Shown one piece after another: positions 1 through 64,000 of a DNA stretch of 64,000 bases. Each line of letters begins with the position of its first letter. Within the stretch, counting starts at the first letter, position 1. Source of the DNA: Iphinoe sp. HA4291-MV1 (GTDB lineage Bacteria; Cyanobacteriota; Cyanobacteriia; Cyanobacteriales; Nostocaceae); contig JAHHHH010000011.1 of assembly GCA_019359415.1 (NCBI GenBank), positions 1-64,000 on the forward strand, written 5' to 3'. The notes below the pieces were generated by a model. That model made no database searches and was not told the DNA's origin. It was given only the letters and a program-made list of their open reading frames with translations. A program made the position numbers and the translations under genes.

Positions 1-553
1 ATGATTTTGGGCTTTGGTTTTCAGCCACTAAACTAAAGTATCAGAAAACTACAACTGTGTCAAACTTCTCTTTCTGACTAATTATGAAAAAGTTTAGTAA
101 AGTATTTGGCTATTTAGTCAAGCTCTATATCTTCAGTGATATCCAAGCTTCATGAACGGTTTTCCACACTTTTTAGTGCGGCTAGCTCCTCTGTAAAATG
201 AGCGGAGTTTTTGCCATCTACGTAGCACAATTGTAAAGGAGGCAGCCCAGGCTATTGCTTTTGTCGTTTACCATGAGGAAAGCACCTGTTGCTGTTGTTC
301 AGTTATGAGTCAAGATGTTTCTGGTTTTAACTTATGAGTCTTTGATTTCAAAATTAATTCCAGATTATTCTGACTCAGCACTCGGCATTTAGAACTGTTA
401 TGGTGATTTTTGTAAAGGGTAAAGGGTAAAATTTTAGTATTAATAAAACTTAACTATTGCCTTCTGCCTTCTTGAACTTCAACAGCGGCGGGTCGCCGTT
501 CAAAGTTCTCTTTGCATACCTACTTTCTACCTTTTAACTTTCACCTTTGCTAT
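1..553. other. Intergenic region upstream of dnaJ
   Basis: No coding region with credible composition is seen here. The stretch around 415-430 carries short GTAAAGG-type direct repeats, and a short G+C-rich piece at 482-500 (GGCGGGTCGCCG) resembles the palindromic repeats found elsewhere in the window. An upstream dnaK, the usual neighbour of this dnaJ in cyanobacteria, is not present inside the window. Confidence 0.5.
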
Positions 554-1678
554 ATGGCTCGCGACTATTATGAAATTCTAGGTGTCTCTCGTGACGCCGA
601 CAAAGAAGAAATCAAACACGCCTACCGCCGCTTAGCCCGGAAGTATCACCCAGATGTGAACAAAGAATCGGGGGCGGAAGAGCGCTTTAAAGAAATTAAC
701 CGTGCTTATGAAGTTCTTTCTGAGCCGGAAACCCGCGCACGTTATGACCGCTTTGGTGAAGCTGCTGTGAATGGTGGAGCTGGCGTAGGCTTCCAAGATA
801 TCGGCGATATGGGTGGCTTTGCGGATATCTTTGAAAGCATTTTCTCAGGTTTTGCCGGTGGTATGGGTGGTACAACGCAAAAACGGCGCAGTGGACCTGT
901 GCGGGGCGATGACCTACGGCTAGACCTCAAGCTAGACTTTCGGGAAGCAGTCTTTGGCGGTGAAAAAGAAATTCGCATTTCTCATCTAGAGACTTGTGAG
1001 ATCTGTAGCGGCTCTGGTGCTAAACCAGGAACTCGCCCTCGTGCTTGTTCGACTTGTGGAGGGACAGGTCAAGTACGTCGCGTCACCAGAACGCCCTTTG
1101 GCAGCTTCACTCAAGTTTCGACTTGTCCTACCTGTAATGGTACGGGGATGGTCATAGAAGACAAATGTGATGCTTGCGACGGCAAGGGTGCAAAACAAGT
1201 TACGAAGAAACTGAAAATATCAATTCCACCTGGGGTAGACAACGGCACACGCTTGCGAATTTCCGCAGAAGGCGATGCAGGTCAGCGCAGTGGTCCTCCT
1301 GGAGATTTGTATGTGTATTTGTTTGTCAATGAGGATGAGGAATTCCACCGGGATGGTATCAATGTTCTCTCAGAACTTAAAATTAGCTACCTTCAAGCAA
1401 TTTTGGGCTGCCGCTTAGAGGTAAATACGGTAGATGGACCAGAGGAATTGTTGATTCCACCGGGAACTCAGCCAAATACTGTGATGAAGCTGGAAAATCG
1501 TGGGGTACCGCGCTTGGGTAATCCTGTTAGTCGTGGCGACCATATGATTACGATATTAATTGATATTCCTACGAAGTTGACGATTGAAGAACGTGAACTA
1601 CTGGAGAAGCTCGCTAAAATTAAAGGAGATCGCACTGGTAAAGGCGGATTTTTGGGAAACTTTTTTCACCAACGATGA
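554..1678 (+). CDS. dnaJ: Chaperone protein DnaJ (type I Hsp40)
   Basis: Cytoplasmic co-chaperone that stimulates DnaK ATPase and delivers unfolded substrates. The J domain is at residues 1-70 with HPD at 32-34, followed by a Gly/Phe-rich linker, then four CxxCxGxG zinc-finger repeats ([32 protein letters not shown]) and the C-terminal substrate-binding domains. The length of 374 residues is normal for a type I DnaJ. A longer reading from 512 adds 14 residues unlike the family, so the ATG at 554, giving [10 protein letters not shown], is chosen. The stop overlaps the tusA start by four bases (ATGA), implying translational coupling. Confidence 0.97.
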
Positions 1679-1932
1679 GTCTATCTTCCCTCTCAACTCC
1701 TAATGCTCAACTCGATTTGCGCGGCACCCCTTGCCCGATAAATTTTGTAAGGACGAAACTCCGTCTGGAACAAATGAATCCAGGAGAGTTACTAGAAGTC
1801 TGGCTAGATCCAGGAGAGCCGATTGAGCAGGTTCCTGATAGTCTGACAATGGCAGGCTATCAAGTGGAGCAAATCACAGACTGCGCTGGTTATTTTTCTC
1901 TACTAGTCCGCCGTCCCGTTAGTACTTCATGA
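1675..1932 (+). CDS. TusA-family sulfurtransferase
   Basis: Small 85-residue protein of the TusA/SirA/YedF fold, a family that carries persulfide sulfur on a conserved N-terminal cysteine. Visible here is [20 protein letters not shown], which holds the CP motif (Cys about residue 19) at the start of the first helix. The typical second proline of CPxP is replaced, giving CPIN. Its start overlaps the dnaJ stop and its own stop overlaps the rsgA start, both as ATGA. The sulfur acceptor cannot be told from the sequence; the coupling with dnaJ and rsgA suggests a housekeeping role. Confidence 0.85.
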
Positions 1933-3101
1933 GAGGGAAAGGCTTAGAAGCCACTGATCAGTTACTAGGCACAGTCTTAGCCGTGCAAGCCAATTTTTAC
2001 CGAGTACAACTGGATGTTGAGGATAAGGGGACAATGGGCAAGGGGCAAGGGGCAAGGGGCAAGGGGCAATGCTCGATTAAGAGTTCCCAATTCCCAATTC
2101 CCAATTCCCAATTCCCAATTCCCAATTCCTATCCCCCCATCCTCTTATGCACTCGCAGAACACGGTTGAAAAAAATTGGGCAGCAGGTGATGGTAGGCGA
2201 TCGCGTGGTTGTAGAAGAACCAGATTGGGCTGGTGGACGAGGAGCGATCGCGGAAGTTTTACCCCGTAAAAGTGAATTGGATCGTCCAGCGATCGCCAAT
2301 GTTAACCAAATCTTGCTGGTATTTGCTGTTGCAGACCCGCCTAGTGAACCTTACCAACTCAGTCGCTTTCTGGTTAAAGCTGAGTCAACAGATATAGATG
2401 TGGTTTTATGCCTAAACAAGAGCGATTTAATTTCAAAAGAACAGCAAGTAGAAGTTAATAAGCAATTGGTAAATTGGGGCTACCAACCGATATTTATCAG
2501 CGTAAATCAAAGTATCAATATTGACCAAGTAGCAAGCAAGCTCAAAGATAAGATTACAGTGATTGCTGGACCTTCAGGAGTTGGCAAGTCCAGCCTGATC
2601 AATGCACTGATTCCCAATGCTAACTTACGAGTGGGAGAGATTTCTGGTAAACTGGCACGAGGTCGCCACACCACTCGTCACGTAGAATTATTTGAATTGC
2701 CCAGTGGTGGTTTATTAGCAGATACTCCCGGTTTTAATCAACCTGACCTTGATTGTGCTCCAGAAGAATTAGTCAGTTATTTCCCAGAAGCAAGACAAAG
2801 ATTAGCGGTTGGTAGCTGTCGTTTTAGTAATTGTTTGCATCGTGACGAACCTGAGTGTGTCGTGCGTGGAGATTGGGAACGATATCAACATTACCTAGAC
2901 TTTTTAGAAGAAGCTATTAAGCGCCAAACTCAGCTTAACCACCAAGCAGATCCTGAATCTACTATGAAGGTGAAAACCAAAGGCAAGGGGAAGACACAGT
3001 ACGAACCGAAGCTAGAAAGTAAGAAATATCGCCGGAGTTCACGCAGGACGCAGTTACAAGAATTGCAGCAGTTGTATCAGGATAGTGAAGATAATTCGTA
3101 A
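1929..3101 (+). CDS. rsgA: Ribosome biogenesis GTPase RsgA with a repeat-derived insertion
   Basis: Circularly permuted GTPase that acts in late maturation of the 30S subunit. An N-terminal OB fold is followed by the G4 motif (NKSD), G1 (GPSGVGKSS), G3 (DTPGF) and a C-terminal zinc-binding segment ([14 protein letters not shown]). The tail is long and basic. Residues about 32-70 are an insertion encoded by tandem heptamers (about 2023-2140: GGGCAAG-type followed by TTCCCAA-type units), splitting the OB fold just before [11 protein letters not shown]. The frame is maintained, and all GTPase motifs are intact, so the protein is probably functional. It is the third gene of the dnaJ-tusA-rsgA string. 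Confidence 0.93.
2023..2140 (+). repeat. STRR heptamer arrays inside rsgA
   Basis: Two neighbouring arrays of seven-base units lie within the coding sequence: GGGCAAG units at about 2035-2070 and CCCAATT units at about 2094-2129. They read in frame as Lys/Gly/Gln-rich and Pro/Asn/Ser/Gln-rich peptide. The same kinds of unit occur between genes in this window, for example near 20030-20065. Confidence 0.85.
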
Positions 3102-3154
3102 TTATGAATTATTACGTCGAGATAGCATAGATACAGACAAGATGGGTATTTTGT

Positions 3155-3895
3155 ATGTCTCAGCCGCTTGCCACAACCTCTACCGTAGAAGACGTTACTG
3201 AAGGTATAATTTTTCCACCTGGTGACCTTTATAGTGACGAACCTCCTTTGGAAAGCGATCAACACCGCGAACAAATTGAATTGCTCGTCCGCCTGATCAA
3301 GTGGTGGTGGCGAGAACGTCAGGATTTTTATGCTACTGGTAACCTGACAATCTATTTCAGTCCCAATCAGAAAAAGTCGGAAGATTTTCGAGGACCAGAT
3401 TTTTTTGTCGTTTTAGATACAGAAAAAAAAGACCGCAAAAGCTGGGTTGTCTGGCAAGAAGATGGTAAGTATCCCAATGTGATTATAGAGTTACTATCAG
3501 ACTCAACTGCAGCTGTTGATAAAGGTTTGAAAAAACAGATATACCAAAACACATTTCGCACTCCTGATTACTTCTGGTTTGACCCAGTTAGCCTGGAGTT
3601 TCAGGGATTTCACATAGTAGATGGACAATACCAACAACTGAAACCTACTCCGGAAAATTGGTTGTGGAGTCAGCAGTTAGGGTTGTATTTGGGAATTGCT
3701 GAGCGGAAATTACGCTTTTTCACGCCTGATGGACAATTAGTACCTCTTTCAGAAGAAGAAACAAACCAACAACTGCAACAAGCAAACCAACAGTTACAAC
3801 AAGTAAACCAACAACTAGAGCAGGAACGACAAAGGGCTGAAAGATTAGCAGAACGCTTGCGAGCCGCCGGAATTGATCCAGAGCAAGTTGTTTAA
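3155..3895 (+). CDS. Uma2-family (DUF820) putative PD-(D/E)XK nuclease
   Basis: 246-residue member of the Uma2 family, a restriction-endonuclease-like fold greatly expanded in cyanobacteria and of unproven cellular role. The core pattern PNVIIELLSDSTAAVDKG...K corresponds to the family's PDxxIEVxSxST...K motif. The C-terminus (about residues 195-240) is Gln/Glu-rich with repeated QQLQQ(A/V)N units predicted to form a coiled coil. A paralogue with the same architecture lies at 5713-6405 on the other strand. The ATG at 3155 (MSQPLATTST) suits the family. Confidence 0.85.
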   Translation: MSQPLATTSTVEDVTEGIIFPPGDLYSDEPPLESDQHREQIELLVRLIKWWWRERQDFYATGNLTIYFSPNQKKSEDFRGPDFFVVLDTEKKDRKSWVVWQEDGKYPNVIIELLSDSTAAVDKGLKKQIYQNTFRTPDYFWFDPVSLEFQGFHIVDGQYQQLKPTPENWLWSQQLGLYLGIAERKLRFFTPDGQLVPLSEEETNQQLQQANQQLQQVNQQLEQERQRAERLAERLRAAGIDPEQVV

Positions 3896-4064
3896 AGACA
3901 GGATTTTTCTGTATTAGCAAAAAACTTTTCTGGTGTGGTTTGATGTCCATAATTTGAAGAGTTGACGAAAGACTGTAACGATCCCCATAAAGTTTTAAAA
4001 TATTCTTAACATCTGCCAAATCCCCAACCTTCAATCTAGTAAGTACCACCCCGGAACTACAATT

Positions 4065-5654
4065 ATGGCTATCGGCTACGTTGCGCTTGTCCTCCACGCA
4101 CACCTGCCCTTCGTTCGTCACCCAGAAAGTGATTATGTGCTGGAAGAAGAATGGCTCTATGAAGCCATCACCGAAACTTACATTCCTTTGCTGCGAGTCT
4201 TTGAAGGCTTAAAGCAAGACGGTGTTGACTTTAAAATCACGATGAGCATGACACCACCCCTTGTGGCAATGCTACGTGATCCTCTGCTGCAAGAACGCTA
4301 CGATGCTCACCTAGCCAAACTAGAAAAACTGATAGAACTAGAAATCGAGCATAATGTCCACAACGGTCATATTCGCTATTTAGCCGAGCATTACGCCAGT
4401 GAGTTTCACGCGACGCGAGAAGTTTGGGAACGCTACAACGGGGATTTAGTCACAGCTTTTAAGCAGTTCCAAGACACTAACAATGTAGAAATCATTACTT
4501 GCGGTGCGACTCACGGCTACCTACCACTAATGAAAATGTACCCGCAAGCTGTGTGGGCACAAATTAAGGTAGCTTGCGAACACTACGAGGAAAACTTTGG
4601 TCGCCCACCCAAAGGCATTTGGTTGCCAGAATGCGCCTATTATGAAGGTGTAGAGCGGATGCTAGCCGATGCAGGATTGCGCTACTTCCTCACTGATGGA
4701 CATGGTATTCTTTATGCCCGTCCCCGTCCACGATTTGGCACTTATGCCCCAATTTTTACAGAAACTGGTGTCGCTGCTTTCGGTCGAGACCATGAATCTT
4801 CTCAGCAAGTGTGGTCTTCTGAGGTAGGCTATCCTGGTGCACCAGAATACCGGGAGTTTTACAAAGACTTGGGCTGGGAAGCAGAATATGAGTACATCAA
4901 ACCCTACATTATGCCCAATGGTCAGCGGAAAAATACGGGCATCAAGTATCACAAAATTACAGGTCGCGGTTTAGGGCTAGGGGATAAAGCACTCTACGAC
5001 CCTTACTGGGCAAAGGAAAAAGCTGCAGAACACGCTGCCAATTTCATGTATAATCGAGAGCAGCAAGCAGCGCATCTCTATAGTATGATGCAACGTCCAC
5101 CAATTATCATTTCTCCTTATGATGCAGAGTTATTTGGACATTGGTGGTACGAAGGTCCTTGGTTCATTGATTACCTGTTCCGTAAGTCATGGTATGACCA
5201 AAAGACCTATGCAATGACCCACTTAGCAGATTATCTACGGGCACATCCAACTCAGCAAGTCTGCCGTCCTTCTCAATCGAGTTGGGGTTACAAAGGATTC
5301 CATGAGTATTGGTTGAACGAAACAAATACGTGGATTTACTCGCACTTGCATAAAGCTGCAGAGCGGATGATTGAAATATCAACGCGGGAACCAGCAGATG
5401 AGTTGGAATGGAAAGCGTTGAACCAAGCGGCGAGGGAACTGCTGTTAGCGCAGTCTTCTGACTGGGCGTTTATTATGCGGACGGGAACGATGGTACCCTA
5501 TGCAGTGAGAAGGACGCGATCGCACCTCATGCGCTTTAATAAGCTTTACGAAGATGTTAAAATTGGTAAAATAGACAGCGGTTGGTTGGAAAAGATTGAG
5601 ATGATGGACAATATTTTCCCTAATATCAATTATCGAGTTTATCGTCCGTTGTAG
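4065..5654 (+). CDS. GH57 1,4-alpha-glucan branching enzyme-type glycoside hydrolase
   Basis: 529-residue GH57 protein with an N-terminal (beta/alpha)7 barrel and a C-terminal helical DUF1957 region. In this family retaining catalysis uses a Glu and an Asp: here Glu189 in GIWLPECAYY and Asp353 in SPYDAELFGHWW. HAHLPFVRHPE near the N-terminus is the first GH57 motif. Family knowledge assigns alpha-1,6 branch formation in glycogen. The start MAIGYVALVLHAHLPF fits GH57 proteins. It is flanked by two Uma2 genes, which give no functional hint. The exact specificity (branching versus other alpha-glucan activity) is inferred. Confidence 0.9.
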   Translation: MAIGYVALVLHAHLPFVRHPESDYVLEEEWLYEAITETYIPLLRVFEGLKQDGVDFKITMSMTPPLVAMLRDPLLQERYDAHLAKLEKLIELEIEHNVHNGHIRYLAEHYASEFHATREVWERYNGDLVTAFKQFQDTNNVEIITCGATHGYLPLMKMYPQAVWAQIKVACEHYEENFGRPPKGIWLPECAYYEGVERMLADAGLRYFLTDGHGILYARPRPRFGTYAPIFTETGVAAFGRDHESSQQVWSSEVGYPGAPEYREFYKDLGWEAEYEYIKPYIMPNGQRKNTGIKYHKITGRGLGLGDKALYDPYWAKEKAAEHAANFMYNREQQAAHLYSMMQRPPIIISPYDAELFGHWWYEGPWFIDYLFRKSWYDQKTYAMTHLADYLRAHPTQQVCRPSQSSWGYKGFHEYWLNETNTWIYSHLHKAAERMIEISTREPADELEWKALNQAARELLLAQSSDWAFIMRTGTMVPYAVRRTRSHLMRFNKLYEDVKIGKIDSGWLEKIEMMDNIFPNINYRVYRPL

Positions 5655-5712
5655 TATCCTCACGCAAAGGCGCAACAGATGCAGAGAGTTTTTTTGCGCT
5701 TTTGTATTGATA

Positions 5713-6405
5713 TCAAAGAGTATTTGGGTCAATGTTCAATTCTTTGAGTTTAGCGGCTAGGCGTTGTGCTTTCTCTTCTGCTGCTTGACGTGCTGCTGCT
5801 TGTTCTTCATAAGTAAAGAGTGTTTTACCGGTCACAGGGTCGTAAAAGCGCATTTGTCCTGATTTTATTCGCAATTCTAAACCCAAAACTTCGCTGGGTA
5901 ATGAAACCGTATCATCAGGTAAAGTAGTTGTTGCAACTGGAAAATAATTTCCATCGACTAGGCGTAAACCTTGAAGTTGAGGAGTGAGATAGTCACCTGT
6001 GGGGTCATATTGATAGTATTCATGGACTCCCAAAAAGGAGTAAATTCCTTTTTTTGCACCTTGGTCTTTTGTACGGGTTGCTTTTGAGGTAATCTCTAGA
6101 ACAAAATCAGGAGTTTTATTGTTTTCTTCCCAAGTTTTGTAAGAGCGGCGCTGACGGTTTTCCACTCCAAACACTACAAATGTATCTGGTGCAACGACTG
6201 ACTCTGGATTTCCTTCTTCGTAGTAAATAAATAGATTACCAGAAACGTATACATCGGGACGGTTTTGGAAAAAAAGCTCTAAAACTTTTGTTGTATATAG
6301 TAGATATTGACGCGCTTGATCACTTTCAGCCATTGGCTTACCGTCCTCATCTGGATACTCAATCGGGGTAATAGGAAAATACTCTACTGCGACTGTCATT
6401 GGCAA
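5713..6405 (-). CDS. Uma2-family (DUF820) putative PD-(D/E)XK nuclease
   Basis: 230-residue Uma2 protein, paralogous to the product at 3155-3895. The core motif appears as TPDFVLEITSKATRTKDQGAKKGIY (shown here in part by D, E and K positions near residues 102-122). The C-terminal tail YEEQAAARQAAEEKAQRLAAK is a short Ala/Glu-rich coiled coil followed by the common family ending LNIDPNTL. It is convergent with the GH57 gene, with a 58-bp gap. Function is unproven. Confidence 0.85.
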   Translation of the reverse strand: MPMTVAVEYFPITPIEYPDEDGKPMAESDQARQYLLYTTKVLELFFQNRPDVYVSGNLFIYYEEGNPESVVAPDTFVVFGVENRQRRSYKTWEENNKTPDFVLEITSKATRTKDQGAKKGIYSFLGVHEYYQYDPTGDYLTPQLQGLRLVDGNYFPVATTTLPDDTVSLPSEVLGLELRIKSGQMRFYDPVTGKTLFTYEEQAAARQAAEEKAQRLAAKLKELNIDPNTL

Positions 6406-6430
6406 TCCCTCGACTCATTTGGAGCTTAGA

Positions 6431-6775
6431 TTATATGGTATCGCTAAGAATCCGGTCACCGTGACTGGGAGGCTGAGAAATGACAAGAAATTCCAAATCC
6501 TGTTTCGACTCGTTAAGTATTTGATGAGACACACCGGATGGAACTTCCACACCCTCATGTTGGCATAAAACTTGACGCTTTCCGGCAATTTCTATAGTTG
6601 CTTCACCTGACAGGATAAAGAAAAACTGGCATGATTTCTGGTGATAGTGTCTGGTTTCATATGTTTTTGGTGGCATAAGTTCTTGAATAACACTTAACTC
6701 AAGTTGCTTCACAAGATGCCAACCATGACAGTTGTTACCCCAAGTATAATGCTGGGCAGTCTCTTTGTTAATCAT
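6431..6775 (-). CDS. Cupin-domain protein
   Basis: 114-residue single-domain cupin. Motif 1 includes RHYHQKSCQFFFILSGEATIE and motif 2 is VPSGVSHQILNES, supplying the His/Glu metal ligands typical of mannose-6-phosphate isomerase-like cupins. The substrate is not predictable. It lies 11 bases downstream of the YhaV-type toxin gene on the same strand and may be cotranscribed with it. Confidence 0.8.
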   Translation of the reverse strand: MINKETAQHYTWGNNCHGWHLVKQLELSVIQELMPPKTYETRHYHQKSCQFFFILSGEATIEIAGKRQVLCQHEGVEVPSGVSHQILNESKQDLEFLVISQPPSHGDRILSDTI

Positions 6776-6786
6776 TTTGTTTTTAG

Positions 6787-7254
6787 TTAATCTTCCTTTT
6801 CTTCCTCAGAATCTTTGACCTCACATTCTGCAAGCAGTTCATCCACTTTTTCAGGAAAGTCACCTAAGCTAACTTTTTTTGCAAAAACTTGATAACAATC
6901 ATTTTTATCCCCTTCTTTACGAGGGAATCCCAACCAAATAATGATGATAATTTTTTGTTCCTTAAATGCTCTAAAAAATAATCTATATCGAGCAGGTAGT
7001 CCCATTTTTTTTAGGCGACCATACTTGTGTAAAGGTTTTTGTAATACAAAGTGAGAAGCAAAAGGGTCTTGAGGAATTTTTTCTTTAATACCAATATCCA
7101 ATGCCTTTAATAGTTTGACATCTGCATGAGTTATAAACTCTTCTTTAGATAACTCAGTTTTTAAAACACGAACTCGATGAGACAATTCTACCCATTGCTT
7201 ATAAAACAATGGGTAGAAAAATATTTTCCATCCATGACAAGTGAATAAGCTCAT
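6787..7254 (-). CDS. YhaV-family type II toxin
   Basis: 155-residue protein that fits the YhaV ribonuclease toxin family: an N-terminal GWKIFFYPLFYKQWVELSHRV, a central segment that contains LGxPARYRLFFRAF, and IIIIWLGFPRKEGDKNDCYQVF near the C-terminus. YhaV toxins cleave mRNA and are neutralised by a PrlF/SohA-like antitoxin. The start codon overlaps the stop of the upstream antitoxin gene by four bases (ATGA). The acidic C-terminal tail (ESDEEEKED-like) is unremarkable. The assignment rests on pattern similarity and gene order. Confidence 0.85.
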   Translation of the reverse strand: MSLFTCHGWKIFFYPLFYKQWVELSHRVRVLKTELSKEEFITHADVKLLKALDIGIKEKIPQDPFASHFVLQKPLHKYGRLKKMGLPARYRLFFRAFKEQKIIIIIWLGFPRKEGDKNDCYQVFAKKVSLGDFPEKVDELLAECEVKDSEEEKED

Positions 7255-7574
7255 GCATCTAAAACGACATCACTAAGTAGCTCATCCATTTCGTCACTCA
7301 TTTCTTTTGTATAAGTAACTAGTTGATCCGGATTTTTCATAGCATCCTTCATTAAAAAATCGAGGAAAAGACTCATCATAATAGACTCTGTTTCATCTAC
7401 CTCCTCAACTTCGTCAGTGTCTAATCGTACTAAAAAAGTGTTGTCAGACAAGACTTGGATATAACCTGAAGCATTAACTAAATGAGGATAGTCCTTTGAA
7501 AAAGCACGAGGTACGCGAAAACCATCTTGCGTGCCTATCTTAGCAGGAGCTATGGAATAGGTCTTATCAGTCAT
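7251..7574 (-). CDS. Antitoxin of the YhaV-type module
   Basis: 107-residue acidic protein encoded immediately upstream of, and overlapping, the YhaV-type toxin. The N-terminal SIAPAKIGTQDGFRVPRAFSKD looks like a swapped-hairpin AbrB-type DNA-binding segment; the C-terminal half is strongly acidic (DEVEEVDETES, MSDEMDELLSD) as expected for a toxin-neutralising tail. Such pairs normally autorepress their own promoter. Antitoxin identity is inferred mainly from position and architecture. Confidence 0.75.
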   Translation of the reverse strand: MTDKTYSIAPAKIGTQDGFRVPRAFSKDYPHLVNASGYIQVLSDNTFLVRLDTDEVEEVDETESIMMSLFLDFLMKDAMKNPDQLVTYTKEMSDEMDELLSDVVLDA

Positions 7575-7644
7575 CTAAGTATACTCCTTTGTGAAGATAG
7601 TTATTTTGATAGTAACATTTATTATAATAAACTCTAAAAAACAT

Positions 7645-7669
7645 AAAAAAGACAGGCGTTTTGCCTGTC
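7645..7669 (-). terminator. Intrinsic terminator of petC-petA
   Basis: On the minus strand a GACAGGC stem, five-base loop and GCCTGTC are followed by TTTTTT. It sits directly after the petA stop codon and before the antitoxin promoter region. Confidence 0.85.
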
Positions 7670-7695
7670 CGATGACTGATTATTTGGCTCTTAAT

Positions 7696-8697
7696 TTAGA
7701 AATTCATCTCTGCAGCTTGAACTTTTTCAACCTGCTTCTTCTTGAGAACGAGCATAACTTGAGCCAACATAACAAGTGCGATAAATGCAATCAACCATTT
7801 TATTCTATTGGCATCCTGCAAAACGATTTCCCCATCATCTTGACCGAATCCACCGACGTTTGGATTGTTGGTCAAAGGGTCATCTTTTTTGACCGCTTGT
7901 CCTTCAGAAACAATCAATTCTGGTCCAACAGGGATGGTGTCAACCACTGTTTCCCCAGATTCAGGTTGGATACTGACTTCATACTTGAGGTTACCGTCTT
8001 CATCTTCTGTTTTGGCAATCTTGCTAATTGTACCAGTAGCAGAAGCCGCATATACCGCGTTGTTACTCTTTTCGCCAGTGGGGTAAACTTGTCCGCGTCC
8101 CCGGTTACCACCTACGTGAACACCATACTTACCAAAGCGAATGTTCTTGTCAGTTGCGGGGTTGGGAGAAAGAACGGGGAAGACGATTTCCTGATATTGT
8201 TCACCGGGTAGCGGTCCGATGATCACAATGTTATCTTTCTCTTCACTGTAGGGTTGGTAGTATAGATCCTGGACTTCTTCCTTCCACTCCTCGGGAATGC
8301 GTTCTTCAGGAGCAATTTTGAAGCCTTCTGGTAGCATCAGTACAGCACCGACGTTCAAGCCGGATTGAGAACCATCGGCACCGACTTGCTGTACATTTGT
8401 ATCGTAGGGAATTTTTACCACGGCTTTAAATACCGTGTCAGGCAAAATAGACTGGGGAATTTCTACTTCGGTCGGCTTTGCTGCTAGGTGACAGTTGGCA
8501 CACACAATCCGCCCTGTCGGTTCGCGAGGAGTTTCGGGGTAGGTTTGCTGCGCCCAAAAGGGATATGCCCAAGCCGCTTGAGGTAGGGCTAGATCGCTGG
8601 TGAAGAAAAATGTCACTGTGGCGATCGCTACGAGCAACGTTTTGATAATTACTCTAGCACTGCGAGCTAAACTCGCTGTTTGACAAACATTTCTCAT
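7696..8697 (-). CDS. petA: Cytochrome f (apocytochrome f, cytochrome b6f complex)
   Basis: c-type cytochrome subunit of the thylakoid b6f complex that passes electrons from the Rieske centre to plastocyanin or cytochrome c6. A 44-residue signal ends AWA, giving a mature N-terminus YPFWAQQ whose Tyr is an axial haem ligand. The haem-binding CANCH is at precursor residues 66-70. A C-terminal membrane anchor ([17 protein letters not shown]) precedes the short stromal tail. Length 333 is normal. It follows petC on the same strand, with a 124-base gap that holds STRR-type heptamers, and ends at a strong terminator. Confidence 0.98.
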
Positions 8698-8734
8698 CTC
8701 TATAAGGACAACAAGGACAAAAATTTTCAGATAC

Positions 8735-8775
8735 TAGTCATTTAGTCATTAGTTATGAGTCATTAGTCAAGAGTC
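8735..8775. repeat. STRR-type heptamers between petC and petA
   Basis: Several imperfect copies of the seven-base unit TAGTCAT (with variants such as TATGAGTCAT) fill part of the petC-petA spacer. Confidence 0.7.
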
Positions 8776-8821
8776 AATTTTCTTTCTTAGGTGGACTTTC
8801 GACTATTAACCAGAGAGTTGA

Positions 8822-9361
8822 TTAAGCCCACCAAGGGTCTTCACCTGTGCGGAAGTCGGTTTCAGTCCAAGGAGTCAGGACTATTTTGTCCTCTTGTGCT
8901 TTTGCATGAGCTAAAGCCAAAGATAGTGGTGCTGGTCCTCGGACAACTTTACCAGTGGGGTCATACTGTGAACCGTGACAGGGACATCTAAACCTGTTTT
9001 CTGATGCGTACCAGGGAACAACACAACCTAAGTGGGTGCAGACGGCGTTAATGCCGTAATCGCCGATCGCCTCTTTACTTTCTACCACAATATAGGTGGG
9101 GTCTCCTTTGAGTCCTTGAGCTAGAACGCGATCGTCTACATTATGACTTTCTAAAAACTCGCTAACGCTGACATCGTTACCCAACGCGTCTTTTGCCGTT
9201 GTACCACCACCGACACCACCAGATGTGGGAGGAGTCAAATACTTGACAAGGGGATACAATGCTCCCAGAGCCACTCCGGTTACAGTTCCAAAAGTCAGAA
9301 GATTCATGAATTGACGACGCCCCATATCGGGTACGTCCATTGATTCAGAAAATTGAGCCAT
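8822..9361 (-). CDS. petC: Rieske iron-sulfur protein (cytochrome b6f complex)
   Basis: 179-residue [2Fe-2S] protein of the b6f complex. The N-terminus carries a twin-arginine signal ([12 protein letters not shown], residues 14-25) with an uncleaved membrane anchor and a Gly-rich hinge (SGGVGGG). Cluster ligands are in CTHLGC (108-113) and CPCHGS (126-131). It is the first gene of petC-petA. TatC, the likely receptor for its translocation, is encoded about 1 kb away. Confidence 0.98.
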
Positions 9362-9587
9362 AACCTACGCGTTCTTTGTGTATTTTGTTAACAAATATGA
9401 CAAGAGTTTTTCATTAAGAAACTCTTGTCTGAGTCAAGATGATAATTCCCACAAGGATGCCAGAATATTCTGTGCAAAGATATTTCCAGCATCTTTCTTA
9501 GTAGGATTACATTTCTTTATAGTCTTATCATACTTGAGTCATGGAACTTAACATCATAACTAAATGTAAAAATATTTGAGAAAAGCT

Positions 9588-9893
9588 ATGACGGGAGAGG
9601 AATTACACCAACTGTTGCTTGAGAAGTGGGGACGTTCCTATGATGTCCAGTTGCGTCGGACACAGGGTAAGATCTTTCTACAAGTTATGTGGAAATATTT
9701 AGAGCAAGCATCCTTCCCATTAAGTGAGGCAGAGTATCAAGAGCATCTGGATAGCATCGCTAATTATCTAAGTGGCTTGGGTGGTGAGACAAAGGTAAGA
9801 ACTTATATTAGAGAAACACGAGAACGTCCCCGACTTGGTAAAGCTGTGAGTATTTCGTTAGATTTGGGTGAACGCGCTGCGGAATGGTTGTGA
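9588..9893 (+). CDS. DUF3067-family protein
   Basis: 101-residue soluble protein that fits the DUF3067 family of cyanobacteria and plastids. Characteristic stretches are MTGEELHQLLLEKWGRSYDVQLRR and the C-terminal RPRLGKAVSISLDLGER. The ATG at 9588 is chosen over an in-frame TTG at 9576. It is divergent from petC with a 226-bp shared upstream region, and petC-petA and tatC surround it, so a role in photosynthetic complex biogenesis is a reasonable inference; nothing in the sequence proves it. Confidence 0.8.
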   Translation: MTGEELHQLLLEKWGRSYDVQLRRTQGKIFLQVMWKYLEQASFPLSEAEYQEHLDSIANYLSGLGGETKVRTYIRETRERPRLGKAVSISLDLGERAAEWL

Positions 9894-9944
9894 GTAGTTG
9901 AAAGTATGAACCGCCAAGAGCGCCAACAAAAGAATAGAAGATTA

Positions 9945-10277
9945 TTATAAAATTCTTTTACCCAGAGGTACGTCTCTATCTGGCTGAATTAAAACGACTT
10001 CACTATCGTCTAGCACTACACCTAAGACTAGAACTTCAGACATAAAATCAGCGATTTGACGAGATGGAAAGTTGGTGACAGCTAATATTAACTTGTGCGT
10101 TAAATCCTGTTTTTGATAAAGTTTTGTGATTTTGGCGCTAGATTTTTTAATGCCCAAATCACCAAAGTCTATCCAAAGTTTGTATGCTGGTTTTCGGGCT
10201 TGAGGAAAATCTTCTACTTTAATAACTTTGCCAGCACGAATTTCTACTTTTTCAAAGTCATCGTAAGTTATTTGCAT
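9945..10277 (-). CDS. CsaA-like tRNA-binding-domain protein
   Basis: 110-residue stand-alone tRNA_bind (EMAP/Trbp111-like OB fold) protein resembling CsaA, which in other bacteria has chaperone or export-related and tRNA-binding activity. Visible motifs: FEKVEIRAGKVIKVEDFPQARKPAYKLWIDFG and the family signature NFPSRQIADFMSEVLVLG. Its start codon overlaps the tatC stop by one base (TAATG), so the two are probably translated together. Confidence 0.85.
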   Translation of the reverse strand: MQITYDDFEKVEIRAGKVIKVEDFPQARKPAYKLWIDFGDLGIKKSSAKITKLYQKQDLTHKLILAVTNFPSRQIADFMSEVLVLGVVLDDSEVVLIQPDRDVPLGKRIL

Positions 10278-11086
10278 TATTTTCCTACCAGTTTAACTAG
10301 ACCAATACCACCAAAGTAAAGTCCCAGTACTGCCCCTGCTAAGAGAGTTTGAGTGAAGGGGTCAGTTGAAGGTGTCAAAATTGCTCCTAAAACCACTGCT
10401 CCTAAAATAACGTAGCGCCAACCAGAAAGCATTTGACCAGAAGAAACAATTCCCAAAGCACCAAGCAATGTTTGAATGATAGGGATTTGAAATGCTAACC
10501 CAGTACTAAATAGCAGCAACAAGATAAATTCAAAATATTTGTCAATCGACCACAGTTGCTCTACTACATCTGCACCATAGCTGATGAAAAATTTCAAAGC
10601 AGCTGGTACTAACAAAAGGTACGCAAAAAGTAACCCTCCTGCAAACAGGAAACTCGATCCCAAAACTATAGGTCCCAGCAAACGGCGTTCACGACGAGTG
10701 AGTCCAGGGAGAACAAACTGGATAATTTGGTATAGCACAAACGGGCTAGACACAACCAATCCACTGTAGCCTGCAACTTTCATTGAGACGAAAAAATATT
10801 CTCCCGGTGCTAGTTGCAGAAATTTTACTCCCTGTGCTGGCACTTCTAGCAGCTTAACAATCGGCTTAACGGCGAGGAAGCAGCCGACAACACCCACTAC
10901 TACAGCAATTAGCGAGTAAAAAATCCGCTGTCGTAACTCCTCTAGGTGATCGAAAATTGACATTTCGACTTCACCGGGTAACTCATCAAGAGGATCAGTA
11001 GGATCTATTTCTGGTTTTGAGTCGCTATTTACTTCAAAGTCAACACTAGCAGGAGTTGTTGTGTCTAGGTCTTGTGAAGATGTCAT
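10277..11086 (-). CDS. tatC: Sec-independent protein translocase TatC
   Basis: 269-residue polytopic membrane protein and twin-arginine signal receptor. The acidic N-terminal extension (about 45 residues) precedes the conserved [18 protein letters not shown], where the invariant FxxHLxELRxR motif lies. Six hydrophobic segments follow. The gene is close to petC, whose product has a Tat signal. The downstream csaA-like gene overlaps it by one base. Confidence 0.96.
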
Positions 11087-11140
11087 GAGTTAGCTAGAAG
11101 TCATCACCTGTTAACTATTGTATCTGGGAAGCAGGTGGAT

Positions 11141-11172
11141 GTAGAGACGCTTTCATGAGAGCGCGTCTCTAC
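11141..11172. repeat. GTAGAGACG-type palindrome between slt and tatC
   Basis: Ten-base arms GTAGAGACGC (11141-11150) and GCGTCTCTAC (11163-11172) enclose a 12-base loop. It has no clear T run, so it looks like a dispersed palindrome rather than a classical terminator. A related perfect palindrome occurs at 29447-29475. Confidence 0.75.
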
Positions 11173-11181
11173 TCTTTAACA

Positions 11182-13371
11182 TTACTGAAGCGGTAATTGT
11201 GGGTGTACAGTCGAATATTTTGCTACCAACTGAGAAATTTCAGGGTTGTAAAGTCTTAGGTAATTCCAGTAGTTACCCATCACCTGACGCACGTAATTTT
11301 TGGTTTCATCAAAGGGAATTGATTCCACGAATTCATCCGGATCTCCCTTAGGTAGAGTTTGTACCCACTTAGAAACGTTACCAGGACCAGCATTATAACT
11401 GGCGATCGCGAGCAGGGAGTTATTGCCATACTGCTGATGAGTGTGATCCAAATACCAAGTTCCCAGCATGATATTGTCGTTGGGATTTTCCAAATTCATT
11501 TTTTTGCTGTCCAACTTAATTTGTGGGGCAATCCATTTAGCTGTATCTGGTAGCACCTGCATTAAACCAACAGCACCAGCGCTAGAACGAATTTTTGGCT
11601 CAAATTGTGATTCCTGACGTATGAGGGCAGTTACTATCAAGGAATTTAGCTGACGCTTTTGGGACCATTGCTCAATTTTCTTCTGAAAAGGGAACGGATA
11701 ACGAGCTTGCCAGTAGGTGATTTGTTTGCTCAAAGCCTGATACTGGGCTTGTTCTTCCGGTGTCTCTCGGTCTTCCAATTCAGCAATTGTATCAATCCCG
11801 ATGATATTTTCTCCCTTTGTCAGTCGCATTAAACCCTCAGTAAATTGCTCTGCTACGGTTGGCTGCATTTTGTTCTGAAATTCGGTCTGCCATTGCAACC
11901 AAGCATCGCGGTTTTGACCAAGCAGGTACAATTCTTTAAATGTCTCAGAACCAGCAGTTGGTACTGGACGTTGGTATGGCACGACGTCTGGGTTCATCCG
12001 GCGCACAGAGTTAAAATTGCCAACATTGAGTCCCAAAGTTGCTGCTGCTCGCCATGAGTAGTAAGAGTAGGGAAAATTGCTGAGAGTATACTCATAAGCT
12101 TGTTTTGCCTCTTGCTTTTTCCCCAGTTTTGTTGCCCATTTTCCCACCCAAAAACTGGCTCTGGGAGCCAAAATACTGTTGGGGTTATTTTTGGGAATGG
12201 GTTCTGCCCATTGCCATGCAGCTTTATAATCTTTGGATTTCGCTTTTTGTTGTGCTATTTTCCAGCGATACTCTGCCGCTTCCTCTGAGTTGGCGTACTT
12301 GGTAATAAGTAGCTTCAGAGCCTCACTAGCTGCCTTTTGATCTTGAGTCTGAAGAATTTTGACTTTTTCTATAAGCGCGGTACCTGCTTTGTCAGGAAAT
12401 TTATTAATCACCTGATCAAGATAGGGCAAAGCGTCTTTGCGTACTGTTGCCATTTCTGCTAAGCGCAACAAAGCAGTGCTAGTTTCTTTTGCATCTGGAA
12501 ATGCCTTCACCATTTGTTGATAAGCAACAGTGGCTTCTGCTTTTTTTCCACTAACCTGTAATCCCCGTGCAACGCGGTAGAAGTTGCGGGCTGTTCGAGT
12601 TGCTTTGGCGTACGCTGTCGTTGCTTTGGCAAATTCATTGTTTTCCCAGTAAGCTGTGCCAACAATGTCCCATTCTTCGGGTTTTAGGGTGGGGTTGTTC
12701 GCTAGCTGATCCAATACAGGTAAAATCCCTGGTTGGTCATAGGCATATTTTGCCAGAACTAACTGCAATTGCGGTTGATTGGGATTTTCCTGCAACCGTT
12801 TACGGATAATTTCCCAAGTGAGGGGATGGGAAGGAAATTCAGCGATCGCTTTGTCCTGATACTCTCTAAGTCCGATGAGATACAGGGCTTTAGCAGCAGC
12901 TGGTTCTTTGGGATATTCTTTCAGCACTTTCTGCCTCAGATCCGAGGCTTTACCTTCTTGTCCTAAAATGTCCTGTGCCTGCGCCTGTTTTAGCAACACA
13001 TAGGGCGCAAGGAGTTGGTAATCTTTGTCTAGTCCTTCTAGTAACTCTAGTGCAGTTTGAGCTTGCTTTCGTTCAATTAAGTCACTTGCCAAAAGATAAC
13101 GAGCGCGATTTCGATCTGCGGATTTTGATCCTCCCTTGAGCGCTTCTAGTTTTGCAGCACGCTGTTGTGGGGATTGTGACACCAAGGCAAAAACGGGTGA
13201 TTTAGCTTTGCTTTCTTCCGAAAGCTTTTCAGATTGAGCATTACGCGGTTTAAGCCATTGCCCGACGAATTTTCCGACATCGGGAGCTGACACGAGTGCT
13301 CCAGCTAAAAAGGCACATAGTCCTGCACCCGCAATGAGAGAAATATGCTTTGTCTGTAGCTTCTTCAGCAT
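11182..13371 (-). CDS. Lytic murein transglycosylase (Slt70-like, TPR plus SLT domain)
   Basis: 729-residue envelope enzyme cleaving peptidoglycan glycan strands. It starts with a hydrophobic segment (residues about 9-27) serving as a signal or anchor, then a long alpha-helical TPR-like superhelix, and a C-terminal SLT domain. The SLT hallmarks are ALIRQESQFEPKIRSSAGAVGLMQ, with the catalytic Glu in RQES (about residue 595), and ASYNAGPGNVSKW. The start MLKKLQTKHISLIAGAG gives a good N-terminal export signal. Confidence 0.93.
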   Translation of the reverse strand: MLKKLQTKHISLIAGAGLCAFLAGALVSAPDVGKFVGQWLKPRNAQSEKLSEESKAKSPVFALVSQSPQQRAAKLEALKGGSKSADRNRARYLLASDLIERKQAQTALELLEGLDKDYQLLAPYVLLKQAQAQDILGQEGKASDLRQKVLKEYPKEPAAAKALYLIGLREYQDKAIAEFPSHPLTWEIIRKRLQENPNQPQLQLVLAKYAYDQPGILPVLDQLANNPTLKPEEWDIVGTAYWENNEFAKATTAYAKATRTARNFYRVARGLQVSGKKAEATVAYQQMVKAFPDAKETSTALLRLAEMATVRKDALPYLDQVINKFPDKAGTALIEKVKILQTQDQKAASEALKLLITKYANSEEAAEYRWKIAQQKAKSKDYKAAWQWAEPIPKNNPNSILAPRASFWVGKWATKLGKKQEAKQAYEYTLSNFPYSYYSWRAAATLGLNVGNFNSVRRMNPDVVPYQRPVPTAGSETFKELYLLGQNRDAWLQWQTEFQNKMQPTVAEQFTEGLMRLTKGENIIGIDTIAELEDRETPEEQAQYQALSKQITYWQARYPFPFQKKIEQWSQKRQLNSLIVTALIRQESQFEPKIRSSAGAVGLMQVLPDTAKWIAPQIKLDSKKMNLENPNDNIMLGTWYLDHTHQQYGNNSLLAIASYNAGPGNVSKWVQTLPKGDPDEFVESIPFDETKNYVRQVMGNYWNYLRLYNPEISQLVAKYSTVHPQLPLQ

Positions 13372-14423
13372 TGATTCCCGCTGAAAATTTCACATGAATT
13401 TCTTGCCACTTTAGCATTACTGGTGGTCAATGTCCTCAGTTTTAACTTTTTTATTTTTAATTTTTCGGGTTCAAAGATGAGATGTAAATTTTAAATCTTA
13501 TTTATAATTGATACTTTGTTAGCGTAAGTAATCTTCGTTAGAGATTTCAGAACCAAGACATACTACTCCTTATATCAAATCTTTATTTTTAGAAGTAAAA
13601 ACTTAATACAGCAGTCAGGAGTCAGATCGCGTAGCGTCTCCCCTTCGCCCCTTGGGCGACGCCAGAGGCGTTGGTGCAAGCCTGTCCGCAGGACTTACAA
13701 AGCAGCGTGTCGCAGACAAGGGAGAAGTAAAAAGGTCTTAGAGTCTAGCTTTTAGATCTTATAGATCTTACTCTTTGTACTTCACGCACGAACAATGTGC
13801 TGTAAGTATTGAATAGCTTGTATTTAAAGTTACTAAACAAGAATGTGTTAAAGAAGAAAGATGCAGTATAACTCAAACAATTATAACATAAGTACAAGCA
13901 AGAAATAATACAAAACTCCTGAGATCAATGCTATCAATTGTTATGGTCTCGAATCAATCCATGTTTCTATGTTTATCCCTCTAATGGAAGATGCCAAAGT
14001 GGTGCAAGTAGCAAGAGCTATAATTTTTTAACAGAGTATTTTAGGAAGCTTGGTGATTCATAGCTGAGCGACAATTTTTGCATGACTTTCTTTATGTTTG
14101 CCTTTGTTTTGTCTAGATATAAATGGTAGTAGCAATTCTAAATGATTCGTCAAATCTTCCATTAAGGGTATCATTTGTCATTTATCCATTTGGACAACCA
14201 GCAAGCGCGATCGCTCCACAACCCATCTACGAGCAGGACATTTCTTGTGCTGTTGTTCATCCGATTTATCTTCGCCAATAGGGGCGAATATAGGGTGTAT
14301 ACTTATGTTTCTCAACTGCATTGACTGGACTAAAAGTTTCTGTAAGTTCACTACATCTCAATTTTGAGATAGTGTTTTAACACTGAATAAGTTTTGCTCC
14401 CAATCTACATAAAGTGTTCACTT
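13372..14423. other. Gene-free spacer of about 1 kb
   Basis: No supportable gene is seen. A G+C-rich palindromic repeat occupies 13626-13672 and is followed by related GCAAGCCTGTCCGCAGG-type sequence to about 13725. The rest is A+T-rich. HIP1-like GCGATCGC occurs near 14208. A decayed gene cannot be excluded. Confidence 0.5.
13626..13672. repeat. G+C-rich palindromic repeat (Nostocales type)
   Basis: Contains GCGTAGCGTCTCC, CGCCCCTTGGGCG and GACGCCAGAGGCG, nested short palindromes. Related sequence recurs at 36287-36338 and, more loosely, at 31988-32025. Confidence 0.7.
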
Positions 14424-15683
14424 TCAATGCTGTCCTAATTTAGGAGTCCTCCCCTTCAAGCCAATCATCAGCTTGAGAGCAAATATTTTGACCACAGGTA
14501 TTCGTTGGGTTATCCATAATCCCATACGACGAACTATCACAACTGGCAAAATATTATTAGAAAACATCCTGTCTAACAAATCAGTAAAACCTAAAATTGT
14601 CAGGTTCTCCCGCTTGCGCCAGCGTTCGTAACGTTTGAGGATTTGAATGTCACCGATATCTTCACCTTGAGCTTGAGCCTCTTGCAACACTTGCGCCAAA
14701 GCAGCCACATCCCGAACGCCCAAGTTTAAACCTTGTCCGCCTACAGGATGGCAATTGTGTGCTGCATCGCCAACTAAAGCTAGTCGGTGGAGGACATAGC
14801 GATCGCTCTGCATGAGTTGTACCTGAAAAATAAAGCGATCGCCCAGTAATTCCAACTTCCCCATCTGGTTACCATAGCGCTTGGTTAATTCTCTTAAAAA
14901 TTGCTCATCATCCAAAGCACATAGAGCCTTTGCTTCTTCATGAGGAGCAGTCCAGACAATTCGGCAACGGTTTCCTGGCAAAGGTAAAATCGCAAATGGA
15001 CCACTAGACCAAAATTTTTCGTATGCTGTGTTATTGTGAGGTTTTTCTGGTTTGACGAAAGCAACAATACAAGACTGCCAATATTTCCAGCCAAGGGTTT
15101 TCATTCCAGCAGCTTGACGGATAGGGGAACGCGCTCCATCTGCGGCTACGACTAATTTACTGCAAACTGTCCGCATCTGGTCTGCGACTTTGATGTCCAT
15201 TGTCACCATGTCCTGGTGATACTGAATATTAACTACTTGAGCAGGACATAGGTATGTTACGTTGGGACAATTTTTGACAAACTCCTGCAAGGGATGCAAC
15301 AGTGCTTGATGTTCTGCTACATAACCTAAATCTTGTGTGCCTATATCCTCGGTTTTCCATTCCACCACACCAGGATAATCAGCATCAGAAAGACGCACAC
15401 GGCGGAAAGTCTCAATGTTGGGCAATATTTTGTTCCAAACTCCAATTTCTTGAAAAATAAGTGCCGAAAGCATATGCACTGCGTAAGCCTGTCCTTTGGC
15501 TATCGCTGCTGATTCTACTTTTGCCTCCACCAGCAGCACACTTAACCCAGAATCTTTCAATGCAGAGGCTAGGGTTAAGCCAACAATCCCGCCGCCGACG
15601 ATGACCAAATCATAATCATATCCCCGCTTATGTGTCGATGTTTGGGGAGAGGAAAGAGTTTGAGAAAGCTGCGCTTGCGCCAT
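14424..15683 (-). CDS. FAD-dependent hydroxylase (UbiH/Coq6-type)
   Basis: 419-residue flavoprotein monooxygenase. The Rossmann FAD-binding motif is VIVGGGIVGLTLASAL (residues about 27-42), and the second FAD motif is GDAAHNCHPVGGQGLNLGVRD (about residues 303-323). Members of this family hydroxylate aromatic rings in quinone biosynthesis; in cyanobacteria plastoquinone-type or related substrates have been considered, but the substrate is not evident from the sequence. It stands alone with long spacers on its downstream side. Confidence 0.88.
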   Translation of the reverse strand: MAQAQLSQTLSSPQTSTHKRGYDYDLVIVGGGIVGLTLASALKDSGLSVLLVEAKVESAAIAKGQAYAVHMLSALIFQEIGVWNKILPNIETFRRVRLSDADYPGVVEWKTEDIGTQDLGYVAEHQALLHPLQEFVKNCPNVTYLCPAQVVNIQYHQDMVTMDIKVADQMRTVCSKLVVAADGARSPIRQAAGMKTLGWKYWQSCIVAFVKPEKPHNNTAYEKFWSSGPFAILPLPGNRCRIVWTAPHEEAKALCALDDEQFLRELTKRYGNQMGKLELLGDRFIFQVQLMQSDRYVLHRLALVGDAAHNCHPVGGQGLNLGVRDVAALAQVLQEAQAQGEDIGDIQILKRYERWRKRENLTILGFTDLLDRMFSNNILPVVIVRRMGLWITQRIPVVKIFALKLMIGLKGRTPKLGQH

Positions 15684-15842
15684 TGTTAAGATAAATTACA
15701 GCATTTTAACTATTATTCTGACGCAAGTGGACGTTGAAGGGCAAGTTGAGGAGTTTGCTGGACTGCCAACGCAGTGGCTTCCGAGTCGCACAGCCGTCAT
15801 TTTGACGACTGACGCTTCTGTTGGTGAGTTCTTTCTTGGTAA

Positions 15843-16058
15843 CTATTTCTTCATAGTGCTTCCAGTATGGGAGGCTTTGTGCTTGCGATGATGTTTTGTA
15901 CGATGCATTTTAGTAGCTTTGGTACCAGTAGCGGGTTTGGCAGTAACAGTTTTAGTCTGAGCAGGAGTGGTCGTTTTAGCTTGGACAGCAGGTGCAGTTA
16001 GAGCTACAGGAGCTGCAAATACCAGAGCAATGAGTAAGGCTTTAGCGAACTTGTTCAT
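15843..16058 (-). CDS. Small secreted Lys/His/Thr-rich protein
   Basis: 71-residue protein with a clear Sec signal (MNKFAKALLIALVFAAPVAL, cleavage probably after PAVQA at residue 27). The mature part is very basic and low complexity, with TKATKMHRTKHHRKHK. No family recognised. Similar small basic exported peptides are common in cyanobacteria; a role such as cell-wall or nucleic-acid binding would be guesswork. Confidence 0.65.
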   Translation of the reverse strand: MNKFAKALLIALVFAAPVALTAPAVQAKTTTPAQTKTVTAKPATGTKATKMHRTKHHRKHKASHTGSTMKK

Positions 16059-16378
16059 TTGAGAATTTTTATCTGAAAATGAATAATCTAAACTATAGGC
16101 AGAAAGTTATGTCAGTCTCATGTTGTCGATGTGAAGTTTTTGTATAGATTTTTGCAAGCTTTACATCTCAAATGCCCAAATCATGCTTATAGCCAAGAGT
16201 TGTAAGCTGACAGCCTTTTCTGTCAAGAAACACTCTTAACTCTTAACAGGCAAGAAGAAGGGAAAGCGTTGCGGGCGTGTAATCGCGTCCCTTGGGCGCT
16301 CAAAAGATGCACTTGTTTTGGCGCGACAACTTACTTCCACGATCAGGAAAATTCCCAGGTAAAATATGATGTCAAAGC
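16059..16378. other. Spacer between the small secreted gene and yebC
   Basis: No gene supported. A short G+C-rich repeat-like piece (CGTCCCTTGGGCGCTC) lies near 16287-16302. Confidence 0.5.
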
Positions 16379-17134
16379 TCAAATCATCACAGCCATGAGT
16401 TGTTCTGGCATTTCAAAATTAGCAGTGACACTTTGTACATCATCTAAACCCTCTAAAGTATCAATTAATTTAAGAAGCGATCGCGCCTGATCTGGATCAG
16501 TCACTTCTACATTGTTACTAGGAATCCAGCATAGTTCGGCATCAGTCACCTTAAAGCCCTTTTCTTTTAAAGTCTGGCTCAGGTTCTCTAAATTAACCAC
16601 TTCGGTAAACACCTCAGCCGTTTGTTCCTCTGTCATCTCATAAGACTCGGCACCGCCTTCAAGAGATGCTTCTAAAAGCTGTTCTTCATCAACGATTCCC
16701 TCAACAGTACAAACGCCCTTTTGAGAAAACATCCAACTGACGCAACCTGTTTCACCAAGATTACCACCGTTTTTACTAAAAGCAGCGCGTAAGTCAGCAG
16801 CAGTACGATTGCGATTATCTGTTAAGGCTTCAACAAGGATAGCAACTCCTCCAGGACCATACCCTTCATAACGAATAGCTTCTAAACTAGAGGCATCACC
16901 CAATAGTGTACCTGCACCTTTGGTGATCGCCCGTTCAATGTTCTCATTAGGAAGACCAGCTGCTTTTGCTTTTTCAATTGCTGTGCGTAGTTGAAAATTC
17001 CCTGCTGGATCTGAAACCCCACTTCTTGCTGCTACAATAATCGCACGCGACCACTGGGTGAAAGTCCTACCCTTTTTTGCATCCACGACCGCCTTTTGGC
17101 GTTTAATATTCGCCCATTTACTGTGTCCTGCCAT
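16379..17134 (-). CDS. YebC/PmpR-family protein
   Basis: 251-residue member of the YebC/PmpR family, described as transcription regulator and, for some members, as ribosome-associated factor that helps translation of proline-rich stretches. The N-terminal signature [22 protein letters not shown] and the motif [22 protein letters not shown] are unmistakable. The family's usual length is about 245-250 residues. It is monocistronic here. Confidence 0.95.
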
Positions 17135-17254
17135 ATTTGGAAATTAACAATACTATCTACTCACCAGATAAGATATAGCTAGATTCTAGCTCTTGTATAC
17201 TCATTAGATTTCTTGCAAAAATCCGGTTTAGAAAATTGACTTTTGCAAGAGACT

Positions 17255-17902
17255 TCATAAAGGAAAAGCTGTCTCTTGTGTTTCAGGTGTTAACACAGTC
17301 TGAGCGTGCTTGCGAAGTAACTCTGCTGCAGTATCTCCATCGTTCTGTACCAATGCGTCAATGATTTCCTGATGTTCCCTAACAAAAGACAGTGGATCAA
17401 CCTTCTTTTGTCTCAATACCAAATTAATGCGAGTCCAAGCTTCAAAATTTAATGAATCCCACATATGCAATAAAACACTATTACTAGATGTCTCAATAAT
17501 AAGTCGATGAAACACTGCATTTTGCCGTGCCAGTTGCTTCCAGTCCTTTGCTAGGGCAGCATCTCGGAATACTACTTGGACAACTTGAAGTGGTTGAGGG
17601 TTTTTATGAAACTTAGAGGCTGCTAACCGTGCTGCCAATGCTTCCAGTTCTCCTCGAACTTGATAAGACTCCTGCATCTCACGCAAACTCACTTCCCGCA
17701 CCCGCGTTCCTCGGTAAGGTTCACTGTCCACCAGCCGCATCGCTTCTAGTTCGCGCAGTGCTTCTCGAACGGGTGCTTGACTTGTCTCCATATCTCGAGC
17801 AATCTGTAGCTCTACCAATCGCTCACCAGGTTGATACGTACCGTTAAGGATGCGCTCTATCAGTACCTGCTTGACGCGATCGCTCATGCATTCACGCTTC
17901 AT
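17255..17902 (-). CDS. GntR-family transcriptional regulator (FCD/FadR subfamily)
   Basis: 215-residue repressor-type regulator. The winged helix is at about residues 6-75 (ERILNGTYQPGERLVELQIA, then SQAPVREALRELEAMRLV), followed by an all-helical FCD effector domain with ExxxVRGELEALAARLA. The initiating codon could be 17902 (MKREC) or Met6 at 17887. Two ATCGATAAT-centred palindromes lie upstream, at 17945-17954 and 17972-17983, suited to autoregulation. Downstream context (an MFS transporter and gluconokinase) suggests control of a small organic acid or sugar acid, but the effector is unknown. Confidence 0.88.
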   Translation of the reverse strand: MKRECMSDRVKQVLIERILNGTYQPGERLVELQIARDMETSQAPVREALRELEAMRLVDSEPYRGTRVREVSLREMQESYQVRGELEALAARLAASKFHKNPQPLQVVQVVFRDAALAKDWKQLARQNAVFHRLIIETSSNSVLLHMWDSLNFEAWTRINLVLRQKKVDPLSFVREHQEIIDALVQNDGDTAAELLRKHAQTVLTPETQETAFPL

Positions 17903-17944
17903 TTTTATTGGTCAATTTTTTTCTCTTCTTTCTTGACTATAAAG

Positions 17945-17983
17945 TATCGATAATCTATAGTCAAAGTAACGATTATCGATAAT
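17945..17983. promoter_or_regulatory. Probable operator upstream of the GntR-type regulator
   Basis: A perfect 12-base palindrome ATTATCGATAAT (17972-17983) is preceded by a related TATCGATAAT (17945-17954), spaced 27 bases centre to centre, roughly 2.5 helical turns. They lie 43-81 bases upstream of the regulator's start. Binding by this regulator is inferred. Confidence 0.5.
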
Positions 17984-18148
17984 GTTGCGATTTTGGCAGC
18001 GCTCACTCCTGGTTTTGAAGCAGGTGTACTTCATCCACCTACATCCATTGAAAGTTATCCGTTAGAAGAGGTGGTGAAAGCTTACGAGCAAGTGCTCAAT
18101 CGCAACACAGCTAGCAAGGTTGTTCTTGCTCCATCTAGAAACCATTAA
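17984..18148 (+). pseudogene. 3' remnant of a zinc-type alcohol dehydrogenase/quinone oxidoreductase gene
   Basis: An open frame without a start codon runs to a TAA at 18146-18148 and encodes ALTPGFEAGVLHPPTSIESY followed by PLEEVVKAYEQVLNRNTASK and VVLAPSRNH. This matches the C-terminal end typical of medium-chain dehydrogenases (zinc-binding dehydrogenase/NADPH:quinone reductase), where a PLEEVxxAYExVxxRxxxGKVVL segment closes the protein. The remaining roughly 280 residues are absent. The homology begins right at the putative GntR-family operator, suggesting a deletion that removed the gene body. Confidence 0.7.
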
Positions 18149-18184
18149 AGTCTACAAATTTATAAACAACTGGAGTCTTATCCT

Positions 18185-19426
18185 ATGAGGACTACTAACA
18201 AGCACTCTTTGAGGCCATCTACCAATGAAGTTAGTCAAGACCCTTTAGGACGAAATCTTGTCTTGATCATGGCGATAACTTGTGGGGTTGTCGTCGCTAA
18301 CCTATACTACAACCAACCTCTACTGGCTGTCATTGCCCAAAACCTTCAGGCTCCCACCCATACCACTGGGTGGATTCCCATGCTGACTCAAATCGGTTAC
18401 GCTGTGGGGATTTTCCTCCTCGTTCCACTGGGCGATTTGATGGAGAGGCGAAAGCTGATTCTAACAATGCTGGTGTTAACATCTCTAGCGTTGGGGATGG
18501 CAGCTGTATCATTCAATCTTGCTTGGTTGTTAGTTGCGAGTTTGGCGATCGGTATAACCAGCATTACGGCACAGCTCATAGTTCCTTTTGCCGCACAACT
18601 GGCAAAACCGCAGCAGCGAGGGAAAATTGTTGGTACGGTGATGAGTGGGCTGTTAATAGGAATTCTTGTAGCTAGGACAGTCAGCGGTTTTGTAGGAGCT
18701 AGCTTGGGCTGGCGGGCGATGTATTTGCTAGCTTGTGGGTTGATGATTGTTCTGGCTGTTGCCTTGTCGAGAATGCTACCAAAAAGCCAACCATCGCTGC
18801 AAGTTTCCTACCCACGACTAATCCAGTCTTTGTTCAAGTTGGTACAACAGCAGTCTGTCTTGCGTGAAGCTTCGCTTGCAGGGGCAATGTCTTTTGGAGC
18901 CTTCAGCGCTTTTTGGAGTACGCTTGTTTTCTTTTTGGCACAGCCACCTTACCACTACGGTAGTGAAGTCACAGGGTTGTTTGGGCTAGTGGGTGTGGTG
19001 GGAGCGACAGCGGCTCCTGTTGTGGGTAAGATAGCAGATAAAAGGAATCCCAGGATAACTGTAGGACTGGGTCTTTCGATTACAACCTTGTCATTTCTCA
19101 TTTTCTGGGTGTTTGGTTACCACATCCTGGGGCTAATTGCCGGGGTTATTCTTCTGGACTTGGGTGCGCAAAGCACACACATTTCCAACCAGGCAAGAAT
19201 TTTCAGTTTACCATTAGAGTTTCACAGCCGTTTGAATGCGCTTTATATTACCTTTTCCTTTATGGGAGGAGCATTGGGTTCGTTCCTTGGTGCATATGCT
19301 TGGAGTCGTTGGCAATGGCATGGGGTTTGTGCGATCGCATTAATTATGCTAGGAGTGGCTTTTACTACGTTTATTAAACAGCGTCAGCGTCCAGTCTATG
19401 TTTTACCGCATCTACCCCGACGGTAA
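18185..19426 (+). CDS. MFS transporter (drug/sugar-efflux type)
   Basis: 413-residue major facilitator protein with about 12 hydrophobic segments. Visible signatures are YYNQPLLAVIAQNL in TM1, GWIPMLTQIGYAVGIFLLVPLGDLMERRKLI (the MFS motif A region between TM2 and TM3), and a matching loop GKIADKRNPR between halves. The family exports small metabolites or drugs; substrate unknown. It lies 37 bases past the dehydrogenase remnant and divergent from the GntR-type regulator. Confidence 0.9.
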   Translation: MRTTNKHSLRPSTNEVSQDPLGRNLVLIMAITCGVVVANLYYNQPLLAVIAQNLQAPTHTTGWIPMLTQIGYAVGIFLLVPLGDLMERRKLILTMLVLTSLALGMAAVSFNLAWLLVASLAIGITSITAQLIVPFAAQLAKPQQRGKIVGTVMSGLLIGILVARTVSGFVGASLGWRAMYLLACGLMIVLAVALSRMLPKSQPSLQVSYPRLIQSLFKLVQQQSVLREASLAGAMSFGAFSAFWSTLVFFLAQPPYHYGSEVTGLFGLVGVVGATAAPVVGKIADKRNPRITVGLGLSITTLSFLIFWVFGYHILGLIAGVILLDLGAQSTHISNQARIFSLPLEFHSRLNALYITFSFMGGALGSFLGAYAWSRWQWHGVCAIALIMLGVAFTTFIKQRQRPVYVLPHLPRR

Positions 19427-19452
19427 CACGGCAGCGCTTGCCATCAACTCGC

Positions 19453-19938
19453 CTAAATCCCCAAACTCGCTATAATATTGCGCACAATCACCTCTGGTGA
19501 ATCTGAAACATCCACTGTAATCGCACCAGATGGCTCCTCAAGAGCATCAAACTGACTTTTAAGAAGTTTTTCGGACATGAAGTGATGATGACGCATCTGC
19601 AGCCGCTTTTTAATCAACTCAAATGTCCCCTGAAGGTAAACCAGCTTAACGCATTCCTCATCCAAAACCAAAACCTGACGATAGCTAGCTTTCAGTGCAG
19701 AACACGCCAGCACCATATTTTTATTCTCTTGCAACCACTGTTGTATCGCCTGTTGCAACGCCAGCAACCAAGGCATCCTATCTAAATCGTTTAAGGGGAT
19801 ACCATGCTGCATCTTCTCAAGATTCTCTGGCGAGTGGAAAGCATCAGCATCGCTAAATTCCCAATGTAAAGAGTCCGCCAACAGTTGCCCGATGGTAGAC
19901 TTACCAGAACCAGAGACACCCATTACAAGAATAATCAT
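19453..19938 (-). CDS. Gluconokinase
   Basis: 161-residue small P-loop kinase phosphorylating D-gluconate to 6-phosphogluconate for the pentose-phosphate pathway. Walker A is GVSGSGKST (residues 7-15), DADAFHSPENLEKMQHGIPLNDLDR is the substrate-binding region, and LACSALKASYRQ is the typical lid-proximal motif. Length and motifs match GntK/IdnK. It converges with the MFS gene. Together with the GntR-type regulator this hints at sugar-acid use, by inference. Confidence 0.92.
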   Translation of the reverse strand: MIILVMGVSGSGKSTIGQLLADSLHWEFSDADAFHSPENLEKMQHGIPLNDLDRMPWLLALQQAIQQWLQENKNMVLACSALKASYRQVLVLDEECVKLVYLQGTFELIKKRLQMRHHHFMSEKLLKSQFDALEEPSGAITVDVSDSPEVIVRNIIASLGI

Positions 19939-20064
19939 GTCTGTGGAATGAATAAAGCGGGTGAGGGATGAGGGAGATGAGGGGGATGAGGAAGCTCTTG
20001 AAGAAAGAGTTAATGGACAATTATTTCTTTCCCAATTGCCCCTTGCCCATTGCCCATTGTCCTC
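19939..20064. repeat. Purine-rich and STRR-type repeats between gluconokinase and leuC genes
   Basis: Repeated GATGAGGGA units (about 19961-19992) and TGCCCAT heptamers (about 20037-20060) fill this spacer. The TGCCCAT units are the same as those inside purL near 39920-39948. Confidence 0.75.
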
Positions 20065-21384
20065 TTACATAAACTCACGCGGATCCGTCACATACCCAGT
20101 CAGTGCGGAAGCTGCAGCGGTGAATGGGGAAGCAAGATAAATTCCAGCTTCTTTATGCCCCATTCGTCCAGGGAAGTTGCGGTTAGTGGTGGAAACACAA
20201 ATTTCTGGCTCATTCATCCGTCCAAATGTATCTTTGGGACCACCCAAACAAGCGGCGCAGGAAGGTGCAGCAGGTTCAATACAACCAGCATCTAAGAAAA
20301 TTTCCGAGAGGGTTTGCTCTTCGTACTTGATTTTAAACAAATCTTCGTAGACTTTTTGAGTAGCAGGGACTATGTAGGTGGGAACCTTTACCTTACGACC
20401 TTTAAAAACTTGTGCTGCATGGAAAAAGTCTTCTGTTTTTCCACCTGTGCAGGAACCGATATAAACTCGGTTAATCTTGACATCGTTGCATTCCCGTGCT
20501 AAAGAGCGGTTATCGGGAGAGTGGGGTTTGGCAACAACTGGTTCTAGTTGGGAAACATCGTAGTGATGCTCACTGTAGAACTGAGCATCTGAGTCTGTGT
20601 ATACTGCCTCAAAAGGCTTGTTGGTACGCGCCCGTACGTACTCAAATGTGGTTTCATCGGGGGCTATTGTACCATTTTTGCCGCCAGCTTCAATGACCAT
20701 GTTACACAGGGTCATCCGTTCTTCCATTGTCATTCGTTCGACGGCTTCCCCTGCAAATTCCATCGTCCGATAGGTTGCCCCAGCGACACTGATATCCCCG
20801 ATAATTTGCAAAATGAGGTCTTTCGCCAACAAGTAAGGAGGCATTTCACCATCTAACACAAAACGCATAGTGGCAGGAACTTTGATCAGCAGCTTGCCAG
20901 TCCCCATAATGAAGCCAGCGTCTGTGTTGCCGATACCTGTGGCAAATTGACCGAAAGCACCAGCGTTACAGGTGTGGGAATCCGTACCGAATAAGACTTC
21001 GCCTGGGCGGGTGTGACCTTCTTGGGCTAGGGCGATGTGGCAAACACCTTTATAGTCTGGGTTGGCTTTGAAGTTGGCACGGTCAGTAATATCGTAAAAG
21101 TATTTTATACCTTGTTCTTTGGCAAAATCACGTAAAATATCAACGTTGCGGTTAGCGCGTTCGTCAGCGGTGAAAATATAGTGGTCGGGAATTAACACGA
21201 TTTTGTCGGAGTCCCAGACTTTGGCGTCAGCACCAAACTCGCGTTTAAAAACGCCAATGGTTCCAGGTCCACAAACATCATGTGTCATTAAAACATCAAC
21301 ATTTACCCAGATATTTTCCCCCGGTTCGACAACCGAGCGACCAGAGGCTTTCGCCAAAATTTTTTCTACAAGGGTCATGCCCAT
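20065..21384 (-). CDS. leuC: 3-isopropylmalate dehydratase large subunit-type aconitase family protein
   Basis: 439-residue member of the aconitase superfamily that carries a [4Fe-4S] cluster and isomerises 2- to 3-isopropylmalate in leucine synthesis with LeuD. Cluster and active-site motifs: FGTDSHTCNAGAFGQFATGIG, IGSCTGGKTEDF and PSCAACLG, which supply the three cysteines. The C-terminal RNFPGRMGHKEAGIYLASPFTAA is typical of LeuC/HacA. The length matches the shorter archaeal-like LeuC class. The ATG at 21384 (MGMTLVEKIL) is preferred; a longer reading from 21417 is unlike the family. Confidence 0.9.
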   Translation of the reverse strand: MGMTLVEKILAKASGRSVVEPGENIWVNVDVLMTHDVCGPGTIGVFKREFGADAKVWDSDKIVLIPDHYIFTADERANRNVDILRDFAKEQGIKYFYDITDRANFKANPDYKGVCHIALAQEGHTRPGEVLFGTDSHTCNAGAFGQFATGIGNTDAGFIMGTGKLLIKVPATMRFVLDGEMPPYLLAKDLILQIIGDISVAGATYRTMEFAGEAVERMTMEERMTLCNMVIEAGGKNGTIAPDETTFEYVRARTNKPFEAVYTDSDAQFYSEHHYDVSQLEPVVAKPHSPDNRSLARECNDVKINRVYIGSCTGGKTEDFFHAAQVFKGRKVKVPTYIVPATQKVYEDLFKIKYEEQTLSEIFLDAGCIEPAAPSCAACLGGPKDTFGRMNEPEICVSTTNRNFPGRMGHKEAGIYLASPFTAAASALTGYVTDPREFM

Positions 21385-21788
21385 AGCGATCGCGTTCTTT
21401 TTTGTGCAAGGGTACAAATTCTATGCTACATGGCAGGTCGTCTGTCAATCAAACTAAATCACTTTTAGATAAGTAGATGGACATAAATAAATGAAACATA
21501 TCAGTAGGGGAGCCAGTGCGTTGGAGAGCCAGCGCTGCAGGAGGATCTCCCTCCGTAGGCGTCTGGCGTCCGGGTTTCCCGGCTTGAAGCATCTGGCGTT
21601 GGGCATTGCCTAAAACAGTTTCTCTGCAAAAGAAGGTGATATGTCAGGGGGGTGGATGGTGTATCCTTTTATTGACAGGAATTGGTCGAGTTGTAAATTA
21701 AATTGAAGTTTCCTCACAGCGGAAGCTTTCATAAGAGCGGTAAAAGCTATAGCAGTCCTATCTGAAACGAACCGCTAAAATACCAAGG
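21385..21788. repeat. Spacer with G+C-rich dispersed repeat
   Basis: No gene seen. Around 21510-21610 there is an extragenic repeat-like stretch with GCGTTGGAGAGCCAGCGCTG and GGCGTCTGGCGTCCGGGTTT-type sequence, similar in style to other G+C-rich repeats of the window. Confidence 0.5.
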
Positions 21789-23264
21789 ATGCCAAGGTAT
21801 AACAGAAGAAGAGAAAAAGTTAATTTAAAAACTCCTGCGCGGATTGCGACAAATAAAATTCCTACCAAGCGCAGATGCAGAAATTCTCTGCTAACCTCTA
21901 ATCTACAACTACTGTCGAGTCCGAGAAATGAACTTGTGGATGCCATATTAGAGCGATCGCACCAACTCAAACAAGATCTCACTGATTTTGTCTATGATGC
22001 TGAAGACGAACTCGCACAAGCATTGGAAAGCTATGCTGCTGTAAAATCACGTCGTGGAAGCGGTGACAATTTTCAACAAGAACTTATTATTGACTCGTTT
22101 CTTACAGAAGGGCGAATCAGTGATTCCTCTCCATTGGATTTGTTTATACAAAGCCACAACGAATTGTCACAGAGCGATCGCGAACTTATCAACAGTTGGC
22201 ATCGCACCTTTATTGGGTTATTTGCTATTACAAAAATCCTACCTGATGGCTTTGAACTAAGGAACTGGTTAACAGATAAATACTATAGTGTCAAGCAAAA
22301 TAATGCCCAGAAACTAAAGGAGATGTCTCGGTTGAAAGAGGGAGAAATTTTACTCACTCGCATTTCTCCTGTAACTGACAGCTACTGGACATTCTCTGGT
22401 CCCTACACGCAGATGGGTAAATTAGGCAAACCAAAATTAGCAGTCGCTATTGGTAATTTTAAAGACAATTACAAAGACCATCTTTATGGTGATGCTCCAG
22501 ACTTGCTAGAGGAAGCTTGGCAATCTGTAGGAATCTATCATCAGCAGTTTGTGGAGTTTTTTGGTACTGATGAAGTCACAATGCCAGGATATCAACTCAA
22601 CAAAAAGATTGCCGAATTCCAAGAAGTTTTAACAAAAAAACGTTTTGAAGAAGCAGGTATTGATACTTCAAAATCACTAGGAGAAGTTGCACAAGAAGCT
22701 GGTCTTGGAGAAGAAGAAATTAAAGCAGTTGCAAAAGAATTTGGTACTGACTCTCAAGTAGTTTCGCAAATGTTTGACAACAAAAGCGGTACCAGTAAAA
22801 TGGTGATGCCAAAAGTTGATTTGCCTGCTGAACTCAAAAAAGCAGAACAGGTCACAGCTATATCTCATTCCCGATGGGGACAGATGTTTCTCCCGACCTA
22901 CTCTAAAATCAAGGCAATTTTAGAAGCAGATGATTGGCAAAGTGTAGAAGGTGCCGAAAAAGTCATTCGTTTTTATTTGGAAGACAAAAGTATTAATGCT
23001 TTCATTTGGCATAGCTTAGCCCAACAGTATCCAACACAGTTAGAAAAAGTTCTGCAAACGTTTCTTCAACGACCAAATTTTCAACTTCAAAATGACTTGG
23101 ATACTCTGTTGCAAGAATACAACAAACCCATAGAGCCAGAGTTACCAGAAATTGCCAGTGTACCAATACACCTGCATAATTTATTCCAAGAAGCTTTGAT
23201 GGAAGTCAACAAATCTAAGCCCAAAGGAAAGAGTCAAAAGCAGCCAGCTAAGGGCTTTCAATAG
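21789..23264 (+). CDS. Conserved-looking protein of unknown function
   Basis: 491-residue soluble protein with normal codon use but no family I recognise. The first 45 residues are unusually basic (MPRYNRRREKVNLK), so the true start may be further in, for example a GTG near the NELVDAILERSHQLKQDL segment. From there the protein is mixed charged, with a possible small helical domain (GIDTSKSLGEVAQEAGLGEEEIKAVA, residues about 285-310) that resembles a helix-turn-helix in spacing. It has a Lys/Gln-rich tail. No membrane segment or signal is visible. It ends 145 bases before the convergent ccaA gene. Confidence 0.7.
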   Translation: MPRYNRRREKVNLKTPARIATNKIPTKRRCRNSLLTSNLQLLSSPRNELVDAILERSHQLKQDLTDFVYDAEDELAQALESYAAVKSRRGSGDNFQQELIIDSFLTEGRISDSSPLDLFIQSHNELSQSDRELINSWHRTFIGLFAITKILPDGFELRNWLTDKYYSVKQNNAQKLKEMSRLKEGEILLTRISPVTDSYWTFSGPYTQMGKLGKPKLAVAIGNFKDNYKDHLYGDAPDLLEEAWQSVGIYHQQFVEFFGTDEVTMPGYQLNKKIAEFQEVLTKKRFEEAGIDTSKSLGEVAQEAGLGEEEIKAVAKEFGTDSQVVSQMFDNKSGTSKMVMPKVDLPAELKKAEQVTAISHSRWGQMFLPTYSKIKAILEADDWQSVEGAEKVIRFYLEDKSINAFIWHSLAQQYPTQLEKVLQTFLQRPNFQLQNDLDTLLQEYNKPIEPELPEIASVPIHLHNLFQEALMEVNKSKPKGKSQKQPAKGFQ

Positions 23265-23343
23265 TGAGCGAAGAACTGCTCATGAATTGCTTTAGTCCAT
23301 GACTGTGTGATGGGCGATTTAGCCAGTGAGGGAGCCGCCTACC

Positions 23344-23366
23344 ATGTAAGTACCTCGTACTTACAT
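23344..23366. terminator. Bidirectional hairpin between convergent genes
   Basis: Perfect ten-base stem ATGTAAGTAC, loop CTC, GTACTTACAT, followed by CTTT on the plus strand. It lies between the ends of the 21789-23264 gene and ccaA. Confidence 0.6.
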
Positions 23367-23408
23367 CTTTCGTTTAAGTTTATCGTTCACACTTTATACC
23401 CTACACTT

Positions 23409-24230
23409 TCACTTTGTTGCCCCAGATCCTCGATAAATTCGCTGCATCTGCTCTTGAGAAAGCCGCGTTATTGGAAACCCTTGATATGTGAGAACGACTT
23501 CTTCTTCGGGTATTTCAACCACTTCCGGCTGAGTTTTACCAGAACGATTTCCATTGGAAATTGGAGGCGTGCTTAGTAGTAGTGTGTCATCTATCTCCAA
23601 TGATGTAAGCTGGCTTTGGGGCAAGACATAGGCGTGCGTTTGTGGATCGTATACCAAAATTTCTGCTGTCTCAATTTGATAAATCCAAGCATAAATATTG
23701 AGTTGTCCTTGGTAGAGCTTAGAGCGAATCACCGGATATGTCCGCAAATTTTCAATTTGGGTGAGTACATTTTCAGCAATCACAATTTCTAACAATTCTT
23801 CCCCCGAGTAGTGGCTATAGTGATCTACAACCAACTGTCGGGTTGCTAGTGCATACTTAAGCCAGTCATGCACAAGCGGCATTTCTTTTTGCAAGCTGTC
23901 TAACTTCATGAGTCCTTTCATTGCACCGCAATGTGAGTGACCACAGACAATAATTTGTCGAATATCTAATGCTTGAATAGCATATTCAATTGTGGCACCC
24001 TCACCGCCATTGGTTGCGCCAAAAGGTGGAATAATATTGCCGGCATTGCGGATGACAAACAATTCACCCAACCCAGCTTGTGTAATTAGATTTGGATCGA
24101 TACGCGAATCTGAACAGGTAATAAACAATACTCTCGGCTTTTGACCATGAGAAAGTTGTTCAAACAGTTCTTGATGCGTGCAAAAATAGCTAGCTTTGAA
24201 TTCGCGCAGACCTCTAATTAATTTCTTCAT
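23409..24230 (-). CDS. ccaA: Beta-class carbonic anhydrase (CcaA/IcfA type)
   Basis: 273-residue beta-carbonic anhydrase that interconverts CO2 and bicarbonate; in cyanobacteria CcaA works inside the carboxysome. Zinc ligands Cys39, His98 and Cys101 and the Asp41-Arg43 dyad are seen in ITCSDSRID and CGHSHCGA when the start is set at 24230 (MKKLIRGLREFKASYF). Those numbers equal the ones known for the Synechocystis CcaA. The C-terminal extension beyond the catalytic core (about residues 200-273) also matches CcaA-type enzymes. A longer reading to 24287 adds a poor extension. Confidence 0.93.
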   Translation of the reverse strand: MKKLIRGLREFKASYFCTHQELFEQLSHGQKPRVLFITCSDSRIDPNLITQAGLGELFVIRNAGNIIPPFGATNGGEGATIEYAIQALDIRQIIVCGHSHCGAMKGLMKLDSLQKEMPLVHDWLKYALATRQLVVDHYSHYSGEELLEIVIAENVLTQIENLRTYPVIRSKLYQGQLNIYAWIYQIETAEILVYDPQTHAYVLPQSQLTSLEIDDTLLLSTPPISNGNRSGKTQPEVVEIPEEEVVLTYQGFPITRLSQEQMQRIYRGSGATK

Positions 24231-24361
24231 AAAGCTACCCAAACAAAAGAGGCAGTAGTTGGTGAAAGTATACCTAAATTTTCCCAAAGGATGGTTACTC
24301 TGGTATCAGAGTTTTTTTCCGAAAAAAATATTAAAAGCTTTTCAAGTACATAAATCACGCG

Positions 24362-24386
24362 GTAGGGGCTGTTCTTGCCGCCCCTA
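24362..24386. repeat. GTAGGGGC-type hairpin
   Basis: GTAGGGGC arms at 24362-24369 and GCCCCTAC at 24379-24386 with a short loop, in the spacer upstream of ccaA. This kind of GTAGGGGCG palindrome is frequent in Nostocales genomes. Confidence 0.6.
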
Positions 24387-24531
24387 CATTTTTCACAGGG
24401 CAAGCGTAGGACTTCCTTTATTTTTGAATTTTGTTAGCGCAGCGGGACGCAGTCCATTTTGAATTTTGAATTGTTAAGCCCTCCCCTACGAAAATCTGTG
24501 GTTCTACTAGCTGAAAATAGCTGTAATATCA

Positions 24532-24571
24532 ACAAAAAAACAGCCGCCTCCACAAAGGAAGCAGCTGTTTT
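24532..24571 (-). terminator. Intrinsic terminator after groEL
   Basis: On the minus strand AACAGCTGCTTCC, a short loop, and GGAGGCGGCTGTT are followed by a run of seven T residues. It ends the groES-groEL transcript. Confidence 0.85.
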
Positions 24572-24605
24572 ATCGAAGGTGGGTATTGCCCACCCAACAA
24601 GAATC

Positions 24606-26249
<1,644 letters not shown>

Positions 26250-26297
26250 TCAAAGAATTTTTAGCAGAAAACTACAAAGTAATGATGTTTGTCATGA

Positions 26298-26327
26298 GTC
26301 ATTTGTCAATAACTCATGACAAATGAC
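26298..26327. repeat. Intercistronic hairpin between groES and groEL
   Basis: Perfect 11-base arms GTCATTTGTCA and TGACAAATGAC around an eight-base loop, immediately at the end of groES. It has no T run. The arms resemble the STRR unit TAGTCAT, so it may derive from the repeat family. Confidence 0.65.
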
Positions 26328-26638
26328 TATGAAACGATTGCTAGAATGTCTTTTTCAGAGAGCAGTACGTATTCATCAGTTCCAAGCTTGATGTCGGTAC
26401 CAGCGTATTTGGAGTAAAGAACTTTGTCTCCTACCTTCACATCCAACGCCTGACGAGCACCGTCATCTTTGAGCTTGCCTTCACCAACAGCAACAACTTC
26501 GCCTACTTGGGGCTTTTCTTTTGCGGTGTCGGGCAAATACAGACCACCTGCGGTCTTTTCTTCGGAGGCGCTCACTTTGACGAATACGCGATCGCCCAGA
26601 GGTTTAACTGTAGAAACGCTTAAAGATACAGCTGCCAT
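26327..26638 (-). CDS. groES: 10 kDa co-chaperonin GroES
   Basis: 103-residue lid of the GroEL chamber. Typical motifs: [32 protein letters not shown], including the mobile loop, and [13 protein letters not shown]. First gene of groES-groEL, 83 bases before groEL. A CIRCE operator lies 18-44 bases upstream of the start codon. Confidence 0.98.
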
Positions 26639-26655
26639 ACCAAATTCTCACCTTG

Positions 26656-26682
26656 TTAGCACTCTCAACTCCTGAGTGCTAA
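26656..26682. promoter_or_regulatory. CIRCE operator (HrcA site) upstream of groES
   Basis: Perfect inverted repeat TTAGCACTC-N9-GAGTGCTAA, the consensus bound by the heat-shock repressor HrcA. Its position 18 bases before the groES start codon fits repression of groES-groEL. Confidence 0.95.
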
Positions 26683-26885
26683 TGTACCTAAAGACAGAGT
26701 GGAATGGCAACATTTTCTTTTGTACGGGTTCCCGAACTTTACTTGCATAAACTCACGTAAGTACATATACTCTATTTTCCTGAGCTTTCAGGTTTTACTC
26801 CGTAAATGACGAATATGGATATATGGGCAACTTTGTTTGCAAAGCTGGGAAGTTGATATAGAACAGTAATCAGGGAGCTTTTCAA

Positions 26886-27362
26886 TTGAGTAACACTACA
26901 GTGATCCAGTCCTGCCTTCAGCTACCAAAAACCACTAAACCACCAGCGAATAAGGCCCTAAGTATTTCTATAGAAACTTTAGGACTGTCAAAAACTCAGA
27001 GGAAGATTTTGATCTGTGCTGCCCAAACAGTTTCTAACTGCTTGTGTGAACAAGCTCGTCTACCATTTTGGGAATACTTGAAAAAGCGACTCAAACAGCC
27101 AAATCTTCACCAAGGGCGAGATAACAATTCTAGTTGGAACTTTGGAAAAAAAGTCAACTGCTTGCCAGTTTGTTGTTCTAGACTGATAATAAAGGATTAC
27201 CCGGATGCTGTGCGGTATCGCCCAACAACCCCGGAAGCCATTGAGCGGATTATATGAGAACACTTCTTAGGCAACAAGGTGGTAGAAGAATATGCATTTT
27301 CGTTTCCCCATCCTTTGCCAAAAAGTTCCCGTGTTTGTCGTGAACAACTTATAAAAGCTTAA
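26886..27362 (+). pseudogene. (2Fe-2S) ferredoxin-domain protein gene with an in-frame TGA
   Basis: From a TTG at 26886 (with GGAG upstream) the frame is open to a TGA at 27255-27257, then continues in the same frame for 34 more codons to TAA at 27360-27362. Both halves match one family of thioredoxin-like [2Fe-2S] proteins: ILICAAQTVSNCLC and WEYLKKRLK, VNCLPVC, YPDAVRYRPTTPEAIERII, then after the stop EHFLGNKVVEEYAFSFPHPLP. The four likely cluster cysteines are retained. The stop would remove only the conserved C-terminal helix and tail. Either a recent nonsense mutation, a tolerated truncation of 123 residues, or readthrough. Confidence 0.7.
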
Positions 27363-27718
27363 CATCCAAAAAGGATATGGCACAGTAGTAAACAAATGAA
27401 AGTACGGGTTAATTGTAATTTGGGAGCATCTTGAGTCCAACACTTACTTGTTAACCTGAATAATTATTATTTAATCAGTGTTTTTTAACCCGCAACTTTC
27501 AAAGCGATATATAATAACGCATTATGAATACTACTGCTCTACGTATCCTTACTGGATTTTTGCCGTTGCTACAGAATTTCTTGAAAGTGACAACCATTTT
27601 TAAGATTTCATAAAGCAAAGGCAAGTTAAGTGAGAAAAAGCACGACACCTCCTTAATTCACCACCAGAGGATATCGATTCAAGACCTTAATGGATCAAGC
27701 GCGATAAGTGCCACTGCT
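27363..27718. other. Upstream region of the response regulator gene
   Basis: A+T-rich spacer without a supported gene; it probably holds the promoter of the response regulator gene. No operator was recognised. Confidence 0.4.
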
Positions 27719-28366
27719 ATGAAAGAACCCAGCATGAAAGATCACAAACGACTTCTACTTATTGATGATGACCCTAACCTCATCTTGCTGGTGAAGGATT
27801 ATTTAGAATTCCGGGGTTATGATGTCACCACAGCCGAAAATGGTCGAGAAGCACTGGAAATTTTAGAGCAGGATATTCCAGACATGATCATTTGCGATGT
27901 GATGATGCCAGAAATGGACGGGTATACTTTTGTAGAACAAGTCCGGCAAACCGAACGCACCGGCTGGATTCCTGTTCTATTCCTTTCAGCTAAGGGACAA
28001 AGCGCAGACCGAGTTAAAGGTCTGAATAAAGGTGCTGATGTGTACATGGTCAAGCCTTTTGAGCCAGAAGAATTGGTAGCACAAGTAGAATCTTCTCTAA
28101 AGCAGACCATTCGCTGGAAAGAACACCAAGCAAAAGGAGGAGAAAACGGTTCCCGCATCCAAGTTCCCTTCGATGTGCAGTTAACCCCAACAGAACTCAA
28201 AGTTGTTCAATTTGTGGCTAGGGGCTTAGCTAACCGCGAAATAGCTGAAGAATTAAATGTCAGCCAACGCACGGTAGAAAGCCATGTGTCCAATATGTTG
28301 GGCAAAACCAATCTCCACAATCGCACTGAACTAGCGCGGTGGGCAATTGAAAATCAAATGGCGTAA
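27719..28366 (+). CDS. NarL/LuxR-type response regulator, Rre1/Ycf29-like
   Basis: 215-residue two-component regulator. Receiver domain residues about 10-125 with the acidic pair DDD near residues 17-19, phospho-acceptor Asp in MIICDVMMPEMDGY, and Lys in MVKPFEPEEL. The DNA-binding domain is a C-terminal LuxR helix-turn-helix (LTPTELKVVQFVARGLANREIAEEL, SQRTVESHVSNMLGK). The overall form agrees with the Rre1 (plastid Ycf29) family, a stress regulator of cyanobacteria that acts on chaperone genes. Its place about 1 kb from groESL is noteworthy. Assignment to Rre1 is by resemblance only. Confidence 0.85.
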   Translation: MKEPSMKDHKRLLLIDDDPNLILLVKDYLEFRGYDVTTAENGREALEILEQDIPDMIICDVMMPEMDGYTFVEQVRQTERTGWIPVLFLSAKGQSADRVKGLNKGADVYMVKPFEPEELVAQVESSLKQTIRWKEHQAKGGENGSRIQVPFDVQLTPTELKVVQFVARGLANREIAEELNVSQRTVESHVSNMLGKTNLHNRTELARWAIENQMA

Positions 28367-28609
28367 CTACAGTGCTAAGTCCTGAGTTCTGAGGAGCCAG
28401 TCACGTGCACAAGAGTTGTCACCAGCTCTGGTTTCCTTTCAAGCACACAAGCTCCTCGCTCTGCGAGGGCTGCTGAACTACTATCTCCTCCACCAGACGC
28501 CACTCGCATTCGGAGGGTTCCCTCTGCTCTTGGAGACTGGCGTTGGTGAGTGTCGAGTGCTGAGTAGCTACCTAGCTCAGCACTTGTTGCTCATTACTTA
28601 AAACTTAAT

Positions 28610-28918
28610 TCACCAACCGTCTTCTTCAGTAACGAATGGGTGCGAAATTTCTAAATTCAGTTCATTAAGATAGGTTAAGGCGCTAGCAATTTGGAAAACT
28701 GTTCCTCGTAACTCTAAATCAAAACAGCCTTGTTGCGGCATATGACCATTCAGTTGGGCTGCTGCAATATTGACTATGATGCCGCAATGGGAAATGAGCC
28801 GTGAAATGATTGGCTGTTCGTGTAACTCCTTGGGAATACGAACTGTAATGCGAGTTGTGGTGCGTCGGTTGTTTCGAAAATCGATAGTAGATTTGCCCTG
28901 TTGACTTGGAATTGCCAT
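28610..28918 (-). CDS. NIL-domain protein
   Basis: 102-residue protein composed of a basic Ser/Arg/Thr N-terminus and a NIL-type ACT-like fold (RITVRIPKELHEQPIISRLISHCGIIVNIAAAQLNG, then FDLELRGTVFQIASALTYLNELNLEI). NIL domains are small regulatory or substrate-binding units attached to methionine ABC transporters and ferredoxins; this one is free-standing as often in cyanobacteria. Ligand unknown. It lies opposite in direction to the response regulator gene. Confidence 0.8.
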   Translation of the reverse strand: MAIPSQQGKSTIDFRNNRRTTTRITVRIPKELHEQPIISRLISHCGIIVNIAAAQLNGHMPQQGCFDLELRGTVFQIASALTYLNELNLEISHPFVTEEDGW

Positions 28919-29622
28919 AATAGCTTTCCTTTGAAATTTTCTGATGCGGGTTTTATGTTACAACGAATTTTTCTCCCGCAACAAAAATCTTGACACTACT
29001 TTTCATCAAAGGGGTGTAGTGTCATTACCCCCTAAATTCCTTCCTTTCTTAATTTCCTGTTTATCAATCGGAATATTCTTTTTTAAGAAAAATTTACATA
29101 GTGAAATTCAAAAAACCCACAGTCAACCCATTCGTGAGAGGTTAAGACAATATTCATTTTGTCAATTAGGAATTATGCTGAAAAGTGAGTGAAAAACAAA
29201 GTATTAAACTAAACTAAGTACTAACTTTTCAGCACCAAAGTGAATCATGAGTCATTTGGTTACGCCATTGCTCCCACAAAAATTATGTTTTTTACCACGT
29301 TTTTGGTAGCATTTTTAAGTCCTTTTACTTATTGACAAAATTACCATAACCTTAACCTCTCACGGTTGCAGTCAACCCGCCACTCTTGTCAAAGTTGTCG
29401 CGTTTGAGTGACAGTAACAAGTTTAACAATTAATAATTCTATACGTGTAGAGACGTTACAGTGTAACGTCTCTACATAGGTGATGACTCCAAGTACTCTA
29501 AAGAGGTAATTGCGATCGCACCATCGTGTCTACAAACAATCTTATCTAAATAGTTTTGCTTGGAGTGGCGACTGACTAAGAGTTGCTACTCTTGTCATAA
29601 ATAAACTTTTGCATAAATAGCC
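28919..29622. other. Spacer of about 700 bases
   Basis: An 82-codon frame at 28944-29192 has no recognisable features and is not called. A perfect palindrome is at 29447-29475. The rest appears non-coding, and may hold the decayed 5' part of the AAA-type gene that follows. Confidence 0.45.
29447..29475. repeat. Perfect GTAGAGACGTTACA palindrome
   Basis: Fourteen-base arms (29447-29460 and 29462-29475) around a single base. It shares the GTAGAGACG end with the palindrome at 11141-11172. Confidence 0.85.
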
Positions 29623-30099
29623 TTGAGACAGCTGATAAGTCCTATAGCTGATTTGCAAACCAGAACTTTGGCAAAGTCCAATATAAAGATAAATGCTAAG
29701 CAGATACAAGATTTAGCTAGCCTGCATGGTTTGAATTGGAACGCAATTCAGGTGGATGAATTAATTAAAATGGTGGGAGGGCATCCCTATTTGGTACGGT
29801 TAGCATTGTATGAGTTGAGTTGTGGAAATGTGACACTCAAGCAGTTATTGCAAGAAGCTGCTACAGAAGCAGGAATTTATAGTAATCATTTGCGGGGATA
29901 CCTAAAAGTGATACAAGAATGTCCAAAACTGGCTGAGGCGTTAAAAATAGTTGTCAACTCACCTGAGCCAGTGGAATTAGATTCTATACAGATTTATCAG
30001 TTATACAGTATGGGATTAGTCCAGCGGCAAGACAATCATGTCACGGCTCGGTTCAATTTGTACCGCGAGTATTTTTGCCGAGTTTTGACTGAAAGCTGA
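29623..30099 (+). pseudogene. C-terminal fragment of an AAA-like (AAA_35) ATPase-domain protein
   Basis: About 158 codons match the distal half of the AAA-like domain found in many cyanobacterial signalling proteins: INAKQIQDLASLHGLNW, KMVGGHPYLVRLALYELSCG, EAGIYSNHLRGYLKVIQE and MGLVQRQDNHVTARFNLYREYF. The expected N-terminal Walker A and B region is absent, and the frame opens with a TTG that lacks a clear ribosome-binding site. It is therefore regarded as a remnant, although expression of the fragment cannot be ruled out. Confidence 0.7.
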
Positions 30100-30158
30100 T
30101 ACTATTTGTCTATCAATCAAAAATGAGAAACGGTATTCTTTGAGTGATATGGATGTAA

Positions 30159-30200
30159 GAATTCAGGAGCCAGAATTCAGGAGCCAGAATTCAGGAGTTA
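30159..30200. repeat. Three tandem 14-base GAATTCAGGAGCCA units
   Basis: Units at 30159-30172, 30173-30186 and 30187-30200 (the last ends TTA instead of CCA). Located in the 307-bp spacer between the AAA remnant and asnS; no gene is seen there. Confidence 0.85.
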
Positions 30201-30406
30201 GAATAGTTAAAGAATCAGGAGAACATTTGATCCAATGAACATACCAATAATAATAGACTCCTTATAAATTCTGACTTCTGACTCAAGAAGTGCTGAATTC
30301 TTACATATGGATAGAATAAGGAACTATGCTGCATACCCGATAACTGATAACTGTTAAGGTCATAAATTTATGAAACAGCGCCAAGAGAAATCAGGTTTTT
30401 AAAAAT

Positions 30407-31798
30407 CTAAAACTCCGCACTTTCCGGCGTACGTGGAAATGGAATCACATCTCTGATATTTCCCATCCCCGTCATAAATTGCACAAGTCGTTCAAAACCC
30501 AACCCAAAACCAGCATGGGGGACAGTCCCAAAACGGCGCAAATCCAGATACCACCACAAATCTTCTGGTTTCATTCCTTGAGCGAGTATGCGACGTTCGA
30601 GGACATCTAAACGTTCTTCTCTTTGAGAACCGCCAATAATTTCACCAATTTTGGGTGCTAGAATATCCATCGCAGCAACGGTTTTTTCGTCATCATCTAA
30701 GCGCATATAAAAGGCTTTGATTTGCGTTGGATAATTGGTGACGATGACAGGCTTTTTAAAAAGTTGTTCGCAAAGATAGCGTTCGTGTTCTGATTGTAAA
30801 TCCAAGCCCCAACTGACAGGATACTCAAACTTCACATCAGCTTTTTCTAACAATTTGACGGCTTCAGTGTAAGTGATGCGCTCAAATTCATTATTAATAA
30901 TGTTGTCTGCCGTTGCCAATACAGTATTATCAATACGCTGATTGAAAAAATCCATATCTTCTGGGCAAGTTTCCATGACATTTTTAAAAATATGTTTGAG
31001 AAACGCTTCAGCTAAATCCATATCTTCCTTGAGGGCGCAAAAAGCCATCTCCGGTTCTACCATCCAAAATTCTGCCAAGTGACGTGAGGTGTTGGAGTTT
31101 TCTGCACGGAAGGTAGGACCAAAAGTGTAGACATTAGTAAACGCCATCGCCATAACTTCGGCTTGGAGTTGACCACTGACTGTTAAGTATGTTGGTTTGC
31201 CAAAAAAGTCTTTACTATAATCTATAGCTTGAGTTTCCGTACGAGGAACATCTTTGAGATTAAAACTAGTCACATTGAAAAGTTCACCCGCACCTTCACA
31301 ATCATTGGCGGTGATGATGGGAGTGTGTATCCACAAAAAGCCGCGTTCTTGGAAAAATTGATGAATGGCGGTAGCGCAAGCGTTTCTAACTCGGAAAACT
31401 GCACCAAAGGAATTGGTACGCGATCGCAAATGTCCGATAGTTCGCAAAAACTCAAAGGAATGGCGTTTCTTTTGTAGCGGATATGTTTCTGGATCTGCTT
31501 CACCAAAGACTTTTACCTTGTCTGCTTTCAACTCAAAGCGCTGTCCTTTACCAACAGAAACCACCAACACTCCAGCCACTTCCACTGAAGCGCCTGTATT
31601 CAGCTTTTTCAAGATATCATCGTAGTCTGGCAAATTCTGATTGAGTACCACTTGCAAATTAGCCAAGGATGAGCCATCATTAACTTCTATAAAAGAAAAT
31701 CCTTTTAACTCCCGTTTCGTGCGAACCCAGCCTTGAACTACCACAGACTCATCAAGTTGACCACTTCGCAATATTTCTGCAATCCGTAGACTTACCAT
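30407..31798 (-). CDS. asnS: Asparaginyl-tRNA synthetase
   Basis: 463-residue class II aminoacyl-tRNA synthetase. N-terminal OB fold ([25 protein letters not shown]), then the catalytic core with motif 2 ([22 protein letters not shown]) and motif 3 ([15 protein letters not shown]). The ATG at 31798 ([10 protein letters not shown]) is preferred over 31810. Its start lies one base past the stop of the upstream coiled-coil protein gene, so the two are probably cotranscribed. Confidence 0.96.
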
Positions 31799-31799
31799 A

Positions 31800-32195
31800 T
31801 CATCCAGCAACAGACTTCAATATCCAGCCTATGATAACGCCCAAACCACCAAATCGGACGGCTTGCCAAAAAGGTTCTTTGAGGCTACCCCAGGAAAACA
31901 ATTGACTTTCTAAATTAAGTTCTAGCACTTCCAACTGTTGTTGAATTTGCTTTAACTCGGCTTTCATATTTGGTAATTGACTGTGACGCGATAGCCCTTT
32001 GGGCGGCTCCCCTTGGGAGCATCGCTTCAGACGTTGTTGCAATTCTCTTTGACGGTCTTTGTCTGCTTGCACTTGATTGTAGCGTTCTTTCAAAGCAACA
32101 AGTGCATCCTCCACATCCAAGAGTTCTTGTTCAAATTCTTGGTCTTGATTTTCCTCACCAAATGGCGGCTGAGATGGTTGTTTAGGCGGCTTCAT
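31800..32195 (-). CDS. Coiled-coil protein with C-terminal membrane segment
   Basis: 131-residue protein of unknown function. The N-terminus is Pro/Gln/Glu-rich ([23 protein letters not shown]), the middle forms a coiled coil ([44 protein letters not shown]), and a short hydrophobic end ([16 protein letters not shown]) can anchor in a membrane. The coiled coil is broken by about 13 residues ([16 protein letters not shown]) encoded by a G+C-rich palindromic repeat at 31988-32025. The start 32195 is chosen because upstream residues look non-coding. Next to asnS, but without an evident link. Confidence 0.65.
31988..32025. repeat. G+C-rich palindromic repeat inside the coiled-coil gene
   Basis: 38 bases bounded by GCGAT and ATCGC with GGGCGGCTCCCCTTGGGAGC in the centre. 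It is of the same type as the extragenic repeats at 13626 and 36287, yet lies in a coding frame. Confidence 0.75.
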
Positions 32196-32335
32196 GTACA
32201 AATTTAGTAAACTAAAATTAGACACAATTATGCCAATAGTCTTACCTCTGGTTTTGGTAGCCAGTGGCAAAGATACTAAACTTTTTCTTGTGATAATTCA
32301 AAATACTCTTACCCAAAACTCAGTACTCAGCACTC

Positions 32336-32653
32336 ATGTCTGATATCATGTCTCAATCAACCCAGCTGCCTAAAGATAGTCAACTCAACGAGTTTAGTAC
32401 TTTGGAACTAGCCCAAGCTCTCATGGAGAAACTAAGCATCTCTCCTAACGATTGGCATCGCCTCAAGTCTAACCGCAATGTTCGCGCAAGTGAACAAGCA
32501 GCAGCAGCTCTTGTATTTCTCTTGAAAGATGAACCACAAGAAGCTTTACTCAGACTCCAGCAAGCAACTGGTTGGTTGGATCGCTCTATTTCTGCTCCAC
32601 CTTGTCCAACTCACGGCGAGAATAAGAGCAATCAATTTATCGCGTTTGGCTAA
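32336..32653 (+). CDS. Cyanobacterial conserved protein, possibly DUF6439 family
   Basis: 105-residue soluble protein with LNEFSTLELAQALMEKLSISPNDWHRLKSNRNVRASEQAAAALVFLLKDEPQEALLRLQQATGWLDRSISAPPCPTHG-type features: a helical body and a Cys-Pro-rich C-terminus. Only the ATG position is uncertain (32336 or Met5 at 32348). I connect it tentatively with the DUF6439 family; role unknown. Confidence 0.65.
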   Translation: MSDIMSQSTQLPKDSQLNEFSTLELAQALMEKLSISPNDWHRLKSNRNVRASEQAAAALVFLLKDEPQEALLRLQQATGWLDRSISAPPCPTHGENKSNQFIAFG

Positions 32654-32839
32654 AGCGTGAAAGCTTACTGTTAGCGCAGCGGCGCGTTAGCGCGGGATAG
32701 CCGCTCCCATGCTCCCCGTGAAGTAAGAAATAAATGTCTAGACTTGTCTAGGATTTATATAGCAGATAGGTGAAGGTGACGAGGATAAAGGAGATAACTT
32801 CCTCATCTCCCTTATCTTCCTCATCTCCCTCATCTCCAA
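32654..32839. repeat. Repeat-rich spacer
   Basis: G+C-rich repeat-like sequence with GCGCAGCGGCGCGTTAGCGC (about 32674-32693), then an AGGAGAT/ATCTCC-type inverted tract at about 32783-32838. No gene seen. Confidence 0.55.
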
Positions 32840-33295
32840 CTACCGTAGCAGAGCCAGTCGGTTTCGATTCTCTAGCTGTTTACAAAGCCTCAACTCTGTA
32901 CCTTTACTGTTCCATTGAACCTGATCGAAAATTTGATGTAGAATACATAAACCACGACCATTCTCTGACTCATCTGGTGGTAGATATTCTGTGGGATCAG
33001 TATCAACATCGCTAGTAGAGGATGGTGTAAAGCCATTGCCTTGATCTGATATGATCCACCAATACTGATTATCAATTAAGGAAAAACGCACTATAACCCT
33101 TTTACCAGGATCTAGATTGTTACCATGTTTAGCTGCGTTTACTAAGGCTTCTTGAAGTCCTAGCCGCAGTTCTGCTTGCAGTTTGCCCGGAATTTCCGCT
33201 AATAGTAAATCCAGTATCGGACATAGGTACAAAGTTGAGGCAAAACTAATTGTGCCCCAGTTACGCCCTGTAGGACGAAGCGAAATAGTAATCAC
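32840..33295 (-). CDS. Anti-sigma factor-type ATP-binding protein (RsbW-like HATPase)
   Basis: 151-residue single-domain GHKL ATPase of the anti-sigma serine kinase class. N box: LGLQEALVNAAKHGNN (residues about 43-58); G1-like DQGNGF; G2-like NGRGLCILHQIFD. Such proteins sequester sigma factors or phosphorylate STAS-domain anti-anti-sigma factors. No partner gene is adjacent, so the target is unknown. The following sequence to rlmD contains no other gene. Confidence 0.88.
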   Translation of the reverse strand: MITISLRPTGRNWGTISFASTLYLCPILDLLLAEIPGKLQAELRLGLQEALVNAAKHGNNLDPGKRVIVRFSLIDNQYWWIISDQGNGFTPSSTSDVDTDPTEYLPPDESENGRGLCILHQIFDQVQWNSKGTELRLCKQLENRNRLALLR

Positions 33296-33688
33296 AATAG
33301 AAACCCCGTAGCTTTCAGAGTTAGCTAGACATCAGTTTGGTGTCACAGGCACCCTGATAGAATTTGAGGTGATCGTGTTGCCTTCAAACTTTCGTCTTCA
33401 CAACTAAATTTTGAAAATGCTAGGGAGCATTAACTCTCTTGTGTGACATAGAGTTATTTACTTAAAGAATGGCTTTACAATTAACTTGCTTACAAAATAG
33501 TAAGCAACTATTATGTTTTTTAGTTGAAAGAGTAGACTCCTACTTTTTCACCTGCCAATTCATACCTGAAACAACTCAATGCATATTTTTGGAGAGTTTT
33601 TGCAACGTCAGTATCTTTACACAAAAGGAATCATATATTTATCTTAATTCAATTCTAGCACTTTTCTATGCATTGGACTACAAATTTT
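33296..33688. other. Spacer without supported gene
   Basis: A 75-codon frame at 33469-33696 on the plus strand overlaps the rlmD end and shows no family features. It is regarded as chance. Confidence 0.4.
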
Positions 33689-35095
33689 TTATTTAGGTTT
33701 AGTTGTGAAGAAGTTGCTACCTTTGTCCAATTGTGATAATACAAGAAATGCCACAGTTTCCACATGAGCAGTTTGTGAAAAGAAATCAGCAGGTTGTACC
33801 CGTGTCAGACTATATAATCCGTTTTGACAAAGTAATTTGAGGTCACGAGCAAGGGTAGCTACTTTACAACTGACATAAACAATACGTGAGGGTTTCGATT
33901 TCAGTAAAGTTTCAATAACGGCGCGGTCGCACCCTTTACGAGGTGGATCAAGCAAAACTATGTCTGGCGAAAGTTCCATTTTGGGAAGTAATGTTTCTAC
34001 TGCACCAGTGTGAAAAATGACATTATGAATAGCATTGTGCTTCGCATTCAAATTTGCTTGCTCTACTGCCTCTGGCTGCAATTCTAACCCTACTGCTTGC
34101 TTAACTTGCTTGGCAAGTGGCAATGTCAACGTCCCAATACCACAATAAGTATCAAGTAACATCTCCGAACCTTGTAAATTGAGTTCTGACTGAATGACCT
34201 GCAATAATGCTTCTGCCGTCTCCGTATTTACCTGGAAAAACGTATCCGGTCGTACCTGAAATTCTAATCCGGCAAATTTTTCTCTCAAGTAGGAAAGCCC
34301 CGCAATACAACGAGTTTCCAGTCCAAAAATGGCATTGGTACGGTCTGGGTTGCAGTTCAAACAAACCCCAAATAACTGGGGATAGCGCTTTAACCACTCC
34401 AGTGCTTGGTCTTGAATTCCGGGTAAATTCCAATCTTTGACCACCAAAGTTAGTAATATTTCCCCTGTACGGCGACCAATGCGTAAACTCAGATGACGCA
34501 CAAGACCTGTGTGGCGTTGTTCGTTGTAAACTTGCCAACCCAGCTTTTGGATGTCTTGTTTAACTTCCAGCAGCAGAGGATTTAATCTTGGGTCTTGCAC
34601 GGGACATTGATTCAAGTTAATCAATTGGTGGCTTCCTTTTTGATAGTAGCCAGCTTGAATATGTCCGGTGCGAGATGATCCTACAGGATAAGTCGCTTTG
34701 TTACGGTATCCCAAACATTCGGGAGTCGAAAGAACTGGATCTACTGGTGGTTGTACGAAACCGCCTATACGTTCCAAAGCTTGGATAACTTGATTTTGCT
34801 TTGCTGTCAACTGGTATTCATAATCAATATGCTGCCATTGACAACCACCACATTTATCAGCCACGATGCAGCCAGGTCGGATGCGGTGGGGCGATGATTT
34901 CAGAAGTTGTTTGAGTTTACCGTGAGCGTAGTTCGGTTTAACGTGTACCAGACGGACAACAGCGCGATCGCCTGGTACAGTGTCTGGTACAAATACGACT
35001 CTTTCTTGCCAACGCCCTACACCATCACCTGTATCGTTCAAATCCAAAATCTCAACTTCAATTAACTCACCCTGTTTCCAAATTTTTTCAGTCAT
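33689..35095 (-). CDS. rlmD: 23S rRNA (uracil-C5)-methyltransferase RlmD-type
   Basis: 468-residue SAM-dependent methyltransferase of the RlmD/RlmCD/TrmA superfamily. An N-terminal TRAM domain (residues about 1-65) is followed by a [4Fe-4S] cluster motif (CIVADKCGGCQW) and a Rossmann core with LLDTYCGIGTLTLPLA. The catalytic Cys is in VYVSCKVATLARDL and the DPPRKG motif precedes it. Methylation of U1939 is the family assignment; another uracil site cannot be ruled out. The start ATG at 35095 directly adjoins a run of TAGTCAT-type heptamers. Confidence 0.9.
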   Translation of the reverse strand: MTEKIWKQGELIEVEILDLNDTGDGVGRWQERVVFVPDTVPGDRAVVRLVHVKPNYAHGKLKQLLKSSPHRIRPGCIVADKCGGCQWQHIDYEYQLTAKQNQVIQALERIGGFVQPPVDPVLSTPECLGYRNKATYPVGSSRTGHIQAGYYQKGSHQLINLNQCPVQDPRLNPLLLEVKQDIQKLGWQVYNEQRHTGLVRHLSLRIGRRTGEILLTLVVKDWNLPGIQDQALEWLKRYPQLFGVCLNCNPDRTNAIFGLETRCIAGLSYLREKFAGLEFQVRPDTFFQVNTETAEALLQVIQSELNLQGSEMLLDTYCGIGTLTLPLAKQVKQAVGLELQPEAVEQANLNAKHNAIHNVIFHTGAVETLLPKMELSPDIVLLDPPRKGCDRAVIETLLKSKPSRIVYVSCKVATLARDLKLLCQNGLYSLTRVQPADFFSQTAHVETVAFLVLSQLDKGSNFFTTKPK

Positions 35096-35125
35096 TGGTC
35101 ATTAGTCATTGGTCATTAGTCATTA
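35090..35125. repeat. STRR heptamers abutting the rlmD start
   Basis: Alternating TAGTCAT and TGGTCAT units, about five copies. On the minus strand each supplies an ATG, and the copy nearest the gene provides or immediately precedes the rlmD initiation codon. Confidence 0.75.
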
Positions 35126-35220
35126 TCCCCTTGTCCCTTATCTCCTCTACTCTCTTCACTTGTGTCCTCAAGACTCGTTAAACTAGCAAATAATAATTAA
35201 TTCATGTCATTGCAATAATC

Positions 35221-35706
35221 ATGACTGTAGTAAGCCAAGTTATTCTCAAAGCCGACGATGAACTGCGTTATCCTAGCAGTGGCGAACTCAAGAATATCAA
35301 AGACTATTTGCAAACTGGCGAGCAACGGGTACGAATTGTCACAACCCTGGCTGAAAACGAAAAAAAGATAGTTCAAGAAGCTACTAAACAGCTTTGGCAG
35401 AAACGTCCCGACTTTATCTCGCCTGGGGGCAATGCATACGGGGAGCGCCAACGTGCTTTATGTATCCGTGACTATGGTTGGTACTTGCGCCTAGTTACCT
35501 ACGGTGTACTTGCTGGCGACAAAGAACCAATTGAAAAAATTGGTTTAGTTGGTGCTAGAGAAATGTACAATTCGCTTGGCGTTCCTGTTCCTGGAATGGT
35601 AGAAGCAATCAACTGTTTGAAAAAAGCCTCCCTTGACTTACTGAATGCAGAAGACGCTGTTGAGGCAGCACCCTACTTTGATTACATCATTCAAGCGATG
35701 TCTTGA
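35221..35706 (+). CDS. apcD: Allophycocyanin alpha-B chain
   Basis: 161-residue phycobilisome core subunit that acts as a terminal energy emitter toward photosystem I. Globin-like phycobiliprotein fold with the phycocyanobilin-binding Cys81 in [13 protein letters not shown]. The start [24 protein letters not shown] and the C-terminus [11 protein letters not shown] are characteristic of ApcD rather than ApcA. It stands alone, as apcD usually does outside the apcABC operon. Confidence 0.96.
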
Positions 35707-36286
35707 TGCAAAGTAAGTGAGTGAGACTTCTATGGAAGTGCGGCTCGCGGACTGCTAAAAAGAATACAAGCAACCAGCACTCAACTTCCATGATACACAT
35801 ATACTGATCATACCCTCCCCACACTGGATAGTGACTACGGCAAAGTCTATGTCAAGTTACTAACAAGTCGTGGGGAAATTTTATTTGATAATTTAAGAGT
35901 CATTTGTTATTATTTATTTTCCTGTAACAGTGCTGAGCAATAAGTAAGGACTCCACATTCTTGTGGTATATCTGTACTTGTTACAAGAGCAGAGCAGTGC
36001 TGATTCAAAGGGGTGTAGGGAACCAGCCCTTTCAACGCGAACAAATGAACTACTAAATCAAAGGCTGAAACCCGCTCCCAAACTAGAGCCAAAAATCATA
36101 GCTCTAACTCATCCATAGAACCTGAAGCGATCGCAATATCAAATCCGGTCAGAATATTGACCCTTTAGTTGAGTATTTTATTGAAGAAAATCCCGTAAGG
36201 ATGATAACACAAGGATTAATAAAGGAGCGAAAAATATAGTACAAATGAACGCGTTGAAAGGGCTGGGTGTAGGGAACCCACGCGCA

Positions 36287-36338
36287 AATCGCGTAGCGCC
36301 GCGTTCGCCTTTGGCGTCGCCCCTTGGGCGAGCGGAGC
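36287..36338. repeat. G+C-rich palindromic repeat
   Basis: Contains AATCGCGTAGCGCCGCG, TTCGCCTTTGGCG and CGCCCCTTGGGCG; same style as 13626-13672. Confidence 0.7.
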
Positions 36339-36579
36339 TGGCGGTCTGGGATTGAAATAAGGACGCCCCCATTTCTTGCTTGAAAAGCTCTCTGTACATT
36401 TTTTTATTTTGGTGCGGCTCTAAACCTACCCCTGTTCCTTGCGCGTCTGGTGCTCTTGAGAAGGATCTTTTTTTCCCTACACCCTACACCCTTACCCCCT
36501 AGTTTTTGTAAAAAGTTTTTTCCTCACTCCGTACTTGGTACTCAGTACTACTGAACTTATTTCCCCTCATATACAAAAA

Positions 36580-36609
36580 GCCGACAGTCTTCTTATGAAG
36601 GCTGTCGGC
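36580..36609 (-). terminator. GCCGACAG hairpin with T run on the minus strand
   Basis: GCCGACAG (36580-36587) and CTGTCGGC (36602-36609) pair perfectly; on the minus strand the hairpin is followed by TTTTT. It could end a minus-strand transcript of the gene-poor tract, of which no coding portion is visible. Confidence 0.55.
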
Positions 36610-37137
36610 ATTTAGTGTGTTCCCTATTAATGACTCGGCTAGAGTTCAGTTGTTTGTATTGTCCCAACTTGTCTATATGAAAAATAGGATCTCAATCATA
36701 GGCACCAGTGATTTTCATCACAAAATTATTGCTGTCAAACTGAACCAACACATAAACACGCAAAATTTCCAAAATTTCATATCTCTACAATTTGGTCAAG
36801 CAGTATCACATTATTGAACTTAAAACTGTAGTTTCAATAACAAAATCAAAATTTATGTATCTGAATATTAACGTATTTTACAGAGGATGCATAAACTCAT
36901 CTACTTAGTGCTAGGACACTTATTCTTGGTGCTTTCTGGGGTTGAGTCGTACAACCCCAGAAAGAATTTTGGACAGCAATAGTGCGAAATTACACTTACC
37001 GCTATCCAGATTTAGTTATCAGACAAAAATAAACAAGCTACTCATCAAACAAAACTGCTTCAATTACTGTTGACAGAGAAAAAACTCCCATTACTCTGCA
37101 ACTGTACGACCAACATAGCAATTTATTTACAACCCAC

Positions 37138-37241
37138 TATAGCAATCCGAATTGAATCGTGAGAAAATACGGAGATGAAAAGTACGTATTCATAAGCTTT
37201 TCAGCTTTTTTCTCTCTCACAAATGATTTAGGATTGCTATA
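37138..37241. mobile_element. 104-bp MITE with TATAGCAATCC termini
   Basis: The ends TATAGCAATCC and GGATTGCTATA are perfect inverses and the imperfect match continues for about 25 bases (AATCGTGAGA against TCTCTCACAAATGA). The outermost TA on each side fits a TA target duplication as made by IS630/Tc1-type transposases. It has no coding capacity. Confidence 0.75.
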
Positions 37242-37273
37242 TTCGCCGGAACTTAGATCTTGCACCTGAGTTA

Positions 37274-37342
37274 AAAACCGGGTTTCTTGAGAATGCCTGC
37301 TCGTATAAACCTTAATTTCTGGTTCAAAAACCCGGTTTTTTG
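37274..37342. repeat. AAACCCGGTTT-type inverted repeat pair
   Basis: AAAAACCGGGTTTCTTGAGAAT and CAAAAACCCGGTTTTTTGG-like copies in opposite orientation. The same AAACCCGGTTTCT element recurs at 59761-59783, 59905-59946 and 60311-60346. Confidence 0.7.
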
Positions 37343-37713
37343 GGTCTTGTTGAGAATGGTGTCAGATATCAGGGAAGGTACAAGTTCTGGTGAAGAAACA
37401 AAAGTAATGTTTATTCTCAAAACACTTATTTGAGGAGAAATCAGAATAACTCCAAAAGATGTTAACGATAATCAAGTAATAACCAACGTAGTACGTGACG
37501 GCGGAAATGAGCATACCATTGAAGACAGCCCAAAAGGTTTCAATCAAACTATGATTGACTTTTTACTTCCAAAGCAGCAGTAGTAGCCTCCTCTTTAGAT
37601 TAAAAATTTTCCAATTAGTTTTTGAGGAATAAGAAACAGTATTTAAGCAAATAAATTGTTCATACACACAGAACAGACTGAACTCACTCCTTGGTAAGAA
37701 GCCAGGAATTATG

Positions 37714-37761
37714 AGTCATTAGTTATTAGTCATTAGTACCAATGACTAATAACTAATGACT
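37714..37761. repeat. 21-bp-stem hairpin built from STRR units
   Basis: Left arm 37714-37734 and right arm 37741-37761 are perfect inverses made of AGTCATT and AGTTATT units, with loop AGTACC. It appears to be two STRR runs in inverted orientation. Confidence 0.85.
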
Positions 37762-38305
37762 AAAACAACAGGCGACGTTTCACCCCATTTCTCAAAGGAA
37801 AGATTTTTCCCGTTGTCTGTAGGAAATTTCAGATGAAGTTTTAGACAAAATGATCCCCCTAGCGCTCTTGTACAATTCCTTTTGTGAAAAGAGCTGACTA
37901 AGCCACAACACAAATTCAATCGATAGGGTACCTAAAACAATTACGTTGAGTAGTACTGATGACACTACAAAAAGAAAATTTTGTTAACTAAGGCAAGCAT
38001 GATAGCCAATTACAAAATTGATGATTTCAACAATCTAGAACTTGTTTAATCATCACTTGAGATAGGCGTATCGTATATATAGTGAGATGTGTTGTCATAC
38101 TTGACTTAGTTAATATTTATCCTAGGAAAGTATTTATATTCTTCAAATAGTGAAAACACTTATTTGTTTTTCTGAAACCTAAACTCCAGATCAAAAGTTA
38201 CGTATTTATACAGTTGACCCCCTAATTCCCATCATCAATCGTGATAGACTAAAGATAGTAGTAATACAGATTCATTACTTGCAATCAACTTCACTAGAAG
38301 CGACG

Positions 38306-38437
38306 ATGGCGGAAGAACAAAAGCAAAGCACCCCACTTGAGGAAATAGAAAACCATTTACGCCACTTGTTTCTTGAGAAGAAAAATTATCTGCGTACTTA
38401 CATGAATACCTACAGGGCAATTAAATCGCTAAAATAA
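38306..38437 (+). CDS. Possible small protein (43 residues)
   Basis: ATG at 38306 to TAA at 38437 encodes [20 protein letters not shown] followed by [19 protein letters not shown] and KSLK. The composition is charged and helical, unlike random A+T-rich sequence of the region. No family recognised and no strong ribosome-binding site. It sits 20 bases before purL on the same strand. Its reality depends on conservation. Confidence 0.4.
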
Positions 38438-38456
38438 TGCTCTGTCCCCTAGGTGC

Positions 38457-40898
38457 ATGATTGCTATGACCGCCATTTCCTCTGCTCCTTTTTCTCCGGA
38501 AGAAATCGTTGCTGAAGGTTTGAAGCTAGAAGAATATGAAGAAATTGTGAGGCGTCTGGGGCGTCATCCCAATAAAGCTGAACTGGGAATGTTTGGGGTG
38601 ATGTGGTCAGAACATTGCTGTTACAAGAATTCTCGTCCGTTACTCAAACAATTTCCCACAACAGGATCCCGCATTCTTGTTGGACCCGGTGAAAATGCTG
38701 GTGTTGTAGATTTGGGTGATGATCTGCGGCTTGCGTTTAAGATTGAGTCGCATAACCACCCCTCAGCAGTCGAACCCTTTCAAGGAGCTGCTACAGGAGT
38801 AGGAGGAATATTAAGAGATATCTTTACAATGGGTGCACGTCCCATTGCCGTGTTAAACTCCCTGCGCTTTGGTTCTCTAGAAGATGCGAAAACCCAAAGG
38901 CTTTTTAGTGGCGTAGTTGCTGGTATTTCTCATTATGGAAATTGCGTAGGTGTCTCCACTGTAGGTGGTGAAGTTTACTTTGATCCTGCTTACTCCGGTA
39001 ACCCTTTGGTGAACGTGATGGCGTTGGGATTGATGGAAACGCCAGAAATTGTTAAATCTGGCGCGTCTGGCGTAGGTAACCCCGTCCTTTATGTTGGTTC
39101 TACTACTGGACGTGATGGTATGGGAGGTGCAAGTTTTGCCAGTGCAGAACTGAGTGATGAGTCTGTAGATGATCGTCCAGCGGTACAAGTGGGCGATCCC
39201 TTTTTGGAGAAGTCGTTAATTGAAGCTTGCTTGGAGGCGTTTAAAACAGGTGCAGTAGTCGCTGCACAGGATATGGGCGCTGCTGGTATTACCTGTTCTA
39301 CCTCAGAAATGGCTGCAAAAGGCGGTGTGGGCATTGAATTCGATTTAGACAAGATTCCTGTACGGGAACCAGGAATGGTACCGTATGAATATCTGCTTTC
39401 CGAATCTCAAGAACGAATGCTGTTTGTTGCACACAAGGGACGCGAACAAGAGTTAATTGACATTTTTCACCGTTGGGGACTGCATGCAGTTGTCGCAGGT
39501 TCTATCATTGCTGAACCCATTGTACGGATTTTATTCCAAGGTGAAATTGCTGCAGAAATTCCTGCAACAGCGTTGGCAGAAAATACGCCTCTGTATCACC
39601 GAGAAGTGTTGGCGGAACCACCGGAATATGTACGAAAAGCTTGGGAATGGAATCCTGATTCTCTGCCTCAGAGTACATCTGCTGGGATTGAAATTCAAGG
39701 ACGCTTACAAAGTTGGAATGATATCCTGTTGACTTTGCTGAATACTCCTACCATCGCATCAAAACGTTGGGTATATCGTCAATATGACCATCAGGTGCAG
39801 AATAACACCGTTATGCTACCAGGTGGTGCAGATGCTTCTGTGATTCGCTTGCGTCCCCAGGAAGTGGAGGACAAGGGGGCAGGGAGACAAGGGGACAAGG
39901 GGACAAGGGGATGGGGGGACAATGCCCATTGCCCATTGCCCATTGCCCAAATTGGTGTGGCGGCTACGGTAGATTGCAATCCTCGTTATGTTTATCTTGA
40001 TCCCTATGAGGGAGCTAAGGCAGTTGTAGCAGAAGCAGCACGCAATCTCAGCTGTGTGGGTGCAGAACCTTTAGCTGTCACTGATAACCTCAATTTTGGT
40101 AGTCCAGAAAAAACTATTGGTTACTGGCAATTAGCAGAAGCCTGTCGCGGTTTAGCTGAAGGTTGCCGAGAAATGGCAACTCCGGTAACTGGTGGAAATG
40201 TCTCCCTTTACAACGAAACTCTAGATTCTCAAGGCAACCCACAACCAATTTATCCTACACCTGTTGTGGGTATGGTAGGGTTAGTCTCTGATTTGACCAA
40301 GATTTGTGGTCAAGCATGGCTTGCAGAAGATGATGTGATTTATTTGTTGGGTGAACTCTCTTCCCATTGCACGCTTGGAGGTTCAGAATATTTAGCCACT
40401 ATTCATAACACTGTTGCCGGAAAACCGCCACGAGTTGATTTTGAATTGGAACGCCAAGTACAACAAGTGTGTCGCGAGGGAATTCGTCAGGGTTGGGTAC
40501 GTTCGGCTCATGATTGTACTGAGGGCGGAGTCGCTATTGCTCTAGCAGAATGTTGTATTGCTGGCAAACTTGGTGCTGATATTCAATTAAAACTACCAGT
40601 AGAAATACCAGCACACAACGACCAACGTTGGGATGAAGTTCTTTTTGGTGAAGGCGGCGCACGAATTGTAGTTTCTGTTGCAACAGAACAACAAAAAACT
40701 TGGGAAACTCTTTTAAGAAAACAATTGGGTAATCATTGGCAAAAACTTGGTAAAGTCGGGAATTCCGAAATAGGTTTGCGGGTTTTAACAACTGATAATC
40801 AAACCTTAATCAAAGTTAGCATTGAGGAGATGAGCGATCGCTACTTAAACGCGATTGAAAGGCGTTTAACCGTCCATAACACAACTCCCAATCAATAG
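38457..40898 (+). CDS. purL: Phosphoribosylformylglycinamidine synthase subunit PurL, with repeat-derived insertion
   Basis: Fourth purine-biosynthesis step: converts FGAR to FGAM with ATP and glutamine-derived ammonia, together with PurQ and PurS. 813 residues; motif examples: [40 protein letters not shown] (nucleotide and substrate binding), [19 protein letters not shown]. Residues about 471-498 are an insert ([20 protein letters not shown], then HCPLPIAQ) encoded by STRR heptamers at 39868-39950, between two conserved parts (VIRLRPQE and VGVAATVDC-like). The two halves are otherwise complete. The start could be 38457 or Met4 at 38466. purF follows. Confidence 0.95.
39868..39950 (+). repeat. 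STRR heptamers inside purL
   Basis: GGGGACA-type units (about 39892-39910) followed by TGCCCAT units (about 39923-39948). Same units occur outside genes at 20037-20060. In frame with purL. Confidence 0.85.
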
Positions 40899-41044
40899 AT
40901 AATATCCCCTCGCCTAGGATACTGGCGTTCTTAGGAATAATTGCGGTACTGTTTTAATGGATGGCTAAGATTTTTAAAAACTTCTGCAACTATCCTTTGA
41001 TATATTTTTTGCGATTTGACACCCTCATCAGGAGCATAGCTACC

Positions 41045-42544
41045 ATGATTCCCCGCCAACCCGACTCTTTGGATGACTATCTTCAACTGCCCCCGAACTC
41101 AGTCAATGACCATGAAAATCGTCCAGATAAGCCAGAAGAAGCTTGCGGTGTTTTTGGTATCTACGCACCAGGAGAAGACGTTGCCAAACTGACGTACTTT
41201 GGATTGTATGCCCTCCAGCATCGGGGTCAAGAATCAGCTGGTATCGCCACATTTGAGGGTGAACAAGTCAACTTACACAAAGACATGGGGTTAGTGTCCC
41301 AAGTCTTTAATGAAGCAATCTTGCAAAGCTTGCCTGGAACTATAGCTGTTGGTCACACTCGTTATTCAACCACAGGTTCTAGCCGCAAAGTGAATGCTCA
41401 ACCATCTGTTGTCGAAACCCGCTTGGGTTTTGTTGCTCTTACACATAATGGTAATTTAGTCAATACGGTACAGTTACGAGAGGAGTTGCTAAAGAACAAC
41501 TGTAACTTACTTACCACCACTGACTCAGAAATGATTGCTTTTGCTATTGCCGAAGAAATCAACGCTGGTGCAGATTGGCTAGATGGCTGCATTCGGGCTT
41601 TTCACCGCTGCCAAGGAGCCTTTAGCTTAGTTATTGGTACATCAGAGGGTATTATGGGTGTTCGTGACCCAAATGGCATTCGTCCCCTTGTGATTGGTAC
41701 CTTGGGTGATCATCCAGTTCGCTATGTTCTCTCCTCTGAAACTTGTGGTTTAGACATCATTGGTGCCGAATACCTACGAGACGTGGAACCAGGCGAGTTA
41801 GTTTGGATAACTGAAGAGGGTTTGGCTTCCTTCCAATGGAGTCAAAAGTCTCAGCGGAAGCTGTGTATTTTTGAGATGATTTACTTTGCTCGTCCTGATA
41901 GCGTGATGCACAACGAGAGTCTGTACAGCTATCGGATGCGTATAGGACGGCGATTGGCTCAAGAATCTCCAGCTGATGCTGATTTGGTGATTGGTGTCCC
42001 TGATTCTGGAATTCCCGCTGCTATAGGCTATTCTCAAGGCTGTGGCATTCCCTATGCTGAAGGATTGATTAAGAATCGTTATGTAGGACGTACCTTTATC
42101 CAACCAACACAAAGTATGCGAGAGGCGGGTATCCGCATGAAACTCAACCCCCTCAAAGATGTGCTATTTGGCAAACGAGTTGTCATTGTAGATGATTCTA
42201 TTGTGCGGGGAACTACCAGCCGCAAGTTAGTCAAAGCCTTACGTGAAGCAGGTGCGTTGGAAGTGCATATGCGAATTTCCTCTCCACCAGTCACTCACCC
42301 TTGCTTCTATGGTATTGATACCGACACCCAAGACCAACTCATTGCTGCGAGTACGCCAGTAGAAGATATTGCCAAGCAACTAGAGGTAGATACCCTAGCC
42401 TATCTTAGTTGGGAAGGAATGCTAGAGGCAACACGAGAAGACCCGGAAAGCTTTTGTTCCGCTTGCTTCACAGGAGATTATCCAATTCTTGTCCCTGAAC
42501 AAGTGAAGCGTTCTAAGTTGATGTTAGAGAAAGCATCAGTTTAG
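41045..42544 (+). CDS. purF: Amidophosphoribosyltransferase PurF
   Basis: First committed step of purine synthesis: PRPP plus glutamine to phosphoribosylamine. From the ATG at 41045, the Ntn nucleophile Cys34 lies in EEACGVFGIYA after a 33-residue propeptide that is probably cleaved. The glutaminase half contains LQHRGQESAGIA; the PRTase half has VVIVDDSIVRGTTSRKLV. A longer frame from 40961 adds an A+T-rich, unlike-family extension. Located 146 bases after purL, probably with its own or shared transcript. Length of 499 is standard. Confidence 0.96.
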   Translation: MIPRQPDSLDDYLQLPPNSVNDHENRPDKPEEACGVFGIYAPGEDVAKLTYFGLYALQHRGQESAGIATFEGEQVNLHKDMGLVSQVFNEAILQSLPGTIAVGHTRYSTTGSSRKVNAQPSVVETRLGFVALTHNGNLVNTVQLREELLKNNCNLLTTTDSEMIAFAIAEEINAGADWLDGCIRAFHRCQGAFSLVIGTSEGIMGVRDPNGIRPLVIGTLGDHPVRYVLSSETCGLDIIGAEYLRDVEPGELVWITEEGLASFQWSQKSQRKLCIFEMIYFARPDSVMHNESLYSYRMRIGRRLAQESPADADLVIGVPDSGIPAAIGYSQGCGIPYAEGLIKNRYVGRTFIQPTQSMREAGIRMKLNPLKDVLFGKRVVIVDDSIVRGTTSRKLVKALREAGALEVHMRISSPPVTHPCFYGIDTDTQDQLIAASTPVEDIAKQLEVDTLAYLSWEGMLEATREDPESFCSACFTGDYPILVPEQVKRSKLMLEKASV

Positions 42545-42555
42545 GGATTTTGGAT

Positions 42556-42629
42556 TTTAAACCGCAGATGTAGCTTGCTTCCCCAAAGGGGTACGCAGAT
42601 AATTTCTGCACCCATCTGCGGTTTAACTT
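42556..42629. terminator. Possible bidirectional terminator downstream of purF
   Basis: TTAAACCGCAGATG near 42556-42569 and CATCTGCGGTTTAA near 42615-42629 are inverted copies, with a G+C-rich interior. The right arm extends into the end of the small convergent gene. A CATCTGCGGTT copy also occurs near 54302. Confidence 0.5.
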
Positions 42630-42904
42630 TGCTGCAAAAATTCAATTTTTGGTAATAACGGATCAGAAACAACACCTAAGCCACTAAAACCCCAGCGTTT
42701 TAGTAAACTTCCTATTTGAGAGCCAGGAACAGATTCTACAGCAAAACGGTTTGCGACTTCACTAGCATGAGTGTTGAGGTAGCTGAGGGCATCAAAATGT
42801 TCGCGAAACAACAACAAATAACCATTAGCTTCGGGGTTAGGACGAGCCGCGAGATAATGGCCGTCAGCTTTCGACCGTACGAGATAATAAACTTCAGAAA
42901 ACAT
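42623..42904 (-). CDS. Small conserved-looking protein, function unknown
   Basis: 93-residue soluble protein (MFSEVYYLVRSKADGHYLAA, then RPNPEANGYLLLFREHFDALSYLNTH). Mixed alpha/beta composition with no membrane segment. I do not recognise the family. Convergent with purF. An STRR-like ACTAGTCAT is 15 bases upstream of its start. Confidence 0.65.
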   Translation of the reverse strand: MFSEVYYLVRSKADGHYLAARPNPEANGYLLLFREHFDALSYLNTHASEVANRFAVESVPGSQIGSLLKRWGFSGLGVVSDPLLPKIEFLQQS

Positions 42905-43038
42905 AGTTATATATTAGTCACTAGTCATGCCTTGCTAATCTCGTAAGCTCCACTCAGGATACTGTTATCATATTACAACTCGTTGTCGTAACCGTGAGTT
43001 AAAGTTGAGTTGCAAAGAATACCGGGAGGTGTTTCTCT

Positions 43039-43149
43039 ATGGCTAGAGTGGGAACATCAACCCAAGAAATTCAGGTAGTAGCTGAAAAGTTTATGCTAGC
43101 AAACCGCTATAACCCACATATTGCTGCACAGTTGGAAGATGAAAGATGA
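43039..43149 (+). CDS. Tiny gene (36 residues) with strong ribosome-binding site and own terminator
   Basis: Encodes MARVGTSTQEIQVVAEKFML followed by ANRYNPHIAAQLEDER. GGGAGG lies eight to thirteen bases upstream of the ATG. A perfect ten-base-stem hairpin with a T run follows at 43170-43206. The coding end and the following 20 bases recur near 44390-44703, where a MITE interrupts the copy. The gene could be a truncated remnant of a longer one, yet signals look complete. Function unknown. Confidence 0.5.
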   Translation: MARVGTSTQEIQVVAEKFMLANRYNPHIAAQLEDER

Positions 43150-43169
43150 TTCTAAAAACCTCAAAAGAT

Positions 43170-43206
43170 GCAAGCAATCCGCAACAACTGCAGATTGCTT
43201 GCTTTT
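43170..43206 (+). terminator. Terminator after the 36-residue gene
   Basis: GCAAGCAATC (43170-43179) and GATTGCTTGC (43193-43202) form a stem followed by TTTTG. Confidence 0.75.
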
Positions 43207-43239
43207 GATTCAGTGCTAGTAGCTATTAAAATCGGTTTT

Positions 43240-43415
43240 AGCTCGACTTTATCCATTTGCCGCCACAAAAGCAAACAATAAAACCCCTGTGTTTAGCGGC
43301 TTAGGACTTTTTAAATATCGCTGATATCTCCAACCTGGGAAAAAGTGTTGTTTACAATGGCGGAAAACAGTCGAGCATTTGTAGCAGGCAAAACTGATTT
43401 GGATAAAGTCGAGCT
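43240..43415. repeat. Inverted repeat pair AGCTCGACTTTATCCA
   Basis: Sixteen-base arms at 43240-43255 and 43400-43415 are perfect inverses and enclose 144 bases. A 33-codon frame (43357-43458) overlaps the right arm but has no strong signals. It may be a small non-autonomous element or a structured RNA. Confidence 0.6.
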
Positions 43416-43458
43416 TAACTTTCTTTTGTCACTTTGGGAAGATAATAATCAGAGCTAA

Positions 43459-44029
43459 ATACCGAAAGCCAGATTTAATCAAGGATTTAGCGATTGCATA
43501 TTGATAGAAACCCTGAAACGAAGGCGAATAGGCAAAACCCTAACAAGGAAAGGGTTTTAGATTTTAATCTGGCGAGAGTGATAAAAGAGAGTTAAAGTCA
43601 ACAAATTTTCAGAAAAAACTGCAATTCTTTCAGGCTAATATTTTCAAGCCTGCCAATACCATCTAGCCTATTAGAGGATATTTGAAAAGTATAGTTTTTG
43701 TCATGCTAAACGTAGCCCAGCACAAGTGTTGCATTTAGGTCTCAACAAAAAATTAGGATTCTAAGTCCCTGAGTCCTTACGGACACGCTGCGTGTTGGCA
43801 AAGCTGCGCTTTGCGCTTACGCTCCATTTCATTCCCCGTCACAGCTTCGGCTCAGAATGAAATTATACTTATCTTCAACTTTCCAAATATCCTCTTAGAA
43901 ACCCCAATACTTATTGTCACTTCTGAAGTGGTTTCTATACCAAACTTCACTGATATAGACTACACTCCATCATGTACCTTTCTCGGAATATTTGTCCAGA
44001 TATTGGTAGTTTTTGGTTTACAGTTTCTA
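43459..44029. other. Spacer with possible RNA structure and repeat sequence
   Basis: Nested inverted segments are seen at 43466-43577: CCAGATTTAATC near the start against AATCTGG near the end, with an inner AAAACCCT/AGGGTTTT hairpin at 43534-43558. Around 43768-43830 there is a G+C-rich repeat. No protein gene is supported. Confidence 0.45.
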
Positions 44030-44245
44030 TCAAAAAAGCAAATCAAACACAAGACCAAGTAAACTGAAATCCTTATCACTTTCTCCAGGTTGAGTTGCCG
44101 CGCCTCCCCTGGCTCCCCCTCTTACGTGACTTAATTGCTCACTGGAGAGTTCTACTAGTTCATTGATCGAGTCAAATGCAGGCATCGCATTCAATTTATC
44201 GACAGTAATTCTTGCTTTTACGGTAGCGTTTTTGGTATCAGACAT
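44030..44245 (-). CDS. Putative double-glycine-leader peptide precursor A
   Basis: 71 residues. Leader of 44 residues (MSDTKNATVKARITVDKLNA ... ELVELSSEQLSHVRGG) fits the double-glycine consensus: Leu-12, Ser-11, Leu-7, Val-4, Gly-2, Gly-1. The following 27-residue core ARGGAATQPGESDKDFSLLG plus LVFDLLF ends hydrophobic. Such leaders are removed by C39-peptidase ABC exporters. A paralogue lies at 44713-44940. No modification or export gene is in the window. The precursor role is inferred from the leader form. Confidence 0.75.
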   Translation of the reverse strand: MSDTKNATVKARITVDKLNAMPAFDSINELVELSSEQLSHVRGGARGGAATQPGESDKDFSLLGLVFDLLF

Positions 44246-44302
44246 AAATGTTTTACGGAGAGTGTTTACAACTGTATCATATCATACCTTTAAGAGAAAC
44301 TG
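44246..44302 (-). promoter_or_regulatory. Conserved upstream region of precursor A
   Basis: This region and 44941-44997 upstream of precursor B are alike: CTTAAAGGTA, GATATGATACAG and AACACT are shared in the same spacing, ending at the start codon. TATGAT is a fair -10 element. The similarity stops at TTTCTCTTAAAG, marking the edge of the duplicated unit. Confidence 0.6.
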
Positions 44303-44308
44303 GTCAAC

Positions 44309-44398
44309 CCACTGATTTTGCTTCACAGCGGCTAAGTTACAATCAAAGAAGATACTGCCAACAACGTTCGTCACGAGTATCCGTTCTCACAACAGCAA
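44309..44398 (-). pseudogene. Degenerate fragment resembling the adjacent ABC permease gene
   Basis: The plus strand reads CAACCCACTGATTTTGCTTC, then TTACAATCAAAGAAGATACT and CCGTTCTCACAACAG. The same order occurs within the permease gene at about 45901-46016 (CAGCCCACTGATTTTGCTTC, TTACAATCAGAGAAGATACT, CCGTTCCCACAACAG). The fragment lacks about 28 bases between its first and second blocks and keeps no reading frame. Confidence 0.7.
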
Positions 44399-44436
44399 AG
44401 TTTGTGCTAGCAAACCGCTATAATCCGCATATTGCT

Positions 44437-44668
44437 CTGACTTTTCACAGGAAGTCCGAGAAACAGAAACAGCATAAGTTTTTCCACAGGCTGATCCTCA
44501 ATAGTTTTAGATGAATAAAAATGAATCACGAGAAAATCAGCGTTTGAAAAACTCAATTTCTGCGATACGCCAAGGCACGTCTCTTGCTTCCTTGCGATCG
44601 CCAAAGGCGGGGCTTCGCCCATCGCGCTCCCTATCAAAGTGACTTTTCCAGATGCCGTGAAAAGTCAG
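44437..44668. mobile_element. 232-bp MITE with 12-bp terminal inverted repeats and 10-bp target duplication
   Basis: Ends CTGACTTTTCAC and GTGAAAAGTCAG are perfect inverses. GCATATTGCT occurs directly outside both ends (44427-44436 and 44669-44678). The related, uninterrupted sequence at about 43115-43130 acts as an empty site. No transposase frame inside, so it would need a transposase in trans; a 10-bp duplication suits IS4-like enzymes. A 32-bp G+C-rich palindromic repeat lies inside (44594-44625). Confidence 0.85.
44594..44625. repeat. 32-bp G+C-rich palindromic repeat (inside the MITE)
   Basis: Differs at about one base from the reverse complement of 54654-54685 inside lptA. Bounded by GCGATCGCC and CCCATCGC. 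Confidence 0.85.
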
Positions 44669-44712
44669 GCATATTGCTGCACGGTTGAAAGATAATTCTA
44701 AAAACCTATCTA

Positions 44713-44940
44713 TTAGCCTATAAACAACTTAACCAGCCAACCTGTTATACCACCTAGCTCATGACTTTCACCATCTTCCCCAGGTTTACCTACATCACCT
44801 CCCTTGGCTCCCCCTCTTATGTGGCTCAATTGTTCCTCTGATAGTTCTACTAGTTCATTGATTGAGTCAAATGTAGGCATTGCATTCAATTCATCAACAG
44901 TCATTCTTGCTTTTACGGCAGCGTTTTTGATGTTAGACAT
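44713..44940 (-). CDS. Putative double-glycine-leader peptide precursor B
   Basis: 75 residues. The 44-residue leader (MSNIKNAAVKARMTVDELNA ... ELVELSEEQLSHIRGG) is about 82% identical to that of precursor A by direct comparison (36 of 44). The 31-residue core AKGGDVGKPGEDGESHELGG plus ITGWLVKLFIG differs strongly except for PGE and the hydrophobic end. Conserved leader with variable core is the mark of RiPP or bacteriocin precursor families. Processing and transport genes are not nearby. The upstream region is duplicated with it. Confidence 0.75.
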   Translation of the reverse strand: MSNIKNAAVKARMTVDELNAMPTFDSINELVELSEEQLSHIRGGAKGGDVGKPGEDGESHELGGITGWLVKLFIG

Positions 44941-44997
44941 AAATGCTCTATGGGTAGTGTTTCTGACTGTATCATATCGTACCTTTAAGAGAAATAT
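44941..44997 (-). promoter_or_regulatory. Conserved upstream region of precursor B
   Basis: Aligned with 44246-44302; shares CTTAAAGGTA, GATATGATACAG and AACACT. Regulatory function is inferred from retention. Confidence 0.55.
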
Positions 44998-45309
44998 CTA
45001 CCTCTCAGCGAAATCAGATAATAATTTAGTGATATTAGTATGATTTATAACTAGCAACAATATTTGGGATGTGTTTGGTTGTTGCTGCACCAGTGGGTGG
45101 TGGGAGTGTGGATTTGATAAGCTGAAAATCCGATAATTTGCACACTACATTTAAATAAAACTCTTGTAGGGTGGGCATCTGATCCCCCCGAATTGTGCAA
45201 ATTAAAGGCACAACAGCTTACCATTAATCATTATTTTGGTACTAATGACAACAGACAAATAACAAAGGACGATGAAGACGAGTGTACCGTCCCTTGTATC
45301 TAAAATGAG
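44998..45309. other. Spacer between precursor B and the permease gene
   Basis: No gene seen. GGGTGGGCATC and similar short repeat-like pieces only. Confidence 0.4.
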
Positions 45310-46359
45310 TTAATTGAGATTCTCTAAGCGAATGCGAGGATCGGTCGCCTTAAGTAACAAATCCGCTATCAAATTACCAACACTGAGTAGCACAGCGCTC
45401 ATAACCAAACTTGCCATCACCAAATATAAATCTTGAGCCTGCACCGCTTGTAAAGTCAATCTTCCTAAACCAGGCCAGTTGAAGAAATATTCTGCAATAA
45501 ACGCACCACTCAATAAACTTGCTAACTCAAAACCTAACAAAGTAATCAAGGGGTTGATTGCATTGCGCAGAGCATGAACATAGATAACCCGGTTCTCCGG
45601 TAATCCTTTGGCACGAGCCGTTTGGATATAATCTTGACGTAGCACATCTAATAATTCACCTCGAGTAATACGCTGTAAACCAGCAAAGCTTGTGATACTG
45701 AGAGCAATGGTGGGTAGAATCATGTGCCAGCCAATATCGAGGATTTTACCAAACCAGTTGAGTTCGGTGTGGTTGATACGGGTCATGTCACCTACTGGAA
45801 AGATGGGCGAGACATTTTGGGCAAAAATCAGTAGCAATAGAGCAGTGATGAAACTGGGAAACCCTTGTCCAGCATAGCTAATCACCTGCAAAACACGGTC
45901 AGCCCACTGATTTTGCTTCACAGCCGCGACTATACCCAAGGGAATGGCGATCGCCCACGTTACAATCAGAGAAGATACTGCCAAAAGCAAAGTCGCTGGT
46001 ACCCGTTCCCACAACAGTGACGCCACCGACCGCTGGTAAACAAAGCTTGTGCCAAAATCCCCCTGTGTTATAATTCGCCACAGCCAAAGTCCAAATTGCT
46101 CTGGTAAAGACTTATCCAAACCAAACTGTCGTCTCAGTTCGTCAATTCTTTCTGGAGAAATCTTTGGGTTTTGCCGTAGCGTATCCACATAATCCCCGGG
46201 AGCAAGTTGAATAATGAGAAACGACAACGCTGATGCTAAAAACAAAGTTAACAGCGCCTGCAATAGCCGCTTCATGACATAAATAAAACTCTCGCTCGTG
46301 ACTAACTTCAAAAGCCAATCACGACTTGCATCTAAGGAAATTCGTGTAGTAGTAGTCAT
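45310..46359 (-). CDS. ABC transporter permease, DppB/OppB type
   Basis: 349-residue inner-membrane permease of a peptide/nickel/oligopeptide-type importer. The N-terminal LLQALLTLFLASALSFLIIQLAPGDY and the LRRQFGLDKSLPEQFGLWL loop are typical of DppB; the ABC-coupling EAA motif is about IQTARAKGLPENRVIYVHALRNA. Six hydrophobic segments are seen. The other subunits (DppC, DppD/F, binding protein) are not in the window, as is usual for split cyanobacterial clusters. The ATG at 46359 lies in an STRR unit; a later Met (46275, MKRLLQALLTL) may be the true start. Confidence 0.9.
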   Translation of the reverse strand: MTTTTRISLDASRDWLLKLVTSESFIYVMKRLLQALLTLFLASALSFLIIQLAPGDYVDTLRQNPKISPERIDELRRQFGLDKSLPEQFGLWLWRIITQGDFGTSFVYQRSVASLLWERVPATLLLAVSSLIVTWAIAIPLGIVAAVKQNQWADRVLQVISYAGQGFPSFITALLLLIFAQNVSPIFPVGDMTRINHTELNWFGKILDIGWHMILPTIALSITSFAGLQRITRGELLDVLRQDYIQTARAKGLPENRVIYVHALRNAINPLITLLGFELASLLSGAFIAEYFFNWPGLGRLTLQAVQAQDLYLVMASLVMSAVLLSVGNLIADLLLKATDPRIRLENLN

Positions 46360-46422
46360 TAGTCATTAGTCATTAGTCATTAGTCATTAGTCATTAGTCA
46401 TTAGTCATTAGTCATTAGTCAT
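46353..46422. repeat. STRR array, ten copies of TAGTCAT
   Basis: Ten perfect seven-base copies; on the minus strand ATGACTA, so each supplies an ATG. The first copy contains the apparent permease start codon. A second ten-copy array of the same unit is at 56021-56090. Confidence 0.95.
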
Positions 46423-46446
46423 TTGCTTTGGACAAAGGACCATTGA

Positions 46447-46965
46447 CTAGTATTCTACAAGGGTGACGATGGGCACATTTGGCAGATGTTTCCGTCCTTG
46501 TAAATCCTGTAGCTCGATGATAAACCCAAAACCTTCAAGTTTGCAGCCAATTTTTTGGACTAACTTTGCCGTTGCAGCTGCAGTTCCACCCGTTGCTATC
46601 AAGTCGTCTACAATCAAAACTCGGCTTCCTGGGTGCAAAGCGTCTTGGTGGACTTCCAAACAGTCTGTACCGTACTCCAGTGCATACTCAATTGAGTGAA
46701 CTGCTGCAGGTAACTTACCAGGTTTACGGACAGGAATAAAACCAGCTCCCAATTGATAAGCAAGCGGTGCGCCAACAATAAAGCCCCTTGACTCTATTCC
46801 AATCACGTATTCTGCCCCCAATCCAGCATCTTTTACCTTTTGTGCAAACAGGTCAATCGTGTAGCGCAGTCCCTCTGGATCGCGCAGTAGTGTGGTGATA
46901 TCGCGAAATAAAATTCCTGGTTTAGGAAAATCTGGAATGTCACGAATGAGAGACTTCAAATCCAT
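46447..46965 (-). CDS. apt: Adenine phosphoribosyltransferase
   Basis: 172-residue purine-salvage enzyme converting adenine and PRPP to [35 protein letters not shown] is the family N-terminus and [16 protein letters not shown] the PRPP-binding motif. The ATG at 46965 is chosen over 47001. It follows in the same strand as the permease gene, separated by the STRR array, on the upstream side. Confidence 0.95.
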
Positions 46966-47342
46966 AAAATAGAGAAAAAGTTTTATTTTGGTGCAGTACA
47001 AGCTACAACCCTATTCACCAGATTGCAAATTTTCGGTTAAAGAGGAGGCTACATACCGGAAAATCCTACACTAAAATGTCATACGCTTGGTATCAGACTT
47101 CAATAAACGTTATCCATTGACGAATATTGGAATCTACACCAAGCTAGGGATGTCATGATACTCACGACAGAGGTAAGAAAACTGATGCTTCAAAAACTTT
47201 GATGAAAAGCTATGCGGAAACCTTTGTGTAAAAAGGGTAAGTAATGTATATGTCAGGCAAATATGTCAATAATGCTATCTATCTAGTTTCTTGACTGGTT
47301 ATCTATTTTAAATTAGTTTTACTGAGTTTGTTGCAGCCGTTA
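46966..47342. other. Divergent spacer between apt and the DUF3038 gene
   Basis: 377 bases, A+T-rich, with no recognisable element; likely contains both promoters. Confidence 0.4.
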
Positions 47343-47981
47343 ATGGTATCTATAATGAATGTCTCTGCTAGTGTCACGCCAATTAACAGTCCAACCCCCC
47401 AATCTTTGCCGATGATTTTGGACTCTTTACCCGAACCGGTGATTGAGGGACAGGGATGTCCCCGTAGAGTTCGGTTGCAAATAGATCTCATCTTACTGGC
47501 AATTGAAGCATTAGAGCTTGGTGGCTCTGAAGCGATTTTGTCATTTGCTGAAGAGTTGGATCTTAGAGGAATCGTTAGAAACCGAGTGAACCTATGGCGA
47601 ATGCGTAGCACTAACCCTATGCGACGAGCGCACATCCGTCGTCCTCTTTCTATCATGGAAGCAAAAGCCTTAGTGGTCATTGCTTGCTACATTGCGCGGC
47701 GATTAACGGTTGCTATTCGCCAGTTGCTAATGATACATCAACAAATGGTTGAAAAACAAATTCCACTGGAACAGAATTTACGTCTCTCTAATTACCTAGA
47801 ACGCTTTAGAGCACACTTTAAGAGTCGTATGAATCCCCGACGTTCTGGTGTATTGGCATTAAATTCTGAGGAAAAATTAGATCAGCTAGCTATAAGTTTG
47901 TTGGGACAATTACTATTCTGTACTGGTACAGCGGGTATGCAGCGGTTTTGGATTAGTCTTTTTGACGGTGAAGTGGAATGA
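47343..47981 (+). CDS. DUF3038-family protein
   Basis: About 212 residues, helical, soluble. The body PRRVRLQIDLILLAIEALELGGSEAILSFAEELDL, RRAHIRRPLSIMEAKALVVIACYIARRL matches the cyanobacterial DUF3038 family. Start uncertain: TTG 47328, ATG 47343 or ATG 47355. The stop overlaps the next gene's ATG by four bases (ATGA), implying coupling with the DUF4335 protein. Function unknown. Confidence 0.8.
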   Translation: MVSIMNVSASVTPINSPTPQSLPMILDSLPEPVIEGQGCPRRVRLQIDLILLAIEALELGGSEAILSFAEELDLRGIVRNRVNLWRMRSTNPMRRAHIRRPLSIMEAKALVVIACYIARRLTVAIRQLLMIHQQMVEKQIPLEQNLRLSNYLERFRAHFKSRMNPRRSGVLALNSEEKLDQLAISLLGQLLFCTGTAGMQRFWISLFDGEVE

Positions 47982-49465
47982 ATATTCAGCGTAAGTATAG
48001 TTTACCTAATTGCACACTCCTGTTGGAGGGTTTGAGTGATGCCTCAAGGGTTGCACATCTTCAGGAACTGCGTCCAGAATTATCTATATTGGTAAATGCA
48101 GAATGCCATTTATCTGGCTACACTCAACCGCTGGCTGGAGGGCGGGAGTTTTTTGAAAGTTTGGTCAAGGCAGTCAGTGCGTATGCCCAAGAATTTTTGA
48201 GCAGTGTATCACACCCTCAAGCACATAGCTCTGAGTCTGAGTTAGTGCAGTTCCAGAAAATCGATAGTAATCAACATAGATTAATTGTATATTCAGACAC
48301 TGCGCTACACCCAATGGAATCTCACTCCAACAATGGGACGCAGACGATACAAATCGATTTGAATACGGTGCAGCTGTTCGACTTAGTAGAAGCAATAGAC
48401 CAGTTTTTCGCGGATAGCCAAACTTTACCAGAGTTAACACTACAATTACAACCAGTTGCCAGACGTTATGGCAGTGTCAGTCAAGCTTTGGTTAGGCAGG
48501 CGGTGCCAGCAAGTGTGGGAGTGACGAGCTTGGCGGCTGCAGCGGTTGCTTTTACCATGATTCCAACTCCAGAAATTCGTCCGCCCCAACCGAAGACACA
48601 AGATGTCAATAGAACGACCAATGTCAATAATGCTGCAACGGCATCTGTCACCCCCACACCTACTCCTAATGAACAGATAGGCGCAAATCCTACATTAACA
48701 CCCACGCCAACTTCCTCAGTAGCAGCATCTACAACTGCGGCGACTCCCACACCTGGCACCCAGCCTGTTGTTACCGATTTAGAAGCACTTTTAAATACGG
48801 TTCCGGAAATTACAGATGCATCTCAACTGCGTGCATTAAACCGCCAATTATACAACCAAATTAATCCAAAGTGGATTGAGCGCTCAGGACTGAATCAGGA
48901 TTTGGTCTTTCGCGTAGGAATGGCTACAGATGGTGCAATTGTTGGATATAAAGCAGTTAATAAAGAAACGAATGATACAGTGGAGAAAACTCCCCTAGCA
49001 AGCCTACTTTATAATCCAGCAAATCGGGGTTCTACTACCAATGAAGCGATCGCCCAATTTAAAGTGGTCTTTACCAGAAGAGGTGTGCTAGAGGTTAGTC
49101 CTTGGCGGGGATACCCCAAAACACCTGATGTTGTAGGTACAAAAATCACAGACTCCAACGCAGTTAAGGATTTAAACCAGAAGCTTCAGAACACTATCCG
49201 CCAAAATTGGAGCACTGCTTCCACCTTTCCACGAGATATAAAATACCGGGTAGCAGTCAATAAAGATGGCGTCATTGCCGACTACGAACCACTCAATCAA
49301 GCTGCCGTTGACTATTTTCGCTTAACACCTCTTCCTAAGATGTTTCAAGATGTCTACGGTTCAAACTTTGCTCCTCCAAATAACAAAGAACCTCTTGCAC
49401 ACTTCCAGGTGGTGTTCAAGCCTGACGGTACCCTAGAGGTTATTCCTTGGCGAGGATATCGTTAA
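47978..49465 (+). CDS. DUF4335-family protein
   Basis: 495 residues. N-terminal about 170 residues (MNIQRKYSLPNCTLLLEGLS; QIDLNTVQLFDLVEAIDQFFAD) form the DUF4335 domain; then a hydrophobic segment (VGVTSLAAAAVAFTMIP, about residues 178-194) and a Thr/Pro linker (TPTPTPNEQIGANPTLTPTP). The C-terminal half holds two similar repeats, each ending HFQVVFKPDGTLEVIPWRGY or AQFKVVFTRRGVLEVSPWRGY. Coupled with the DUF3038 gene. Membrane-linked with a periplasmic or lumenal C-part is an inference. Confidence 0.8.
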   Translation: MNIQRKYSLPNCTLLLEGLSDASRVAHLQELRPELSILVNAECHLSGYTQPLAGGREFFESLVKAVSAYAQEFLSSVSHPQAHSSESELVQFQKIDSNQHRLIVYSDTALHPMESHSNNGTQTIQIDLNTVQLFDLVEAIDQFFADSQTLPELTLQLQPVARRYGSVSQALVRQAVPASVGVTSLAAAAVAFTMIPTPEIRPPQPKTQDVNRTTNVNNAATASVTPTPTPNEQIGANPTLTPTPTSSVAASTTAATPTPGTQPVVTDLEALLNTVPEITDASQLRALNRQLYNQINPKWIERSGLNQDLVFRVGMATDGAIVGYKAVNKETNDTVEKTPLASLLYNPANRGSTTNEAIAQFKVVFTRRGVLEVSPWRGYPKTPDVVGTKITDSNAVKDLNQKLQNTIRQNWSTASTFPRDIKYRVAVNKDGVIADYEPLNQAAVDYFRLTPLPKMFQDVYGSNFAPPNNKEPLAHFQVVFKPDGTLEVIPWRGYR

Positions 49466-49522
49466 AAAAGGCAAAAGGTAAAAGTAAAAAGGCAAAAGAA
49501 AGAATTCTTTACTTTTTACTTT

Positions 49523-51793
49523 TTACTTTGTGATCTTACCCATATACTTTCCCCATAATTCAGCGGCTTGAGCGCTACTCCCAGATGTAGGAGCATTATT
49601 ATCGTTTCCCAACCAAACACCAGTTACTAATCGCCGACTAGGAATAAAGCCAATAAACCACAAGTCAACGTTTTTATCTGTTGTACCAGTTTTCCCCGCT
49701 TCCCCCAGTCCTAATTCTGCACTGCGACCAGTACCATTTGTGACTACGCCGCGCAGAAGACGAATCATTGTATCGGCAACTTTAGTTGGCAGCACGCGTT
49801 TGTTGGCTTCCGAATCTTGAGAATCATAAGAGTAAATCACACGGCAAGTTTTAGGGTCGTTTTGATCGCGGCATTCACTGCTATCTAGAATTCGGCTAAT
49901 TGCATGGGGACGATTCCACACACCACCATTGCCAATAGCGCCAAATGCACCAGTCATTTCCATAACATTCACCACACTTTGACCCAGCACTAAGCCAGGA
50001 ACTGGATCTAGTTGTGACTTCACCCCTAATCGTTGCGCCATTGCCACGACTTTATCCAGCCCGACTTCTCTGGCAACTCTCAATGCAATAGGGTTTTCAG
50101 ATAATGCTAGCCCTGTGGCGATATCCAAGCTACCTGCGCCAGTACGACATGGTTTGTAGGTAAAACCTTGCCAACGAAAAGGGGCGCAGGAATAAGACTT
50201 TCCCGGTGAAATCCCTTGCTCAATAGCAGCTGTGTAAGCAAAGACTTTGAAGGTGGAACCTGGTTGTCTTTTTGCCTGAACCGCACGATTGAACTGGCTT
50301 GATTTATAATCTGTGCCTCCCACCATTGCGAGGATAGCTCCATTGCTGGAATCAAGGGTCACCATCGCTCCTTGAGAAAAATCAAGATCTGACCCAGCGT
50401 TGCTAACATGATTACGTAATGCTTCTTCTGCTTGTTTTTGAATTGCTGGATCGAGCTGAGTTTCAATGATAAAGTTCCCTTCTGTCGCCAGTTCTTTTCC
50501 GAGAATGGCTTCCAGTTCTTGAAAAACGTAACTGTAAAAATAAGGAGCAGTCGTTTTTGCCTGCTGTTCGCAGACTTTGCCGCTGGTTCCGATGGGCGAT
50601 CGCCTAGCTCGGTTATACTCATCTTGTTTGATTTTGCCCATCTCTAGCATCCGCTTGAGGACTCGATTGCGGTACTCAATAGTTCTGAGCTTGTTCTGGC
50701 TATCTCCACAGAAATCAAAGCCATTGGGAGCGGGTAAAATTGCCACCAATGTTGCCGCCTCTGACAGAGTTAACTCTTTTGTTGACTTGTCAAAGTAATA
50801 CTTAGCAGCATCTTCAAAACCCGAGGTATCTGCTCCCAAGAACACCCTGTTTAAATAAGTCAGTAAAATTTCATCTTTGCTGTAAAACGTTTCTAATTTC
50901 AGAGCGACAATTGCTTCTCGAAGTTTACGACCAAGGGAATCTTGCCTACCTACATAATTGCGGAACAAACTGCGGGCAACTTGCTGGGTGATTGTACTAG
51001 CTCCTTGTTGGACATCACCGCTCTTGCTATTTATGAACACAGCCCGTAAAATCCCTAGCGGGTCAACCCCAAAGTGCCAGTAATAACGACTATCTTCTGA
51101 GGCAACGACTGCTGTAGGCAAGAAAGGACCAAAGTCCTTTAACCGCTTCTTATCTATATGAGCAGTCGTCCGAGGTTCACGTAACTTGGTGACCCCATCA
51201 CGTGCGTAAACAACCACTGGTGCGCGTGTTGCTCCAGGTAGGGGTTTGACATCAAATTTCAGCCATTCGACGCCAATAACCAGCGCCATCAGGGTAGTGA
51301 CTCCACCGACACCGTAAGCTGCCCAAGTTACTGCTCTGACATACCAAGGAGGTGGATCGACGTATTGCAGTCTCACTGAGGCAGCGAGTTCTGGAGGCCC
51401 GAGAGTGAGAATATCGCCGTGGCGTAACTCCAAAGAATTGATCCGACGCTTGCCCCGATAAATGCCATTTGTGGAGTTTTCATCTTTAATGGCAAAAACA
51501 GGCTGTCTTTGAGCCGAATCTCGTGACAAAGACAGGTGAATTTGGCTGACAACTGGGTTACGGACAACAATATCGCAGGATTTGGAACTGCGACCTAGGA
51601 TATAGCGATCGCCCAACAGCGGATATACCTCCGCCTTATCTGCCCCCGCATCCTGCACCCAAAGTTCTGGCACTTTGGCATTTGGTTTGAGCGCCAGTTT
51701 AGAAAAATCGACTCTAGCTTGAATTGTTTGTACTGCTTGAGTTATTTGACCAAGCAAAGTTTGTGGCTTTTGAGGCGGTTGGGGGGAACTCAT
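49523..51793 (-). CDS. Class A penicillin-binding protein (PBP1A-like) with N-terminal FHA domain
   Basis: 756 residues. An FHA domain at about residues 60-130 (LGDRYILGRSSKSCDIVVRN, VSQIHLSL, NSTNGIYRGKRRI) precedes one membrane segment (about 155-175), a GT51 glycosyltransferase domain (VASEDSRYYWHFGVDPLGI; GASTITQQVARSLF) and the transpeptidase domain (PGSTFKVFAY with active Ser, SENPIALRVAREVGL, GKTGTTDKNVDLWFIGF with KTG). It polymerises and cross-links peptidoglycan. The FHA part would read phosphothreonine on the cytoplasmic side, linking wall synthesis to Ser/Thr kinases. Confidence 0.94.
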   Translation of the reverse strand: MSSPQPPQKPQTLLGQITQAVQTIQARVDFSKLALKPNAKVPELWVQDAGADKAEVYPLLGDRYILGRSSKSCDIVVRNPVVSQIHLSLSRDSAQRQPVFAIKDENSTNGIYRGKRRINSLELRHGDILTLGPPELAASVRLQYVDPPPWYVRAVTWAAYGVGGVTTLMALVIGVEWLKFDVKPLPGATRAPVVVYARDGVTKLREPRTTAHIDKKRLKDFGPFLPTAVVASEDSRYYWHFGVDPLGILRAVFINSKSGDVQQGASTITQQVARSLFRNYVGRQDSLGRKLREAIVALKLETFYSKDEILLTYLNRVFLGADTSGFEDAAKYYFDKSTKELTLSEAATLVAILPAPNGFDFCGDSQNKLRTIEYRNRVLKRMLEMGKIKQDEYNRARRSPIGTSGKVCEQQAKTTAPYFYSYVFQELEAILGKELATEGNFIIETQLDPAIQKQAEEALRNHVSNAGSDLDFSQGAMVTLDSSNGAILAMVGGTDYKSSQFNRAVQAKRQPGSTFKVFAYTAAIEQGISPGKSYSCAPFRWQGFTYKPCRTGAGSLDIATGLALSENPIALRVAREVGLDKVVAMAQRLGVKSQLDPVPGLVLGQSVVNVMEMTGAFGAIGNGGVWNRPHAISRILDSSECRDQNDPKTCRVIYSYDSQDSEANKRVLPTKVADTMIRLLRGVVTNGTGRSAELGLGEAGKTGTTDKNVDLWFIGFIPSRRLVTGVWLGNDNNAPTSGSSAQAAELWGKYMGKITK

Positions 51794-52246
51794 CGGCTAT
51801 TCACACCACGTTTTTTGGTAAAGAATTGGACGTACTGTAATCTCAATGCTAGTATTCCACCATTGTACTCATAAGATTATGGAGGCGTTGACTGCACGGA
51901 GTTGTTCCCGATTCAATTTGATAATTCAAAAATACGTATAATAATAACTTGACTTATGTTGTTAATTTTGTCACACCTTTATATATTATCAAGAATTTTT
52001 CTTCTTGCCTTGTAGTGCTTATCTTGTCTCCCTTTTCTCCGTTTACGAAATGTAAAGTTGAGACTTTTGATGTTATATTTCTCTCAACTACTACTTTACA
52101 AAGTCAACAGATAAATCCTACTTTTTTAACATAAAAGCACCACTTAAAGCAAAAATACATATCTTCATTTAGGATGATTTTCTAAAAGCAAATATTTTGG
52201 TTTAATGGGCAGGAGTACTCCGTTGAGGTGTAGAGGTTAAGTAATT
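51794..52246. other. Divergent spacer
   Basis: 453 bases, A+T-rich, promoters of the PBP gene and of the secreted Pro/Thr-rich protein gene. No other gene seen. Confidence 0.4.
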
Positions 52247-52969
52247 ATGAACGGAAAATATTTGACCCTTATCGGTACAGCCCTGACTCTGGCTTTAACC
52301 AGCAACGTTGCTGTTGCTCAGTCATCCAAATACATAAGTCAATCTACCAGTGACCAATCCTCTAGCTCATCCAGGGAACTCAGGCTCTCACCAAAGGTAG
52401 ATAGGGAAAAGTTTTGCAAGGATTATCCTCTCAACTCTCTGTGTGCAGGAGGCTCAGCATCTACACAAAGCCCTTCCGGTAGTACAGAAACACAAAAGAA
52501 ACCTTCTGACAGCAGCATCCCTGGCGGCTCAGCTACGCCAGGCACTGCACCAGCTGATCCTGGTACCACAGGCATTCCCAGTGGCACAACTGAAGTTGCC
52601 CCGCCTCCTACTAGCAATCCTAGTGTCCCTGGTGGAGAAACTCCAACGACTCCACCAGGTAGTGGTACAACCGACAGTCCAACGACTCCTCCTGGTGGGA
52701 CAACAGGCGCTCCTGACAGCAGCACCCCTGGCGGCACATCTGTACCAGGTACAGCCCCAGCTGATCCTGGCACCACAAATACTCCCGGCGGTACGACTGA
52801 AATGACTCCGCCTCCTACTGGTAACCCTGCTAACCCTGGCAGCACTAGTGATCCTAGTACCACTTCTCCTACTCCTGGCAGCACTAGCGATCCCAGTGGT
52901 ACTACATCTCCCTCTGGATCTCCAGGTTCTAATATGCAAAAAGAACCCAGTACAGGTGGAACGAAGTAG
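52247..52969 (+). CDS. Secreted Pro/Thr/Gly/Ser-rich low-complexity protein
   Basis: 240 residues with a Sec signal (MNGKYLTLIGTALTLALTSN, cut near AVAQS). A short segment with two cysteines (DREKFCKDYPLNSLCAGG) is followed by a long repeat-rich tail with two copies of a PGTAPADPGTT(G/N) module and many PGSTSDPS units. Such proteins can be cell-surface or extracellular matrix material; homology to a known family was not recognised. The tail seems to have grown by internal duplication. Confidence 0.75.
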   Translation: MNGKYLTLIGTALTLALTSNVAVAQSSKYISQSTSDQSSSSSRELRLSPKVDREKFCKDYPLNSLCAGGSASTQSPSGSTETQKKPSDSSIPGGSATPGTAPADPGTTGIPSGTTEVAPPPTSNPSVPGGETPTTPPGSGTTDSPTTPPGGTTGAPDSSTPGGTSVPGTAPADPGTTNTPGGTTEMTPPPTGNPANPGSTSDPSTTSPTPGSTSDPSGTTSPSGSPGSNMQKEPSTGGTK

Positions 52970-53480
52970 TCTCAACATTACTTACCAGGGTGTCACCTGA
53001 AGGATGAACTTTAAAGGATAAAGGATAAAGTGAGCCACTTGAGCCAGTGCTGTAGGAGGGGAACCACTCCTTGGGCAACTTTGCCGACTTGTTCGCATGA
53101 TTGCGTCTCCCCTTGCCTGCTCTGTACCGCGAATTCTAGGTAAAAGATTTCATCCAGAATCCTTTATCCTTTCTTTGGTTATCTGTTAGAAGAAAACTTA
53201 TGCCCCAGATGGGAAATTTGAGGTCAAATATAGGAAGTCCGCCTATGCGGACTTTTCATTTTTTCCTTTTACTTTTTGGGAGCATCCCAATGCATGCAAA
53301 ATGCTCTCAATTTGATACTATTTTCTGAATCAGAAATACTCCCCATAGAGTTTTCGTCAATTCAAAATCTGAAATTCAAAATTTAAAATCTCTCTAAAGA
53401 GGGGGAGTAATCCCCAGTTATAGCTTCCATCGGCTGCGGTACAATGCAAAGAAATGTTTAAATTATGAGTAACCGATCCC
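52970..53480. other. Spacer with repeats and a terminator
   Basis: About 500 bases. Contains G+C-rich repeat-like sequence at 53055-53130 and the hairpin at 53235-53254. No gene seen. Confidence 0.45.
53235..53266 (+). terminator. AAGTCCGC hairpin terminator
   Basis: AAGTCCGC (53235-53242), loop CTAT, GCGGACTT (53247-53254), then TTCATTTTTT. On the plus strand, downstream of the secreted-protein gene. Confidence 0.7.
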
Positions 53481-53846
53481 ATGATTTCACCAGAAGTGAA
53501 CACAAAATCCAGCGAACACAGCCTAGAGGCAATGCGGCATTTTTCTGAACAATATGCCAAGCGCACTGGAACATACTTCTGTGCTGAACCTTCTGTTACC
53601 GCAGTTGTGATTGAAGGACTTGCCAAGCACAAAGATGAACTCGGAGCTCCTTTGTGTCCTTGTCGTCACTACGAAGACAAAGAAGCAGAAGTCAAAGCGA
53701 CTTTTTGGAACTGTCCATGCGTACCAATGCGAGAGCGCAAAGAGTGTCACTGTATGCTGTTCCTCACCCAAGATAATGACTTCGCTGGTGATCAGCAAGA
53801 AATTTCTTTAGAAACAATCAAGCAAGTACGAGATACCATGGCATGA
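53481..53846 (+). CDS. ftrC: Ferredoxin-thioredoxin reductase catalytic subunit
   Basis: 121-residue [4Fe-4S] disulfide reductase passing electrons from ferredoxin to thioredoxin. Cysteines in CPCRHY (59-61), NCPCVPMRERKECHC (78-91) supply cluster ligands and the redox-active pair. The fold and length agree with FtrB/FtrC chains. Coupled by ATGA overlap with the DUF309 gene. The partner variable subunit FtrV is not in this window. Confidence 0.96.
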   Translation: MISPEVNTKSSEHSLEAMRHFSEQYAKRTGTYFCAEPSVTAVVIEGLAKHKDELGAPLCPCRHYEDKEAEVKATFWNCPCVPMRERKECHCMLFLTQDNDFAGDQQEISLETIKQVRDTMA

Positions 53847-54244
53847 ACGAAGAAATGCCTGATGAGTTTTGGCAAGGTGTAGAGCAGTTTAACGCTGGGC
53901 AGTATTATATCTGTCACGACACCTTAGAGGCTCTGTGGATTGAAGCCACAGAGCCAGAAAAAACTTTTTATCAAGGCATTCTGCAAATTGCGGTGGCGCT
54001 GTATCATCTAAGTAACCACAACTTACGTGGTGCAGTCATTTTGTTGGGTGAGGGTAGCAATCGTCTGCGACGTTATCCATCAGAATATGGCGGCATTGAT
54101 GTAGACGAATTATTAAGTCAGAGTGCGGCATTGTTGAAGGCATTACAACAAACAGAGTTAGAAAAGATTGCCGCCCTTAACCTAGGTCAAGATGAAGCGT
54201 TGCCCTTGCCTAGGATTATAAACGTGAATCATGAAATAAAGTAA
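53843..54244 (+). CDS. DUF309-family protein
   Basis: 133-residue helical protein. FWQGVEQFNAGQYYICHDTLEALW, TFYQGILQIAVALYHLSNHN and LLGEGSNRLRRYPS are DUF309 hallmarks, with conserved His and Glu residues that could bind metal. Function unknown. Start overlaps the ftrC stop by four bases. Confidence 0.88.
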   Translation: MNEEMPDEFWQGVEQFNAGQYYICHDTLEALWIEATEPEKTFYQGILQIAVALYHLSNHNLRGAVILLGEGSNRLRRYPSEYGGIDVDELLSQSAALLKALQQTELEKIAALNLGQDEALPLPRIINVNHEIK

Positions 54245-54542
54245 ACAATTAAAAAGTTTATTAAAGAAGTACACAGATAAATTATCTGCGCCCATCTGCG
54301 TGCATCTGCGGTTACAAATAGCTCTCAACCGGATTTGTGCAAGAAATCTAATGAGAGTTCTACGGAAACCGTAGGTAACATAGGGACGTGAATGAAACCT
54401 TATACGTGGGGAAAACGTCAATAATTTTAGGTCTTAGCCAGCAGCTATCCCCAAATAGCCCAGAATGCTTATTTTATTATCTCTGGTTAAAGTCATTGAG
54501 AAAATTGGAATAACAATCATAAATCATAAATTTTAAATTGCT

Positions 54543-55085
54543 ATGATGCCCCATTATCAATTGCCTCAGTTTCAGATACGTCGTTTGGGATTAGCTTTAA
54601 TAGTACCAGTTGCACTTCTGGGCACAATGACATTTCCTACCCAACTGCAAAGAGCGATGGGCGAAGCCCCGCCTTCGGCGATCGCACAACAAACATCTCA
54701 AAAACCTGAGCAAAATCGTCCTCTCTACATCCGTGGTAAAGTGCAAGAGTATAATTCTAAAACACAAGTGGCAACTGTTCGTGGTGACGTGGAGCTATCT
54801 TATCCTGCACGAGGTATTCAGGCAACCGCTGCCCAAGCACAATACTTCACCCGCGAACGTCAGATTATTCTCAGTGGCAATGTCTATGTTTTGCAACAGG
54901 GCAGCAATAGCATCAAGGCTGACTCAGTAACGTATCTGATTGACGAAGGACGATTTGTCGCCACACCCAAGCAAGGTCGTCAGGTAGAATCTATCTACAT
55001 GGTCAACGACACTCAAATTAATAATCAAGCTCCTGGATCTGCTCCTGCAACAGCACCTCTAAAGAAAACTAATCAGCAGCGATAA
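54543..55085 (+). CDS. LptA/OstA-like periplasmic lipopolysaccharide-transport protein
   Basis: 180 residues: a membrane or signal segment (LGLALIVPVALLGTMTFP, residues about 16-33), then the OstA beta-jellyroll repeats (IRGKVQEYNSKTQVATVRGDVELSY; LSGNVYVLQQGSNSIKADSVTYL). It should bridge LPS from the inner to the outer membrane with LptB and LptF. Residues about 38-48 (AMGEAPPSAIA) are encoded by the 32-bp palindromic repeat at 54654-54685, sitting between signal and domain. lptB follows 20 bases downstream. Confidence 0.85.
   Translation: MMPHYQLPQFQIRRLGLALIVPVALLGTMTFPTQLQRAMGEAPPSAIAQQTSQKPEQNRPLYIRGKVQEYNSKTQVATVRGDVELSYPARGIQATAAQAQYFTRERQIILSGNVYVLQQGSNSIKADSVTYLIDEGRFVATPKQGRQVESIYMVNDTQINNQAPGSAPATAPLKKTNQQR
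54654..54685 (+). repeat. 32-bp G+C-rich palindromic repeat inside lptA-like gene
   Basis: Reads in frame as AMGEAPPSAIA. A copy differing at about one base is in the MITE at 44594-44625, in the opposite orientation. Confidence 0.85.
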
Positions 55086-55105
55086 CTGATAAAGGGTGCG
55101 AGATA

Positions 55106-55834
55106 GTGAAAATTTTCTTAGAAAATATTCATAAAACTTACGGCAAGCGAGTCATTGTCACTCGCGTCAACCTTTCTGTTGCTCAAGGCGAAATCGTTGG
55201 ATTACTTGGTCCCAATGGCGCTGGTAAAACGACGACTTTTTATATAGCCACAGGTTTAGAAAAACCAGATAAGGGAAAAGTCTGGTTAGACAATATGGAT
55301 GTAACTCCACTACCAATGCATAAAAGAGCGCGGCTGGGTATTAGTTATTTAGCCCAAGAAGCAAGTATTTTTCGCCAACTGAGCGTGCGAGATAATATTT
55401 TTTTGGTGCTAGAGCAAACAAATGTACCACGGTGGGACTGGGCTAGGCGAGTGGAAACTTTGTTGCGGGAGTTTCGTTTGGAGAAGCTAGCTAACAGCAA
55501 AGGAATTCAACTTTCTGGAGGTGAAAGACGCCGGACGGAATTGGCAAGAGCCTTGGCAGCTGGAACAGAAGGACCAAAATTTTTACTTTTGGATGAACCA
55601 TTTGCTGGAGTTGATCCTATCGCAGTTGCAGAAATTCAACAAATTGTGGCGCAACTGCGCGATCGCAATATGGGCATTTTAATCACAGATCACAACGTCC
55701 GCGAAACTCTAGCCATTACGGATCGCGGCTACATCATGCGAGAAGGTCAAATCCTTGCTTCAGGAACCTCTAACGAACTCTACAATAACCCGCTTGTGCG
55801 GCAATATTATCTAGGCGATAACTTTCAAGTGTGA
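55106..55834 (+). CDS. lptB: LptB-like LPS export ABC ATPase
   Basis: 242-residue ABC ATPase. Walker A GPNGAGKTT (residues 33-41), signature LSGGERRRTELARAL, Walker B FLLLDEPFAGVD. The start is GTG at 55106, preceded by AAAGGGTGCGAG. Its position between an LptA-like and an LptF/G-like gene fixes the role as the energy unit for LPS export. Confidence 0.93.
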   Translation: MKIFLENIHKTYGKRVIVTRVNLSVAQGEIVGLLGPNGAGKTTTFYIATGLEKPDKGKVWLDNMDVTPLPMHKRARLGISYLAQEASIFRQLSVRDNIFLVLEQTNVPRWDWARRVETLLREFRLEKLANSKGIQLSGGERRRTELARALAAGTEGPKFLLLDEPFAGVDPIAVAEIQQIVAQLRDRNMGILITDHNVRETLAITDRGYIMREGQILASGTSNELYNNPLVRQYYLGDNFQV

Positions 55835-56020
55835 ATTAGAAATTCTAAATTAAATTTAATTCTCTATTTACTATTTCAAATTATTATTTCGTAATTTTGC
55901 TTTATTTTATCTACTATTTATTTTGATAGCTGCTACATCTGGATTTCTGAAACTTCCTGAGAGTGTGATTTTTAAAATCCAAATTTTTTTCAGAGATGAA
56001 CCTGAAAACCTAAGTAGTTA

Positions 56021-56090
56021 ACTAATGACTAATGACTAATGACTAATGACTAATGACTAATGACTAATGACTAATGACTAATGACTAATG
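56021..56090. repeat. STRR array, ten copies of ACTAATG
   Basis: Ten perfect seven-base units; the last three bases (56088-56090) are the apparent lptF start codon. Same unit as the array at 46353-46422, in reverse orientation. Confidence 0.95.
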
Positions 56091-57263
56091 ATTAAATTCA
56101 AGTCTTTTTATACTCTCAATTCGCTGCTGCCTTTTTCTATCATGGATCGCTACCTAGCAAGCGAATTGCTACCAGCATTTTTATTTGGTGTTGGGGCTTT
56201 CGCTTCAATCGGCGTAACCATAGATGCTTTGTTCGAGCTCGTGCGGAAAATCGTGGAATCTGGACTATCGATCAGCATCGCCGTTCAGGTTTTTTTGTTA
56301 AGTATGCCAGAGTTTATCGTTTTAGCCTTCCCCATGTCCACACTGCTGGCTACTTTGATGACCTACAGTCGTCTTTCGAGCGAGAGCGAACTCATCGCTC
56401 TACGCGGCTGTGGAGTGAGTGTATATCGCATGGTGCTAACTGCTGTGATATTGAGTTTGCTGGTTACAGGAATGACATTTGTGTTTAACGAACAGCTTGC
56501 ACCAGCATCAAAATACCGAGCTACTCAAATCCTGAACGCAGCCCTCAAGTCGGACACACCAGTTATTGCTAAGCAGCAAAACATCTTTTATCCGGAATAC
56601 CAAAAAGTTCCAAAAAAGGATGGTAGTGGTAATCGAAAAATTCTAACGCGCTTGTTTTACGCTGATGAGTTTGACGGTAAGCAGATGAAGGGTTTAACAA
56701 TTATAGATCGTTCTACAGAAGGTTTGAGTCAAATTATCGTATCAGAATCAGGCGAGTGGAATCCATCTCAAAATGTCTGGGATTTTTACAACGGTACCAT
56801 CTATTTGGTTGCTCCAGATCGCTCTTATCGCAACATCCTACGGTTTGAAAAGCAACAACTGAAATTGCCCCGGACTGCTCTTGATTTGGCACGGAAAAGC
56901 CGAGACTATGGCGAGATGAACCTTGCCCAAGCACTGGAACAACTGGAGATTGAACGCCTCGGCGGCGATGAGCAAAAAATTCGCAAACTCGAAGTGAGGA
57001 TTCAGCAAAAAATTGCCTTACCGTTTGTCTGTGTCGTTTTTGGTTTGGTGGGTGCTGCGATGGGAACCATACCTCAGCGTACTGGGCGAGCGACAAGTTT
57101 TGGTATAAGTGTCATAGTTATTTTTAGTTATTATTTACTTTGGTTTATTAGTGGTGCACTAGGAGAAGCTGGTGTCCTTTCCCCCTTCATGGCTGCTTGG
57201 GTGTGTAACTTCTTGGGGTTTGGTGTAGGTATATTCTTATTGATGCGAGTAGCGCAAAAATAA
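56088..57263 (+). CDS. LptF/LptG-family LPS export permease
   Basis: 391-residue integral membrane protein of the YjgP/YjgQ family that extracts LPS with LptB. N-terminal MDRYLASELLPAFLFGVGAFASIGVTIDALFELV and MPEFIVLAFPMSTLLATLMTYSRLSSESELIALRGCGVS are diagnostic; a periplasmic jellyroll follows and three C-terminal membrane segments (ending FGVGIFLLMRVA). Cyanobacteria often have a single protein for LptF and LptG. The start may be 56088, in the repeat, or Met19 at 56142. Confidence 0.9.
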   Translation: MIKFKSFYTLNSLLPFSIMDRYLASELLPAFLFGVGAFASIGVTIDALFELVRKIVESGLSISIAVQVFLLSMPEFIVLAFPMSTLLATLMTYSRLSSESELIALRGCGVSVYRMVLTAVILSLLVTGMTFVFNEQLAPASKYRATQILNAALKSDTPVIAKQQNIFYPEYQKVPKKDGSGNRKILTRLFYADEFDGKQMKGLTIIDRSTEGLSQIIVSESGEWNPSQNVWDFYNGTIYLVAPDRSYRNILRFEKQQLKLPRTALDLARKSRDYGEMNLAQALEQLEIERLGGDEQKIRKLEVRIQQKIALPFVCVVFGLVGAAMGTIPQRTGRATSFGISVIVIFSYYLLWFISGALGEAGVLSPFMAAWVCNFLGFGVGIFLLMRVAQK

Positions 57264-57390
57264 ATTTTTTACTAAAAATTACACTTGCGGTTAATGAATT
57301 ACAATTGTGAAGTCGGTAAGATAGAAGTAAAATCTGGCGTTACTAAACAAAAGAACAAATTTGCCAATTTTCCAGTAAACTTAGACTTTA

Positions 57391-58686
57391 ATGCCCATGT
57401 CACGCCGCCATCATTCACCCACTTACTTACGCTATCTCAAAGCTAGGTTATGGAATTTAGCGCGACCTAGTGTTTGGGGAACAGCAATTTTTTTATCTAT
57501 CGTAGGGCTGGTCATTAAAGAATACTGGATACACCCAGACTTTTTGACTCATTGGCAAAAAAATCAAGTTGCAGATAATAACAAGTCTGCCAATCTTTCT
57601 GAAGAAGACAGAGCGATCGCTGCGGACATCGATAACTTACCACTCCTGTATAATACTGATTCTGACCAAGTAAATCCGCCAGCAGCAAAAACTCTCGCCT
57701 CCAAGCAAAACACTCAGGTGAAAAACAACAAAAGCTTGTTAGACACTTTAAATAGCAACGCTCAGACTTCTACAAGTGATGCTAAGTCAAAGCCTGACGT
57801 GAAGGAAAGTAATTCTACACCTGTTCAAACGTTGGAAAATCCCTTCGTAACACAGGCAGAGAGTTTGTTGCAACTGAGCAATTTTCAAAATCGTAGCTAC
57901 TCACAAAGCAATGCCTTAACGTCTTCTATAGGTCAACAAAATTCAGTACAAAATTCCTTTCAAAACAATGTCTCAGAAAGCGCGTTACAAACGGCGCTTA
58001 ACCAATCAAAAAACCAGAATCAGAGAAATCCTTTAGAACTATCATCTCAACTTTCCACCGAAAACAGAGGCGTTCAGTCTCTTATTCCAAACACTGGGTT
58101 AAATAGAAATACAAACACAATTAATTCCCTGAATGCAGGAACAGCTTCTACGCAGTCGGGAGCAATTTCTCCAACAAGTTACATACAGCCGGGAATCTCA
58201 AATCAGCTGCCAAATCCCACTTCTGGAACAGGCTATCCTCAACCAGGTTTTAATAATCTGCAACCGCAAAATCCTGTTGCTGGAACAGGTTACATACAAC
58301 CAGGAATCTCAAATCAGCCGCAAAATTCCTTTCCTAGAACAGCTTATCCTCAACCTCAATTCGGACAAACAGGCATACCGCAAACTCCAAGTGCAGTCCC
58401 TAATCCCTCTGCGACTCTTTTCAACGAAATTATGAGGAATAGGTTGAATAACATAAATAGCGGTCAAGCATTGCCTAGTATTGGACAACCAACATCAGTC
58501 CCGTCCCCCTCCTCTAATACACTGACTAACATTGCTCCCAACTACACCCCCAATCAAGGTAGTGTTAATTATAATACGCCTGTAATACCTAATAATTATG
58601 GAAATTCTGGCTCGCAGATAGCTCCGGCTCCAGTACCGCAGTATATTTATTCATCTCCTCAGATTCCAAAACAGTCTAGTTGGTGA
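57391..58686 (+). CDS. Membrane-anchored Gln/Asn/Pro-rich low-complexity protein
   Basis: 431 residues: basic N-terminus (MSRRHHSPTYLRYLKARLWN), one membrane segment (VWGTAIFLSIVGLVIKEYW, residues about 28-47), then a long Asn/Gln/Ser/Pro-rich region. Two or three copies of a (S/G)YIQPGISNQ(L/P)(P/Q)NP-like unit lie near residues 265-315. No family is recognised. It is probably exported beyond the membrane as a disordered chain. It is separated from lptF by 127 bases on the same strand. Confidence 0.7.
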   Translation: MPMSRRHHSPTYLRYLKARLWNLARPSVWGTAIFLSIVGLVIKEYWIHPDFLTHWQKNQVADNNKSANLSEEDRAIAADIDNLPLLYNTDSDQVNPPAAKTLASKQNTQVKNNKSLLDTLNSNAQTSTSDAKSKPDVKESNSTPVQTLENPFVTQAESLLQLSNFQNRSYSQSNALTSSIGQQNSVQNSFQNNVSESALQTALNQSKNQNQRNPLELSSQLSTENRGVQSLIPNTGLNRNTNTINSLNAGTASTQSGAISPTSYIQPGISNQLPNPTSGTGYPQPGFNNLQPQNPVAGTGYIQPGISNQPQNSFPRTAYPQPQFGQTGIPQTPSAVPNPSATLFNEIMRNRLNNINSGQALPSIGQPTSVPSPSSNTLTNIAPNYTPNQGSVNYNTPVIPNNYGNSGSQIAPAPVPQYIYSSPQIPKQSSW

Positions 58687-58810
58687 AAGTACAAGTCAAT
58701 ATTACACAGTGGCTTGTGGAAAGCATTGCTGATTTCTGAGTCAGCAATTGCTGTATTCTTCTTCAAAACAACTCTTGCTTTGGGCGATAAGAGCTCATTG
58801 TCAAATTCTT

Positions 58811-59467
58811 TTAGGAAGTCGCATCAAGAGCAGTTTTGAGTTTCAGTTTGATGTCCGTTCCTTTTTTAAGGACGACTTCACCACCAGGGCTAGACAAGAC
58901 AAAAGCAGCGGCAGCTCCACCACCTGCTAGTGCACCATGTTTGAATTTTGCCTTATTACCGAGAAAATGACCTGCAACTGCTCCACCTAAAATAATGCCT
59001 GCATTCTGGATAAACTTGCCTTTGGTTTTTGTTTCAGTTTGAGTGTTCACTAGAGTAGCATCGATTGGATAAGCTGAGCCATCTTTAAGCAAAATATCAT
59101 CAAAAACTAAATGCAAGCTCGCTTTCTTTCCTCTAGCTGCTTTGACTACATCTTCCAGATGTCCTTGAATCTGAGCATCTTTGAGTGCTTGATTTTTTCT
59201 TAATGAAGAGTTCTTCAGTTGCAGGGTAAAGCGATCGTTATTTTTGTTTTTACCTGTGGATATATCTTGAGTGAGAATGGTGTCAAAACTGGTTCCAGCA
59301 GGTACAACTGCTTGCGGATTTTTTGATTGGTTGGATGTCGTGTTAGATACAGCAGTATTGCGATTAGTAGAAGTAGAAGCGCGATCTGTCTGGTTATTAG
59401 TCTTACTACAAGCCACTGTGCTACTCAGTAAGACGGCACTGAGTAACAATGGTAAGAAATTTTTCAT
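58811..59467 (-). CDS. Putative lipoprotein with glycine-zipper-like C-terminal segment
   Basis: 218 residues with a lipoprotein signal: MKNFLPLLLSAVLLSSTVAC, Cys20 as the lipid-attached residue. A Thr/Asn/Ser-rich linker (residues 22-50) and a beta-rich domain follow (VPAGTSFDTILTQDISTGKN, RFTLQLKNSSL, GSAYPIDATLVNTQTETK), then a Gly/Ala-rich GIILGGAVAGHFLGNKAKFKHG segment. The VPAGTxFDTxL pattern is recurrent in exported bacterial proteins. Function not known. Convergent with the low-complexity gene. Confidence 0.7.
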   Translation of the reverse strand: MKNFLPLLLSAVLLSSTVACSKTNNQTDRASTSTNRNTAVSNTTSNQSKNPQAVVPAGTSFDTILTQDISTGKNKNNDRFTLQLKNSSLRKNQALKDAQIQGHLEDVVKAARGKKASLHLVFDDILLKDGSAYPIDATLVNTQTETKTKGKFIQNAGIILGGAVAGHFLGNKAKFKHGALAGGGAAAAFVLSSPGGEVVLKKGTDIKLKLKTALDATS

Positions 59468-59949
59468 TGCTGGGTTTTTAATTAAGTAGATGATGAAAAG
59501 AAGTCTTCCTTTGAGACGAGGAAAACCGCTTAAACTCTAATTCTGCAATAGATGTATGTCTAATCTCAAGCTTGTCGTCTTTGCAAGACGCAAAACTTAA
59601 TAGAAAAAGGCGAAACCTGATTTGATTAAGCGATCGCTAGCTAATACCCCAGAGTGCGATCGCTTTTATCTGAGTAAAATACATTAGACATTCGCAAAAA
59701 ATTGACTGGTGAGGTTGCCAATGGGTAGTCCCCTTCGACGCTGCAAAGGTGAAACCGGATTTCTCTAAGAAACCCGGTTTCTGAATACATCTATTGTTCC
59801 CTTTTTGGCACTGCTGTTTAATCCAACCACCCAGTTCACTACCAATTTCATTAATCAGTTGTCCGGTATATTCATACCGTCGCTCGTCGAACTGTAGATA
59901 CCAAGAAGAACTAAGAAACCCGGTTTCTCTAAGAAACCGGGTTTCTTCA
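59468..59949. repeat. Spacer with AAACCCGG-type palindromes
   Basis: AAACCCGGTTTCT or its inverse occurs at about 59761-59783 and 59905-59946 (two inverse copies side by side). HIP1-like GCGATCGC occurs at 59630. No gene is seen. Confidence 0.6.
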
Positions 59950-60194
59950 GTGTTTGATACTCGCGCTTGAGTGTTTGATACTCACGCTTGAGTGTTTGAT
60001 ACCCACGCTTGAGCGTTTGATACTCGCGCTTGAGCGTTTGATACTCACGCTTGAGCGTTTGATACTCGCGCTTGAGCGTTTGATACTCACGCTTGAGCGT
60101 TTGATACTCACGCTTGAGCGTTTGATACTCACGCTTGAGCGTTTGATACTCACGCTTGAGCGTTTGATACCCACGCTTGAGTGTTTGATACTCA
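59950..60194. repeat. 21-bp minisatellite, eleven copies plus a partial
   Basis: Eleven full 21-base units (59950-60180) plus a partial unit to 60194, differing at a few positions only. On the minus strand the units read E/G-YQTLKR, a perfect heptad, and the surrounding minus-strand frame at 59855-60277 would encode 140 residues. All plus-strand and minus-strand frames through it are open because the unit length is divisible by three. A true gene is not supported by flanks, which are other repeats (KPGFLEKPGFL comes from the AAACCCGG element). Confidence 0.9.
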
Positions 60195-60310
60195 TCCACA
60201 AGACTGTTCGGATAAGCTCGCAGGCGCGAGCACTCGGACGGCGGTTTGCACTGTTGCTTTGAGTGGCGCGCACCCAATCGGGTGACAGTTCACTTAACGT
60301 AATTGTTGCC

Positions 60311-60346
60311 AAGAGAAACCCGGTTTCTTCAAGAAACCGGGTTTGT
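60311..60346. repeat. AAACCCGG-type palindrome
   Basis: GAGAAACCCGGTTTCTTC followed by AAGAAACCGGGTTTG: inverted pair, as at 59905-59946, so the minisatellite is bracketed by the same element. Confidence 0.8.
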
Positions 60347-60536
60347 GTCCAAGGTTTCTGTCCCAGCGCTGATCACCAAGCGTATTGCGATGGGTGGGAG
60401 CTTGACAAAATTGGAGGCTTTCTGGATAATATAGTGAGTCGTGCCAAATGTGAAAAAAATATCGAGCCGCCTCTGGCGGCAAGAGAAAAGGAAAAAGAAA
60501 AAAGGGTAAAGGGTAAAAGAGCAAAAGTATAAAGGG

Positions 60537-63500
60537 CTACCAAGTCCTCGCCGCAGTGCACAAAACCCGAAAACCAATATAGTGGTGGAGGTGCACCGCG
60601 TAGTTGGGGTTGCGATTCGCAGAACGACAGTACGCAGCATTGTCGAACCAGGAACCACCGCGCAGCAGAAGATTATCACTATCACATATTTTCTGATTAT
60701 TTTTCCGCCACACACTACCATCTTGAGGAGCGCCCTTATAATTGTCGTGCCAGTGGTCAGCGCACCATTCCCAAACATTCCCGTGCAGATCATATAACCC
60801 AAAGGCATTAGCTACTTGGAAGCTGCCTACGGGCGTTGTTTGTCGACGGTTCTCTCCCTTGGGATTAGAGCCATAAGTATATTCGCCGTTATAGTTCGCT
60901 AACTTAGGTGTGATGGTTTCACCAAAGTGGAACGGGGTTGTCGTGCCTGCGCGGCAAGCATACTCCCACTCTGCTTCACTCGGAAGTCGGTAGTGTCGTT
61001 TAGTTGATTTAGATACTCTATCACAAAATTCTACCGCTTCATACCACGATATTGTTTCTACTGGTAAGTCATCTCCTTTAAAATGAGATGGGTTGGGGTT
61101 GAGTTCGCGGTTAACTCTGGGTAATGCAGCGACTGCTCTCCATTGTGCTTGGGTGATTGGGTACTTGCCCATAAAGAAGGGTTGAACAGTGACTTGATGC
61201 TGAGGACTTTCAGATTCATGACGTTCCGCTTCAGTTTCAGGTGAACCTATGAGGAAGGTACCACCAGGAATAGCAACCATTTCTAAGGTGATACTATTGC
61301 CTAAATCTTCGGTAAAATATTCAGCTTGACGACGCTCCCATTGAATTTCCTGTCCTTGGGCGTTGACGGTGACGACATCGAATGCAAACAGTGGTGACAA
61401 GCGCTCTATTCCACAAGCAAGATGTTTTTGGACAAGAACCTCATAAATTTCTTTGACGTTTCCGGAAACATTCAACCACCACGAGCAACGTGAGTCACCT
61501 GAATTTGCAGGGAATCCAACACTTTCTCGCACGCCCCAGCCAAAACGCCCGTGCATCCAAAGCTGATTTATATTGAGAAGACAGGAGCAGGGAATTTTTT
61601 CTATCGACGCGACATCAAACTCACCTTCACTTTCTTGATGAGCGAGCTTAAGCATAACTTTTACCGTTTCCTGAGCGGCTTTGTCCCAATCTCCAGCTGT
61701 GAGGTAGTTAGCGAGTTTAGTGTATTCTTGAGAAACTGGGTTTCTAACTACGCGAATACCATTCTTTGGTGTATTGCTTCCATTTATAGTCCAACATCTA
61801 AGTTGCTTATGTTCTTTAGTCGAATAATTTTGAGCTTCAGCTAAAGTCGGCAGTCTGTAATAGGACAAGGCATTGTTTTCATTATTATTGCTACTTTGGG
61901 AGAGAGTAGAGAGATTAAGCCATTGACAGAAACCAATAGCATCTGTCCAACTCATTTTAGTAATAGGATTTTTGGCATTTCCAGCAGGAAATCTGATATT
62001 TTGTGATTGTGATGTTTGACCAGAGCGTTGAGCATCAATGAAAAGTTGATATTCAGCACAGGTTATGTAGCTAGTATCAATTTCTAAATTTTCATCAATC
62101 CACTGCAAGTTTCTCAATCGCCGCGCCAGTTTCACTTGTGCTGCTAATTGAAAAATTTCTGGATCATTAGACTCTAACCCAGCATCAAGTTTATTTATAA
62201 GTTGTTGCCTTAAGGACGGATCAACATGCCAACCTTCTTCTTCGTAATCACACACAAGTAGCAAAGTATTCACAGATGGAGAAGGCACATCTATGACTGC
62301 ACGCATCAAATTGCTGGCATTATTAATCTGAGCCGCATAGAGACGAATGGTTTCTGCCCACCAGGTATTATTGATATTTGCGATTAATAAATCTTCTTTA
62401 TTGGATTCTTTGATTTGAACGGCTGCTAAATATTCCTGAAAACTCAAGTGAGCAAATTCATAAATACCTAGCTCCTTTTCTACTAACAATCCACACTCAT
62501 CCCGAATATGCTTGAGAAAATCTTCTGGATTAGCCAATTTTTGAGGGAAGGTTACCAACTGGTGTTGAATCAAAGATGTTCCTTCAGATATGGTAAACTC
62601 ACGAGTCTTCTTTTGCATCAGTTCTACTGCTAGCACTTGCAGAACAGATTGCTTTTGGGAAGCTGTTAGCGTATCGGGTATCTTCTTAGCTCTTTGTCGC
62701 CTTTCAAGTAAAATCTGACAAATTTCCTTGTAAAGCTCAACTCTTTTTCCTGGTAAAGCACTACCGCGACGGTGAACTGTAGCAATCATTGTGAGTAACA
62801 AAGGATTCACCGCCATCGCAGTTAAAGGACGGTTATTCTGAATCCTCGAAATTAAATCATCAGCTTGTTTTTCTGCTTCTTGCTTCACTCCTTCATCTTC
62901 TTCTCCACCGCGACTAATCACTTCTGTTTGCAAATACCAGTTTTGAAGAAAGTCTTTTCTCTGCTGTCGGTTGAAGGGTTTTGCTTCTAGCACGATGACA
63001 CTTTCTTGTAGCCGCGCAGCTTTGTAGCCATTTGGTCGAGAAGTTAAGATGAAAGCTGTGTCAGGATAGTCTTGCATCTGTTTATCTACCCAACGGCTAA
63101 TGTGTTGACGTTCTTGTTCGTCAGCCACTTCATCCAATCCATCCAACATGACTAAACATTTGTTTGCGCGTAATTTGTCAGCAAACCAATTAGGTGGTGG
63201 ATTGAGCGGCTGATTATTTAATTTTTGCAGCTTTATCTGTTGATTAATCAAATCTGGTAGAGATGGATTATTATTGATAATTTCCTGACGCACTTCTCTG
63301 AGATACAACAACACAGGAATGAGTTTTGGTGCTGGGGGAGTTACTTTGCTCTGTTGCTTTGTGGCATAAATCAGCGTCAAATGTCTGAGGAGTGTCGTTT
63401 TTCCTGAACCAGGTGCGCCCAAAATGACTATGCGTGGAAATTGAATTTTCCCTTCTTTATTCTTCGCTGCTAAAAAATCCCAAATGAGTTTTTCTCTAAG

Positions 63501-63998
63501 ATGATTTGCTTCATTTCTGGGCTGGTAAATGAGTTGGTGACATACATTAACAGCCTCTGTTGCCGATATTTTGAGTGGGATAAATACCTTTTGCAATTTG
63601 AGTATGTGGTCTTTGTCTAATCCCTGTGTCTCATAGTCTCGACATTTATATATTAAAGTTTGGTAATATTCACGCTTAAATGGTGAGGTTGATTCTATCC
63701 ACAAATCTTCAATCTTGCTCTTAATCCAAGCAGCAACACTAATCGCTCCTTGTCTTTGCCATTCCTCCCAAATTTGTGCAAGGTTAGTTATTAATGTCTT
63801 GAAAAACTCTTGGGCAGCAAGTAAAGATGTCACAATGACTGTTAAAATCAAAGATATAATTGCTGCTGTTGATTGCTGTTTAAGAATAAAATGAATCGTT
63901 ATAAACAGCCCTGCACCAGGAAGAAGCCACAACAGTAACTTCCGCCATCGTTTGGGTAAAATCAGCACAGGCGGTAGTACAGAGCCTAAGCCAAACAT
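60537..63998 (-). CDS. Membrane NACHT-NTPase with formylglycine-generating-enzyme-like C-terminus
   Basis: 1153 residues in the window; the start near the edge (ATG at 63998) may be internal, so it might be 5' partial. Two N-terminal membrane segments (residues 21-39 and 44-62), then NACHT: Walker A GAPGSGKT (194-201), Walker B MLDGLDE (284-290), LTSRPNGY (about 318-325). A helical middle, an incomplete FGE-like unit (about 675-760) and a full FGE/SUMF1-like domain (about 915-1150: MVAIPGGTFLIGS, RLPSEAEWEYACRAGTTTPFHFG, LYDLHGNVWEWCADHW, LLRGGSWFDNAAYCRSANRN). The last block looks like a C-type-lectin-fold variable region. Such proteins are thought of as sensors, possibly in defence; the role here is inferred. 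Confidence 0.88.
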   Translation of the reverse strand: MFGLGSVLPPVLILPKRWRKLLLWLLPGAGLFITIHFILKQQSTAAIISLILTVIVTSLLAAQEFFKTLITNLAQIWEEWQRQGAISVAAWIKSKIEDLWIESTSPFKREYYQTLIYKCRDYETQGLDKDHILKLQKVFIPLKISATEAVNVCHQLIYQPRNEANHLREKLIWDFLAAKNKEGKIQFPRIVILGAPGSGKTTLLRHLTLIYATKQQSKVTPPAPKLIPVLLYLREVRQEIINNNPSLPDLINQQIKLQKLNNQPLNPPPNWFADKLRANKCLVMLDGLDEVADEQERQHISRWVDKQMQDYPDTAFILTSRPNGYKAARLQESVIVLEAKPFNRQQRKDFLQNWYLQTEVISRGGEEDEGVKQEAEKQADDLISRIQNNRPLTAMAVNPLLLTMIATVHRRGSALPGKRVELYKEICQILLERRQRAKKIPDTLTASQKQSVLQVLAVELMQKKTREFTISEGTSLIQHQLVTFPQKLANPEDFLKHIRDECGLLVEKELGIYEFAHLSFQEYLAAVQIKESNKEDLLIANINNTWWAETIRLYAAQINNASNLMRAVIDVPSPSVNTLLLVCDYEEEGWHVDPSLRQQLINKLDAGLESNDPEIFQLAAQVKLARRLRNLQWIDENLEIDTSYITCAEYQLFIDAQRSGQTSQSQNIRFPAGNAKNPITKMSWTDAIGFCQWLNLSTLSQSSNNNENNALSYYRLPTLAEAQNYSTKEHKQLRCWTINGSNTPKNGIRVVRNPVSQEYTKLANYLTAGDWDKAAQETVKVMLKLAHQESEGEFDVASIEKIPCSCLLNINQLWMHGRFGWGVRESVGFPANSGDSRCSWWLNVSGNVKEIYEVLVQKHLACGIERLSPLFAFDVVTVNAQGQEIQWERRQAEYFTEDLGNSITLEMVAIPGGTFLIGSPETEAERHESESPQHQVTVQPFFMGKYPITQAQWRAVAALPRVNRELNPNPSHFKGDDLPVETISWYEAVEFCDRVSKSTKRHYRLPSEAEWEYACRAGTTTPFHFGETITPKLANYNGEYTYGSNPKGENRRQTTPVGSFQVANAFGLYDLHGNVWEWCADHWHDNYKGAPQDGSVWRKNNQKICDSDNLLLRGGSWFDNAAYCRSANRNPNYAVHLHHYIGFRVLCTAARTW

Positions 63999-64000
63999 TC

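Follow-up and report, generated by a model that had tools for sequence, protein, structure and literature searches.

Two small open reading frames of the cyanobacterium Iphinoe sp. HA4291-MV1, here called precursors A and B, share a double-glycine leader and end in unrelated sequences. Do such genes, placed far from any exporter, still produce peptides that leave the cell, or are they remnants of ones that once did? Both lie in a window of 64,000 nt, the whole stretch of DNA that was analysed; gene content and repeat DNA suggest that the source is filamentous. We give a probability of roughly 60% to the reading that A and B are duplicated precursors of short exported peptides, cut by a C39 exporter encoded elsewhere, which would release them as unmodified extracellular peptides.

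Two putative precursors with a common double-glycine leader

The two genes and the repeated DNA that contains them are the following:

44030–44245, minus strand: precursor A, 71 aa with an ATG start; leader (residues 1–44) ending LSSEQLSHVRGG, core of 27 aa
44713–44940, minus strand: precursor B, 75 aa with an ATG start; leader (residues 1–44) ending LSEEQLSHIRGG, core of 31 aa
44081–44299, minus strand: duplicated block, copy A, composed of 54 nt upstream and the first 55 codons
44776–44994, minus strand: duplicated block, copy B, 219 nt, 83% identical to copy A
44246–44299 (A) and 44941–44994 (B), minus strand: shared upstream region, identical at 45 of 54 positions, with a TATGAT element

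The leaders are identical at 36 of 44 residues. By direct reading, LSSEQLSHVRGG and LSEEQLSHIRGG match the double-glycine pattern at positions -12, -11, -7, -4, -2 and -1; they also agree with the leader criterion for C39 substrates, namely a GG, GA or GS end and hydrophobic residues at -12, -7 and -4. A second GG comes just after the first in both precursors (GGARGG in A, GGAKGG in B). The core of A consists of ARGGAATQPGE and the tail SDKDFSLLGLVFDLLF, that of B of AKGGDVGKPGE and the tail DGESHELGGITGWLVKLFIG: PGE is kept in both, and both C-termini are hydrophobic. Each core has a net charge of -2 and contains no Cys; the calculated average masses of the cores are 2825.1 (A) and 3124.5 (B). 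The original prediction, which had described a pair of paralogous genes with a common leader of the double-glycine type and PGE-retaining, hydrophobically ending cores of 27 and 31 residues, agrees with the DNA on all these points, the paralogy being visible as the repeated block. An AlphaFold2 model with the two sequences was uninformative, with a mean pLDDT of 50.2.

Moderate evidence of constraint on the leader frame

Two of the 292 ORFs of 40–130 aa in the window carry the GG motif. Sixty first-order simulated windows held 0.18 such ORFs on average, and two of the 60 held two. On its own the motif stands out only mildly, and the duplication is the stronger evidence.

Between the copies, the first 55 codons agree at 137 of 165 nt and the leader at 113 of 132 nt; in the leader the differences fall 11 times on third, six times on first and twice on second codon positions. 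The leader frame contains no stops and has a pS of 0.318 and a pN of 0.095 (pN/pS 0.30), with a one-sided Fisher p of 0.007 that was calculated from rounded counts and is uncorrected for the six frames tried. A pN/pS of 0.36 (p = 0.014) is found in one antisense frame, which a stop interrupts. The counts for the leader frame amount to about nine synonymous and ten non-synonymous changes. With numbers this small the evidence is moderate; if the duplication happened on the spot, it suggests that the leader frame has been under constraint since then.

A promoter scan of the area performed no better than shuffles (four found, 4.0 expected), and a terminator scan found none, with 1.2 expected.

Homology stops at codon 55

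The homology between A and B stops sharply at codon 55, at PGE, and the DNA beyond is unrelated. Up to this point the first 11 core residues show a pN of 0.27 and a pS of 0.28, about the synonymous rate of the leader. Past it the tails extend for 48 and 60 nt, stop excluded, and align no better than shuffles, 87% (DNA) and 37% (protein) of which score equally high. Without gaps they agree at 17 of 48 positions, whereas neutral divergence at the synonymous distance of the leader would leave 68% identical (binomial p 3e-6, for a distance based on about nine changes); the best of 25 ungapped offsets reaches 52%.

With an identity so far below the neutral expectation, the cores did not merely drift. 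An abrupt break followed by tails without detectable relation leaves three possibilities: replacement of the tails, their extension from other DNA, or change at far more than the neutral rate. The predicted contrast of a conserved leader with a diverging core therefore holds for the leader and needs rewording for the core, in which homology ends abruptly with no gradual fading.

Two pieces of 65 and 68 nt spanning the tails were searched against 41 genomes, that of the source included, and no origin was traced. Outside the window they gave four matches of 23–31 nt; three of them lie inside a long unrelated frame, and we take all four as chance.

An insert rich in mobile-element debris surrounds both genes

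A and B are part of a 2.3-kb insert with the following neighbourhood:

42929–45221: the insert, between the purF-side flank and an ABC permease gene; absent here in seven of seven congeners
42942–43131, plus strand: internally deleted remnant of a Y1 (IS200-like, PF01797) transposase, N-terminal part at 42942–43040 and C-terminal part at 43066–43131
43416–43598: dispersed repeat with more copies in the same genome and in relatives
43882–44028, minus strand: remnant of an element whose transposase, in relatives, has Resolvase and MerR domains; 1 nt lies between it and the stop codon of A
44302–44396, minus strand: permease-gene fragment, matching the neighbouring ABC permease gene (compare 45897–46020)
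44397–44436, resuming at 44669–44707, plus strand: repeat of the C-terminal part of the Y1 transposase; 5 nt lie between it and the stop codon of B
44437–44668: MITE-like element of 232 bp with 12-bp terminal inverted repeats CTGACTTTTCAC/GTGAAAAGTCAG
45118–45221: dispersed repeat of about 104 bp at the right end of the insert, with an identical copy at C66:19174–19277
45310–46359, minus strand: ABC permease gene (BPD_transp_1), adjoining the insert and found in eight of eight genomes of the genus

In all seven congeners the flanks are adjacent or at most about 100 nt apart, which makes the insert unique to the source genome among the eight genus genomes compared. It is largely composed of transposase, MITE-like and permease fragments. 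The family of the Y1 remnant was read from the intact frame of a relative, L070 (PF01797), and we take the transposase to be a RAYT. The remnant next to A, presumably IS607-like, comprises a transposase N-terminus (43882–43938; a weak match of 19 aa, E 0.007) and upstream DNA (43904–44028). In one relative, L067, the IS607-like element appears to interrupt a PIN-domain gene, the fragment of which scores 23.6 bits, exactly the PF01850 cut-off; from this case we infer that the element's own end probably lies beside the stop codon of A. The MITE-like element is flanked by the 10-bp repeat GCATATTGCT and has related copies in congeners. One other element of the same design was found in the genome, with a pattern whose spacing is too short for the window's own element. 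We do not count the ABC permease gene in the peptide system.

The interval between purF and the permease gene takes up DNA repeatedly: L051 has about 100 nt of its own here and L054 about 60 nt, and L053 carries about 2 kb of extra DNA some 300 nt from the insertion place. Tandem TAGTCAT heptamers occupy 46353–46429, upstream of the permease gene, with similar repeats at the insertion site in several congeners. The right-end repeat has many related copies in genomes of the family.

Debris of this kind around A and B makes decay possible, and decay is the main rival to the exported-peptide reading. An ancestral GG-peptide gene would have been duplicated and then cut at codon 55 by insertions and deletions of elements, and the tails would be accidental read-through with no function. 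We consider such a history rather unlikely, despite several features that suit it: mobile debris 1 nt and 5 nt from the two tails, tails without detectable mutual homology, absence of the insert from all seven congeners, and a permease fragment in the same insert that is plainly a remnant. What speaks for maintained genes is that both ORFs are intact, that the leader frame is constrained between the copies (on small counts) and that the tails end hydrophobic. The last 12 residues of A and B are more hydrophobic than 93% of the random open 12-codon stretches of the insert, 6.5% of which equal the end of B and 1.2% the end of A, the measure and the length of 12 residues both having been picked post hoc; this argues mildly against accidental tails.

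A further reading starts from the same break. The leader could act as a cassette to which recombination with mobile DNA supplies new cores. The upstream region, the leader and the first 11 core residues, through PGE, would be kept as one block, and the part after codon 55 would be replaced whenever an element inserts or deletes at the 3' end; we regard this as decidedly unlikely. The break agrees with it, as do tails that abut IS607-like and Y1-transposase debris, which are expected under such an exchange; this consistency concerns two sequences. If true, unrelated exported tails would arise in one or two steps, not by point mutation.

An orphan pair among its relatives

Further copies of the leader, for which the original prediction had proposed a search, were not found: the genome contains only those of A and B at E up to 10, and no clear homologue turned up in related genomes. 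In 60 genomes searched at E up to 1, weak matches occurred in 15 (the source genome among them), with 18 places in the other genomes, eight of which were inspected with the motif pattern. At E up to 0.05, six of 218 family genomes matched, the source included and the five others at E 0.005–0.034; reading their ORFs rejected all five, four being small GG-motif ORFs with different leaders and L037 not being one. A sample of the order, which overlaps the 218-genome set, matched in three of 388 genomes at E up to 0.01, again with the source included, and added one further genome; its match L085 was viewed as DNA only.

Among the weak matches, L015, L021/L036 (one place), L029, L035 and L038 are small GG-motif ORFs whose leaders are unlike those of A and B. 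L013, L018, L019, L024, L031 and L037 have no convincing GG-leader ORF by pattern or by reading.

Plasmids and phages, searched by tblastn with precursor B only at E up to 1, contained no clear relative. Patterns from the two-sequence alignment matched 65 stretches of genome contigs, none of which was confirmed, and a degenerate motif matched nothing there; the pattern scan of viral contigs gave 197 stretches and again no confirmed one. Because these contig scans depend on short patterns being matched almost exactly, they may miss distant relatives. PHROGs holds no family matching A or B at E up to 1, and the best hit among PDB sequences, a riboflavin protein at E 0.72, was taken as chance. 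Altogether, no clear homologue of A or B appeared in the 217 other family genomes, the overlapping order sample, the genome and viral contigs, the plasmids or the phages.

C39 exporters elsewhere in the genome

No exporter adjoins A and B. Exporters of the C39 type, expected elsewhere, do exist: the genome has 12 PF03412 (C39) matches over the cut-off, one of them a fragment, and a full NHLP-type cassette stands on the same contig.

L010:6160–11572 (C4:90160–95572), 45,220 nt from B on the same contig: NHLP-type HlyD and C39-ABC cassette

The exporter scores 1160 bits with TIGR03796 and 359 bits with TIGR03794, and is the only match of its genome over the TIGR03796 cut-off among the matches listed. 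At least one NHLP-type exporter exceeds the family cut-off in each of the eight genus genomes, counted by exporter type. The cassette is followed by two GG-motif ORFs (L010 10678–10875 and 11372–11572), for which NCBIfam gives no match up to E 0.01 and whose leaders, by reading, differ from those of A and B outside the GG motif. Ten C39 regions (L075–L083 and L010) were scanned, and small ORFs with a motif ending in GG occur at L010 only; L077, L079 and L081 have loose motif matches without GG.

Near a long-type C39 exporter, a glycine-rich ORF of 104 aa with a leader-like start lies at L075:14091–14405 (C99). NCBIfam contains nothing that matches it up to E 0.01, and it may be a GG-motif variant missed by the pattern.

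Judging from the sequences, export and cleavage of A and B in trans by a resident C39 exporter is plausible: such use would fit a genome that already has an exporter for GG-type substrates, and precursors found in a single species.

Peptides leaving through a C39 transporter could also resemble EbfG and serve signalling or biofilm formation rather than act as toxins, an assignment that we find unlikely. Secreted GG-motif proteins serve biofilm formation in a cyanobacterium, according to one report (PMC4997328), and HetC, the C39-type exporter that heterocyst formation requires, is described in another as having no known substrate and none found encoded nearby (PMC10986499). The anionic cores of A and B, with no immunity gene recognised nearby, point the same way; a conserved developmental exporter is, however, unlikely to have as its partner a gene found in one species only.

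Family profiles and peptide class

No NCBIfam or Pfam family reaches its cut-off for A or B, and most of the best sub-threshold matches belong to bacteriocin or RiPP families with GG leaders. The CTB family bacteriocin profile (NF038167) matches around the GG region of A and B with 17.0 and 15.1 bits, below its cut-off of 32 bits and over 20 of its 72 positions. The leader of mersacidin/lichenicidin type 2 lantibiotics (TIGR03898) matches weakly over most of both leaders, with 13.9 bits for A and 16.8 for B against a cut-off of 23.5; cores without Cys make a lanthionine ring impossible. Bacteriocin class IIc (PF10439) gives 14.5 bits for both precursors against a cut-off of 27.1, and the bacteriocin signal (TIGR01847) 12.7 bits for B against 15.7, A not being listed. 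No NHLP or Nif11 leader model is among the NCBIfam and Pfam matches at E up to 1. By reading, neither an immunity gene nor a modifying enzyme was recognised among the ORFs near A and B, and the cores are free of Cys; the suggestion of a RiPP, in the modified sense, finds no support here, and the class II bacteriocin-like nature suggested with it stays a candidate. Most characterised bacteriocins are not anionic, unlike the cores of A and B.

As neighbouring precursors with a common leader, A and B could together make a two-peptide (class IIb) bacteriocin, and B does contain two GxxxG motifs. The motif, which the class has in both peptides, is missing from A, and we judge such a pairing very unlikely. 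The genes stand 467 nt apart, each with its own upstream block and with debris in between; reading of the nearby ORFs brought no recognisable immunity or accessory gene to light; and B scores 15.2 bits with the lactococcin G-beta/enterocin 1071B model, the cut-off of which is 37.

That A and B are chance ORFs in duplicated non-coding DNA is barely credible: the rate of GG-motif ORFs in simulated windows and the low pN/pS of an antisense frame would allow it, against a sense frame open in both copies, differences concentrated at third positions and a GG motif retained despite 17% DNA divergence.

Proposed function

We return to A and B as precursors of exported peptides. For this reading count the intact ORFs with a GG leader, the pN/pS of 0.30, the kept upstream block and the presence of C39 exporters. 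Against it count the lack of an adjacent exporter, of a clear homologue and of any family above its cut-off, the anionic cores, leaders next to the NHLP-type cassette that are unlike those of A and B, a promoter scan equal to shuffles and an uninformative structure. An orphan GG-leader pair able to use a resident exporter is the most economical account.

The peptidase domain of a C39-type ABC exporter from another part of the genome would recognise the common leader and cut behind GG; the likeliest candidate is the HlyD/C39-ABC cassette of NHLP type that shares the contig with A and B. The products would be two unmodified peptides, 27 and 31 residues long, each with an acidic start containing Gly and Pro and a hydrophobic, perhaps helical, C-terminus. 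They may act outside the cell, as an antagonist or as a cell-to-cell signal. Expression, export, cleavage, choice of exporter, helix and activity are what we infer for A and B from the features above.

To our knowledge, few cyanobacterial double-glycine peptides have a known role. In this pair the DNA itself shows how far a duplication extends. Should the pair be functional, a "variable core" can mean a sharp break in homology instead of gradual drift, and precursors can sit in mobile debris far from their exporter, where exporter-anchored searches would miss them.

Comparison with known systems

Cyanobacterial double-glycine precursors have been divided into NHLP, N11P and "other" groups, with an enormous diversity and slight conservation of cores, as stated in the survey by Wang et al. 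2011 (PMC3140520). Like the precursors described there, A and B are short, carry a GG motif and belong to a genome with C39-type exporters. They differ in standing away from the exporter, in a leader that stays under the NCBIfam and Pfam cut-offs, and in having no PHROGs match.

In Synechococcus elongatus, efficient secretion of the GG-motif proteins EbfG1-4 needs a C39 transporter, again according to that report (PMC4997328). With EbfG1-4 and PteB the pair shares, by description, the nature of small cyanobacterial GG-motif proteins; the ebfG genes, going by the locus numbers in the same source, form a row that adjoins the transporter gene, unlike A and B. The kind of peptide is already known, and the A/B pair itself is a new, orphan member.
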